Of a stretch of DNA of 40,097 nucleotides, positions 1-40,097 are shown one piece after another. Source of the DNA: a virus; the IMG/VR virus record IMGVR_UViG_3300023500_000011, positions 1 to 40,097 of that record. The stretch is one strand, 5' to 3'. How positions within the stretch are numbered: the first letter of the stretch is position 1; each line of letters begins with the position of its first letter. The translations under genes were made by a program, and so were the position numbers. The notes beneath the pieces were generated by a model that did not search any database, was not told where the DNA came from, and was given only the letters and a program-made list of their open reading frames with translations.

Positions 1-81
1 AAGGAAAAGAGACTTGACGACTTGGAAGGAAATCAAAAAGAAATTTTCCATAGGCTTCAAGAGCTGGAGAAACAAGTATGA
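1..81 (+). CDS. 3' end of membrane-anchored coiled-coil protein (partial copy)
   Basis: This is the last 26 codons plus stop of the gene given in full at 39827-40051, present here only because of the 127-base overlap. It is a charged, helix-forming tail rich in Lys, Glu and Leu. Its TGA overlaps the ATG of the next gene (ATGA), as is usual in this genome. It should not be counted as a separate gene. Confidence 0.9.
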   Translation, partial: KEKRLDDLEGNQKEIFHRLQELEKQV

Positions 82-127
82 GCTACGCAACAAAAGACGA
101 AGTAAAAACGATGTTCAGGGATTTCGC
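1..127. repeat. Terminal direct repeat, left copy (circle closure)
   Basis: These 127 bases are identical to 39971-40097. They contain the 3' end of the small membrane-anchored gene and the first 50 bases of the next gene. The repeat cuts through genes and has no hairpin or other signal of its own. The length equals a commonly used maximum assembly k-mer (127), so the simplest reading is an assembly overlap marking a circular or permuted genome rather than a physical terminal repeat. Confidence 0.95.
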
Positions 128-539
128 CGACAACAGCGAGGCGGCAGTCGTCGACACAGAGATTGATCTATTCTTAACGAATACAACTTCTGTTATAAAC
201 GCCAAAGTGGGAACTCTTTATTCCATGCCTATAACTCTTCTTACAAACCCTGAATCTTTCGCAATTCTTAAGCAGCTTCAGATGTTTAAAGTCGCAGGAA
301 TTATTGACGACATTTTAAATGACTATGCTGAAGCTGATAAGAAACCTATGTGGGATAAAAAAGCTATGGCGCTTTTAAATGAAATCATCCCGCCTATTAA
401 CCCTAAAACGTGTAAGCAATGCGAGCCGACTTTAAAACTTCCTGACGCGATTTATACTGGGACCGCTACTCAAAAAAATCGAATGACAATTTCTAAAACA
501 TCAGGAGTTATTTTTAAGAAAGGGGAGAATAATTGGTAG
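78..539 (+). CDS. Head-tail connector, Mu gp36/DUF1320-like
   Basis: The 153-aa protein opens with the pattern typical of DUF1320 (Mu gp36-like) head-completion proteins: MSYATKDEV, then an acidic stretch, an alpha-helical core around INAKVGTLYSMPI, and a C-terminal helical region. Proteins of this type join the portal ring to the tail in Mu-like and related phages. The gene follows the head genes across the circle junction and precedes a tail-completion protein, the expected place. The start overlaps the previous stop (ATGA). Assignment rests on motif resemblance and position only. Confidence 0.6.
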   Translation: MSYATKDEVKTMFRDFADNSEAAVVDTEIDLFLTNTTSVINAKVGTLYSMPITLLTNPESFAILKQLQMFKVAGIIDDILNDYAEADKKPMWDKKAMALLNEIIPPINPKTCKQCEPTLKLPDAIYTGTATQKNRMTISKTSGVIFKKGENNW

Positions 540-1108
540 TAGAATCTAACGCATTTTCATGGACAATTGAGAACCAAGTAAAGTTCCAAAAGTCGCTTGA
601 TAGGTTAGGCAAACTTACCTCTGATTTTCGTATACCGTATAGGTTAATAGCTTCTGATTTCTATAGATCGCAGAAACAACTTTTTAAACTTCAAGGTGCT
701 GGGCTTTATAACCCTTTAGGCGGGTTTAATTTTTCTCTTGTAGAGGCTAACGGCTTAAGCCGTAGACGAAATGCGGAAGACGAAAAAGAAAGAAGGACTG
801 GGCATGCTTGGAACCCTATATTGCTTGGGGAGACCGGAGACCTTAGAGACTCCACGCTTTCTAAGGACCATAAATACTCAATCTTTTTTCTAGGAAGGCA
901 AGAGTTAAGCATCGGCTCCTCCGTACCTTACGGCCCCTTTCACCAGTCAGACAAAGGTAGAGAAACTATGCCTGAAAGAAAGTTTATCTTTATAGATGGT
1001 GGAGCTGGGGATAAGTCTAAAGGCTCAGGAATAAACGGCCGTAGAGAAAGGTGGAAGTCAATAGTGCAAGACCATATTAAACAATTAGTAACTGGAAGGG
1101 TTCTATAA
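533..1108 (+). CDS. Tail completion / virion morphogenesis protein (Mu gpG-like)
   Basis: 191 aa, read from a TTG start at 533 that overlaps the previous stop. AGGGGAG at 521-527 is correctly spaced and decides this start. The central and C-terminal part has the layout of the phage virion morphogenesis family (Phage_tail_S) or HK97 gp10-like proteins: a Trp-Asn-Pro segment, TGDLRDS (about 101-107), then a VPYGPFHQ motif and a MPERKFI motif. These proteins act at the head-tail joint or tail terminator. The N-terminal third is not recognisable. Confidence 0.55.
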   Translation: MVVESNAFSWTIENQVKFQKSLDRLGKLTSDFRIPYRLIASDFYRSQKQLFKLQGAGLYNPLGGFNFSLVEANGLSRRRNAEDEKERRTGHAWNPILLGETGDLRDSTLSKDHKYSIFFLGRQELSIGSSVPYGPFHQSDKGRETMPERKFIFIDGGAGDKSKGSGINGRRERWKSIVQDHIKQLVTGRVL

Positions 1109-1608
1109 TGTTATACGATGAAGAGTTTATGATTTCAGATATTGAAACTTTGTTTAAGGATAAACTTAACTCTGAGATTGACCTTGTTAACGCTGAAAAG
1201 GGAAGTGTCTCAGGCGATGCGCTTTTCATCCCGAACATCCCAACAGATAAGTATAACTTTGAAACAATGAATAAATCTTTATTAAATTATAGAGGTTTCT
1301 TTGTGATGTATGGGATTGCTGATACACCTATCAAAGAGCAACAGCAAGGTAATTATATTGAAGACTTAACTATATCATTTGAAGTAAGCACAATAGATAA
1401 TGGAAGTAAGAACTTAACAAATAAATTTTACCAATTGCTTCGTTATAGAAGGGCGTTAAAAGCGGTTATCATGAAAAATCCTGAAGTATTTCGGGGTTAT
1501 GCTACACCACTAGTTGGAAGCCTCAGGCCAACAGCGTTCCCTTATGACAAACAAAAAGCAATTCTTTCGATAGGCATAACTATCAAAGCCTCGGTAACAG
1601 CCTATTAA
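1108..1608 (+). CDS. Probable tail terminator / head-tail joining protein
   Basis: 166 aa, soluble, without membrane segments. Length, mixed alpha/beta look and place between a tail-completion protein and the tail tube gene suit a tail terminator (a ring protein that caps the tail tube), but I see no diagnostic motif. The ATG is preceded by GGAAGGG and overlaps the preceding stop. Functional call is from gene order. Confidence 0.4.
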   Translation: MLYDEEFMISDIETLFKDKLNSEIDLVNAEKGSVSGDALFIPNIPTDKYNFETMNKSLLNYRGFFVMYGIADTPIKEQQQGNYIEDLTISFEVSTIDNGSKNLTNKFYQLLRYRRALKAVIMKNPEVFRGYATPLVGSLRPTAFPYDKQKAILSIGITIKASVTAY

Positions 1609-1618
1609 GGAGACGAGT

Positions 1619-1798
1619 ATGAAGGAAGAAGAAAAAAAATTACCGGTAAAAACTAAGAGTGGCCTAAAAGAGATTACTCCTCTACGTGATTTTGTGATTC
1701 ATTGCAATGAATTTCATTATGATCTTAAGAAGGGAAAGTCAATTGAAGTAGACTCGAGATTTTTGCCAAACCTTAAAACTGAAAAAGTTATTAAATAG
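1619..1798 (+). CDS. Small hypothetical tail-region protein (59 aa)
   Basis: An ATG at 1619 follows AAGGAG at 1607-1612 and gives a 59-aa, Lys/Glu-rich protein ending in TAG at 1796-1798, eight bases before the next start. The N-terminus is strongly charged (MKEEEKKLPVK). Exact packing between two tail genes and a good ribosome binding site argue that it is real. No family recognised. Similar short proteins in this place can be accessory tail or joint proteins, but that is only inference. Confidence 0.65.
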   Translation: MKEEEKKLPVKTKSGLKEITPLRDFVIHCNEFHYDLKKGKSIEVDSRFLPNLKTEKVIK

Positions 1799-1806
1799 GA
1801 GTATTT

Positions 1807-2703
1807 ATGTCTTTTGGTTACAATCGAATTAACTACGGAATTCATTCTATCTGTCCTTTCAGAATTAGCGATGGTCTTCCGTACGGAATTCTTAAAGTGC
1901 TTGGTGGCGGGACAATGACCCTATCAAGTGAATTTGAAGAGCTCTTCGGAGGTTCAAATAAATTTGCATGGGCCGTTGAAGCTAAAACCATTTCTAGTGA
2001 ATGGACTGCTACCGTAAAAAGTATGCCTGACTTTATGTTTGAATTATTTTTAGGCGCTTCAGTAGCTTCGACTGTTGCTTCTGCAGCTGGAACTGTAGGA
2101 GATTTTGCTAACGTTTCAAATACAAGCGTCCTTCAAGCGGCAGCTGGTATTGCGTCTGTTCAAGCTAAGGCAGGTTCAACTGTCGATCTTAAAGATGGTA
2201 TTTATATCATCAAAGCGGTATCGCCTACAACTGTAGATGTTTACGGCTTATCTGATCTAGAATTTAAGAAACTTGGCGCAGTCAACAGCTTAAGTTTTAT
2301 CGACGAAGCGCTTAAGGTCAACGCGGCTCCTCTTACAATTACAACTGGCGGAGCAGCTACTGAGATTTTAGGCCTTGGTGTTGAGATGCTTGGTGGTTCT
2401 GGAGCTATTGGTATGGCTGTCGGTGATACCGCAAGATTTTCTGTAAGGTCTGCGCATGCTGGTCTTTCTGAAATTTCTATCGGTTCAGCCTCAACAATTT
2501 TCCCAGAGCATAAGCAACTTTGTCTTGGGCAAAAACGCGCGAATGGGGACACTTTCGAGATGGAACTTTTCCGTGTTGTTGGTAGTGGCATGCCGATTCC
2601 TTTCGAGGAACAAACTTTTGCAATTCCTGAGCTAGCTATGAAGCTTGTTCAAGATTCTGTAGAAGATAAAGTAGCAGTTATTAGAGCGAAAAGAGGAGTC
2701 TAA
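1807..2703 (+). CDS. Major tail (tube) protein
   Basis: 298 aa. The Gly/Ala/Ser/Val-rich composition, predicted beta-rich body, lack of membrane segments and position before the tail chaperone and tape-measure genes fit a siphophage tail tube subunit. The middle (about 80-240) is low-complexity Ala/Val/Thr/Gly, perhaps an inserted surface domain. GGAG upstream of the ATG serves as ribosome binding site. A hairpin follows the stop. Sequence alone does not name the family. Confidence 0.6.
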   Translation: MSFGYNRINYGIHSICPFRISDGLPYGILKVLGGGTMTLSSEFEELFGGSNKFAWAVEAKTISSEWTATVKSMPDFMFELFLGASVASTVASAAGTVGDFANVSNTSVLQAAAGIASVQAKAGSTVDLKDGIYIIKAVSPTTVDVYGLSDLEFKKLGAVNSLSFIDEALKVNAAPLTITTGGAATEILGLGVEMLGGSGAIGMAVGDTARFSVRSAHAGLSEISIGSASTIFPEHKQLCLGQKRANGDTFEMELFRVVGSGMPIPFEEQTFAIPELAMKLVQDSVEDKVAVIRAKRGV

Positions 2704-2729
2704 TTCCGAATCACGGATGAGCCGGAATT
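2702..2729 (+). terminator. Hairpin after the tail tube gene
   Basis: AATTCCG (2702-2708) pairs with CGGAATT (2723-2729) around a 14-base loop and is followed by GCTTTT. The hairpin lies between a + strand gene and a convergent - strand gene, so it could end both transcripts. The short stem, large loop and weak T-run make it a weak terminator at best. Confidence 0.4.
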
Positions 2730-2753
2730 GCTTTTCAGTTAAGGGGGTGGGAT

Positions 2754-2966
2754 TTATTTCCTGCCCTTTTTCTTTTCCTCAAAGTCTTCTTTGCCGGGGA
2801 TAAAGTTCAACCCCGCATAGATCAAATACTCAGACAGATTTCCATCAGTATAAATATTAGCTTTGCATTGAAGGGCGTTCTTGACTGTTTCAGAACACCT
2901 AGCCTTTACATAAAAATTTCTAATCTTTTTCTGTTTTTTAAGTCTCATAGGAATATCATACCACAA
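2754..2966 (-). CDS. Small ribbon-helix-helix-like DNA-binding protein
   Basis: 70 aa from a TTG at 2966 with AAGAAGG just upstream. An alternative ATG at 2948 gives 64 aa but has no ribosome binding site. A basic N-terminus is followed by a strand-like NFYVKAR, a helix SETVKNALQCKAN, and GNLSEYLIYAGLNFI, the order of a MetJ/Arc ribbon-helix-helix domain, then a Lys-rich tail. It is the only minus-strand gene inside the late block and faces a divergent tail gene across a short region with direct repeats, an arrangement common for autoregulators. Function is inferred. Confidence 0.55.
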   Translation of the reverse strand: MWYDIPMRLKKQKKIRNFYVKARCSETVKNALQCKANIYTDGNLSEYLIYAGLNFIPGKEDFEEKKKGRK

Positions 2967-2980
2967 CGTGGCCTTCTTTT

Positions 2981-3001
2981 GTTACCGCACCGTGTTACCG
3001 C
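2981..3001. promoter_or_regulatory. Direct repeats GTTACCGC, possible operator
   Basis: GTTACCGC occurs at 2981-2988 and again at 2994-3001, 13 bases start to start, in the gap between the divergent RHH-like gene and the tail chaperone gene. Tandem short sites are typical targets of ribbon-helix-helix repressors. Binding by the neighbouring protein is inference. Confidence 0.4.
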
Positions 3002-3010
3002 TAAATAAAG

Positions 3011-3039
3011 GTGTCAAAAATGATAGAAAAATATATAAT
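3011..3039 (+). promoter_or_regulatory. Candidate promoter before the tail chaperone gene
   Basis: GTGTCA (3011-3016, four of six matches to the -35 consensus), a 17-base spacer and a perfect TATAAT (3034-3039). Transcription would begin near 3046, on the ATG of the next gene, so the message would be leaderless. It lies directly beside the GTTACCGC repeats. It may instead be chance AT-rich sequence. Confidence 0.4.
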
Positions 3040-3045
3040 AAAGAG

Positions 3046-3726
3046 ATGAGCACCACCATAACCGAATTAAATCCTTTAGGCCCTGTTCTTAAGATAAGGT
3101 CAAGAGAAATTTTGCTTTCCTTGGTCACTTTAGAAAAAGAGGTTTTATTCATAAGTCGTTATGGTTCTTTAGCTAAAATGTTTAATGCTTTAGCTGATGA
3201 AGGCGCTTTGATCTTTTCAATTATCTGGGACTTAGTAATTGACAAAAATAGGTTTGAAAATGATTTAGAGGTATTCCAAAAGTATATCCTAAAACATTGT
3301 GAGTCCGCTGAAGAGCTAGGCAAGAACCTTAGCAGCTGTTTAAATGAAGCTGTCAGCAAAGCCCAGCCAGTTATTAAAAATAAGAAACGCTATAAAGCAA
3401 TCCAAGAGATTAAGAACACGGGGATAGTAGACGCGGCCCCATGTTATGCAAGTTACTTTGATTCTATATCTAAAAGATATGGTTACACGTTAAAAGAGTT
3501 TTATGACTTAACCCTTAACCAACTTCATATCCTTTTAAATGTTATAGGTGATAAGTCTTACGAAGAACTTGAAGTTCAAGCCGCTTTACAAGGACGATCA
3601 TTAAAACCGCGTATGGACTTCGCAGACATTTCAGAAGAGCAAGAAGAAGAGCAAGAAGCTCAAGCCGCTGAAGCTGTTAAACTACTTCAGAAAAAATACC
3701 AAGAAAGGTTGAAAAATGGCAAGTGA
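3046..3726 (+). CDS. Probable tail assembly chaperone
   Basis: 226 aa from ATG 3046. An upstream GTG at 2968 would add 26 residues through the repeat and promoter region and is less likely. The protein is helical, with a hydrophobic N-terminal half, a second domain around YGYTLKEFYDLTLNQLHILL, and a very acidic, Gln-rich end. Location directly before the tape-measure gene, overlapping it by 11 bases, is the hallmark of tail assembly chaperones. In many phages this is split into two proteins by a ribosomal frameshift. Here one continuous frame seems to carry both parts. Confidence 0.55.
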   Translation: MSTTITELNPLGPVLKIRSREILLSLVTLEKEVLFISRYGSLAKMFNALADEGALIFSIIWDLVIDKNRFENDLEVFQKYILKHCESAEELGKNLSSCLNEAVSKAQPVIKNKKRYKAIQEIKNTGIVDAAPCYASYFDSISKRYGYTLKEFYDLTLNQLHILLNVIGDKSYEELEVQAALQGRSLKPRMDFADISEEQEEEQEAQAAEAVKLLQKKYQERLKNGK

Positions 3727-6604
3727 TAATACTTTAATAATTCGGATAAACGGCTCGGCAAAAAGTTTCCTTGACGAAATAGATAAGGTTAAACAGAAAA
3801 CAGCGACTTTACAAAAAGCGTTAGCTAAGACTGCTAAAGTCTCCGCTACAGCTTTCGCAGGTTTTGCCGGGGTTATAGCTCTAGTGACTAAATCTTTTGC
3901 TGATTACGAAAAAGCTTTAGTGGGCGTAGGGAAGACTACAAATATAGAAGGCAAGCGTCTTCAAAAGTTTGGGCAAGAGTTTAAAAAGCTTTCCTCCGCT
4001 ATACCAATCTCAACAAACGAACTTCTAGGCATAGCACAAGCCGCAGGCCAATTAGGAATTGAAGGCGAAGAAAACCTTTTAAAGTTTACTGAGACGATTG
4101 CAAAACTTGGAGTTGCTACAGATTTGACGGGTGAACAAGCAGCGACATCTCTTGCAAGACTTCTAGGTTTAACAAAAGAAAGTGTCGGAAGTATCGACAA
4201 GCTGGGCTCTGTTCTAGTTGCGTTAGGAAACTCAAGTAAAGCTTCAGAATCAGAAATTCTAAAGATGGCTTTATCAGTTAGTAAAGCCACAACTGTTTTC
4301 GGAATCAGTTCTGGAGATGCAGCCGCCTTTGGTACGGTCTTAAAAGAACTTGGGCAAGAAGCACAACTAGGTGGCTCTGTAATTGGCAGGTCTTTTTTAA
4401 AGATTCAAAAAGCAATTGATGATGGAGGGCCTTCACTTGAAAGGCTGTCAGAACTAACAGGCATTGCGGGAGACCAATTAAAGCAAACGTTCCAAGAAGA
4501 CGCAGCTGGAGTTTTTAGGTCGTTCTTATCCGGGGTTGGTAACTTAGAAGGCGGTACTACTGCGCTCTTTAAAGAGCTTGAACGTTTTGGCTTAAAGGGC
4601 GATGAGATTAATAAGGTGCTGCCCGCACTTGCTCAAAATACTGAGCTACTTAATAAAGCTTTTAATACTACAGCTAAAGAACTTGCAAACCCTACAGCTC
4701 TTACTAAAGAAGCAGCCGCAGCTTTTGCAACCCTGTCTTCAACTGCTCAGCGGGTATCAAATAACTTTGACAACTTAAAAGCTTCTATAGGCGCAAAATT
4801 AGCCCCTACTATAACAGAACTTTTAGACGGTCTTAATACTTTTTTAATTTCTTTAACTAATCTTGACGATGAAATAGTTTCGAGCGTAGCATCGTTCTTA
4901 AAATGGGGCGCCATAATATCCGGCCTAGTGGCTACAGTAGCCGGTTTTCTAACCGGAGTTTTATCTCTGTCTGCAGCTATATCAGTTCTAGGCGCTTTCT
5001 TCCTTCCCGCAGCTGTTACAGCGTCGGCCTTTTGGATTGCGGTCACTGGGCCTATTGGATTAGCTGTTGCAGGTGTTGCTGCGCTAGCAGTTGGGTTTGT
5101 CGCGCTCAAGTCGGCTTTAAGTGATAGAGACCCTCCTAAAACTTTAACAGGCATTACTAACGAGCTTAAGAAAATAAACGAAGAAATTGACGGTCTTGAA
5201 GCCAGAAAAGGAAGCCTACGCGGTAGTGAGTTTGTTAACCTTAGAAGTTTAAAAGACCAGCGTGAAGAGCTTGAAAAGTTAAGAGAAGCCAAGATCAGAG
5301 CTTCTGAAGACTTTGGTACTGGAGAGCTGCTAGTAAGGCCTAAAGCCGACAATAGTAATTTTGACCCGTTACAAGGTATTGATAAAGCGATAACTGGCCC
5401 ACAAATTAACGCCGCTGAACAAGCGAACGTTGAAGAAGATAAAGCGATCGCAGCTAAAACTAAAGCTGAAGCTGAAGCCAGGGCTATTAAAGACGCGTTA
5501 GACGAAGAGCAACTAGCCAAGGACAAAGAAAAGGCAGCTGGGAAGGCTAAGCAAGAAGAGGAAGACGCTCAGAAAAGAATCGATACCCTTAAGACAACTA
5601 ATACTGAACTTAAAGCTATTAAAGAAGCAAGCGACGCAGAAGAAACAGCAGCAGACAAAGCGATCGCTGAAAGAAAACAAGAAATAGAAAACGGAAGAAT
5701 AGAAGCTAAGAAAATAAAGAACGCTGAAGAGCGCGATCTTACTCTACAAAATTTAGAACTACAACATGAAGAAGAACTAGCATCTATTGACGAGTTTGAA
5801 GCTACTAAAAGTGAAAGAGCCCTTGGACGCGCCGAAGAAAAAGCCGCTTTAGATGAAGCGCTAAGAGCTCTTACAAAAGAACAGCAAGCTCGGTTCAATG
5901 AAGAAGACCGTGCCTCTTTATCTTCTCAAATTGACACACAAAAAGAAGCTGAAAAGAAAGCATCAGAAACTAAAATCCAAAGACAGATAAAAGAACGAAA
6001 TCAATTCAAGCAAGACGAGATTAAATTTGGTACTCAGATTGCTACGCTTAAACAGTTTTTTGCTTCTCAAGAAGTACAAGGCGTCAAGAACGCTACTAAC
6101 CAACTTGTCCAATTAAGCAACTCAAGAAACTCAACTTTAAAGGGAATCGGAAAAGCAGCGGCCAGAGTTCAAGCGGCAATTAAAACCGCAGAAGGAGCTA
6201 TCTCAGCTTATGCTTCGTTAAGTGGAATACCTCTGATCGGTCCAGTATTAGGGGCCGCAGCGGCAGGCGCAATAATTGCCTTCGGAGTTGAGCAGCAACA
6301 AAAGATTTCTTCAGCCGCAACCGGTGGTTTTGTTCCACCTTCTGGTGGAGGCTCAAGGGACAGAACTAACATGCTGTTAGAACCCGGAGAATTAGTCGTG
6401 CCCCAAGCGTTAACCCCTAACTTTATTCAGTCAGTTGGAAATCCTGCTAACGGAGATTTCGCTAATGACGATTCAGGCGCGAGTAGCGGGGGCAGTTCAA
6501 GCACAATACAGCTTGAGGGCGATCTTATACAGAATGAAGAGTTTGTGTCAGCCTTGGCAACTGAACTTAGAAACCAACAAGAATTTGACAACGTGAGGAT
6601 ATAA
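3716..6604 (+). CDS. Tail tape measure protein
   Basis: 962 aa, the second longest protein in the genome. The N-terminal 360 residues follow the TP901-type tape-measure core (ADYEKALVGVGKTTNIEG; NELLGIAQAAGQLGI; LATSL-type helices). Hydrophobic segments lie at about 390-465. A long Ala/Glu/Lys coiled coil covers about 475-770, rich in KAEAEA-type repeats, and a hydrophobic Gly/Ala stretch lies at about 820-860. The motif GGFVPPSGGG...LLEPGELVVP near the C-terminus is widespread in tape measures. It sets tail length and is ejected with DNA. By the usual 1.5 angstrom per residue rule the tail would be near 140 nm. Confidence 0.92.
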   Translation: MASDNTLIIRINGSAKSFLDEIDKVKQKTATLQKALAKTAKVSATAFAGFAGVIALVTKSFADYEKALVGVGKTTNIEGKRLQKFGQEFKKLSSAIPISTNELLGIAQAAGQLGIEGEENLLKFTETIAKLGVATDLTGEQAATSLARLLGLTKESVGSIDKLGSVLVALGNSSKASESEILKMALSVSKATTVFGISSGDAAAFGTVLKELGQEAQLGGSVIGRSFLKIQKAIDDGGPSLERLSELTGIAGDQLKQTFQEDAAGVFRSFLSGVGNLEGGTTALFKELERFGLKGDEINKVLPALAQNTELLNKAFNTTAKELANPTALTKEAAAAFATLSSTAQRVSNNFDNLKASIGAKLAPTITELLDGLNTFLISLTNLDDEIVSSVASFLKWGAIISGLVATVAGFLTGVLSLSAAISVLGAFFLPAAVTASAFWIAVTGPIGLAVAGVAALAVGFVALKSALSDRDPPKTLTGITNELKKINEEIDGLEARKGSLRGSEFVNLRSLKDQREELEKLREAKIRASEDFGTGELLVRPKADNSNFDPLQGIDKAITGPQINAAEQANVEEDKAIAAKTKAEAEARAIKDALDEEQLAKDKEKAAGKAKQEEEDAQKRIDTLKTTNTELKAIKEASDAEETAADKAIAERKQEIENGRIEAKKIKNAEERDLTLQNLELQHEEELASIDEFEATKSERALGRAEEKAALDEALRALTKEQQARFNEEDRASLSSQIDTQKEAEKKASETKIQRQIKERNQFKQDEIKFGTQIATLKQFFASQEVQGVKNATNQLVQLSNSRNSTLKGIGKAAARVQAAIKTAEGAISAYASLSGIPLIGPVLGAAAAGAIIAFGVEQQQKISSAATGGFVPPSGGGSRDRTNMLLEPGELVVPQALTPNFIQSVGNPANGDFANDDSGASSGGSSSTIQLEGDLIQNEEFVSALATELRNQQEFDNVRI

Positions 6605-7020
6605 TGGCTAATTCAATACCTAAAATAGTTTATAATGCAGGAGCTGGCGACGTTACTATCCAATTTCAATATCCTCCTCAAGGTTTAGACTATGTAGGTA
6701 AGACTATAAAGTTTATCGGCCAAGTATCTGAGTCGTCTAACGGCAACTACCAAACCTCTGATAACTACACCGAAGATGAGCGGACTTTAAGATTTCGCCA
6801 AGTAAAAGAATCTATAAAAAACCAGCTAGAAACGTTCATGTTAACTTTTGCAGGCTCTAAAAGAAAAACTTTTAAGTACTTTGTAGACTCAGACGAAGTA
6901 AGTTTTATACAAGTACAAATGTCAAGGGGCCAAACAAGTTTCAGGCCAAAGAGAACAGGTTGGAATTCCGCGGGTGATTTTACTTACGAAATTAAGTTTA
7001 AAATGAGAAGGGTTCTATAG
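6604..7020 (+). CDS. Tail protein downstream of tape measure, possibly distal tail
   Basis: 138 aa, predicted mainly beta. Its start overlaps the tape-measure stop (TAATG). It occupies the position of distal tail (Dit-like) or minor tail proteins that join the tube to the tip hub. At 138 residues it is shorter than a typical Dit (about 200 or more). No domain is recognised with certainty. It ends in RRVL with a stop overlapping the next GTG start. Confidence 0.4.
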   Translation: MANSIPKIVYNAGAGDVTIQFQYPPQGLDYVGKTIKFIGQVSESSNGNYQTSDNYTEDERTLRFRQVKESIKNQLETFMLTFAGSKRKTFKYFVDSDEVSFIQVQMSRGQTSFRPKRTGWNSAGDFTYEIKFKMRRVL

Positions 7021-8831
7021 TGACTACTCTTACCAATTCATTAGACCAGAACTTTGAGTTCACTAATAACTTGGTGGTTCTGATAAATGGCGTATATTTT
7101 GCAAAATACCAACCAGACTCAGGCCTCACAATCGATTCTGACAAGCTTTTAGTCAATGGCGCTAGCATTAACCCTACCCAAATCGACTTAAGAAGAGCGA
7201 CAACTCAGATAAATTCAACTACTGTAAAGATATTAGATGGCACTGACGACGATGATTTTGTCTTCTCGGCTTTCATGGGCGCTGATGAAAATGCTTTGAT
7301 AGGCTCGTCTATTGAGGTGTTCTTTGGAAGGGTCGGAGAGAGCATACCTTTCTCCGAATATATCCAGATAAGCAAATACATAATAAATGGCATTTCAAAA
7401 AGTAATGGGTTTTACACTGTTAAAGCCAAGTCTCAAGAAGACAGAACTTTGACATCCGTTTTTGAAGAACAAGGAACGCTAGACGCTTCTATTAACTCCT
7501 CTGTTCTTAGTGTTGACGCTGATACGATTGACGACGATTTCCCTGCTTCAGGTATTATAAAAATAGACTCTGAGCATTTAAGTTACAGCTCAAAATCTTT
7601 TCTAGCGGGTATAACGACTTTCACAATTGCAGCCAGAGGGTTTTTGCAGTCAGTAGCTGATTCACATACAGCAGGGGCCCAAGTAAATTTTGTCGAAAAG
7701 ATAGAGGGTAATCCTATTGACTTGATTCTCCAATTGCTTATATCTTCAGGAGGCGGCGGAGTTTACGACGTCTTAAACGACGGAGCAGGCATTGATAACA
7801 CTCTCGTGGACATCGTAGCTTTTGAAGCTATACGAGATACTTTTTTTGCAACTGATGTATTTACTCTTTATGGCTCAGATATTTCTAAGCTGATATCTTT
7901 CATAGAAAAAGAATTACTAGTTCCTAATAACGTTAGGATAATAAAAAATTCTATGGATAATTTAATAAGTTTGGCCCTATTAGACCAGTCAGATTTAACC
8001 GCAGCTGTCCCTGAAATTGACGACGCGGTAACTCTCTTAGATTCAGCAAAGTGGTCTAATACAAAAAATGGCCTGCAAACAGTTGTAAAAGTTCAATGGA
8101 ACTGGATAGAAGGTTTGCGAAAGTATACAAGGTCAAAAACTTTCAAAGCTGACGCGGATATTCTAGCGGTCTTCGGAGAAGTAAAAGGGCCTAGCTTAAA
8201 ATTTAAAGGAGTTCAAGAAGCCAACAACGGCACGACAATAGCGGCTGACAGAGCTACAAGGTATTTGTCAAGGTTTGCAAGCCCTCAAGCAACAGTCAAG
8301 CTAAATGCTTTTATGACCACCTTTAGCCATAACGTAGGCGATAAAATAAGAGTGTCAGCGAAGCACCTTCCGCAAGAAGGGGGAAGCCTTGGTATGAGTT
8401 CTATTTTAGAGCTTGTCAATAGATCGGTAAATACTTCTACGGGAGTCGTAAAGCTTGCGTTTAAATTTACATCTTACACAAATATAAGAAGTGGGCTGTT
8501 GTCGCCTTCTCCATTTTTAGATTTAACTATAACCTCGCAGAAAACTTTTGAGGTTCCTGATGGCAGTTGTTACAAAGCCGGGTATGTTTTAAAGCTTTGG
8601 GACTACGCAAACGCGGCTTATTATTCTGACGCCGCGAATGTTGTTGAAGCTGTTTCAGGTAACTTTATAACCATGACAGACAATTGGAGTACTATTTTAA
8701 CTGCCAATGCTGTATTATTTTTTGCAGACTATGATGAAGCGAATGAAGAACAAAAAGCTATATATGGATTTACTGTCGGCGATACAAACTTTTTTGCTGA
8801 TGGTTCTAAAGGCTACCAAGTAATTTTATAA
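7020..8831 (+). CDS. Tail tip / baseplate hub protein
   Basis: 603 aa from a GTG at 7020 overlapping the preceding TAG, with AGAAGGG seven bases upstream. A segment at about 180-220 (IIKIDSEHLSYSS, then FTIAARGFLQSVADSHTAGA) matches a motif often seen in central tail proteins of siphophages: an Ile-rich strand, Glu, Tyr-Ser, then an Arg-Gly and a His-Thr-x-Gly-Ala. Around it are beta-rich hub-like regions. It lies between the distal tail candidate and the long fibre gene, as a hub should. It probably forms the tip that holds the fibre. Confidence 0.55.
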   Translation: MTTLTNSLDQNFEFTNNLVVLINGVYFAKYQPDSGLTIDSDKLLVNGASINPTQIDLRRATTQINSTTVKILDGTDDDDFVFSAFMGADENALIGSSIEVFFGRVGESIPFSEYIQISKYIINGISKSNGFYTVKAKSQEDRTLTSVFEEQGTLDASINSSVLSVDADTIDDDFPASGIIKIDSEHLSYSSKSFLAGITTFTIAARGFLQSVADSHTAGAQVNFVEKIEGNPIDLILQLLISSGGGGVYDVLNDGAGIDNTLVDIVAFEAIRDTFFATDVFTLYGSDISKLISFIEKELLVPNNVRIIKNSMDNLISLALLDQSDLTAAVPEIDDAVTLLDSAKWSNTKNGLQTVVKVQWNWIEGLRKYTRSKTFKADADILAVFGEVKGPSLKFKGVQEANNGTTIAADRATRYLSRFASPQATVKLNAFMTTFSHNVGDKIRVSAKHLPQEGGSLGMSSILELVNRSVNTSTGVVKLAFKFTSYTNIRSGLLSPSPFLDLTITSQKTFEVPDGSCYKAGYVLKLWDYANAAYYSDAANVVEAVSGNFITMTDNWSTILTANAVLFFADYDEANEEQKAIYGFTVGDTNFFADGSKGYQVIL

Positions 8832-8841
8832 GGGGAATATA

Positions 8842-11800
8842 ATGGCAGATTTTGAAACGATTGCGCCGGCTCAAGTAGACGCGAAATCACCGATCAACCA
8901 ACTACTAATGTATGGTAACGCGTCTTTAAGTAAAGGCGGGGTTAAATTTAATTTTGACGCGCTTAGTGACAGGGTTATAGCTCTAGAAGCAGGCGGAGGT
9001 GGTGGCGGTGGCGGCGCTAGTGATACGGGCGCGATAGGTAAAATTATATTAGGCGGCGAAACTAACGAACCTATTTATTGGAAGAGACGTTTTCACCCTT
9101 TACAGCATATGTTAAATGCTGATTCTAAAAACCCAAGCGGCTTTGACCCTGAAGGAAAAAGTTTAAAAAATGAGCTTCTTCAGTTTATTCAAAGTAACGA
9201 TGCGGGGTTATCAATTTCCGCTGACAACAATACCTACCTAGGTCAATTATTAGTAGTAGCTAAAGGCTCTTCAATATCGTTTAAGATTAAAAAAGGGGTT
9301 AACTTTTTTAACTTAGGCACGACCAACACTATAGCAAGCGCTGATAATATAACGGTACTTATAGACGGCCAAACCCCGTCAAGTCTCGGCTTAATTGATG
9401 AAAATGGCAACGCCGCGCCTAACACTTATAGTATAAACTCAGCTACTATATTATATCAATCTAGTAAATTTTTCTATGGTTTAAACAGTGAAAGCCACAC
9501 GGTACAGATAATCAACAACGACTCGGCATCTAAAGTATTAGAGTTTGACTTTATTGAAGTAGGCTTTAGATCAGAAAACCCGACTATAGATGAATCAATT
9601 CATATTAACGCAGGTAAGGCTTCTATAAGAGGCGCTAGCACTGCTTTCCCTGATTCAGAATTTAGCTTTGGAAAAACTGAATTGAACGGGCATACAGGCG
9701 CTATAGTTTGTGATACTGCGGGGGTGTTAACTAAATTAGATGGAGAATCTCCTGCTATGACCCAAGCTAAGCCCGAAGAAGCAGTGACATTTAGTTCCCC
9801 AGTAACTCAGTTAAAAGTTAAAAACAATTTTTACTTTCCTGCTAACGGTATTTGTCTTTTATCTACTCCTTACGGAAACCATCATTTATTTTCTTATACA
9901 GGAAAGACGGACACAGCGATACAATCACATAGTTTAGACGCCTTAATATGGCAGTCGCAGCCTACCGAAGACTTTACACCTCTAGCTGGCTTTGGGAGTA
10001 CTAGCGTAGGCACTGCTACTGGCGATCTTAATATTAACTACTGGGGTACTGCCCCTATATTAATTGACTCTACTAATAACAAACTAGATTTTAAAATAAC
10101 TATCGCTGGCGTTACTACGACTCACGCCGCGACTGTTGCTAACGGTAGGTACGCAGCGGATTTAGTTCCTATAGAAGAAGCTGTAAGGTCGGCAATGCAA
10201 ACGGCTAAAGCGATACATGGAGAGTATCATTTAAAATATAACGATACTTCTCAGCTTTGGAATATTTATATTGAGGATGAAGAGGTTGAAAATTTTGAGT
10301 TACTTTTTTCTTCAGGTGTAAATGTAGCTAATTCAGCGCATACAACTTTAGGTTTTTCAGGGACAGATTTAACGGGCTCAGGCTCTTATCTAGCTACTAC
10401 AGAAAAGCAGCATTTATGCTGTAAAGTTCTTGAAAAAGATGTTTCTTATATGCATGTTGAAGACCCTAGAATAAAATATTCCGCTACTCAAACCTTAGGG
10501 AGTGAAAGTAATCTACGGGACATTTCTGATAAGTTAAATTTACCTTATAGGCATATGACGGGAGGGGTGATGGTTCAGATTTTCCCTGATGACGATTGTT
10601 GCGCGTTAGAGCTTAATTTTATTGTTGATGACCAAGCTGCAATGATGACAGTGCAAATTGATGATGGCCAAGCTTTGTATTTACCCCAACTAGATAGAAT
10701 ACACGCCCTGTCTACAACAGTTAGAGGGTCGATTGTTAGTTGCATTGTATCTTTTCCTAAAGGCTCTAGAAAAATAACTATTAGAAATGAAACCGATGTG
10801 GAGTTTTCTATTGGCGCGGATGCAACTAACAGGTTGATTTTTGCAGGCGCTAGGCAGTATTTTAATAGACCTTCTTATGAGAAATTAACTCTATCACAAG
10901 CAATTATAAAGACCTTAGAAGTCTCCCCCATAAATTTATATGCGACTATGTATGGCCATAACGGTGGAGTCTTATATTCTCCTGCTGCGCAAGATGATAA
11001 TGTAAATACAGTTGCTGAAACTGGGTCATGGGCGGGTTCTTCTTGGTTTGGTTTTAATTTCAATGATAGGGAAACATCTACAATAAATGATTATGTTGAT
11101 TTTAATATAACACTTATAGGCAACGGCGGCGGGTTCTTCTTAAGAACTATGAATAGGTCAACAGATGGAACTAGAAAATGTGCTATGTTTGTATCTCAAG
11201 CGGCTATAAATGAGACAACAGATAGGGTTTCAAACTTCCACAGTAAATGGGTGTCTGATGTTAATGACCAAGATGGCATATATTTATTGGGCCTACCTTC
11301 AGGAACTTACAATATAAGATTAAAAAATGAGTTTGCAGGCAGATTTGTATGCCAAGGTTTTGGGGTAGTAGATACTGTAGAGCCACAAGAAAATGCAAAC
11401 ACTATTTCAGATATTAATAATACAGGGCAAAGTATTTCTTTTCCTATAAATGTAAAAAGAGAAGTAATACAACAAGACAGCAGCAAAATAGTACCTGCTT
11501 GGCTTACAAGGTCAGGCTATAAAGAAGGTAATGTTGGGCACGTTAATTATAGTTTAAACTCTCCAATTTTTGTAAACCATGATGACATTGCGGCCCTTAA
11601 AAATGCTGATGCCGATGCTTATTACGCGTATATGAGTGAAGGCATACTAAATGCTGCTGTATCAATATCAGGGTTTTTTAAAAGTGTAGTATTAAAAACA
11701 GGCAATTTGTCGGGGCATGATGCTTTATCTCAAGCATTTATAAATGGCGTGCAAACTTTAAACACCTTTTCTTTAGCAGTACAGGTTAAAGGTGGTGCCG

Positions 11801-12408
11801 CCCCTACAAGTACTGCTGAATCATTTACCAACTTAAATCAGAAACTATTTAAGTTATCTTGCACGCATAACGCAGGTTTAGTTTTTAATATTTCAGACAC
11901 TAGAGGCCTAAAAAATAACGCTGTAGTGATTCTTGATGATGGCGCTAATAAAGAAAAAGCGGTGCTTGGTTCTTTTGTTGTAGGTGTTAGCTACACAATA
12001 AAAAAGGCGCTGACTACAGTTATCGCTGCGAACGTTGTTAACATAGAGTTTCAAGGTTTCCACAACTATAAAATTGTGACCGGAAGTGCGAGCATTTTTG
12101 TAGCTAATTGTTTTGAGTATGAGCCCTTAAAAATATCCCCCTCTAAAGCTCTACAAAGATCAGCTTTAGAGTTTGAATACGAAAAAGTTTCAATAACCCA
12201 TGATTATATTAATAACGACGATCTTTATTACCCCGTGCATAGCGACGGTGTTGTGGGTAACTGGGCAACATCGACTATTGAAAAAATAAAAGGTGATGGG
12301 CTACTTTATGACTTCCCACAAGATTTAAAGAACGTGCAAGGAGCAGGCGCCGTCAAAATAACAAGTGAACGAGTAGTACCAGTAATTAATGAACAGGAGC
12401 GATTTTAA
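8842..12408 (+). CDS. Large tail fibre / receptor-binding tip protein
   Basis: 1188 aa, the longest protein. A conserved-looking N-terminal 50 residues, likely the attachment to the hub, ends in an eight-Gly linker. A long Ser/Thr/Asn-rich, beta-strand-rich body without strong motifs follows, as in host-recognition fibres. It sits at the end of the tail module, just before the lysis genes. GGGG-A ribosome binding site at 8832-8836. No chaperone autoprotease motif or glycosidase motif was recognised. Host-range role is inferred. Confidence 0.6.
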   Translation: MADFETIAPAQVDAKSPINQLLMYGNASLSKGGVKFNFDALSDRVIALEAGGGGGGGGASDTGAIGKIILGGETNEPIYWKRRFHPLQHMLNADSKNPSGFDPEGKSLKNELLQFIQSNDAGLSISADNNTYLGQLLVVAKGSSISFKIKKGVNFFNLGTTNTIASADNITVLIDGQTPSSLGLIDENGNAAPNTYSINSATILYQSSKFFYGLNSESHTVQIINNDSASKVLEFDFIEVGFRSENPTIDESIHINAGKASIRGASTAFPDSEFSFGKTELNGHTGAIVCDTAGVLTKLDGESPAMTQAKPEEAVTFSSPVTQLKVKNNFYFPANGICLLSTPYGNHHLFSYTGKTDTAIQSHSLDALIWQSQPTEDFTPLAGFGSTSVGTATGDLNINYWGTAPILIDSTNNKLDFKITIAGVTTTHAATVANGRYAADLVPIEEAVRSAMQTAKAIHGEYHLKYNDTSQLWNIYIEDEEVENFELLFSSGVNVANSAHTTLGFSGTDLTGSGSYLATTEKQHLCCKVLEKDVSYMHVEDPRIKYSATQTLGSESNLRDISDKLNLPYRHMTGGVMVQIFPDDDCCALELNFIVDDQAAMMTVQIDDGQALYLPQLDRIHALSTTVRGSIVSCIVSFPKGSRKITIRNETDVEFSIGADATNRLIFAGARQYFNRPSYEKLTLSQAIIKTLEVSPINLYATMYGHNGGVLYSPAAQDDNVNTVAETGSWAGSSWFGFNFNDRETSTINDYVDFNITLIGNGGGFFLRTMNRSTDGTRKCAMFVSQAAINETTDRVSNFHSKWVSDVNDQDGIYLLGLPSGTYNIRLKNEFAGRFVCQGFGVVDTVEPQENANTISDINNTGQSISFPINVKREVIQQDSSKIVPAWLTRSGYKEGNVGHVNYSLNSPIFVNHDDIAALKNADADAYYAYMSEGILNAAVSISGFFKSVVLKTGNLSGHDALSQAFINGVQTLNTFSLAVQVKGGAAPTSTAESFTNLNQKLFKLSCTHNAGLVFNISDTRGLKNNAVVILDDGANKEKAVLGSFVVGVSYTIKKALTTVIAANVVNIEFQGFHNYKIVTGSASIFVANCFEYEPLKISPSKALQRSALEFEYEKVSITHDYINNDDLYYPVHSDGVVGNWATSTIEKIKGDGLLYDFPQDLKNVQGAGAVKITSERVVPVINEQERF

Positions 12409-12893
12409 TGAAATACCTAGTTAAAAAAATTGTATCAGGCGAAGTTGTTAGCTACCAAGTAAAACAGTCAACAGACGCCAAACACCGGCCTAGGGGTGGG
12501 GGCTACTTATTTTTAGAGACTGATTTAGATTTAATCTCGCCAATAGTAGCCACAGATGCTAAAGGGGGGTTAATACTTATAGAAGACCCTACAAAAGATT
12601 TAGAACGCCAAGTGACAGGTAAGTACCAAGAGATGGTGGCTGATGTCTACGCTCAAATGCTTATTGTCTTTGGTACTAAAAACGATGTGTCAGCTTCAGC
12701 TTTTGCGGCTACTTGGGAGGCTATGAAAAAGAGGCCTACAAATTACGTTGATGTTGATTTAGGTTTAGTAGATGAAGCAGCCGTAACAGCTTTTGCGGGC
12801 TCCAAGCTTTCAGCTTCCGACGCTTACGGAGTTTTTAGGCTAAAAAGAATTGCGCAATATCAATCAGAAAAATCAGCTATATTAGGAGTTTAA
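12408..12893 (+). CDS. Fibre-associated hypothetical protein
   Basis: 161 aa. ATG overlaps the stop of the fibre gene (TAATG), implying coupled translation. The N-terminal half is beta-like, the C-terminal half helical with an Ala-rich end. Position and size resemble the small proteins that follow fibre genes, some of which are assembly chaperones, but no diagnostic motif is visible. Confidence 0.4.
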   Translation: MKYLVKKIVSGEVVSYQVKQSTDAKHRPRGGGYLFLETDLDLISPIVATDAKGGLILIEDPTKDLERQVTGKYQEMVADVYAQMLIVFGTKNDVSASAFAATWEAMKKRPTNYVDVDLGLVDEAAVTAFAGSKLSASDAYGVFRLKRIAQYQSEKSAILGV

Positions 12894-12895
12894 TT

Positions 12896-13489
12896 ATGTG
12901 GAGATGGCTTAAAAGATTATTTAGAATAGATCATTCTAAACCTTCAAGGACTTATGAAAGTCATGGAGAAGAAACGAGTAGCAAACCAAAGTTCAAACCT
13001 GCTTGGGGTTTTATAATCCCTCATACAGCTAAAGCAGGTGGAGCGGCTAACCCTGATAAAACTTGGGACGAGTATCAATACGGTACTGCTATGGCTCCTC
13101 AAATCGGTAAGCCTTTTGCTGATAGAAATAGCGGAGGAGTTAAAGGCGCGGCTAAAAATCTAAAGCGTAAAGGGTGTAATGCTAGCCTGGAGGGCCATTT
13201 GAATTCTTTCAATGGCCAAGTGCAAGGAGCTGAGATTTTAGTACTGAAAGGGGACGATCTTTCTAAGTATTACGCTGAGTTATTTTTAGCCGCTTACAAA
13301 GCTAAATATCCAGGTAAAAATATCCGGGGCGTCAAAGAAATGAAAAAAGGTGGGCGTGGAGCTGGTAATTTAATAGCTGCTAAAAAGGCGGGTATGGAAA
13401 TTGCTCTTTTATCTGAAATGTTTTTTATAGACTCTGAATGGATAACACCTGAAGAGATGGCTCAATTTTGGGCAGCTAACTTAAAATAG
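12896..13489 (+). CDS. Endolysin, N-acetylmuramoyl-L-alanine amidase (Amidase_3-like)
   Basis: 197 aa. The catalytic Zn ligands of Amidase_3 can be matched in order: His43 in FIIPHTAKAGG, Glu59 in WDEYQYG, His101 in LEGHLNSFNG (cf. the usual S-x-H-x-N), and catalytic Glu174 in LLSEMFFIDSEW (cf. usual LVE-x-G-F-x-x-N). It would cleave the amide between MurNAc and L-Ala in peptidoglycan. The basic N-terminus (MWRWLKRLFR) is not a normal signal peptide. It may be a short amphipathic tag. It opens the lysis group. The usual second-sphere motifs are divergent, so I call it Amidase_3-like rather than certain. Confidence 0.75.
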   Translation: MWRWLKRLFRIDHSKPSRTYESHGEETSSKPKFKPAWGFIIPHTAKAGGAANPDKTWDEYQYGTAMAPQIGKPFADRNSGGVKGAAKNLKRKGCNASLEGHLNSFNGQVQGAEILVLKGDDLSKYYAELFLAAYKAKYPGKNIRGVKEMKKGGRGAGNLIAAKKAGMEIALLSEMFFIDSEWITPEEMAQFWAANLK

Positions 13490-13498
13490 GAGAATTAA

Positions 13499-13750
13499 AT
13501 GAAGGACAAGTTACTAAGAATGATTTTCAAGTACATCAACATCAAAGGTTTGTTACTGGACTTGATTGACAATGTTTTAGAAGAAGCAGTTATGAAAGCC
13601 GTAAAGAAGTCAACGACTAAAATCGATGATGCTTATGCTCCAATCTTTTACCCTATCCTAGAAGTTGAGCTTTTAAAAGTGATTGATGAAAAGCTTGATA
13701 TTGAAAAGCTTTTAGGTTTAAAAGATGAAGCCACTGAGCCAGTAGCTTAA
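13499..13750 (+). CDS. Small lysis-region protein, unknown
   Basis: 83 aa, alternating hydrophobic and charged helices with no clear membrane segment. AGGAG ribosome binding site at 13489-13493. Its TAA overlaps the ATG of the next gene (TAATG). Place between endolysin and lipoprotein suggests a lysis-group member, but holin or anti-holin function cannot be shown. Confidence 0.45.
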   Translation: MKDKLLRMIFKYINIKGLLLDLIDNVLEEAVMKAVKKSTTKIDDAYAPIFYPILEVELLKVIDEKLDIEKLLGLKDEATEPVA

Positions 13751-14016
13751 TGAGTTTTTCAAACTTCATAAAAAGAAATGAGGGCGTCTTAACAGACGTC
13801 CTCAAATCTATTATTCTCAAAGCTCTTAAGATGCAAGCTACTGGTGGGATTAAGGGTTGGCTGATTAGACTTATAGTAAAAGAATTTACTGAAGAAGTTA
13901 TCGAAGTCATAAGAGTTACTATTGGCTATGTGGAAATCAAGCACAAGTTAAAGGACACAATCAATGAAGAAAATAGAGATGAGGCTACTGATAACCTTAA
14001 TGATATTATTAAATAG
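13750..14016 (+). CDS. Small lysis-region protein, possible holin or inner spanin
   Basis: 88 aa. A moderately hydrophobic central part (about 15-60: VLKSIILKAL, GWLIRLIVKEF, VIRVTIGYV) could be amphipathic or membrane-associated. The end is charged and helical. The next gene, a lipoprotein, starts inside its 3' end in another frame, as outer-spanin genes overlap inner-spanin genes in many Gram-negative phages. No clear single transmembrane helix, so the role is uncertain. Confidence 0.4.
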   Translation: MSFSNFIKRNEGVLTDVLKSIILKALKMQATGGIKGWLIRLIVKEFTEEVIEVIRVTIGYVEIKHKLKDTINEENRDEATDNLNDIIK

Positions 14017-14299
14017 TTGCGGGTCAGTTACAACTTACCGGCCTAGTATCTACGGCCATGATTATGCTCAAAGAGAAATCATCACTCCTGAAACGCATGT
14101 CAGGATTTCTTGCGGAGACCAGGAGTTCAATAAATATGTTTCAGTAAGCTTAAGCGATCTTTCAAAACTTGCTATCATTTTAAAAAATGCCAAGGTTCCA
14201 AAGAAAGTAAGAATTTTAGTTGAAGGATTTAGTAAAGAAGTAAAGCTGAGAAAAAAGTTACAAAATTTTGATGGGTTTTCAAACCCGGCAGTCAGATAG
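13964..14299 (+). CDS. Lipoprotein, possible outer-spanin-like
   Basis: 111 aa. The N-terminus MKKIEMRLLITLMILLNSCG has a basic start, hydrophobic core and a lipobox-like LLNSC with the cysteine at 19, predicting lipid anchoring. The remaining 90 residues are charged and lack the Pro-rich body of classical Rz1 proteins. The gene starts 53 bases inside the previous gene in a different frame, and ends the lysis block just before a terminator. Together these suggest an outer-membrane lysis factor, but a superinfection-exclusion lipoprotein is also possible. Confidence 0.5.
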   Translation: MKKIEMRLLITLMILLNSCGSVTTYRPSIYGHDYAQREIITPETHVRISCGDQEFNKYVSVSLSDLSKLAIILKNAKVPKKVRILVEGFSKEVKLRKKLQNFDGFSNPAVR

Positions 14300-14324
14300 G
14301 CCGGCTTTCGCCGGCTTTCTCTTT
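14298..14324 (+). terminator. Rho-independent terminator ending the late block
   Basis: GCCGGC (14300-14305), loop TTTC, GCCGGC (14310-14315), then TTTCTCTTT. G-U and A-T pairs extend the stem by two. It directly follows the lipoprotein stop and sits between convergent late (+) and early (-) blocks. On the minus strand no T-run follows, so it mainly serves the late transcript. Confidence 0.85.
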
Positions 14325-14592
14325 AAATATTCTTATCAATAAATCTAGCAAAAGCCATCTCGTCCCACTTTTCAGTGTTAGGACATGACCACATGCCTGC
14401 AGTTCCGTACTCGTTAGAGATACCTGTTACCATTAACTTCATATCATGCTTCTTTGATAATCCCGCAATAGCTTCTTTTATGTCTACGTTCATAGCTTCG
14501 ATCGCTTCTTTCTTTTTCTCTAAAGCGATTTCCCCTTCTTCAGCTTTAGCCATCTCTTCTGGTGTCATTTCTTCTGGTGTTTCATTGGTCAT
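14323..14592 (-). CDS. Acidic hypothetical protein, last early gene
   Basis: 89 aa. The N-terminal 50 residues are Glu/Lys/Ala-rich and helical (MTNETPEEMTPEEMAKAEEG). The C-terminal part has one Cys and two Trp. TAAGGAG lies upstream, where the TAA is the stop of the preceding small gene. No family recognised. Confidence 0.55.
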   Translation of the reverse strand: MTNETPEEMTPEEMAKAEEGEIALEKKKEAIEAMNVDIKEAIAGLSKKHDMKLMVTGISNEYGTAGMWSCPNTEKWDEMAFARFIDKNI

Positions 14593-14602
14593 TCTACTCT
14601 CC

Positions 14603-14770
14603 TTACTTTGGGACGGGTCGTCCTCGGTGTTTAATTGTTGTTTTAAAGTTCTTCCCTTGAAAAGAATACAAAACTACTAAACCCTCAGGCTTATCTAAAT
14701 AGTCTAAGAGCTTTGACCCTGTAGGGATATGCTGTTGTATCTTTACAAGAATCTTATTTCTATTTTGCAT
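14603..14770 (-). CDS. Small hypothetical protein (55 aa)
   Basis: ATG at 14770, with AGAGG upstream, gives MQNRNKILVKIQQHIPTG and on to RPVPK; TAA at 14603-14605. It overlaps the HU gene end by 11 bases and its stop is part of the next gene's ribosome binding site, the same tight packing as its neighbours. Basic, no cysteine, no domain recognised. Confidence 0.6.
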   Translation of the reverse strand: MQNRNKILVKIQQHIPTGSKLLDYLDKPEGLVVLYSFQGKNFKTTIKHRGRPVPK

Positions 14771-15062
14771 TTAAACCTCTTTCAAAAGCTTTAGAAGGCC
14801 TAAACTTAACTACGTTCTTAGCTGGTATATAAATCTTTTCCTGGGTGCTTGGGTTAACCCCTTTCCGGCCAAGCCTTTCTCTCTTTGAAAAAGTTCCTAA
14901 GCCCCTAAGCCTTACAGTTTCTCCCGAGTTAACTGTTTGTTTAATTTTGAGCATCACCATGTCTATAACTTTGTCTACTGATTTTTTAAGTAGAGGTGTG
15001 TTAGATAAGTTTAACTCGGTGTAAATCTCGTCTACTAATTTTGCCCTGTTTAAGCCGCTCAT
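14760..15062 (-). CDS. HU/IHF-family DNA-binding protein
   Basis: 100 aa, normal HU length. N-terminal helices with Leu-Val-Asp-Glu-Ile, then GLGTFSKRERLGRKGVNPST and a beta arm with PAKNVVKFRPSKAF are the family signature, including the arm-tip Pro region (VNPST) that bends DNA. A phage-encoded HU may compact DNA or assist replication, recombination or packaging. Its ATG overlaps the stop of the upstream small gene by four bases. Confidence 0.93.
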   Translation of the reverse strand: MSGLNRAKLVDEIYTELNLSNTPLLKKSVDKVIDMVMLKIKQTVNSGETVRLRGLGTFSKRERLGRKGVNPSTQEKIYIPAKNVVKFRPSKAFERGLNAK

Positions 15063-15220
15063 TTCAAAACCTCCTTCTTACACTTTTGAAACTTACGGAT
15101 AAGCGAAACCTTATCAATTTTTCTAGTTCCATAAAGTGTGCAAGCTGTCAACTTTGTACGCTCCACTTTTGTAATATTTAAACTAGCTATAACGCTAATT
15201 ATAAAAAGAATCGGTGTCAT
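15059..15220 (-). CDS. Small exported or membrane protein (53 aa)
   Basis: ATG at 15220 overlaps the previous stop (ATGA), and its TGA (15059-15061) overlaps the HU ATG, so both ends are coupled. AGGGAGAG lies upstream. MTPILFIISVIASLNIT is a hydrophobic signal or anchor; the rest is basic with two cysteines (C27 and C47). It fills what would otherwise be a 154-base gap. Function unknown. Confidence 0.6.
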   Translation of the reverse strand: MTPILFIISVIASLNITKVERTKLTACTLYGTRKIDKVSLIRKFQKCKKEVLK

Positions 15221-15639
15221 TCTAATCTCTCCCTATATTGTAAAAGCCCGTCAGGGCAATCTACGTGGTTTAAAATATCTTTGAGCCCTGAGTATTTATG
15301 TAGTTGTACTATTCTATCTTTATAAAAATCTCTTTCTAAAGTTAGCCTATAGGAGTTAGACCTTATCTTTGAAACAGTCGCCTCTACTTCTTGGCGAGCT
15401 TTTACCGTGCGCTTAAACTTAGCCTTTAACTTCTCATAAGCTAAAGCCAGTTGATTATTGTTAGCTTGGGCCACTTGCTTTCTAAGCCTAAAAATCTCCG
15501 CTCGAAGCTCCTGCTTCTTTTCGTAATTCTGTTTTTGAATTCTGCGTATCTCTGCTTGATGAAACTTTTCAGCGCTAGAAGCGCCTTTATTCACTAGCTC
15601 CTGATCTTCTAAAAAATTTGAAAGAGCATCGTCTTTCAT
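15217..15639 (-). CDS. Coiled-coil hypothetical protein
   Basis: 140 aa, almost wholly helical and rich in Lys, Arg, Glu, Gln and Ala from about 20 to 115, with heptad-like Leu/Ile spacing. One Cys near the C-terminus (DCPDG). It overlaps both neighbours by four bases. No family recognised. A structural or DNA-bound adaptor role is possible but unproven. Confidence 0.55.
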   Translation of the reverse strand: MKDDALSNFLEDQELVNKGASSAEKFHQAEIRRIQKQNYEKKQELRAEIFRLRKQVAQANNNQLALAYEKLKAKFKRTVKARQEVEATVSKIRSNSYRLTLERDFYKDRIVQLHKYSGLKDILNHVDCPDGLLQYRERLE

Positions 15640-15980
15640 AGAAGCTCATCAATCTTAACGCCTTCGGTATTAAACTTGCGGCCTTTAAGCCTAGACAAAA
15701 TAAAAGTAGCTCCCATGTGAAAGCCACCTCCATCAGGCGACTCATTTTTAAAAAACTGAACTAGCTTAGGCCCTACTAGTTTGTTGGTCTTAAGCCATCT
15801 CATCATGTCTGGCCATTCTTTATAGTTAGACTTTATAAAAAGAAGAGCCCCAAAAGCTTCGTTGTCGCCGTCCCAAAGGTGCTCAATAACTTTCCTAAGA
15901 CCTGCAAGCTCTCCAGCTACAAACTTCATCTGTAATTCTTTCGGGTTGGTATCTGATAGCGTGCGCTTAGTTCTGTCCAT
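15636..15980 (-). CDS. Hypothetical early protein
   Basis: 114 aa, soluble, mixed composition with several Trp (EHLWDGDNEAFGALL; EWPDMMRWLKTN). The GGAG upstream is about nine bases from the ATG. It overlaps the previous gene's end by 14 bases. No motif ties it to a known family. Confidence 0.5.
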   Translation of the reverse strand: MDRTKRTLSDTNPKELQMKFVAGELAGLRKVIEHLWDGDNEAFGALLFIKSNYKEWPDMMRWLKTNKLVGPKLVQFFKNESPDGGGFHMGATFILSRLKGRKFNTEGVKIDELL

Positions 15981-16320
15981 GGCTAATAACTCCTGCTTTA
16001 ATCGCTCCGGAACTCATAACAAATTGAGCAAGCTCATTCATTAAAACCAGAAGCTCAGCGTCTCCTTGAAACAAATCAACTTTTCTACCGAGTAAAGTGT
16101 GTATAGCTTTGATCGTTGCCGACAAGTCTAAAGTACTTTGGGTTAAAGCATCATTTAAACTTTCGTACTCTTCAGCCAAAGCATTAGCTTTTTTAGCCAT
16201 TGCAATCGCTTCAGTGCTGGCCATTGTCAGTTCGTCGATTACGCCTTGAACCTTTTTAATAACTTCCTTAGCTTTTTCAGGATTTTGTAAGCCTTCTGCT
16301 AAATCAATCTCTAAAATCAT
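15967..16320 (-). CDS. Helical hypothetical early protein
   Basis: 117 aa from ATG 16320, chosen because AAGGAG lies seven bases upstream. A TTG at 16338 would add six residues but has no such site. The chain is Ala/Leu/Glu-rich and helical, with a likely coiled coil at about 15-75. No family recognised. Confidence 0.5.
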   Translation of the reverse strand: MILEIDLAEGLQNPEKAKEVIKKVQGVIDELTMASTEAIAMAKKANALAEEYESLNDALTQSTLDLSATIKAIHTLLGRKVDLFQGDAELLVLMNELAQFVMSSGAIKAGVISHGQN

Positions 16321-16330
16321 AAAACTCTCC

Positions 16331-16399
16331 TTAGTCAAGTATGAATAATAAAAAAATTACTGTAATTATAATGGTAAATATCTCGTCTTCAGTCATCAT
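16331..16399 (-). CDS. 22-aa membrane miniprotein candidate
   Basis: MMTEDEIFTIIITVIFLLFI followed by LD and a stop: an acidic N-terminus followed by one hydrophobic helix. Its ATG overlaps the polymerase stop (ATGA), and its TAA is part of the TAAGGAG ribosome binding site of the next gene. It exactly fills the gap between two genes. The weak AAAGG site lies eight bases upstream. Such a short frame could be chance, but context favours translation. Confidence 0.4.
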   Translation of the reverse strand: MMTEDEIFTIIITVIFLLFILD

Positions 16400-18339
16400 T
16401 TTTTGTACCTTTTTCCTTCGTAGCCTTCTGCTCCGATTGGGCAACCGATTCCCCATTCAGGAACAGCTTCCATGATCTTATTATACTCGCCAATACTTCC
16501 AAAATCAGAATCAACAAGGGCGATATTCTCATCATGCACACATGCGATAAGTGGGTAACCCGCTTTCTCGCTTCTAAGCATTGAATCAGTAAGGAAGTCT
16601 CGGGCTGTTGCTTGTACCGCATTTTCTGTTAACCTCCCGGGAATAACTGTTAGGCGTTCCCATTTTCTAGTGTAGGTGTTTTGGCCCATGTGGGTTATTG
16701 CTAATTTTTCAGCACCCCAAGGGGTTATCACGGTTCTAAGTTCTGGTTTGTAATATGCGATAAGCCTTCCGCTTGGTAATCTCATGTAAAGAAAATCATC
16801 CATAACTCTAAACTTTATATGACCACATGTAAAGGCTTTACCAGGTTGAGCTATAGCGCTCATTCCAGCGCTATATAATTCTTTCCAAAACCTTACAATC
16901 AAGTAGTATTTTCTACGATAACCATCAACAATTTCTTTTGACTCATCATCTGTTATATGAATACCCCATTGAATCTCACAAACTTTCTTAAAGGTTTTCC
17001 AGCCGCCGCCGAAAACACAAGCCAAGACTGAAATCTTCCCTAATTGCCTTTGGTCTTTATTTACGTCTTCATAATCAATATGGTAGATTTCTTGAGCAGC
17101 TCTTTTGTATTGGTCAACTCCGTCTATAAAGTCTTGAAGAGTAGTCTCGTCTCCGGATAACCAAGCGGCTACACGGTTTTCTATAGAACTAAAATCCGAA
17201 ACGACTAATTTCTTATTTTTCGGAGCCGTGACGCAAGTTCTAACGAGCTTTATCGCTTCATTGTATACATTCATCAGGGCCAAATCACCCGTTTTGAAGA
17301 GAGTTATGAGCTCTTCAGGATTTTCACTTGAGTCTCTTGGCAAGTTATGAATCTGAAAACCCGACCCGGCAAACCTGCCAGTGGTCGCTTTGTTAAAAAT
17401 TAAATTTCCTTTAACAGTTTTATCGGTGCATAAAGCGTTCTCAATGAAGTCAAACTTTTTAATAGGTGTTCTTGAAAGCTCTGATCTAATTTCTAAGAAC
17501 CGTCTAACCTTGTCAGATATATCGTCTCTTTTAATCGCTTCTTTAATATCCGCTTTCGTGCAAGAGGTTAAAATAAGCCCGTTAGCATCTAACCATCTTA
17601 CATTTTTGATAGGCGAGTTAGTCGTCTTCAAGTCTCCGTCTGTCAGCTCTTCAATTTCTTCATTTAACTTTTGTTCATAAGCTCTTCTAGCCGCCAAAAT
17701 TGAATCAACAAGTTCTTTGTCTATCGGCAAACCCCTCTCATTCATCTTTAAAGTAAGATGGAAGAGGTCTAACTCCTGGTCTTTAACTTCTCTTGGTAAG
17801 GTTTCAAAGATTGAAATTTCCGTCTTGACGTCTTGAATACAGTAGTCATAAAACTCTTGAAAAAGCTCAGGGTCTTCTTTAGCTGTTCGCCTAGTTCTCT
17901 TATCAGTCTTAGTAGGTTTCTTAGGTTTTGAAAGGAGAGTGATTAACTGCTTACCTCTTTTATCTTTTTGCTCGATTGTTCCTAAAGCCTCTGCGCAAGC
18001 ATCAAGGCTAGCAGGCAATGACAAAGCAAGAGCATCAGTCATTGTGCATTTAAGCTGTTCAGGTTTTAACTTTGGCCAACCATGAAGTCTAGCGCCTACA
18101 TAATTTACAATGACGTATTCAAAACTTACGTTCCAAGAGCGAACGATTCCACCTTTCTTTATGTGGTCTATAAACTGTTTAGGCGGAGCCATGCCAGGGT
18201 GCCAAAGTTTAACTTTATCTTTTGAAGGCCCATAAGCAAGGCAGATAATTTCTGTAGACTTATCTTGGGCGTATCTAAAAGCGCCATACTTAATTGGCAT
18301 CGCTGAATAGGTTTCAAAATCGCAGAACATCTCTTTCAT
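16396..18339 (-). CDS. Family A DNA polymerase with 3'-5' exonuclease
   Basis: 647 aa. An N-terminal DEDD exonuclease begins at once (CDFETY, Asp7/Glu9, and VRSWNVSFEY). Polymerase motif A is SDFSSIENRVAAWLSGD near 380, motif B is RQLGKISVLACVFGGG, and motif C is CVHDE near 600. No 5'-nuclease domain. This is the single-subunit replicative polymerase found in many siphophages beside DUF2815, DUF2800 and SNF2 genes. Start overlaps the preceding gene (ATGA), linking its expression to the nucleotide-metabolism genes upstream. Confidence 0.95.
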   Translation of the reverse strand: MKEMFCDFETYSAMPIKYGAFRYAQDKSTEIICLAYGPSKDKVKLWHPGMAPPKQFIDHIKKGGIVRSWNVSFEYVIVNYVGARLHGWPKLKPEQLKCTMTDALALSLPASLDACAEALGTIEQKDKRGKQLITLLSKPKKPTKTDKRTRRTAKEDPELFQEFYDYCIQDVKTEISIFETLPREVKDQELDLFHLTLKMNERGLPIDKELVDSILAARRAYEQKLNEEIEELTDGDLKTTNSPIKNVRWLDANGLILTSCTKADIKEAIKRDDISDKVRRFLEIRSELSRTPIKKFDFIENALCTDKTVKGNLIFNKATTGRFAGSGFQIHNLPRDSSENPEELITLFKTGDLALMNVYNEAIKLVRTCVTAPKNKKLVVSDFSSIENRVAAWLSGDETTLQDFIDGVDQYKRAAQEIYHIDYEDVNKDQRQLGKISVLACVFGGGWKTFKKVCEIQWGIHITDDESKEIVDGYRRKYYLIVRFWKELYSAGMSAIAQPGKAFTCGHIKFRVMDDFLYMRLPSGRLIAYYKPELRTVITPWGAEKLAITHMGQNTYTRKWERLTVIPGRLTENAVQATARDFLTDSMLRSEKAGYPLIACVHDENIALVDSDFGSIGEYNKIMEAVPEWGIGCPIGAEGYEGKRYKK

Positions 18340-19145
18340 TTTTGCACCATAAATTGGTACTTGATAGATGCTTCCGGGTAGTAATTATAGATTGAAGCAT
18401 CTTTAGTTGTAAAATCAAAAAGATCAGACCTGTCGTCTATTTCAAGGTGGACTTTGCTCACACTTGGGATAACATGATACTGCTCTTTAGCTTGGTCAAT
18501 ATGAGTATTGTAAATATGAACATCTCCGAAATTGATTTTTAACTTACCCGCTTTTAAAAAAGTTTGCTTCGCCATCAACGTTTGGAATAAAGCAAAAGAA
18601 GCTATATCAAAAGGAACACCTATGCAATAGTCTGCGCTTCTTTGATGCACCATCATATCAAGATACTTTCCTTCTCTAACATAAAACTGATGAGAAACGT
18701 AACAAGGAGGAAGACACATCTCTTTTAAATCTCCCGGGTTGTAGGTCATAAGAAGATGCCTACGCGACTCCGGGTTTTTTCTGATGTTAACAACTAACTC
18801 ATGTAATTGGTCCATTCCAAAACCATAGCGCCATTGGTACCCGTAGATTTTACCAAGGTCGTTGTCATGCGTTTTCTTACCTGACATAGCCCATGAAGGC
18901 TTTTTGCAATCTGCATTCCAAAAGTTAACCCCTGCCCCTTGAAACTGTAAAGCACTTGTATAGCCTTTTAAGAAACAAGCGAGCTCACCGAAAGCGGCTT
19001 TGTAGTTTATTTTTCTAGAACTTACCAAAGGAAAACCATCTCTTTCAAGATCAAAATCTAAAGACTCTCCAAATAAAGAAATCGTGTCTCCTTGCGGTAA
19101 GCCTTTAGTTAAAATTTTGTCCATCAGGTTTAAGTAGTTTATCAT
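18336..19145 (-). CDS. Thymidylate-synthase-fold pyrimidine methylase, predicted dCMP-specific
   Basis: 269 aa. Clear TS landmarks: Glu54 (E. coli Glu58), Trp76, YGYQWR at 101-106, catalytic Cys148 in LPPC, QRSAD at 168-172, HIY at 210-212. The residue matching E. coli Asn177 is Asp180 (GVPFDIAS, codon 18606-18608). In T4 dCMP hydroxymethylase this residue is also Asp, and in TS a change to Asp shifts preference from dUMP to dCMP. The Arg that normally contacts phosphate in the N-terminal DRTGTG loop is absent (LPQGDTIS). So it likely makes 5-hydroxymethyl-dCMP or 5-methyl-dCMP rather than dTMP. SD AAAGG nine bases upstream; stop overlaps the polymerase start. Confidence 0.75.
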   Translation of the reverse strand: MINYLNLMDKILTKGLPQGDTISLFGESLDFDLERDGFPLVSSRKINYKAAFGELACFLKGYTSALQFQGAGVNFWNADCKKPSWAMSGKKTHDNDLGKIYGYQWRYGFGMDQLHELVVNIRKNPESRRHLLMTYNPGDLKEMCLPPCYVSHQFYVREGKYLDMMVHQRSADYCIGVPFDIASFALFQTLMAKQTFLKAGKLKINFGDVHIYNTHIDQAKEQYHVIPSVSKVHLEIDDRSDLFDFTTKDASIYNYYPEASIKYQFMVQK

Positions 19146-19514
19146 CTAACAGCCTTTACGCATTTCAAGCATATCTAATTGGTTTGGGTCGTTAACCCCT
19201 TCTTGAAAACCTTTAAATCTATTGTCTAGCTTAGGCGAGTTCTTTGTATGATAAAGCATGAACATCAAGTTGCAAGCTGCATGGCTTAGGTGGTTAAGGC
19301 CAGACTCAGGGTCTAAGTCTTCACCATTATTCCACGATAGCATGTGCCTTTGCATTGCTGAGTAATACCTTGAAATAGGAATTCCTATTTTCCAATTATG
19401 CGCTTCGTATTTCTTAGCCCCAAAGTCTAAGACCTTAGCGACTTCTAGGATTAGCTCTTGGTCGACTAAATCGATGGGTGGTTTACCCCCATCAAATTTC
19501 ATTGCTTCTTTCAT
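19146..19514 (-). CDS. dNTP pyrophosphohydrolase (DUF5664 / MazZ-like)
   Basis: 122 aa from ATG 19514, which overlaps the upstream stop (ATGA) and has AAAGAAG before it. An upstream ATG at 19544 is less likely. The pattern KFDGGKPPIDLV, EVAKVLDFGAKKYEAHNW, AMQRHMLSW-x-NGEDLDPESGLNHLSHAACN is the DUF5664 dATP/dGTP diphosphohydrolase family, which includes MazZ of 2-aminoadenine phages. It would hydrolyse a dNTP to dNMP and PPi. No PurZ was found, so a Z-genome is not supported. Beside a probable dCMP-modifying enzyme it may shape the dNTP pool. Exact substrate unknown. Confidence 0.75.
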   Translation of the reverse strand: MKEAMKFDGGKPPIDLVDQELILEVAKVLDFGAKKYEAHNWKIGIPISRYYSAMQRHMLSWNNGEDLDPESGLNHLSHAACNLMFMLYHTKNSPKLDNRFKGFQEGVNDPNQLDMLEMRKGC

Positions 19515-19861
19515 AAATACTTCTTTAGGTTTGGAGGTTGCCATCCCTCAGGTTTCTGGAGGTCTAGCTTAAACCCCCCACGCTTATCTAACGGCCCTAC
19601 GATTTTTTGCATGTTAGCATTAACAACTTCTTCAATCCCTTGAGGTTCAAAGCCATGTCTAAGCAATGCGCCTAAAGCAAAAACCATAACATCAAGGAGA
19701 GCGTCATACTCGTCTTCTAAAGAAACAGCATATCCATATTCGTCTACTTCTTCTCGTAAAGCTTTTGTATAAAAAACTTTTTCATCAGGCGATAAATGCC
19801 TTGGGAGGCCGTGGTACAACAAGCCGAAATATTTATGCTGAGCTCTTACTGCTTTATACAT
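19511..19861 (-). CDS. MazG-like all-alpha NTP pyrophosphohydrolase
   Basis: 116 aa. The helix pair KALREEVDEYGYAVSLEDEYDALLDVMVFALG carries the spaced Glu/Glu ... Glu-x-x-Asp metal ligands of MazG or HisE-like enzymes. Ribosome binding site AAGGA upstream of ATG 19861. It is the first of the two hydrolases feeding into the TS-like gene, and lies just downstream of a strong terminator. T4 uses a dCTPase (gp56) with its dCMP hydroxymethylase. A similar partner role is possible but not demonstrated. Confidence 0.65.
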   Translation of the reverse strand: MYKAVRAQHKYFGLLYHGLPRHLSPDEKVFYTKALREEVDEYGYAVSLEDEYDALLDVMVFALGALLRHGFEPQGIEEVVNANMQKIVGPLDKRGGFKLDLQKPEGWQPPNLKKYL

Positions 19862-19874
19862 ATAATTTCCTTTT

Positions 19875-19906
19875 CAAAAAGAATCGACCACAACAGTGGC
19901 CGACTC
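19875..19906 (-). terminator. Rho-independent terminator after the ssDNA-binding gene
   Basis: On the minus strand GAGTCGGCCAC (19906-19896), loop TGTT, GTGGTCGATTC (19891-19881), then TTTTTG. The stem is 11 pairs including two G-U pairs. It separates the DUF2815 gene from the nucleotide-pool and polymerase genes. Readthrough or a promoter inside the DUF2815 gene must feed the downstream genes. Confidence 0.8.
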
Positions 19907-19931
19907 TTAAACACTAAACTATAAAGAGTTA

Positions 19932-20450
19932 CTAATCCCAATCACCATCCACGAAATCTGCGAAATCGTCTTTAGCTGAGGTTTTAGATGTGAATTTTTC
20001 GCCATCGCGAATCTTGATAACGTTGTCTAAAGATATAGCAACGCCTTTTGTTTTCTCATACTCGTAAGCATAAGGTCTGATAGAAGCTTTAAAATACGCT
20101 CCTGAGTAAATGTCTTCAGGGTCAATGGCTTCAACTATGCCTTGCTCTGTTTTAATAACACAGCCAGGTTTTGTTTTGTTAGAAGCTGTTATGACTCGGC
20201 AACCGGCCCACTCATACTTTTCTTCTTCTTTGTCGCCATCTTTGAAAACGATTTTTAATTTTTTAGGTACTTCGTTCCACTTGTCCATAGCTGCTTGCTT
20301 AACAGCTTCGTCAAGCTTAGCGATGAACTCATCATCTTTAAGAATCGGGATAACCATAGAAAATTTAGGGTCTTGGTCTTTTGAAAAAGCTTTAGGCGTC
20401 ATTACCTGAACAAAGCTCCCTCTAAAAAGGGGTGTTACTAGTTTCGTCAT
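19932..20450 (-). CDS. ssDNA-binding protein, DUF2815 family
   Basis: 172 aa. The pattern of a beta-rich OB-like body, FSMVIPILKDD and AVKQAAMDKWNEVPK, with GAYFKASIRPYAYE and ISLDNVIKIRDGEKF, fits DUF2815, a phage ssDNA-binding protein found next to family A polymerases. The very acidic end (DDFADFVDGDWD) resembles the protein-interaction tail of SSB proteins. AAGGAG precedes the ATG. It has its own candidate promoter and a terminator, suggesting high, separate expression. Confidence 0.85.
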   Translation of the reverse strand: MTKLVTPLFRGSFVQVMTPKAFSKDQDPKFSMVIPILKDDEFIAKLDEAVKQAAMDKWNEVPKKLKIVFKDGDKEEEKYEWAGCRVITASNKTKPGCVIKTEQGIVEAIDPEDIYSGAYFKASIRPYAYEYEKTKGVAISLDNVIKIRDGEKFTSKTSAKDDFADFVDGDWD

Positions 20451-20493
20451 GTTCTACTCCTTAACATATTCGACAAATGTTGATTGAGTAGAA

Positions 20494-20522
20494 ACTTTAT
20501 GAAAATTTAGAAGAGATGTAAA
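20494..20522 (-). promoter_or_regulatory. Candidate promoter for the ssDNA-binding gene
   Basis: On the minus strand TTTACA (20522-20517), 17 bases, TAAAGT (20499-20494). It lies just after a hairpin and gives a leader of about 37 bases. The -35 matches five of six consensus bases and resembles other candidate promoters in this genome. Confidence 0.5.
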
Positions 20523-20527
20523 ATGCA

Positions 20528-20574
20528 AAGCGTTATAGGGCTGAAGTTCTTACACAGCAGCCCTAGAAGCGCTT
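20528..20574 (-). terminator. Two-part hairpin after the Lys-rich protein gene
   Basis: TAGGGCTG (20536-20543) pairs with CAGCCCTA (20558-20565) around a 14-base loop. An outer AAGCG (20528-20532) pairs with CGCTT (20570-20574). It lies at the stop of the minus-strand gene ending at 20573. The T-run after it is broken (CGCTTTGCATTTT), so it is a weak terminator or an RNA-processing element. Confidence 0.55.
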
Positions 20575-21121
20575 AAACTAGTTCTATGTTTGACTCAATA
20601 CTCTTACGAAGACTATCAACTCTATCTTTTTTACATATAAAAAATACTTTTGTCTTGCCAAGACGAATATCAGACAAAACTTCACCGTCTTTTAAAATTT
20701 GTTCGCCTCCTCTGCTATGTCTGATAGCGTGAACATCGTCAAGTATACCTTTATACTTGACGCTAAACTGTGAAGACAATTCTAAAGCCGTGCATTTATC
20801 CGTCCTTAAAAGCTTAGCAATTTCCACCCGCCTTTGAAGGCCCGACGTCGGCTTTGAATCTTTTTTAACCGTTTTCTTTTTAACAGGCTTTGAATCTTTT
20901 TTAACTGTTTTCTTTTTAACAGGCTTAGGCTTCTTACCTGGCTTCGCCTCTACTTTTGAAACTTCTTTCTTAGCTCCTAAAGTTTTCTCAGCCCAAGCAA
21001 GGCATTTAGATTTGTCTTGCCACTTCTTTGGTGCCTTGGCACCTGGCTTTTTCATTAAGACGTAGGCCTTAATGTCTTTCATTGTAAGAGTACTTAACTC
21101 TTTAATTGTCATGTTAATCAT
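20573..21121 (-). CDS. Lys-rich histone H1-like protein
   Basis: 182 aa from ATG 21121, chosen for AGGAGG six bases upstream. A short N-terminal helical part (MINMTIKELSTLTMKDIKAY) leads to a Lys/Pro linker with two 12-residue repeats (KPVKKKTVKKDS), then a C-terminal helix-rich domain (RRVEIAKLLRTDKCTALELSSQFSV) that could be winged-helix-like. The basic linker suggests DNA binding or compaction, as in H1/Hc1-like proteins. Function is inferred from composition. Confidence 0.55.
   Translation of the reverse strand: MINMTIKELSTLTMKDIKAYVLMKKPGAKAPKKWQDKSKCLAWAEKTLGAKKEVSKVEAKPGKKPKPVKKKTVKKDSKPVKKKTVKKDSKPTSGLQRRVEIAKLLRTDKCTALELSSQFSVKYKGILDDVHAIRHSRGGEQILKDGEVLSDIRLGKTKVFFICKKDRVDSLRKSIESNIELV
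20850..20921. repeat. Tandem 36-bp repeat in the Lys-rich gene
   Basis: Two adjacent 36-bp units (20850-20885 and 20886-20921) differ at one position. They encode the repeated Lys-Pro segment. In-frame length change by slippage is likely between related phages. Confidence 0.9.
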
Positions 21122-21137
21122 TTCTAGCCTCCTCAGC

Positions 21138-21293
21138 TTACATGATTTCTTCAATTGTAAATTCTGTTAAACTGTATTCATATCATAAAACGTCTGCCCT
21201 TTCTTTTGCTTCTTCTCTTGTTTCTGTTTCTCTAGTGGAAGCTACACTCTTTTTGCCGTCATCATTTGTTACATATATTTTTAATTTAATCAT
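21138..21293 (-). CDS. Small protein with an internal TGA; read as 36 aa or 51 aa
   Basis: From ATG 21293 the frame encodes MIKLKIYVTNDDGKKSVAST, then a Glu/Lys helix, and meets TGA at 21183-21185. The same frame continues 14 more sense codons (YEYSLTEFTIEEIM) to a TAA at 21138, directly before the next gene's ribosome binding site. That the longer frame fits the gap so well suggests a nonsense mutation, sequencing error, or stop readthrough. The start overlaps the preceding gene by eight bases. Confidence 0.45.
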
Positions 21294-21651
21294 TTTTCGC
21301 CTCATACTCGTTTACTAAAGTTGAAAACACATCTTTATCTAGCGCAATAAAGGCTAATGCTTTTTCATAATTTTCTTTAGCTTCAGCTTGGCGTTGTTCT
21401 ATCTTGCCTAACTTACTTAGTGTTTCACGATATTCTCTATCTTCAAAATATTTATGTTCTACATAAAGTGAGTAGCCTGTTATCTGGCCTTTTTTATAGC
21501 CACATCTTTCGTAGCCACTTGCTTTGGCCGGCACGATAACACTTTTGTAGCCTTTAAATTCTGATAACTTTCGCTCTTTAACTTCTTCTTTACTGCTTTT
21601 ATAGATACCTGTAAATGAATAGCCTTTTTGTTTCGCCTCTTGTTCAGTCAT
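21286..21651 (-). CDS. Hypothetical early protein
   Basis: 121 aa. An N-terminal basic part (GYSFTGIYKSSKEEVKERK) and a YKSVIVPAKASGYERCGYKK segment with one cysteine are followed by a helical, coiled-coil-like end. AAGGAGCAC precedes the ATG. No family identified. It is part of a run of small early genes that differ in phages of this type. Confidence 0.5.
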   Translation of the reverse strand: MTEQEAKQKGYSFTGIYKSSKEEVKERKLSEFKGYKSVIVPAKASGYERCGYKKGQITGYSLYVEHKYFEDREYRETLSKLGKIEQRQAEAKENYEKALAFIALDKDVFSTLVNEYEAKND

Positions 21652-21660
21652 ATTGTGCTC

Positions 21661-21734
21661 CTTATTTGAGAGTATTTAACGTGTAAACTAACGCCTACTT
21701 ATTTAAGAGTATTTAATGTGTAAACTAACGCCTA
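21661..21734. repeat. Tandem 37-bp duplication at a gene end
   Basis: Units 21661-21697 and 21698-21734 differ at two positions. The right unit contains the stop codon (TAA at 21703-21705) and last codons of the minus-strand gene ending there, and the left is a noncoding copy downstream. It looks like a recent slippage duplication of a gene's 3' end. Confidence 0.9.
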
Positions 21735-21939
21735 CTGCTTTAGCTTTTTTCATTGTGTCAATGTCTTCGCCTTGCATATCCGTAGTTGTATAAACTAAGG
21801 TTTCGCCTTTTAAATTTTTAAGCTCTGCGCTCCAAATTACTCGGCCTGTGCCCGTGCGCTCGCCGGTGTTTTCTATTGCAATAACTGTGTCTAAAATTCG
21901 AGTGTTATATTTGCCTGCTTCAGTTTTTGTAAATTTCAT
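21703..21939 (-). CDS. Small beta-rich hypothetical protein
   Basis: 78 aa. Alternating hydrophobic and Thr/Gly residues suggest a small beta barrel or sandwich (ILDTVIAIENTGERTGTGRV; ETLVYTTTDMQG). GGAG lies upstream of the ATG. It is the first gene after a hairpin and a candidate promoter. No family recognised. Confidence 0.5.
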   Translation of the reverse strand: MKFTKTEAGKYNTRILDTVIAIENTGERTGTGRVIWSAELKNLKGETLVYTTTDMQGEDIDTMKKAKAVGVSLHIKYS

Positions 21940-21968
21940 TTGATGCTCCGTGTTAAATAGTAGACTCT

Positions 21969-21997
21969 ATAATACACCGGATTTGAAAACCGGTAAA
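21969..21997 (-). promoter_or_regulatory. Candidate promoter overlapping a hairpin
   Basis: On the minus strand TTTACC (21997-21992), 17 bases, TATTAT (21974-21969). Transcription would start near 21962, about 23 bases before the ATG at 21939. The -35 lies in the hairpin arm, so the stem could also be an operator. Confidence 0.45.
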
Positions 21998-22022
21998 CAA
22001 CTATTTTGCCTGTTTACCGGTT
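21988..22022 (-). terminator. Perfect 12-bp hairpin downstream of the DUF2800 gene
   Basis: AACCGGTAAACA (21988-21999) pairs perfectly with TGTTTACCGGTT (22011-22022) around 11 bases. In the minus direction the stem ends in TTTTC rather than a long T-run. It could stop the transcript of the DUF2800 gene, or act as a DNA site for the overlapping promoter. Confidence 0.6.
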
Positions 22023-22052
22023 ATTGTTGAAAATACCTATAGAACTAGGTAC

Positions 22053-23159
22053 TTACGAGAAATCTTTAATTGCTTCTGAAGTTTTGTCCACTGAAGTTTC
22101 AGGTGCTTGCACCGGTACCACTTTCAAAGTTCCTTCTGATTGCTTAATCATTTCAGTTAAATCAGCCTTAAGTTTCTTCTTCTTAAGCACCTTTTCAGTC
22201 TGAGCAACTGTCAGCATCTTTATAGTAGTTTTTTCGAGCTCTCGTTGTACACAGCCTTGAGACATTAAAAAAGTCATAGCGTCTGCTTCATCAACCCAAA
22301 CTCTTTTGCCTTTGGAACGTACTAACTTAAAGTCAGGAACTTCTTCGCCAAGATTTAATTGTTTCAAGGTTTCTTCTTCCACGCCTTTTATAAATTGTTT
22401 TAACGCCGGAACAATTTTCATTCTTTCAGAAAGTTCAGTATTTTCAAATTGTGTCATAGCTGCCTCATTAGCAAGTTCATTTAATTTAGGACAAGTTACT
22501 TTATGCTCACACCAACGACAAGCATCTTCACTAGGCGCATAAATGCCGACGCCTTGATTGATGTTGCTAATCGTATCAGAAATTTGTTGATCTAACTTCG
22601 CCAAGGTTTCTAAAGGAATTTCAAGGTCTCTGATATTATCAACTGCGGGCTGAACTACGTGGATAGTGACTTGTTCAACTTTCATGCCTAAACGTTCTAT
22701 AAACTTCATAGCTCCTAAAGCATAAATCTGTAATTGAGTGTTATTAGTTATATAAACGTAAACACCTTGACCCGCTTTTAAATCTACAACATGTAAGCTG
22801 CCCGTAACTTTATTAAAATAAACAAAGTCAGACGTGCCGTAGCACTCCTCATGAATCTCTACCTTCATTTCGATAAACTCTAAAGCAATATCATTCATAA
22901 AATTAAATTCCCTTATATACTCTATATAAGGATTAGCCACTGTTTCAATATCGTCTTTCGTAACTGTATACCCATCATAAGTTCCTGTGGGCTCTTCGCC
23001 TAGAAGAGCTTCCTCACAATAGGAATGAATTGCCGTGCCTCTGGCAGCATAGCTTGATTGTTCTTGCTTAGGCTTCGCAGGTAATAAAACTGACTTACCA
23101 CATGTTAACCACCGTTTACTGTTGCTCGGGCTGAACCGAGCGTGTTTTCCGTTACTCAT
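22053..23159 (-). CDS. DUF2800 PD-(D/E)XK nuclease with Fe-S cysteines
   Basis: 368 aa. The motifs of a Cas4/RecB-like nuclease appear in order: ARGTAIHSYCEEAL, then GTSDFVYFN and VVDLKAGQGV (Asp and Asp-x-Lys active-site pair), NTQLQIYALGA (motif with Gln), and CRWCEHKVTCP with an upstream Cys that could bind a 4Fe-4S cluster. DUF2800 proteins lie beside DUF2815, SNF2 and family A polymerase genes in many phages. The C-terminal quarter (SKGKRVWVDEADAMTF) is a smaller domain. Probably acts in recombination or replication fork processing. Confidence 0.85.
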   Translation of the reverse strand: MSNGKHARFSPSNSKRWLTCGKSVLLPAKPKQEQSSYAARGTAIHSYCEEALLGEEPTGTYDGYTVTKDDIETVANPYIEYIREFNFMNDIALEFIEMKVEIHEECYGTSDFVYFNKVTGSLHVVDLKAGQGVYVYITNNTQLQIYALGAMKFIERLGMKVEQVTIHVVQPAVDNIRDLEIPLETLAKLDQQISDTISNINQGVGIYAPSEDACRWCEHKVTCPKLNELANEAAMTQFENTELSERMKIVPALKQFIKGVEEETLKQLNLGEEVPDFKLVRSKGKRVWVDEADAMTFLMSQGCVQRELEKTTIKMLTVAQTEKVLKKKKLKADLTEMIKQSEGTLKVVPVQAPETSVDKTSEAIKDFS

Positions 23160-24430
23160 ATTCCCATCACTCCTTTTATAAAGCCTTCTTTTTCCAGAGT
23201 CGTGTACAATACACGCTCGCAGATAGACTTGTGAATTGTTAATAGTTCTGCGGTTACATTTTCCGTCTGGCCAATCCTATGAAGCCTATCAACTAATTGT
23301 TGAATCGCTGAGTAACTCCAATCCGGTTCAACCATTATAATATGGCTCGCAGCTGTTAAGGTTAGCCCTACACCTGCTGCTTTTGTTTGGCCAATTAAAA
23401 TTCTGCATTCTTTGTCTGTTTGAAATCTTTCTTTAGCTGCTTCTTTAATTTCTGCTTTACATCTTCCATCAATTATAACTGGGTTAAAATCTTTAAGACC
23501 TTCAAAAAGCATATCGATAACATCAGTATGCCTAGCCGTTACAAAGATCTTGTGCTCAGTCTCAAGTCTCATCTTTATATGCTTTAAAGCCAGAGGAACT
23601 TTCTTGACACCTTGGTCATGTAAGAGCTCTGCTAAACCTTCAAAACCTATTGGTCTAGGGTCTTTTATAATATCTGAAAAGTCATAATTCTTTTCTTGCC
23701 TTCCAACAGGCAAGTCTAGAGCTACGACTGAAATGTTTCTCTCAGGCAAGTCAATCACGTCTCTCTTTAACATGTGGAGAGTATAAGGCGCGATAACTTC
23801 TTTCAACTCCGACTCGTTACAGCTTCCTCTATACTGCCAAACTTCACGGCTTCCTAAATAAATCTTTTTAGCATCGCAATACTTAACGCCAAAAGTATGA
23901 TAGGAATCTGTTAGAGCTCCAATGGAAAAGTAAGGAACGTATAAGTCTATATTTCTCTCCATTGCTGTTCCTGATAAAAGTATGGCTATAGGTGTGTTCT
24001 TAATTATCTTCCCGGCTATCTTTGACCTAATTGATTTAGGATTTTTCGTGAAATGGAATTCATCAATGATAACTCTGTCAAAACCTGAAAAATCGTAATT
24101 TGCTTTGGCTCTCTTCTTAACTTTCTTACCTAGTAAATCATAGTTAACTATAATTGTTCCGGGGCCTTTAGGTAGTTCTTCTGATTTCTTTTTTATAATT
24201 TTTACCCTTGGCGTGTTAGACCAAAGGTTGAGCTCTGTTGCCCAATTGATCTTAAGAGTCGCTGGGCATATTATTAAAACCCTTTCTCCTTTCTCAATTG
24301 TTCTAGCTGCGATAATTGTTTTGCCTAACCCCATACCAAGGGCCAGAACAACTTTACGGAGCGCCTCAGCTTCTTTTTTCTTAACCCATTTAAGAGCTAC
24401 AACTTGATGAGGTTTAAGCTTTAATTTCAC
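23156..24430 (-). CDS. SNF2-family helicase-like ATPase
   Basis: 424 aa from GTG 24430, chosen for AAAGGAG six bases upstream. The ATG at 24448 lacks such a site. Motif I LGMGLGKTIIAAR, motif II IIDEFHFTKNP (DEFH in place of DEAH), LLSGTAMERN, and C-terminal helicase motifs IGQTKAAGVGLTL and QLVDRLHRIGQ are clear. It uses ATP to move along double-stranded DNA or remodel protein-DNA complexes. The typical phage form of this length lacks extra domains. It overlaps the nuclease gene by four bases. Confidence 0.93.
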   Translation of the reverse strand: MKLKLKPHQVVALKWVKKKEAEALRKVVLALGMGLGKTIIAARTIEKGERVLIICPATLKINWATELNLWSNTPRVKIIKKKSEELPKGPGTIIVNYDLLGKKVKKRAKANYDFSGFDRVIIDEFHFTKNPKSIRSKIAGKIIKNTPIAILLSGTAMERNIDLYVPYFSIGALTDSYHTFGVKYCDAKKIYLGSREVWQYRGSCNESELKEVIAPYTLHMLKRDVIDLPERNISVVALDLPVGRQEKNYDFSDIIKDPRPIGFEGLAELLHDQGVKKVPLALKHIKMRLETEHKIFVTARHTDVIDMLFEGLKDFNPVIIDGRCKAEIKEAAKERFQTDKECRILIGQTKAAGVGLTLTAASHIIMVEPDWSYSAIQQLVDRLHRIGQTENVTAELLTIHKSICERVLYTTLEKEGFIKGVMGI

Positions 24431-24533
24431 TGACTTCTCCTTTTGCATTTATGGTAACTCTAACCCACCAAACAGGCATCCACTCAGCAACTTTGAGCTC
24501 CCCGGTATTAATTTCCATCCAAAGGTATTTCAT
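24413..24533 (-). pseudogene. Small gene with an apparent frame break (two short frames)
   Basis: From ATG 24533 (TAATG overlap with the upstream stop) the frame gives 24 aa and stops at TAG 24459. In another frame from about 24490 to TAA 24413, residues MPVWWVRVTINAKGEVSEIK are encoded and look like a continuation. Removing one G in the GGG around 24479-24482 would fuse both into about 39 aa. Alternatively the second frame is its own gene from a TTG at 24490 preceded by GGGGAG. The upstream part is MKYLWMEINTGELKVAEW. Either a broken gene or a recoding event. Confidence 0.4.
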
Positions 24534-24673
24534 TATAGGTGGTTCTCATTCCCACACTGTTTACATATTTTCCGGCCATTTTTAACCGCAACATATAAAA
24601 CATTTTTCTTAGCCTTCTCATCTGTAGTAAAATCTGCTAAAATATAAAAAACACAAGTTAGACATTTTTTCAT
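24533..24673 (-). CDS. Zinc-ribbon small protein (46 aa)
   Basis: Starts at ATG 24673, overlapping the stop of the upstream gene (TAATG), with GAGGAG upstream. MKKCLTCVFYILADF opens with Cys-x2-Cys, and CKQCG near the end supplies a second pair, a typical zinc ribbon. A longer frame upstream is only a shadow of the neighbouring gene. May be an adaptor for DNA or RNA enzymes. Confidence 0.6.
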   Translation of the reverse strand: MKKCLTCVFYILADFTTDEKAKKNVLYVAVKNGRKICKQCGNENHL

Positions 24674-24873
24674 TACTTTCTCCTCGCATATCGGCCCATG
24701 TATTTCCATTTGCCATTTTCTCTGTCCCATCTCTTGCCACATCTTCTGCAGTGCCTAGACTTAAATTTGCCTTTGGTGTTTCTTACGTAAACCCAAAAAG
24801 GTTCATGGCCTTTAAAGAAGTGAGTTAAGACACCTACTAAATTTCCTAAGAATTGTATGATTTTAAGTTTCAT
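24673..24873 (-). CDS. Small basic protein with Cys pair (66 aa)
   Basis: Hydrophobic N-terminus (IIQFLGNLVGVLTHFF) followed by a basic, aromatic body with HCRRCGKRWD and a Lys/Arg/Tyr-rich tail. The single Cys-x2-Cys could bind zinc with a His or in a dimer. It starts where the ATPase gene ends (shared base at 24873). No family recognised. Confidence 0.55.
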   Translation of the reverse strand: MKLKIIQFLGNLVGVLTHFFKGHEPFWVYVRNTKGKFKSRHCRRCGKRWDRENGKWKYMGRYARRK

Positions 24874-26087
24874 TAAATAGGCTCCTGAATTACATGACTT
24901 TCAACTAGTGTTGAAATAGTATCAAATAAATATGTTTGAAGTTCTCTAGTCAAATCGTTATACCCTGTTGCGAGATGAAAATACTCTTCAAGCATTGTAG
25001 AAAATAAGAACTTAGTTCCTAAAGTGAAACACCTCTTAGAAATTATAATAGTGTTAAGCTCTCTGTCAGCTAAAGCCATTGTCGATTCGCCTAATGACTT
25101 AACTATTTTAATTGGGTAGTCGTCAAAGTTTGAATACATATTAGAACAAATATTTCTACACTTGGTAAGCTGTAAGAGCTCAACAGCTGTAAGGTCAGCT
25201 TCATCATAATTCTTTAAAGAACTATTATTTTTATACTTTCTATACCAATCAGCAGCGCTTAAACTTAAAGTGTCTTTATTCAAATTATAATCTTCTTCTA
25301 AACAATTGAAAAAGTTTTCAGACATTGAAGACCTACTCATGCCTCCACTGAAAACTAACCCTCGCTCAAAAGAGTCGTTAGGAGGGTTTAAAATTTTAGA
25401 CGCTAATTTCTGAGAGGGCATTTGAATAACCATATTTTCAATATTAGTAGTATGCTCCCATGGGTATCTTAAAGTTCTGTCTTCTGTCAACGACATTGTA
25501 TTTTGGATATTGTAAGTAAAAAGTGATTCTTTTGCGAGCCCCGCGATTCTTACGCCTCTATAAAATGCGTGCATAGAAGGTTCTTCATAAATTTCTCCAT
25601 ACGTACTTTCAACAATTGGTTTCATTTTAGAAGTAGGTAGGACGATAGAATCTCTTTTAACATACTGCTCAAAAAAATCTTTTCCTTTTATTATGATTTT
25701 AGTTTTACCTGCTTCAGCTTTAGGTGTTTCCTCTAAGCTAAAAGTCTTCCCCTTCTCATCTATACAATTACAATAAATTTCTCTAAAAGCTTGCCACATC
25801 ATCCAATTCTTTCCGAGGTCAGTTGTAAAAGAAAGCTCAGCTCCGTTCATCATTATAAGCTCAAAGTCTTTTCCTCTTATTGTTCGCTTTTCAAGAGTAA
25901 ACTTTAACTCAGTAAGGCCTGAGAAAATACTTATGTCAGCTCCTGACCTTAAAATAATTGACAAAGCGTACTTAAGCCCCGTCCCGAAATACCCTATCGG
26001 GTTTTCAGTTTCCTTAACTGAGACTCCAAAAGTTGTGATTGACCTTATGTCAATCTCGCCGTCATTTTCAAAAATTACGTTTTTCAT
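24873..26087 (-). CDS. GHKL-type ATPase, motifs in permuted order, with EExxH C-terminus
   Basis: 404 aa. The N-terminus has a G1-box-like FENDGEIDIRSITTFGVSVKE (1-25), then a G2-box-like IGYFGTGLKYALS (31-43), as in Hsp90, MutL or MORC ATPases. The N-box that normally comes first is seen after them: FREIYCNCIDEKG with Glu103-x3-Asn107-x2-Asp110. So the Bergerat ATP fold appears circularly permuted. The C-terminal domain ends near LEEYFHLATGYND (366-378), like an HExxH metallopeptidase motif whose first His is Glu. Role unknown; it lies between replication genes. Confidence 0.6.
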   Translation of the reverse strand: MKNVIFENDGEIDIRSITTFGVSVKETENPIGYFGTGLKYALSIILRSGADISIFSGLTELKFTLEKRTIRGKDFELIMMNGAELSFTTDLGKNWMMWQAFREIYCNCIDEKGKTFSLEETPKAEAGKTKIIIKGKDFFEQYVKRDSIVLPTSKMKPIVESTYGEIYEEPSMHAFYRGVRIAGLAKESLFTYNIQNTMSLTEDRTLRYPWEHTTNIENMVIQMPSQKLASKILNPPNDSFERGLVFSGGMSRSSMSENFFNCLEEDYNLNKDTLSLSAADWYRKYKNNSSLKNYDEADLTAVELLQLTKCRNICSNMYSNFDDYPIKIVKSLGESTMALADRELNTIIISKRCFTLGTKFLFSTMLEEYFHLATGYNDLTRELQTYLFDTISTLVESHVIQEPI

Positions 26088-26389
26088 TGCCCACCCCCAA
26101 ATATATGTCTATTAGCATCGGCAAGTCTAGCCTTTATTGCCCTTTCCCCCCTAGATTTGACAAAGACGTTGTCTAAAATACAAGTTCTGATAACGCGCTC
26201 TAGCTCACTCTCAGTAATAGTTACAGACTTTTCAAGAATTTCTATTTCGTAACTCCCTTTGAGCTCTACTGTTTCTATTAAGCCTTCTCCCGCATTTCTT
26301 AACGCCGCCTCTTTGCAGTCATAGGTAAAATTGTTACCCCTCCCATAAACATTAACCCATCTGCTGACTTCAATTGTTTTATTCGCCAT
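26084..26389 (-). CDS. Hypothetical early protein
   Basis: 101 aa from ATG 26389, six bases after AAAGGAG. Predicted beta start (TIEVSRWVNVYG) and a helical end (RAIKARLADANRH). It overlaps the next gene by four bases and the previous by 11. No family recognised. Coupling to the GHKL gene suggests a common task or only shared expression. Confidence 0.5.
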   Translation of the reverse strand: MANKTIEVSRWVNVYGRGNNFTYDCKEAALRNAGEGLIETVELKGSYEIEILEKSVTITESELERVIRTCILDNVFVKSRGERAIKARLADANRHIFGGGQ

Positions 26390-28241
26390 CTTCAACTCCT
26401 TTAGTTATCTCCACTGAATCAAGTAAACCCTTATCAGTTCTTACAAAAGACAGAGCAGTGTAGTTTGCTTTCGCATCGTTATTCTTTTCAATATATAAAT
26501 CTATAAATTTGTCGGACTCTTCCTTGCCTGTTATTAAAGGCTGCAGATACCACATAAATCTTCCACTGTCTCTAATTGTATGCGAGCCACTAAAGCCTTT
26601 AGACTTGTTCATGTGGTGAACGATTAAAACGCAGACGCCTAAGTCCTGCTGTATTTGTTGAAGAGCTGAGAAGATGTAACTCATATCTTTTTGAGAGTTC
26701 TGGTCTCCACCGTGCCATAAGTTTAATGGGTCAATGATAACTAAGTTTAATTCAGGCCGCCCCGTTTCTATGAGCTCCTCTTTTAAACTCTTTAAAGAAC
26801 CCATGACAGCTCCAAGTGCTTCAAGGTTTTCACCTTCACTATCTGTCAACCTTATATTAGACTGAGACCATTGGGGCCTTGTAACATTAGACCATTGATC
26901 TTTGATTTCTCTTATCTTAGCTTCAGATACAAAAACCTCTTCGTCTTCAAAATCGCTTTGTAATTTTCTACAATGCCTGTCGATGTCTAGGTTTATAAGG
27001 TTGTGCACTTGATTATGAATCTTCGTTAAACTATCTTCTTTATTTATAATGGCGACTGTCCCTTTCATAGAAGGAAAACGCGAGTCTCCGAAGAAACAGC
27101 CGCCACTCGAAATAGCTTTCGCTACTTCAAGACATAATGATGATTTACCTACTCCACCGGTCCCTACAAGAAAACCGATAGACTTTTCAACTAACAAATC
27201 TTTTATCAAAAATTTAATTTCTTCAGGCTCTTCATCTACTAACTTACTAAAGAAAGTCCAAGAGCTTGACCGTATTTCGCTTGAGGCCTCTTTAGCTTTA
27301 AAGAGTTTCTCAAGGTGCCATAAGGTTGCTAGGGTGCATAAGTCCTTATACTTTTCAGGCGCAGTCTGCTTAGCCCAAAAAGCTTCGTTCTCATCTCTAT
27401 TATAAACGCCATGCTCAGCGCAGTTATCAAGGCACCAATTATCCCATAGCTCAAAGTTTTCTTCTTTAGTAGTAGAATGCAAAGCGTAGCCTAGAGAATA
27501 CCACACAGCCATCTTACTAAAGTTTTCAATCTCTTCATACTTTATAATGCTAAGAGCTCTCTTCAGTCTTTCAGGTGTATATTTTTGACCCGCTGTTTTA
27601 TCCCATAGTTCAAAGTCGTCTATTGGGTCAGACTTTAAAGGCTCTGCATCTTTTGGAGCTGTTGTCAGTAAATATCTTTTAGTTTCTATTGGCGAAGGCC
27701 CATCAGTATAAGCATAAAATTCAAAATCATCTATAAAGTCTGGGTGAGTACCACCTAAGAAAATACCTGAAGATAAATCGTCGACTGTCTTTATATCAGT
27801 TTTCCCAACCTTATCTCCTAAAGATTTTGTCAGGACTAAAAGCTCCGCCTTTGAATCGGCTGTCACTTCAAGCATAACCTTAAAACAATTCTTGCCGCCG
27901 TTCTTCTTGCCGGGCGTCTCTATTGTTTTATGTGTCCATGTTGTAAAGAGGAAGAAATTAATATCCGCCGCCTGCAATTTCTCTGCGACTTCTACCGGCT
28001 TAGCGTCAACTGAATCGTAATCAAGAGTTATCAGCCACCGGTCAGTTGTCTTCTCATTTGTCCTGGCCCTTGACTCTTGCCAGCATCTAGTAATTAGGGG
28101 TTGGTCTGTTTTTAACTTTACTTGTCTCGCTACTCGAAATAGCTGAGCAAGTTGTACAAAGTTCTCTACCTTTATATCTTTACGATATTGAGACTTGACT
28201 GATCTTGCATTATCCCACTGGGAAATGATAATAGGTTTCAT
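26379..28241 (-). CDS. Primase-helicase-like protein with RepA-type ATPase
   Basis: 620 aa. The N-terminal part (about 60-190) resembles an archaeo-eukaryotic prim-pol: LITLDYDSVDAKP with the Asp-x-Asp pair, FTTWTHKT, CFKVMLEV. A helical linker of PriCT-like character (about 215-300) follows. The C-terminal half is a RecA/RepA-like ATPase (AAA_25): Walker A GTGGVGKSSLC, Walker B LNLVIIDPLNLW, then LIVHHMNKS with GSHTIRDSGRF. It would prime and unwind DNA at the replication fork. It may replace the VirE-type helicase often found with DUF2815 and DUF2800. Confidence 0.75.
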   Translation of the reverse strand: MKPIIISQWDNARSVKSQYRKDIKVENFVQLAQLFRVARQVKLKTDQPLITRCWQESRARTNEKTTDRWLITLDYDSVDAKPVEVAEKLQAADINFFLFTTWTHKTIETPGKKNGGKNCFKVMLEVTADSKAELLVLTKSLGDKVGKTDIKTVDDLSSGIFLGGTHPDFIDDFEFYAYTDGPSPIETKRYLLTTAPKDAEPLKSDPIDDFELWDKTAGQKYTPERLKRALSIIKYEEIENFSKMAVWYSLGYALHSTTKEENFELWDNWCLDNCAEHGVYNRDENEAFWAKQTAPEKYKDLCTLATLWHLEKLFKAKEASSEIRSSSWTFFSKLVDEEPEEIKFLIKDLLVEKSIGFLVGTGGVGKSSLCLEVAKAISSGGCFFGDSRFPSMKGTVAIINKEDSLTKIHNQVHNLINLDIDRHCRKLQSDFEDEEVFVSEAKIREIKDQWSNVTRPQWSQSNIRLTDSEGENLEALGAVMGSLKSLKEELIETGRPELNLVIIDPLNLWHGGDQNSQKDMSYIFSALQQIQQDLGVCVLIVHHMNKSKGFSGSHTIRDSGRFMWYLQPLITGKEESDKFIDLYIEKNNDAKANYTALSFVRTDKGLLDSVEITKGVEDGE

Positions 28242-28558
28242 AATAAGATACCTTTTAACTTTAAAGTGTTTTTCACAATGCTGTCTGTTGATAACTGAAT
28301 TCTTGTAAGAAGAGCTTCAGTTTCAAAATTTCGTAGGTCTTCAATAACAAAAGGGTAAGGGTCAGGCTTCCCGTCCGCTAGAGCTTTCGCGCTCTTAAGA
28401 TAAAAATTATAAATATAGTTGGGGTTTTCATTGACAACTTGTAGGTACGTTTGTCCTTCAAACTTTCCTGAAGGGAATACTAATGAATATAATTCGTCAA
28501 TTGATTTTAAATTTTTAAACACTGTCGTTATTAAAACAGGTTGATCGGTAGCACCCAC
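28238..28558 (-). CDS. DUF3820/exonuclease-X-C-terminal-like protein, first early gene
   Basis: 106 aa from a GTG at 28558 with AAGGAG five bases upstream. LVFPSGKFEGQTYLQVVNENPNYIYNFY fits the small domain found in DUF3820 and at the end of some exonuclease X proteins (F/P-x-G-K-x-x-G ... Y). Function of this domain is unclear, perhaps nucleic-acid binding. Its leader forms the edge of the noncoding control island. Confidence 0.5.
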   Translation of the reverse strand: MGATDQPVLITTVFKNLKSIDELYSLVFPSGKFEGQTYLQVVNENPNYIYNFYLKSAKALADGKPDPYPFVIEDLRNFETEALLTRIQLSTDSIVKNTLKLKGILL

Positions 28559-28670
28559 GGCTTCTCCTTAGAATAAATTTTGAAGACTAACCCTATCAAG
28601 CCAAAATCGCCATGTAAAGTAGCTATATAAAGACCACATACTGACTAACTGTGTCGTATATTATTTTCAC

Positions 28671-28685
28671 ATGTAACTATTACAT
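28671..28685. promoter_or_regulatory. 15-bp dyad, candidate operator
   Basis: ATGTAA-CTA-TTACAT is a perfect inverted repeat with a three-base centre. TATAAT follows on the plus strand (28685-28690) and TATTAT lies on the minus strand (28691-28686), so a bound protein could control both directions. No good -35 boxes were seen. Confidence 0.45.
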
Positions 28686-28813
28686 ATAATAGAAAAAACC
28701 AAGAATAATCATTTTCCCCCTATTTTAATACCAAAGAAAACGTGATAAAATTTTCCATATAACGATTTATCATTCTGATTAAATCCTTATCCTTTCATTA
28801 CATCATACTAGCG

Positions 28814-28872
28814 TTTGGGCGGCTTGAATCCCCAAGCGAGGAACGTCTTGAAGGGATTCAAGGCCGCCCAAA
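28814..28872. other. Long hairpin element A
   Basis: TTTGGGCGGCTTGAATCCC (28814-28832) pairs with 28853-28872, 19 pairs with one bulged G. CAAG (28833-28836) and CTTG (28847-28850) extend the pairing inside. No T-run follows on either strand, so it is not an ordinary terminator. It may be a DNA site (origin, packaging) or a structured RNA. Confidence 0.7.
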
Positions 28873-29009
28873 TAGGGTAGAAGACTGATGAAACCTTTAT
28901 ACCTTCTCGATGAACGACCACCTATACCTTACCCGACCAAAAGTTATTAACTCAACACGTTATTCCTATTTAATAGAATTAATAGTTTTAATATTTATAA
29001 GTGACTTGC

Positions 29010-29057
29010 CTCGAGATTCCCCTGTGAGAATCAGAAGCTCCTCACGGGGAACTCGAG
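29010..29057. other. Long hairpin element B
   Basis: CTCGAG (29010-29015), TTCCCC (29017-29022) and GTGAG (29024-29028) pair with CTCAC (29041-29045), GGGGAA (29046-29051) and CTCGAG (29052-29057), 17 pairs with two single-base bulges and a 12-base loop. Like element A it lacks a T-run. The regular bulged form resembles a structured RNA more than a simple terminator. Confidence 0.65.
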
Positions 29058-29093
29058 TAGAAGAGGAGATAACAGTTAAAAACCTTAATAAGT

Positions 29094-29109
29094 TTAAATA
29101 ATTATTTAA
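29094..29109. repeat. 16-bp AT palindrome
   Basis: TTAAATAATTATTTAA is a perfect palindrome of A and T only. Such easily melted sites occur at origins and as operator half-pairs. Chance is also possible in an AT-rich gap. Confidence 0.5.
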
Positions 29110-29185
29110 GTTTGAGGCGCGGTTAAAAGATAACACGTAGTATAGGCGGTGCAGTTTTAATAAGGTACTAAACCAGTACTATTAG

Positions 29186-29214
29186 AAAGCCCATAACAAG
29201 TGTTGCGGCTTTTT
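29186..29214 (+). terminator. Terminator-like hairpin before the nuclease gene
   Basis: AAAGCC (29186-29191) and GGCTTT (29207-29212) pair around a 15-base loop and are followed by further T. Short stem and long loop make it weak. It could shield the late block from upstream transcripts. Confidence 0.45.
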
Positions 29215-29232
29215 ACGAACGCAAATCTTTGG

Positions 29233-29238
29233 TATATT
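29233..29238 (+). promoter_or_regulatory. Candidate -10 box of the late promoter
   Basis: TATATT at 29233-29238 would start transcription near 29245, only three bases before the ATG at 29248. There is no convincing -35 box; TTTTTA lies 17 bases upstream. The mRNA would be nearly leaderless. A phage-encoded activator may be needed. Confidence 0.35.
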
Positions 29239-29247
29239 TTGGATGCT

Positions 29248-29625
29248 ATGAAAACTAAAAAAGTTCCTACAGAATCTCAAGAACAGCAGAGGCTTGTTTT
29301 AAAGCTGAACTGGCAGCATCCAGACTTGGTATTCTTTGCAATCCCAAATGGCGGGCGTCGTTCAAAAGGGGAAGCTATAAAGATGCGCTTAGAAGGAGTT
29401 AAAGCGGGAGTCCCTGATATATTCATATCCGAGCCCATTGGGAGCTATCATGGCTTGTATGTGGAGCTCAAAAGAATAGATATGAATGAGAAATCAGTTT
29501 CTAAAGATCAAAAAGATATTCATTCGGTGCTACTTGACAAAGGGTATCAAGTTAAGGTTTGTTATGGTGCGGCGCATGCTTACAAAGAAATACTTTCCTA
29601 TCTTAATGTTTTAGATCATAATTAA
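29248..29625 (+). CDS. VRR-NUC domain nuclease
   Basis: 125 aa from ATG 29248. The PD-(D/E)XK fold of VRR-NUC is clear: Glu in SQEQQRLVLKL, FFAIPNGGRRSKGEAIKMR, GVPDIFI with catalytic Asp, and YVELKR with Glu-x-Lys, then a Gln in KDQKDIHS. Phage VRR-NUC enzymes cut branched DNA and often lie with SNF2 or terminase genes. Here it opens the late block, suggesting it trims replicated or branched DNA before packaging. A longer frame upstream crosses the terminator-like hairpin and lacks a start signal. Confidence 0.9.
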   Translation: MKTKKVPTESQEQQRLVLKLNWQHPDLVFFAIPNGGRRSKGEAIKMRLEGVKAGVPDIFISEPIGSYHGLYVELKRIDMNEKSVSKDQKDIHSVLLDKGYQVKVCYGAAHAYKEILSYLNVLDHN

Positions 29626-29691
29626 TAAGTGACACAACGTGCTGATAAGTTAAAACTACATCGGTACTAAAACATAAGGCAAAACATTTAT

Positions 29692-30135
29692 ATGGAAAAG
29701 AAACCTCAAACAGCGAAACAACTTGCTCGGAATAAAAAACTTTCAGAAGTGACGCCGTTTAAAAAGGGGAATCAGTTAGCTGTGGGGCATGGTCGGCCTA
29801 AAATGTCGGCAGAACAAAAAGCCTTAGCCCTTAAAACACGAACACAATTTAAAGAAATCCTATCAGCCTACTCAGCTTTAACACTGCCTGAAATTAAGGT
29901 GCATTTAATTGAGAAACTTTTGCCAGCTATAGATATGGCGGTTCTTAAACACCTTGAGCAAATGATCGAGTCAGGAAGTATGGAAAGGGTAGATTGGATG
30001 GCGGACCATATCATGGGCGCGAAACCTAAACAATCAGAAGTAATTGTAACAGCTAGAAAAGATGTGGACCTCAAGAAGGTGAGTCCTGAACAGTTAGAGC
30101 AGTTGAAAAAGATTGCGGCGTCTAATGAATCTTAG
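29692..30135 (+). CDS. Terminase small subunit
   Basis: 147 aa directly before the large terminase, overlapping it by 11 bases. The basic N-terminus (KKPQTAKQLARNKKLSE, then FKKGNQLAVGHGRP) resembles the leading segment seen in many phage TerS or KGG-type proteins; the rest is helical. The expected job is recognising the packaging site. The ribosome binding site is weak (AAGG 17 bases before the ATG). Family certainty is limited, the position decides. Confidence 0.7.
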   Translation: MEKKPQTAKQLARNKKLSEVTPFKKGNQLAVGHGRPKMSAEQKALALKTRTQFKEILSAYSALTLPEIKVHLIEKLLPAIDMAVLKHLEQMIESGSMERVDWMADHIMGAKPKQSEVIVTARKDVDLKKVSPEQLEQLKKIAASNES

Positions 30136-31666
30136 CATACCATCAGTTGAAGAGATTGAAAGGGAGGAACTCCGGCGAAAGTTAGAGGGCTCCTTGTTTC
30201 AGTTTACACTCTGGGTCTTCAGAGTAGTATATAAAAGAGAATTCTTAATCAATTGGCATCATAAAACTTTGTGCCAAATCCTGGAGGATATACATGCTGG
30301 CGAACTTCTTCATACTGTTATTAATATCCCACCCCGGTACACTAAGACAGAAATCGTTGTCAAGATTTTTACAGCCTGGGCTTTTGCCAAGAACCCGGCG
30401 TGTGAGTTTATCAATCTTGCGTACTCGGACGACCTCGCTCTTGCTAATTCATCCGCCGTCCGGGAAATTATGTCTCACGAAGCTTTTCAAGAGCTTTGGC
30501 CTATAGAGTTTAAAAGAGATTCACAAGCTAAAAAGAAGTGGAAGACTATAGGCAACGGCGAGATGTCAGCGACCGGAAGTGGTGGAGCTGTTACCGGCTT
30601 TGGAGCTGGCAAATTAGGTAGTAAGGAATTTGCCGGGGCTATGATCGTTGACGACCCTCTTAAACCTGAAGACTCTAATTCAGATACCATACGGAACAGC
30701 ATTAACAATCGTTTCCCTCAGACTCTTAAGTCAAGGCTTAACAGTAGAACGACTCCTATGATTATCATCATGCAGAGGCTACACGAGGAAGACCCTGCGG
30801 GCTTCTTATTAGATGGTGGAACTGAATTAGCATTCACGCATATAAGTTTGCCTGCTATAAATGAAGACGGCCCTTCTAAGTATGACCCTAGAGAAATAGG
30901 TGAAGCCCTATGGCCAGCTAAACATGATGAACAAGAGCTAGAAGAAATGAGACTGTCAGATGCCCTAGGCTATGCAGGTCAGTATCAACAACGGCCAGCG
31001 CCTGCAGAGGGTAACATATTAAGAGATGAACATTTTCAATTCTATAAGAGGCCTCCGACTGACCTCTTCTATAAGTGCCACAGCTGGGACATGACTTTTA
31101 AAGAGAAGTCAAAGACTAAAGGTAAGAAGACCGATTTCGTTGTAGGTACTGAGTGGGCCAGACAAAATAGTACCGGCGACATATACCTGCTACCTGATAT
31201 GGTTAGAGACCGTATGGGCTTCGATAAGACTTTAGAGGCTGTACAACTGTTCATCGAGAACCACCCAGATTTTAAAGCGTTACTTATAGAAGATAAGGCT
31301 AACGGCTCAGGCATCATATCCATGTTAAAGAAAGAAGGCACACGGAGAGTCATAGAGGTCGAGCCTAACGGTACTAAGATGGAAAGGTTGCAGTCGCAGA
31401 TACCGTTATTCAAAGCCGGTAACATCTTCTTCCCTGACCCTAGCATTGCCCCTTGGATAAACGACTTTATAAACGAGTGTAAGATATTTCCTAACGGCAA
31501 GAACGACGATCAGGTCGACAGCATGACTCAAGCTATACAGCATTTAGATGAGCTCTCAATGGGAGCCATGTCCGGCATGAATTCAAAGACCGACTCTTTT
31601 AGTAAGCGATTCAATACGGATAAGAGGGATAGCCATAAGACTCGGATAAAGGTTAAAAGATATTAA
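30125..31666 (+). CDS. Terminase large subunit
   Basis: 513 aa from ATG 30125. The ATPase has a deviant P-loop (NIPPRYTKTEIVVK), Walker B MIVDDPLKPED, and the helper segment GAVTGFGAGKLGS. The C-terminal nuclease shows HSWDMTFKE, ALLIEDKANGSG and KNDDQVDSMTQA, with three spaced Asp/Glu residues for metal binding. It belongs to the Terminase_6 / TIGR01630-like group. It drives DNA into the prohead and cuts it. Start overlaps the small subunit gene. Confidence 0.95.
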   Translation: MNLSIPSVEEIEREELRRKLEGSLFQFTLWVFRVVYKREFLINWHHKTLCQILEDIHAGELLHTVINIPPRYTKTEIVVKIFTAWAFAKNPACEFINLAYSDDLALANSSAVREIMSHEAFQELWPIEFKRDSQAKKKWKTIGNGEMSATGSGGAVTGFGAGKLGSKEFAGAMIVDDPLKPEDSNSDTIRNSINNRFPQTLKSRLNSRTTPMIIIMQRLHEEDPAGFLLDGGTELAFTHISLPAINEDGPSKYDPREIGEALWPAKHDEQELEEMRLSDALGYAGQYQQRPAPAEGNILRDEHFQFYKRPPTDLFYKCHSWDMTFKEKSKTKGKKTDFVVGTEWARQNSTGDIYLLPDMVRDRMGFDKTLEAVQLFIENHPDFKALLIEDKANGSGIISMLKKEGTRRVIEVEPNGTKMERLQSQIPLFKAGNIFFPDPSIAPWINDFINECKIFPNGKNDDQVDSMTQAIQHLDELSMGAMSGMNSKTDSFSKRFNTDKRDSHKTRIKVKRY

Positions 31667-31677
31667 TGCACTGCGGT

Positions 31678-31695
31678 GGTACTTTTGTACCTTTT
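31678..31695 (+). terminator. Short hairpin after the large terminase
   Basis: GGTAC (31678-31682), TTTT, GTACC (31687-31691), then TTTTACC. A weak terminator-like element placed just before a candidate promoter. Confidence 0.4.
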
Positions 31696-31698
31696 ACC

Positions 31699-31727
31699 TT
31701 TACAATTTTCCGGATTCAAACAATAAT
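31699..31727 (+). promoter_or_regulatory. Candidate promoter for the head module
   Basis: TTTACA (31699-31704), 17-base spacer, AATAAT (31722-31727), in the gap before the portal gene. Shares the TTTACA-17 form with candidate early promoters. CCGGAG serves as the ribosome binding site downstream. Confidence 0.45.
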
Positions 31728-31756
31728 AAAATGAAGACAAATATCCCGGAGCTTAG

Positions 31757-33973
31757 ATGGCTGAAGAGCAAGAGACCACAAAAGCAAACTTTAAAGGAAT
31801 AGGCCGTTCAGGCACCTTAGTCACTTCTGAAACAGTTCAAAATGATTACCTACAAGCTTTGATAGGTAACCCCGGCCAGATAGTATTTGCCGACATGCTT
31901 CTATCAGACTCACAAGTTAGAAAAAACTACCATGCAGTATCTAATCCTATCAAGTCTGCTGATTGGGATATTGAGCCAGCGAGCGAAGACCCTAAAGATA
32001 TAGAGGTTGCTGCACTTATAAAACAAATCATTTTTAAAGACTTACCGGAAGGCTTCATCGCTAAGCTTGATGAGATACTTACTTTCCCTTGGCATGGCCA
32101 TGCAGTGTTTGAAGTTATCCATGTGAATAAAAATGATAAAGTCTTCGGCCCATATACTGGGCTTCTTAACTTAGCCTATAGAGACCAAAGAACATTAGAC
32201 AAATGGAAATTTAGTAAGGAAGGACTCCTTGAGGAGATTCATCAGAAGCAATCAGGCGATATAGAAATTGATGCGTGGATGCCTGCTGATTCCCTTATGA
32301 TCTTTTACAATGAGAAGAAAGGGAACGACACAGGCTACCCGTTTTGTAGAATGCTATATGGTAACTATAAAAGAAAGCTTCTTTATAAGCAGCTGCAAGC
32401 TATCGGTATGGAAAGAGCTGCTCTTCCGGTACCACATGCCAAGCTTCCGCCGGGTGTAGACTTTGAGTCTGATGAGTATAAGGCGATAGTTGAACAACTC
32501 GAAGCGTTTACACAAGCTGAGTCTGCTTACTTTATAACGCCTGACGGTTATGACTTAGTTTATAACACCACAAATACTTTTAACCCGGCCCATGCTCAAA
32601 TAGCCATCAAAGCTGAAAACGAAGAAATGGTGGGAGCGATCGTTGCCATGTTCTTAGAAATGGGAATAGGCGGCAACGCTGCTGTAGGCTCTTCAACTGC
32701 CGAGTCTGTTAAATTTTTTACAGCAGGGCTTAAGTACCTTGCTAATAAGATAGCAGACCCATTCAATTTGAAATTGATTCCATCCTTGGTAGCTATGAAC
32801 TTTGGAGACACTGTTGAGGTTATGCCAAAACTTGTGCATTCAGGCATAGATGAGAAAGCAGGCGCCGAGCTAATGGCTGTTGTCACTGGCTACGTTGAAA
32901 AAGGAGTGATTACGCCAGATGAGCAATTAGAAGATCATATCAGAAAGGTTCACGGCTTACCTAAGAAGATCGAAGGCGCGATGCTTGATAATGGCGCGGC
33001 ACAAGATGGAGGTACACCGCCAGATGTTTCTACTCCTAGTGACAGCTCTGCTCCTAGTGACAGTTCTGGTTCTACTGGTGCTAATGACGGCGTAGAGCTA
33101 AGTGCTAAAAGAAAGAAATCAACTCCAAGAGATTTAATATCTAAACAAGGCGAGAAGATAGCCTTAGACATTTCAGACGCCTTAGAATTTTCGTCAGCTA
33201 AATATATCAATGACATTATGGCTAGGTATAAACAGCTGGCAGAGGCTAGAAAACAGAACGCGACCTCTAAAGTTAAAATGGGTGGTGCTAATAACCTTAA
33301 GAAAGATTTAAAGAGAAGCTTAACGGATACGGCGTCTAAAGCTATAGCGATGGCTAGAACTGAGATACCTTCTAAGAGTGATGTGCAATTGAGCTCTAAA
33401 GACGCTGACATCAAACGGCTGACAGATAAATACGGCGACTTCTCAGAGATTAAGCTTAACGAGTTCTCGCAATTACCAACTCATATTCAAGTACTGATTG
33501 CTAAGCAATCTGATCTAATCAGTTCAGATTCTCTTAACGACCTAAAGAAGAGAATAGACTTCTCCTTCTCGTCAATTGAAACAAAATCATCCGACGCCAA
33601 TGTTATAAAGCAATCAATGGAGGAAGACGCGGGCAAGTTCATAGATTCCAATCAGGTCCGCCTGAAAGGAAACAACGCCTCAGCGTTGATGGTGAATGAA
33701 GGCCGCGACACTTTCTTTTTTGAGGACGATGTGCTGGACGAGATTCATTCGTTTACTTTTGTAAATATTTCGCCCGTGGCTGCAATCTGTAAAGAGTTAG
33801 CAGGGACAACATTTAATACCAATGACGCTGAGTCTCTCCGGTACTCTCCTCCCCTTCACCACAATTGCAAATCATATCTTAGGGCTAATTTAAAAGTTTC
33901 TAAAGGCACTGAGAAATTAGACGTTTCAACACTATCACCAAGTGCTGAAGCTAAAAAGAGTATAACGCTATGA
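31757..33973 (+). CDS. Portal protein (DUF935-like) fused to MuF-like C-terminus
   Basis: 738 aa, longer than a usual DUF935 portal (about 500). The first 410 residues match Mu gp29-like portals (LSDSQVRKNYHAVSNPIKS, WHGHAVFEVIHV, LYGNYKRKLLYKQ, GGNAAVGSSTAES). A Ser/Asp/Pro/Gly linker at about 415-441 leads to a helical region, then a SPP1 gp7 or MuF-like minor-head segment near 645-713 (VNEGRDTFFF, FVNISPVAAICKELAGTTF, SPPLHHNCKSYLR). Portal and minor head protein are usually separate. Fusion fixes their ratio and may place the MuF domain inside the prohead. Confidence 0.85.
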   Translation: MAEEQETTKANFKGIGRSGTLVTSETVQNDYLQALIGNPGQIVFADMLLSDSQVRKNYHAVSNPIKSADWDIEPASEDPKDIEVAALIKQIIFKDLPEGFIAKLDEILTFPWHGHAVFEVIHVNKNDKVFGPYTGLLNLAYRDQRTLDKWKFSKEGLLEEIHQKQSGDIEIDAWMPADSLMIFYNEKKGNDTGYPFCRMLYGNYKRKLLYKQLQAIGMERAALPVPHAKLPPGVDFESDEYKAIVEQLEAFTQAESAYFITPDGYDLVYNTTNTFNPAHAQIAIKAENEEMVGAIVAMFLEMGIGGNAAVGSSTAESVKFFTAGLKYLANKIADPFNLKLIPSLVAMNFGDTVEVMPKLVHSGIDEKAGAELMAVVTGYVEKGVITPDEQLEDHIRKVHGLPKKIEGAMLDNGAAQDGGTPPDVSTPSDSSAPSDSSGSTGANDGVELSAKRKKSTPRDLISKQGEKIALDISDALEFSSAKYINDIMARYKQLAEARKQNATSKVKMGGANNLKKDLKRSLTDTASKAIAMARTEIPSKSDVQLSSKDADIKRLTDKYGDFSEIKLNEFSQLPTHIQVLIAKQSDLISSDSLNDLKKRIDFSFSSIETKSSDANVIKQSMEEDAGKFIDSNQVRLKGNNASALMVNEGRDTFFFEDDVLDEIHSFTFVNISPVAAICKELAGTTFNTNDAESLRYSPPLHHNCKSYLRANLKVSKGTEKLDVSTLSPSAEAKKSITL

Positions 33974-34098
33974 AAAAGATTTTAAGTTTTATATATTCGT
34001 TAGTAACTTGCCAAAGATGTAGAGGCATGGGAGTCACTGATGATGGAAATGACACCAAAGAATGCACAGCCTGTAATGGTAAAGGATTTTTCAAATGA
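33970..34098 (+). CDS. 42-aa DnaJ-like double zinc-motif protein
   Basis: ATG 33970 overlaps the portal stop (ATGA), and the TGA overlaps the protease start, so translation is coupled on both sides. After a hydrophobic start (MKKILSFIYSLV) it has CQRCRGMG and CTACNGKG, two CxxCxGxG motifs exactly as in the zinc domain of DnaJ. With only two of the four DnaJ repeats it can bind one zinc. It may aid folding of portal or capsid proteins. Function is inferred. Confidence 0.7.
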   Translation: MKKILSFIYSLVTCQRCRGMGVTDDGNDTKECTACNGKGFFK

Positions 34099-35330
34099 GT
34101 TTTTTAATCGAACAAATTAAGGACCAGAAAATCCTTGAAATGGAAGTTGTCCTTGACGACTTTATTGAAGAGAATAAAATTTCTGAATCAGCCATTATTC
34201 ATACGGTTGTATTTGATAAGGCCGTTTTTAAAGAAGAGACTGAAGTCCGTGAGTACCTTAAAAAGATTCTTTATGAGTGGAACCCATCAATAGTTGACAA
34301 TGGCGATGTCTTTACCGCTGTTGTAGTTGCTTCTTCTCAAGTCGATCTTGAAACAGAGATAGAAGTAGTGCTTAGACGCGGAGTCACTGTCAAGGCTGCT
34401 GACCTTATGCCGGTTATGGTATTTGAAGATGTTATGTTTAATGATAAGGGAGAAGTCAACCTCTCCTCTAAGTTTGGTACGATTAATCTTCATGAAGGCC
34501 TTCCGCATATTATAGAAGTGGCAAGAGTGGCTGAAGGCGACCACCCTTCTTATGGTAAACTTAAAATAACACAAGAACATTTAGAGTCTATGGCTAATAA
34601 TTTTAAATCTAATGCAACAGGTGTTGACTTGGCCGTCAACGAAGACCACCGAAAAAATGAGGCGTTTGGGTGGTTTAAAGATGTCTTCTTATCTTTTGAT
34701 AAGCAGGTGTTGTTTGGTCAGGTTCAATGGAATACAAAAGGGGTTCAAGCTTTAAGCGAAAAAGAATACCGGTATTTCAGCCCAGAGTTTAGATTCAATT
34801 ATACCCACCCACTTTCGGGAGAAGATTTTGGTCCTACCCTTTTAGGAGGCGCTTTGACCAACTACCCTTTTCTGAAGATGGAGGCTATAACTGAGCTTAA
34901 TAACAAAGAATCACAAGGAGACGAAATTGTGAGTAAAGAAACAAGTATCGATCTTTCTGAGCACAATGGCATTGTTGTTGATCTTAACACAAAGTTAAAT
35001 GCAAAGGACGTTGAGTTATCAACTGCCAATGCTGCTAACGTTGAGTTAAACGACAAGGTTAAAGTTCTTGAAGAGAAAATTGAAAAGGCAGGAAAAGAAA
35101 AAGTCAACCAAAAACTATTCGACGACAATAAGATCAACGCTTCACAGCTTGTTGCTCTTAACGAAGGTAAGGGGATTTTAGAAGTTCTTGCTCTTAACGA
35201 AAAAATGAACACTGAAGCTAAAGGTGGAAACACTGAAGGCGACAAAGAAATTCAACTGTCAGAAGGCGAAAAGAAGACTGCTAAAAGTCTTGGTCTTACA
35301 GATGAAGAGTTCATTGCTGGAAACAAATAA
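34095..35330 (+). CDS. Mu I-like prohead protease with C-terminal scaffold
   Basis: 411 aa. The first 130 residues are unassigned. The core (about 145-260) has the Mu gpI pattern: VNEDHRKNEAFGWFKDV with catalytic His185, VQWNTKGVQAL, YFSPEFRF with nucleophile Ser229, and LLGGALTNYPFLK. The C-terminal 133 residues (279-411) are a coiled-coil scaffold, also made separately from an internal start. After assembly the protease would degrade scaffold and itself, letting DNA enter. It precedes the decoration and capsid genes, as in Mu. Confidence 0.88.
   Translation: MSFLIEQIKDQKILEMEVVLDDFIEENKISESAIIHTVVFDKAVFKEETEVREYLKKILYEWNPSIVDNGDVFTAVVVASSQVDLETEIEVVLRRGVTVKAADLMPVMVFEDVMFNDKGEVNLSSKFGTINLHEGLPHIIEVARVAEGDHPSYGKLKITQEHLESMANNFKSNATGVDLAVNEDHRKNEAFGWFKDVFLSFDKQVLFGQVQWNTKGVQALSEKEYRYFSPEFRFNYTHPLSGEDFGPTLLGGALTNYPFLKMEAITELNNKESQGDEIVSKETSIDLSEHNGIVVDLNTKLNAKDVELSTANAANVELNDKVKVLEEKIEKAGKEKVNQKLFDDNKINASQLVALNEGKGILEVLALNEKMNTEAKGGNTEGDKEIQLSEGEKKTAKSLGLTDEEFIAGNK
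34929..35330 (+). CDS. Nested scaffold protein (internal GTG start)
   Basis: A GTG at 34929, in frame with the protease, lies eight bases after AAGGAG (34915-34920). It yields 133 aa: a helical coiled coil (LNAKDVELSTANAANVELND) and an acidic end. The pair copies Mu I/Z and lambda C/Nu3, where an inner start gives free scaffold in excess over protease. Strength of the ribosome binding site inside coding sequence is the key evidence. Confidence 0.75.
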   Translation: MSKETSIDLSEHNGIVVDLNTKLNAKDVELSTANAANVELNDKVKVLEEKIEKAGKEKVNQKLFDDNKINASQLVALNEGKGILEVLALNEKMNTEAKGGNTEGDKEIQLSEGEKKTAKSLGLTDEEFIAGNK

Positions 35331-35344
35331 GGGAAGGTGATTAA

Positions 35345-35758
35345 ATGACAGCTTTAACAGCAAATTTAAACAGAACAGAAAAAGAAGGGAAGCTACAATC
35401 TTACCCAATCGTTGCAGGCGCTAAAATTTATAAGAACGCGCTTCTTATGATTAGACCTGACGGTTATGTTGCTCCAGCTGCTGCTCTTGTGGGTGCGGTT
35501 TATGGTGGTATGGCTTACGAAGAGTCAGCTATTCCAACAGCGAGTGGTGATGAGTCAGTAAGAATCGAGAGAACAAACGCAATTGAAATAGCAATTGCTG
35601 CTGCAACTCAAGCGGACCTTGGGAAAGAAGTGTACGCTTCAGACGACAACCTAGTTTCAACAATTCAAGGTGTAAATGAAGTAGCCGTCGGTGTTATCAT
35701 CGAAGTTATTTCTGCGACTCTTGTTCTTGTTGAACAAAACACTAGCGTTGCTAAGTAA
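35345..35758 (+). CDS. Capsid decoration-like protein (DUF2190-like)
   Basis: 137 aa. KEGKLQSYPIVAGAKIYKNALLMIRPDGYVAPA is the usual opening of DUF2190-type capsid stabilising proteins (Gly, Tyr, Pro, Ala spacing with a beta body), and it lies between scaffold and major capsid. It probably binds the outside of the capsid. GGAAGG precedes the start. Confidence 0.6.
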   Translation: MTALTANLNRTEKEGKLQSYPIVAGAKIYKNALLMIRPDGYVAPAAALVGAVYGGMAYEESAIPTASGDESVRIERTNAIEIAIAAATQADLGKEVYASDDNLVSTIQGVNEVAVGVIIEVISATLVLVEQNTSVAK

Positions 35759-35769
35759 GGGAGTTTAGA

Positions 35770-36690
35770 ATGAGCACAGTAGTAGGACAAAAAACACTTG
35801 AAAGAGGCCTAAGAGCTGCTTTCATGAAAGCGTTTAACAACGGTGAAGACCCTAAAGAGGTTTCTGACTTTATCATGGAAACATCTTCGGATGGAAGAGA
35901 TGAAGAGTACGGTTGGCTAGGTCAATCACCAAGTATGGCTGAATGGGTTGACGAGAGAAAGTTAAAAGCTCTTAACGATTTTAGTTATGCTCTTAAGAAC
36001 AAAGATTATGAAGCAACAATGTCTGTTGATCGTAACTCTTTAAAAGACGATCGTATGGGAGCTGTTGTAGTTCGTATTAACGATTTAGCCTCTAAGGCTA
36101 GAATTCACCCAAGAGCTTTATTCTTTGAAGCTGTTGCAAATGGAACAACTGACCTATGTTATGATGGTCAACCGTTTTTCTCTGCGTCCCACAAAGACTC
36201 AGATGCTTCAGGAACTCAGACTAACTTGCTTGCAGGTGGTGGAACAACTTTAGCCCTTCTTAAAACAGACATCGAATTAGCTGAAGCTCAAATGAGATGC
36301 TTTAAAGATGATGTTGGAGAACCTTTTTACGAAGGTGAGATTAAGATCGGTATCGTTTGTCACCCGACTCTTGTAACTGCTTTTAGAGAGCTAAACACTC
36401 TTGTTCAAATTAACAGTTCAAGTAATGGAATGAAAGGTAGAATTTCAACAATAGCTGATTCATGTCGCTTAGGTGATACATCAGCTCAAAAGAATACTTG
36501 GTATTTTGGGAACATTGCTGAAGGTCTTAAGCCTTTTATTAGACAGGTACGTCAGTCTCCAGAGTTTAATTCACTTGAAGGTGAATCAGACAACGGCTTC
36601 ATGAGAAAACAATTCCATTATGGCGTTGATTCACGTGAAGTGTTTGGCTACGGTCTATGGCAGAAAATGATTAAAGTTTCAAACGCATAA
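35770..36690 (+). CDS. Major capsid protein (Mu gpT-like)
   Basis: 306 aa, against 305 for Mu gpT. The sequence (GWLGQSPSMAEWVDER, FSYALKNKDYEATMSVDR, ARIHPRALFFEAV, CYDGQPFFSASHKD) shows the Mu T pattern of the HK97 fold. GGGAG precedes the start. A strong terminator follows, consistent with high expression of the head genes. No delta domain is fused; scaffolding comes from the nested gene. Confidence 0.9.
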   Translation: MSTVVGQKTLERGLRAAFMKAFNNGEDPKEVSDFIMETSSDGRDEEYGWLGQSPSMAEWVDERKLKALNDFSYALKNKDYEATMSVDRNSLKDDRMGAVVVRINDLASKARIHPRALFFEAVANGTTDLCYDGQPFFSASHKDSDASGTQTNLLAGGGTTLALLKTDIELAEAQMRCFKDDVGEPFYEGEIKIGIVCHPTLVTAFRELNTLVQINSSSNGMKGRISTIADSCRLGDTSAQKNTWYFGNIAEGLKPFIRQVRQSPEFNSLEGESDNGFMRKQFHYGVDSREVFGYGLWQKMIKVSNA

Positions 36691-36693
36691 TTG

Positions 36694-36715
36694 AAGGGGC
36701 CTTCGGGCCCTTTTT
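36694..36715 (+). terminator. Strong rho-independent terminator after the capsid gene
   Basis: AAGGGGCC pairs with GGCCCTTT (one G-U) around a TTCG tetraloop, closed by C-G, and followed by TTTTT. It sits four bases after the capsid stop. Downstream structural genes need readthrough, an antiterminator or another promoter. Confidence 0.92.
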
Positions 36716-36729
36716 AACTTGAGGTTAGC

Positions 36730-36948
36730 ATGGGAAAGAAAGTATTTTTAAAGATCGCAAGAGGACATAACTCAGGTAAGTTCAATCTTGGTAAGCACGT
36801 AATCACTCATGAGCTTAAAGAGTTTGAGTTGAACGAAGACGAAGTCAAAGAACTTGAGTCTGAAGGGCCTTCTTACTGGTTAACTTCAGGAAAGCCCGCA
36901 AAGAAAGCACCTGCGAAAAAAGAAACTAAAAAGAAAGGCCAGGATTAG
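36730..36948 (+). CDS. Small Lys-rich protein after the capsid
   Basis: 72 aa. FNLGKHVITHELKEFELNEDEVKEL forms the core, and the end (KPAKKAPAKKETKKKGQ) is a Lys/Ala/Pro tail. TTGAGGT precedes the ATG. Such short proteins between capsid and connectors are common in head modules, without a known job. Confidence 0.5.
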   Translation: MGKKVFLKIARGHNSGKFNLGKHVITHELKEFELNEDEVKELESEGPSYWLTSGKPAKKAPAKKETKKKGQD

Positions 36949-36969
36949 TCTTTTATATTGGGGAAGTAA

Positions 36970-37203
36970 ATGAGTTTAATTGACGCTATAGACGCATGGA
37001 AAACAAAGCCAAAAGAGTCACGATTAAAAGTGTCTGAAGAGGCTTTAGTTCTTGGCGTCGATTATGACTTAATTGAATACTCTTACCCCACAAATAAAAC
37101 TGAAGTAATTGATTACAAATTAAACGCTGTGCTCGTTAGGACGATAACAGTAACGTACCTGACAGCAGCTAAAAAAGATATTGACACGGTGACAGTTGTA
37201 TGA
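36970..37203 (+). CDS. Hypothetical structural-region protein
   Basis: 77 aa, predicted mostly beta in the second half (TEVIDYKLNAVLVRTITVTYL). GGGGAAG precedes the ATG. Its stop overlaps the next gene by four bases. No motif recognised. Confidence 0.45.
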   Translation: MSLIDAIDAWKTKPKESRLKVSEEALVLGVDYDLIEYSYPTNKTEVIDYKLNAVLVRTITVTYLTAAKKDIDTVTVV

Positions 37204-37607
37204 GTTTTAAGTTCAACCCGCTTAGCGGGGAATTTGATTTTTTCGAAGCTGCGGGAGTTCCAAGGTTAACGGACAAAAGAATATGCGGAGAAACTATCTC
37301 AGCTCTTAAACTTATTACTGCTCAGGACAATACAAATGTTTTACTAAGCGATAACGATCTATACGTCAACGCAAAAGTTTTAGGCATATCTTTAACCGCC
37401 GGAAATATAGGGGATGAGATTGACGTTTTGCTTTTTGGTAAACATGAAGACGCTGCGTTTAATTTTACATTGAATGAGCCTTTATTTTTAAGCGCTAATG
37501 GCGTAATAACTGAGACGCCTCCTTCTACAAATTTTAGCACAACAATAGGCCATAGTTTAGGAGCTGGGGCTATTTTTATAAATATAAAAGAACCAATTCA
37601 ACTATAA
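37200..37607 (+). CDS. Probable virion protein
   Basis: 135 aa, beta-rich and Gly/Thr/Asn-rich. FNPLSGEFDFFEAAG at the start resembles N-terminal tags of phage fibre-like proteins. It stands in a set of four small structural genes between capsid and connector. Function cannot be stated. Confidence 0.45.
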   Translation: MSFKFNPLSGEFDFFEAAGVPRLTDKRICGETISALKLITAQDNTNVLLSDNDLYVNAKVLGISLTAGNIGDEIDVLLFGKHEDAAFNFTLNEPLFLSANGVITETPPSTNFSTTIGHSLGAGAIFINIKEPIQL

Positions 37608-37621
37608 CAAAGGACTAGGAA

Positions 37622-38134
37622 ATGGCAGCAAAGAGTTTTTTAAGATTAGTAGCAGGAAAATTAAAAGCTATTCAAGCAGTAGTGACATCAGCAGGCGCGG
37701 GCAATGACGGCGATATAGTAGCCTTAGATTCGACGGGAAGACTCGATCAGTCGGTCATGCCCGTAGGAATTGGCGCAGATGTTTTGAACGCGCCTACTTT
37801 TGAAAATATAACCTCTGGTGATTATGTAAATATTTTTGACGACGGTGGAGTTATAAAAGTTAGGAAAGCAGACAACTCAAACAACAGACCGGCGCATGGT
37901 TTTGTGGACACTACTGTAGTAGCCCCCGCGAATATAAATGTTCTATTTGAAGGAGCAAACGGCAATCTTTCAGGCCTTACATTAGGCGCCAGAGTTTACT
38001 TAGGTGTAACTGGTGGGATTATCCAAACGCCTTTAGCCCCTATAACTGATGCAACAAAATTACACCAGTTTCTAGGCGTTGCGACAAGCGCGACAAGTGC
38101 TAACACTGATATGGACGACTGCGTTCAACTTTAG
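37622..38134 (+). CDS. Probable capsid surface / decoration protein
   Basis: 170 aa. The pattern AVVTSAGAGNDGDIVALDSTGRLDQSVMPVGIG, then NIFDDGGVIKVRKADNS, recurs in many phage proteins located next to head genes and looks beta-rich. It probably decorates or reinforces the virion. GGACTAGG lies upstream. Family name not certain. Confidence 0.5.
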   Translation: MAAKSFLRLVAGKLKAIQAVVTSAGAGNDGDIVALDSTGRLDQSVMPVGIGADVLNAPTFENITSGDYVNIFDDGGVIKVRKADNSNNRPAHGFVDTTVVAPANINVLFEGANGNLSGLTLGARVYLGVTGGIIQTPLAPITDATKLHQFLGVATSATSANTDMDDCVQL

Positions 38135-38141
38135 GTAGCGT

Positions 38142-38336
38142 ATGATTTTTAGAAAGTTCTTACATTTAAACAACGGCAAACGCAATAGCAGGTTCATTTG
38201 GGACTTGCTATTGTTCGCGCGCAGAACTTTTACAGCTTCAGAGGACATCGACATCCCTTCTGATAAGGTTTTACCACTATACTCTCCCATCATGGATGGG
38301 GAGCTTAAAGTTGATGGGGAGGCTTACATATTATGA
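38142..38336 (+). CDS. Small basic hypothetical protein
   Basis: 64 aa, basic and aromatic in the first half (MIFRKFLHLNNGKRNSRF), acidic at the end. It overlaps the next gene by four bases (ATGA). No family recognised. Coding status rests on coupling. Confidence 0.45.
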   Translation: MIFRKFLHLNNGKRNSRFIWDLLLFARRTFTASEDIDIPSDKVLPLYSPIMDGELKVDGEAYIL

Positions 38337-38863
38337 GCGACGGAACAATTAACATTCCTGAAAGGGCTTCAGCGCCCGCGTCACCTGCTGCTAACAGGCA
38401 TAAGGTATTCATTGACTCCGCGGGAGTTCTTTCGACAATTGACGACCTTGGAGTGGTCAAAACTTATAATGCTACGGCTGGAGTCTTCGGCCAAAATAAC
38501 CAGTTTACTGAATCTGAAATTCAAACCTCTTATTCTACTCTTACGCCCACAGCTTACTTAAATTTAGTAACTCCGCCGCTTCCGCTAGGAACTTACAGAG
38601 TTGGTTTTAACTGTGTTTGGAGTTACGATGATGTTCTAGGAGATGCAGCGCACTTTGATATTTTGGACAATGGCGTTTCGCATCTACCCACGGATATAAC
38701 GATGGAGACAAAAAACATTTTTGATAAACCTGTTCTAGGCTCTTTTTTATATTTGGAAAATGTATCGGGAGTTAGGACAATAGAGTTAAAAGTTCACTGC
38801 GACAACATAGCGGATACTTTAACTATGTTCTCTGCTTACCTTGAAATATGGAGGGTTGAGTAA
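38333..38863 (+). CDS. Fibre-like virion protein with jelly-roll-like end
   Basis: 176 aa. The N-terminus (NIPERASAPASPAANRHKVF, then a Ser/Gly turn and DDLGVVKTYN) is the collar often found in phage fibre and spike proteins. The C-terminal 110 residues are beta-rich (TYRVGFNCVWSYDDVLGD) and could be a jelly roll. Located between head and connector genes, so a head fibre is possible. Inference from composition. Confidence 0.45.
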   Translation: MSDGTINIPERASAPASPAANRHKVFIDSAGVLSTIDDLGVVKTYNATAGVFGQNNQFTESEIQTSYSTLTPTAYLNLVTPPLPLGTYRVGFNCVWSYDDVLGDAAHFDILDNGVSHLPTDITMETKNIFDKPVLGSFLYLENVSGVRTIELKVHCDNIADTLTMFSAYLEIWRVE

Positions 38864-39339
38864 TGAGCTTGCACACTTATACAAAAGCGTTAAACCATAA
38901 AACAATACATAACATGATTCTAAATGACCCCACTTTTAAATCAAATATAAAAACTATAAAAACAGAATTGCCTGACAAAATAGAAATTGAGTTTCATAGC
39001 CCTTTAACGGGAAGTGAGGCGCTAAGGCTTTCAACAACAGTCAGCTCGTTAATTCAAGCAGACCCTGATGTGCTAATTGATTCAAACTTAGAAAAGATTA
39101 CTAAGTTTTCAGAAAAGTTAGTTAGAGACTACGCAAAAAAGAATTTAAAAAGGGCGTATACAACCACACAGGTTAAAAAAATAACGGCTGATTTAGCTGA
39201 AGTGACGGCGCTGTTGAACGGGAAAGCTCTGCCTACAGTTTTAGAAGTTCTAGCACAATTTACCCCTACGGCTGAAATAACTTCTGAAGATATTTCTGAA
39301 TTCACAGCGGACATCGTAGAATTCTTAGGTACGTTATAA
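38863..39339 (+). CDS. Hypothetical structural-region protein
   Basis: 158 aa, helical with Lys/Thr/Leu-rich segments and no cysteine. The start overlaps the preceding stop (TAATG) and its stop overlaps the next start. No family recognised; association with the neighbouring fibre-like gene is only by position. Confidence 0.45.
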   Translation: MSLHTYTKALNHKTIHNMILNDPTFKSNIKTIKTELPDKIEIEFHSPLTGSEALRLSTTVSSLIQADPDVLIDSNLEKITKFSEKLVRDYAKKNLKRAYTTTQVKKITADLAEVTALLNGKALPTVLEVLAQFTPTAEITSEDISEFTADIVEFLGTL

Positions 39340-39830
39340 TGAAGATAAAAATATACCAAACCTATACTAAGAATAAATTCCCTTTCAATTTATTCGCAGT
39401 ACTAATAAAGATTTTTCAAAAAACTAATTATTCGCACTATGCTTTATCTTATGAATCTGAGACGGGTAGAACAGAATTTTTTGAGTCTACTTTTGCGGGC
39501 GGGGTAAAAAGAATTAGGGAAGATAAATTTCATCAGCATAATGAGCTTAAGAAAGAATTTATAATTGAAATAGCTGCGGAAAGAAAAGACTTCTTGGTAT
39601 TTGTTCAAGCTTATGAAGGTAATTCCTACGGCGCTTTTCAAATCCTAGGCCTAGCCGCAAAGATTCTACATATCGTAAAAAATAACCCTCTAGGGAAAGG
39701 GGCCAAAAGAATAATATGCAATGAGCTCATAATACTTTTCCTCAATTGGTTTAACTTAACTGCTATAAAAGACACTGACAAGCTTGACTTAAACGACACG
39801 AATGAAATTCTGTTAAAGGTAGCATTATGA
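39339..39830 (+). CDS. Permuted papain-fold (NlpC/P60 YiiX-like) protein
   Basis: 163 aa. The order His before Cys marks circularly permuted NlpC/P60 or LRAT-like enzymes: NYSHYALSYES with His33, TEFFESTFAGGVKR, YEGNSYGAFQILGL, then KRIICNELII with Cys127. It may be a thiol peptidase, amidase or acyltransferase. Here in the head-tail gene set it could be virion-borne, acting on the envelope at entry, or be a second lysis aid. Catalysis is inferred from the His/Cys pair. Confidence 0.6.
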   Translation: MKIKIYQTYTKNKFPFNLFAVLIKIFQKTNYSHYALSYESETGRTEFFESTFAGGVKRIREDKFHQHNELKKEFIIEIAAERKDFLVFVQAYEGNSYGAFQILGLAAKILHIVKNNPLGKGAKRIICNELIILFLNWFNLTAIKDTDKLDLNDTNEILLKVAL

Positions 39831-40051
39831 ACCCCGCTGTGCTAATAACAATTGTGGGCTCGTTCTTAACTGTTATGCTGGGCATTAACGCCTTCTTTTT
39901 AAGAGGTATCTATTCCGATATAAACGACGTTAAAATAAACATGGCAACAATAATCGCGAATTCTAAGAACAAGGAAAAGAGACTTGACGACTTGGAAGGA
40001 AATCAAAAAGAAATTTTCCATAGGCTTCAAGAGCTGGAGAAACAAGTATGA
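39827..40051 (+). CDS. Membrane-anchored coiled-coil protein (74 aa)
   Basis: MNPAVLITIVGSFLTVMLGI gives one N-terminal transmembrane helix. The rest (about 45-74) is a Glu/Lys/Leu coiled coil ending in LEKQV. It starts four bases inside the papain-fold gene and overlaps the connector gene by four bases. Topology suits a small inner-membrane protein such as a holin partner or inner-spanin-like factor, but it is far from the endolysin. Its end is duplicated at 1-81. Confidence 0.55.
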   Translation: MNPAVLITIVGSFLTVMLGINAFFLRGIYSDINDVKINMATIIANSKNKEKRLDDLEGNQKEIFHRLQELEKQV

Positions 40052-40097
40052 GCTACGCAACAAAAGACGAAGTAAAAACGATGTTCAGGGATTTCGC
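39971..40097. repeat. Terminal direct repeat, right copy
   Basis: Identical to 1-127. Bases 40048-40097 are the first 50 bases of the connector gene, which is complete at 78-539. Joining the copies restores an unbroken reading of all genes across the junction. Confidence 0.95.

Follow-up and report, generated by a model that had tools for sequence, protein, structure and literature searches.

A thymidylate synthase homologue with Asp at the pyrimidine-selecting position in an uncultivated tailed phage: a probable dCMP 5-methylase

The stretch of DNA analysed here (the window) is a 40,097-base IMG/VR virus record with a single ThyA gene. Genes for terminase, portal, protease, major head and tape-measure proteins are also present and identify its source as a tailed phage. 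The ThyA-family gene lies in a replication block on the minus strand, in which genes for a MazG-like protein, a PF18909 protein, the ThyA-family enzyme and a family A DNA polymerase follow one another in that order (Table 1). The block also holds an Enc34-type single-stranded DNA-binding protein (SSB), which has relatives in XP12-group phages. Elsewhere on the same strand, positions 22053-24448 encode a DUF2800/PD-(D/E)XK exonuclease and an SNF2-type helicase, and the replication block is partly related to that of the XP12-group phages. A 404-aa PHROG 8203 protein (24873-26087, minus strand) has an N-terminus, NPIGYFGTGLKYA, that by eye looks like a GHKL-type ATPase motif.

Table 1. Genes and codons of the locus, with positions in the window
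Feature	Position	Strand	Basis
Family A DNA polymerase, next gene downstream of ThyA	16396..18339	-	PF00476 5e-21, PHROG 17 3e-100
ThyA-family enzyme, predicted dCMP C5-methylase	18336..19145	-	269 aa, ATG start
Asp180 codon (GAT), E. coli TS Asn177 position	18606..18608	-	alignments
Tyr149 codon, E. coli His147 position	18699..18701	-	alignments
Cys148 codon, catalytic nucleophile	18702..18704	-	direct reading
Leu145 codon, three residues before Cys148; T4 hydroxymethylase Asp145	18711..18713	-	alignments, PMC6400193
dATP/dGTP diphosphohydrolase N-terminal domain protein	19146..19544	-	PF18909, 3e-32
MazG-like nucleotide pyrophosphohydrolase, 116 aa, candidate dCTP-to-dCMP enzyme	19511..19861	-	PF01503, PHROG 671
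Enc34-type single-stranded DNA-binding protein, same replication block	19932..20450	-	PF10991 1e-37

The translated ThyA frame matched Pfam PF00303 (ThyA) at 1e-69, scoring 235 bits where the cut-off is 24.3, and PHROG 160 at 2e-82. In the AlphaFold2 model (pLDDT 97.0), residues 1-267 superimpose on residues 1-264 of E. coli thymidylate synthase (TS) with an rmsd of 1.1-1.2 and a Z of ~36. The residues that a preliminary description had listed as kept, Cys148, Arg169, Asp172, His210 and Tyr212, all read as claimed, and Ser170 is also there; R128, R129, R169 and S170 are thereby retained among the phosphate and catalytic residues. The PF00303 match and the catalytic Cys, Arg, Asp, His and Tyr place the protein in the TS superfamily.

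The same description singled out Asp180 as occupying the substrate-choosing position, where TS has Asn and T4 dCMP hydroxymethylase has Asp. The codon on the minus strand is indeed GAT, within an intact frame, and both comparisons are borne out: in HMMER alignments with five solved TS, Asp180 lies opposite the Asn of PFNIAS (Asn177 in E. coli), and in MAFFT alignments with E. coli ThyA and T4 gp42 it falls in one column with Asn177 and the T4 Asp. The enzyme thus has, in place of the Asn of dUMP-type TS, the Asp that marks the dCMP-specific branch. The window contains a single copy of the motif RSxDxxxGxPF[D]IA, which appeared in 0/100 shuffles and is therefore not due to chance. As a DNA pattern, its Asp form was found in 42 stretches among 2.9 million IMG/VR contigs and its Asn form in at least 120 IMG/VR stretches; among 84,980 bacterial and archaeal species genomes, the Asp form was limited to 18 stretches.

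That an Asp177 ThyA marks modified cytosine is a published principle. In a metagenome association study, positions 177 and 147 discriminated best between the ThyA of contigs with modified cytosine and other ThyA, Asp predominated at 177, and PF01503 genes co-occurred with ThyA of the former kind (PMC8670742). All three marks are found in the window, which has Asp at 177, a residue other than His at 147 and a PF01503 gene. Position 147 adjoins the catalytic Cys and is occupied here by Tyr149, a difference that the preliminary description did not mention. Of the Asn-type pattern loci in which this column is occupied, 116/116 had His147 (among the matches listed), while a residue other than His was seen in 5/40 Asp-type pattern loci; the residue is Pro in XP12-group phages and Thr in T4 gp42. 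Among the loci examined, the only Tyr besides that of the window belonged to the uncultured phage MedDCM-OCT-S28-C10.

In a ThyA tree built without columns 143, 147 and 177, the window enzyme and 13 others formed an Asp-only clade (ultrafast bootstrap 98, SH-aLRT 88). Its closest kin there, L014 and L002 (support 99/96), came from a similarity search without selection for Asp; both carry Asp, in motifs (PAD and PSD) slightly different from that of the window. Asp180 is thus not a lone change, being accompanied by a supported Asp-only clade and by Tyr at the E. coli His147 position. Across the tree the Asp changed seven times, gained or lost on several occasions, which indicates a recurrent specialisation; the Asp and Asn counts in the tree give no frequency estimate, since pattern matches supplied most of the Asp-type rows. 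L008, whose Asp call is probably a misalignment, was omitted, and the 177 column of the highly divergent L194 is less sure. No ThyA was found in the window's close relatives by capsid protein (L232-L241), of which the sole record with a polymerase ends inside that gene.

These data bear on one alternative, an ordinary dUMP-using TS that tolerates Asp. The overall sequence and fold of the window enzyme are close to those of TS, Leu145 and the C-terminal tail are TS-like, and most ThyA-carrying phages use the enzyme for dTMP. However, PMC8670742 and PMC6400193 cite work in which Asn-to-Asp changes at 177 move canonical TS toward dCMP, the Asp form is very rare among cellular genomes, Tyr147 was absent from the Asn-type loci examined (among the matches listed), and the clade is uniformly Asp. 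A dUMP enzyme of this kind is very unlikely.

The gene neighbourhood was compared with that of Xanthomonas phage XP12, in which cytosine is replaced by 5-methylcytosine (PMC7653180) and which belongs to the Bradleyvirinae group carrying MazG-like relatives (PMC11946847). The features of this group were read from Xanthomonas phage YB23 and its relatives in place of XP12 (MT664984); YB23 is a 63,787-bp XP12 relative in which a published XP12 primer matches over 20/20 bases. The window's MazG-like protein scored 22.8 bits against PF01503, just above the 21.3 cut-off, and is 45% identical to a Roseobacter RDJL protein and about 42% identical to XP12-group proteins, all encoded beside Asp-type TS. 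Its relatives occur in 52/50,697 phage records, mostly of the XP12 group and of Roseobacter/Rhodobacter phages. Among 19 named phage loci fetched, 16 have such a relative beside ThyA, and in 16/16 that ThyA is Asp-type, the XP12 group included; no ThyA lies near the relative in DizzyRudy, Camille and Phrappuccino. In IMG/VR, a MazG-like gene adjoined the TS in 5/42 Asp-type versus 0/120 Asn-type loci (among the matches listed; Fisher p = 0.001). The window shares this XP12-type pairing of a MazG-like gene with an Asp-type ThyA, with one PF18909 gene between them. In L036, a PF18909 protein 52% identical to that of the window is encoded directly upstream of an Asp-type TS, and the row continues with MazG-like protein and dCMP deaminase.

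Three further propositions about this neighbourhood were rejected. The MazG-like gene is not diagnostic of Asp-type TS, as eight IMG/VR relatives and the three named phages have no nearby ThyA (ThyA was found in 0/8 of these IMG/VR records, several of them marine T4-like). Nor is PF18909 specific to the Asp type, having relatives in the Asn-type TS contigs L131, L116 and L140. An apparent dGTPase-TS fusion in L036 consists of genes in different frames. A search for relatives of the window polymerase among viral contigs returned none.

In combination, residues 177 and 147, the Asp-only clade and a neighbourhood common to XP12-type 5-methylcytosine phages give good support to the earlier proposal that dCMP is favoured over dUMP, and, as far as sequence can tell, the window enzyme very probably prefers dCMP.

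Whether the product is 5-hydroxymethyl- or 5-methyl-dCMP had been left open in the preliminary description. The water that attacks in the T4 hydroxymethylase reaction is activated by Asp145, which precedes the Cys by three residues, and the D145N variant is inactive, while TS has Leu at this position; the hydroxymethylase signature consists of Asp/Glu three before the catalytic Cys and Ser/Thr near the catalytic Tyr (PMC6400193). Neither element is found in the window enzyme, which has Leu145 at the first position and Lys99-Ile100-Tyr101 where T4 gp42 has Ser94 near Tyr96, leaving no counterpart of Ser94. In addition, the active site of TS is sealed by a C-terminal tail that T4 dCMP hydroxymethylase does not have, whereas the tail of the window enzyme is TS-like and reaches the E. 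coli TS end; this is weak evidence for methylation, because XP12-type enzymes have a shorter tail. A carbamoyltransferase, a known partner of 5hmC-making ThyA (PMC8670742), was found neither in the window nor in 44 other records with Asp-type ThyA (45 in all), and no glycosyltransferase was found among the window ORFs scanned. Taken together, Leu145, the absence of the T4 Ser94, the TS-like tail and the lack of a detected 5hmC-decorating gene favour 5-methyl-dCMP, which is the probable product on sequence grounds.

A T4-like dCMP hydroxymethylase, in which water rather than hydride would end the reaction and yield 5-hydroxymethyl-dCMP, would share with the window the Asp at the specificity site and would need no DHFR, for which the window has no match; moreover, L195 combines a MazG-like gene with a T4-type signature, so that such a neighbourhood also serves hydroxymethylases. 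Against this stand the residues at the two water-handling positions, the tail and the missing decorating enzymes, and XP12-type enzymes likewise are without Asp/Glu at -3. Hydroxymethylation is accordingly regarded as unlikely. As for L195 itself (MW202510.1, ct3Et533), positions 5896-8193 hold a cluster of MazG-like, thymidylate-kinase, pyrimidine hydroxymethylase and dCMP deaminase genes, its ThyA-family enzyme carries the T4-type Asp/Thr/Asp signature, and it is likely a 5hmC phage with the same neighbourhood as the window. A CMP-preferring enzyme like MilA would belong to the same superfamily and likewise have Asp at the pyrimidine site, but Ala176 and Lys133 are the MilA marks (PMC5175136) and the window has Ser170 and Arg128, the deoxyribose-selecting set, which makes this reading barely credible.

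The window enzyme departs from TS at one further site, an in-frame deletion between residues 20 and 21 that removes the Arg21 segment (RTGTG in E. coli TS). This segment contacts the substrate phosphate in TS, and at least 90% of aligned relatives have retained Arg21. The earlier expectation of an active enzyme overlooked this deletion, although activity remains plausible from the confidently predicted fold and the kept catalytic residues. The deletion, unlike the state of nearly all relatives examined, would also suit a decaying or inactive enzyme whose substrate binding was weakened by loss of the segment and in which Asp180 arose by neutral drift. Such decay is highly improbable, given the intact frame, the retention of R128, R129, R169, S170 and the catalytic residues, the pLDDT of 97, the clade-wide Asp and a location within a replication block next to the polymerase.

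Partner genes were also sought. A thymidylate-kinase-family profile gave no match in the window; this is not decisive, because four XP12-like, Roseobacter and Rhodobacter records likewise gave no match to the profile, which also missed the annotated thymidylate kinase genes of W03 and W06. No dCMP deaminase (PF00383) was matched in the window, a record that may be incomplete, and the gene is present in 19/20 other Asp-type records compared, a real difference that sets the window apart. DHFR (PF00186) was matched neither in the window nor in the Asp-type IMG/VR records. The dCMP deaminase of Asp-type records possibly converts 5-methyl-dCMP to dTMP; Kuo 1982, listed among the references of PMC11946847, has a title that refers to a new biosynthesis of thymidylate during XP12 infection.

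On balance, the window ThyA is best read as a probable phage dCMP 5-methylase on the TS fold that would feed 5-methylcytosine into virion DNA. In the proposed mechanism, Cys148 would attack C6 of the pyrimidine, and methylene-tetrahydrofolate would donate its one-carbon unit to C5 and then a hydride, giving 5-methyl-dCMP and dihydrofolate. Asp180, replacing Asn, could pair with cytosine N3/N4 and disfavour uracil, and Tyr149, replacing His147, could retune the water and proton network near C4. The MazG-like pyrophosphohydrolase would most likely convert dCTP to dCMP, both feeding the methylase and lowering unmodified dCTP; this role is suggested by the neighbourhood and by analogy with T4, where a dCTPase supplies the hydroxymethylase with its substrate (PMC6400193). 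Host kinases, or unrecognised phage ones, would make 5-methyl-dCTP for incorporation by the phage family A polymerase, and virion DNA with such modified cytosine would resist cytosine-sensitive restriction. Several findings count against a dCMP methylase: the Arg21 deletion, the absence of kinase, dCMP deaminase and DHFR matches in the window, the occurrence of MazG-like relatives in contigs without ThyA, and an identity of just 25-31% to XP12-type enzymes, which have Asn at -3. It is a more tentative, rather doubtful proposal that a natural Asp/Tyr dCMP methylase works here without the Arg21 clamp, dCMP deaminase, DHFR or a recognisable kinase, and that a minimal set of MazG-like protein, PF18909 protein, methylase and polymerase replaces cytosine in a 40-kb tailed phage.

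If the dCMP methylase reading is correct, one more uncultivated phage lineage joins the short list expected to replace cytosine with 5-methylcytosine, building blocks that probably shield phage DNA from bacterial cutting enzymes, as known from XP12. The enzyme would then offer a natural test of how residues 177, 147, -3 and Arg21 set the choice between dUMP and dCMP and between methyl and hydroxymethyl transfer, and the MazG-like protein would be a candidate partner, open to assay, for removing dCTP.

Compared with known systems, the window enzyme resembles the ThyA of the XP12 group, presumed to be the dCMP methylase of these 5-methylcytosine phages, in having Asp at 177, a residue other than His at 147 and no Asp/Glu at -3. 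The XP12-type enzymes differ in having Pro at 147, where the window has Tyr, and Asn rather than Leu at -3. The order in YB23 is MazG-like, Asp-type ThyA, dCMP deaminase and DHFR-like; the MazG-like gene of this group thus lies immediately upstream of ThyA, without the intervening PF18909 gene of the window, whose possibly incomplete record holds neither of the last two genes. Identities to XP12-group proteins are 32-41% for the polymerase and 29-34% for the SSB. In XP12-group loci such as L184 (PP756300.1), ThyA is annotated as thymidylate synthase yet has Asp177, and Mesyanzhinovviridae ThyA has been treated as a deoxyuridylate hydroxymethyltransferase (PMC11946847); because of Asp177 in the XP12-group ThyA, both names probably give the wrong substrate.

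The ThyA of MedDCM-OCT-S28-C10 shares the Leu(-3)/Tyr147/Asp177 triplet and an upstream MazG-like gene at about 31% identity, but it keeps Arg21 and stands beside an annotated dTMP kinase gene and a dCMP deaminase, two families that gave no match in the window. T4 gp42 shares the ThyA fold and the Asp at the pyrimidine-selecting site, whereas its water-handling Asp145 and Ser94 are both absent from the window. E. coli ThyA has the same catalytic residues, fold, Leu at -3 and tail, with Asn177, His147 and Arg21 in place of Asp, Tyr and the deletion. For L. casei TS, the engineered N229D enzyme is a dCMP methylase (Liu and Santi 1992, as cited in PMC8670742). The Asp of this single change lies at the same position, and the window enzyme would be its natural counterpart. 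Agarwalla et al. are said to have described, in 1997, a double mutant that also replaced the neighbouring His of L. casei TS N229D. By its sequence, the window enzyme is a diverged new member among these systems, with an unusual combination of Leu(-3), Tyr147, Asp177 and no Arg21.
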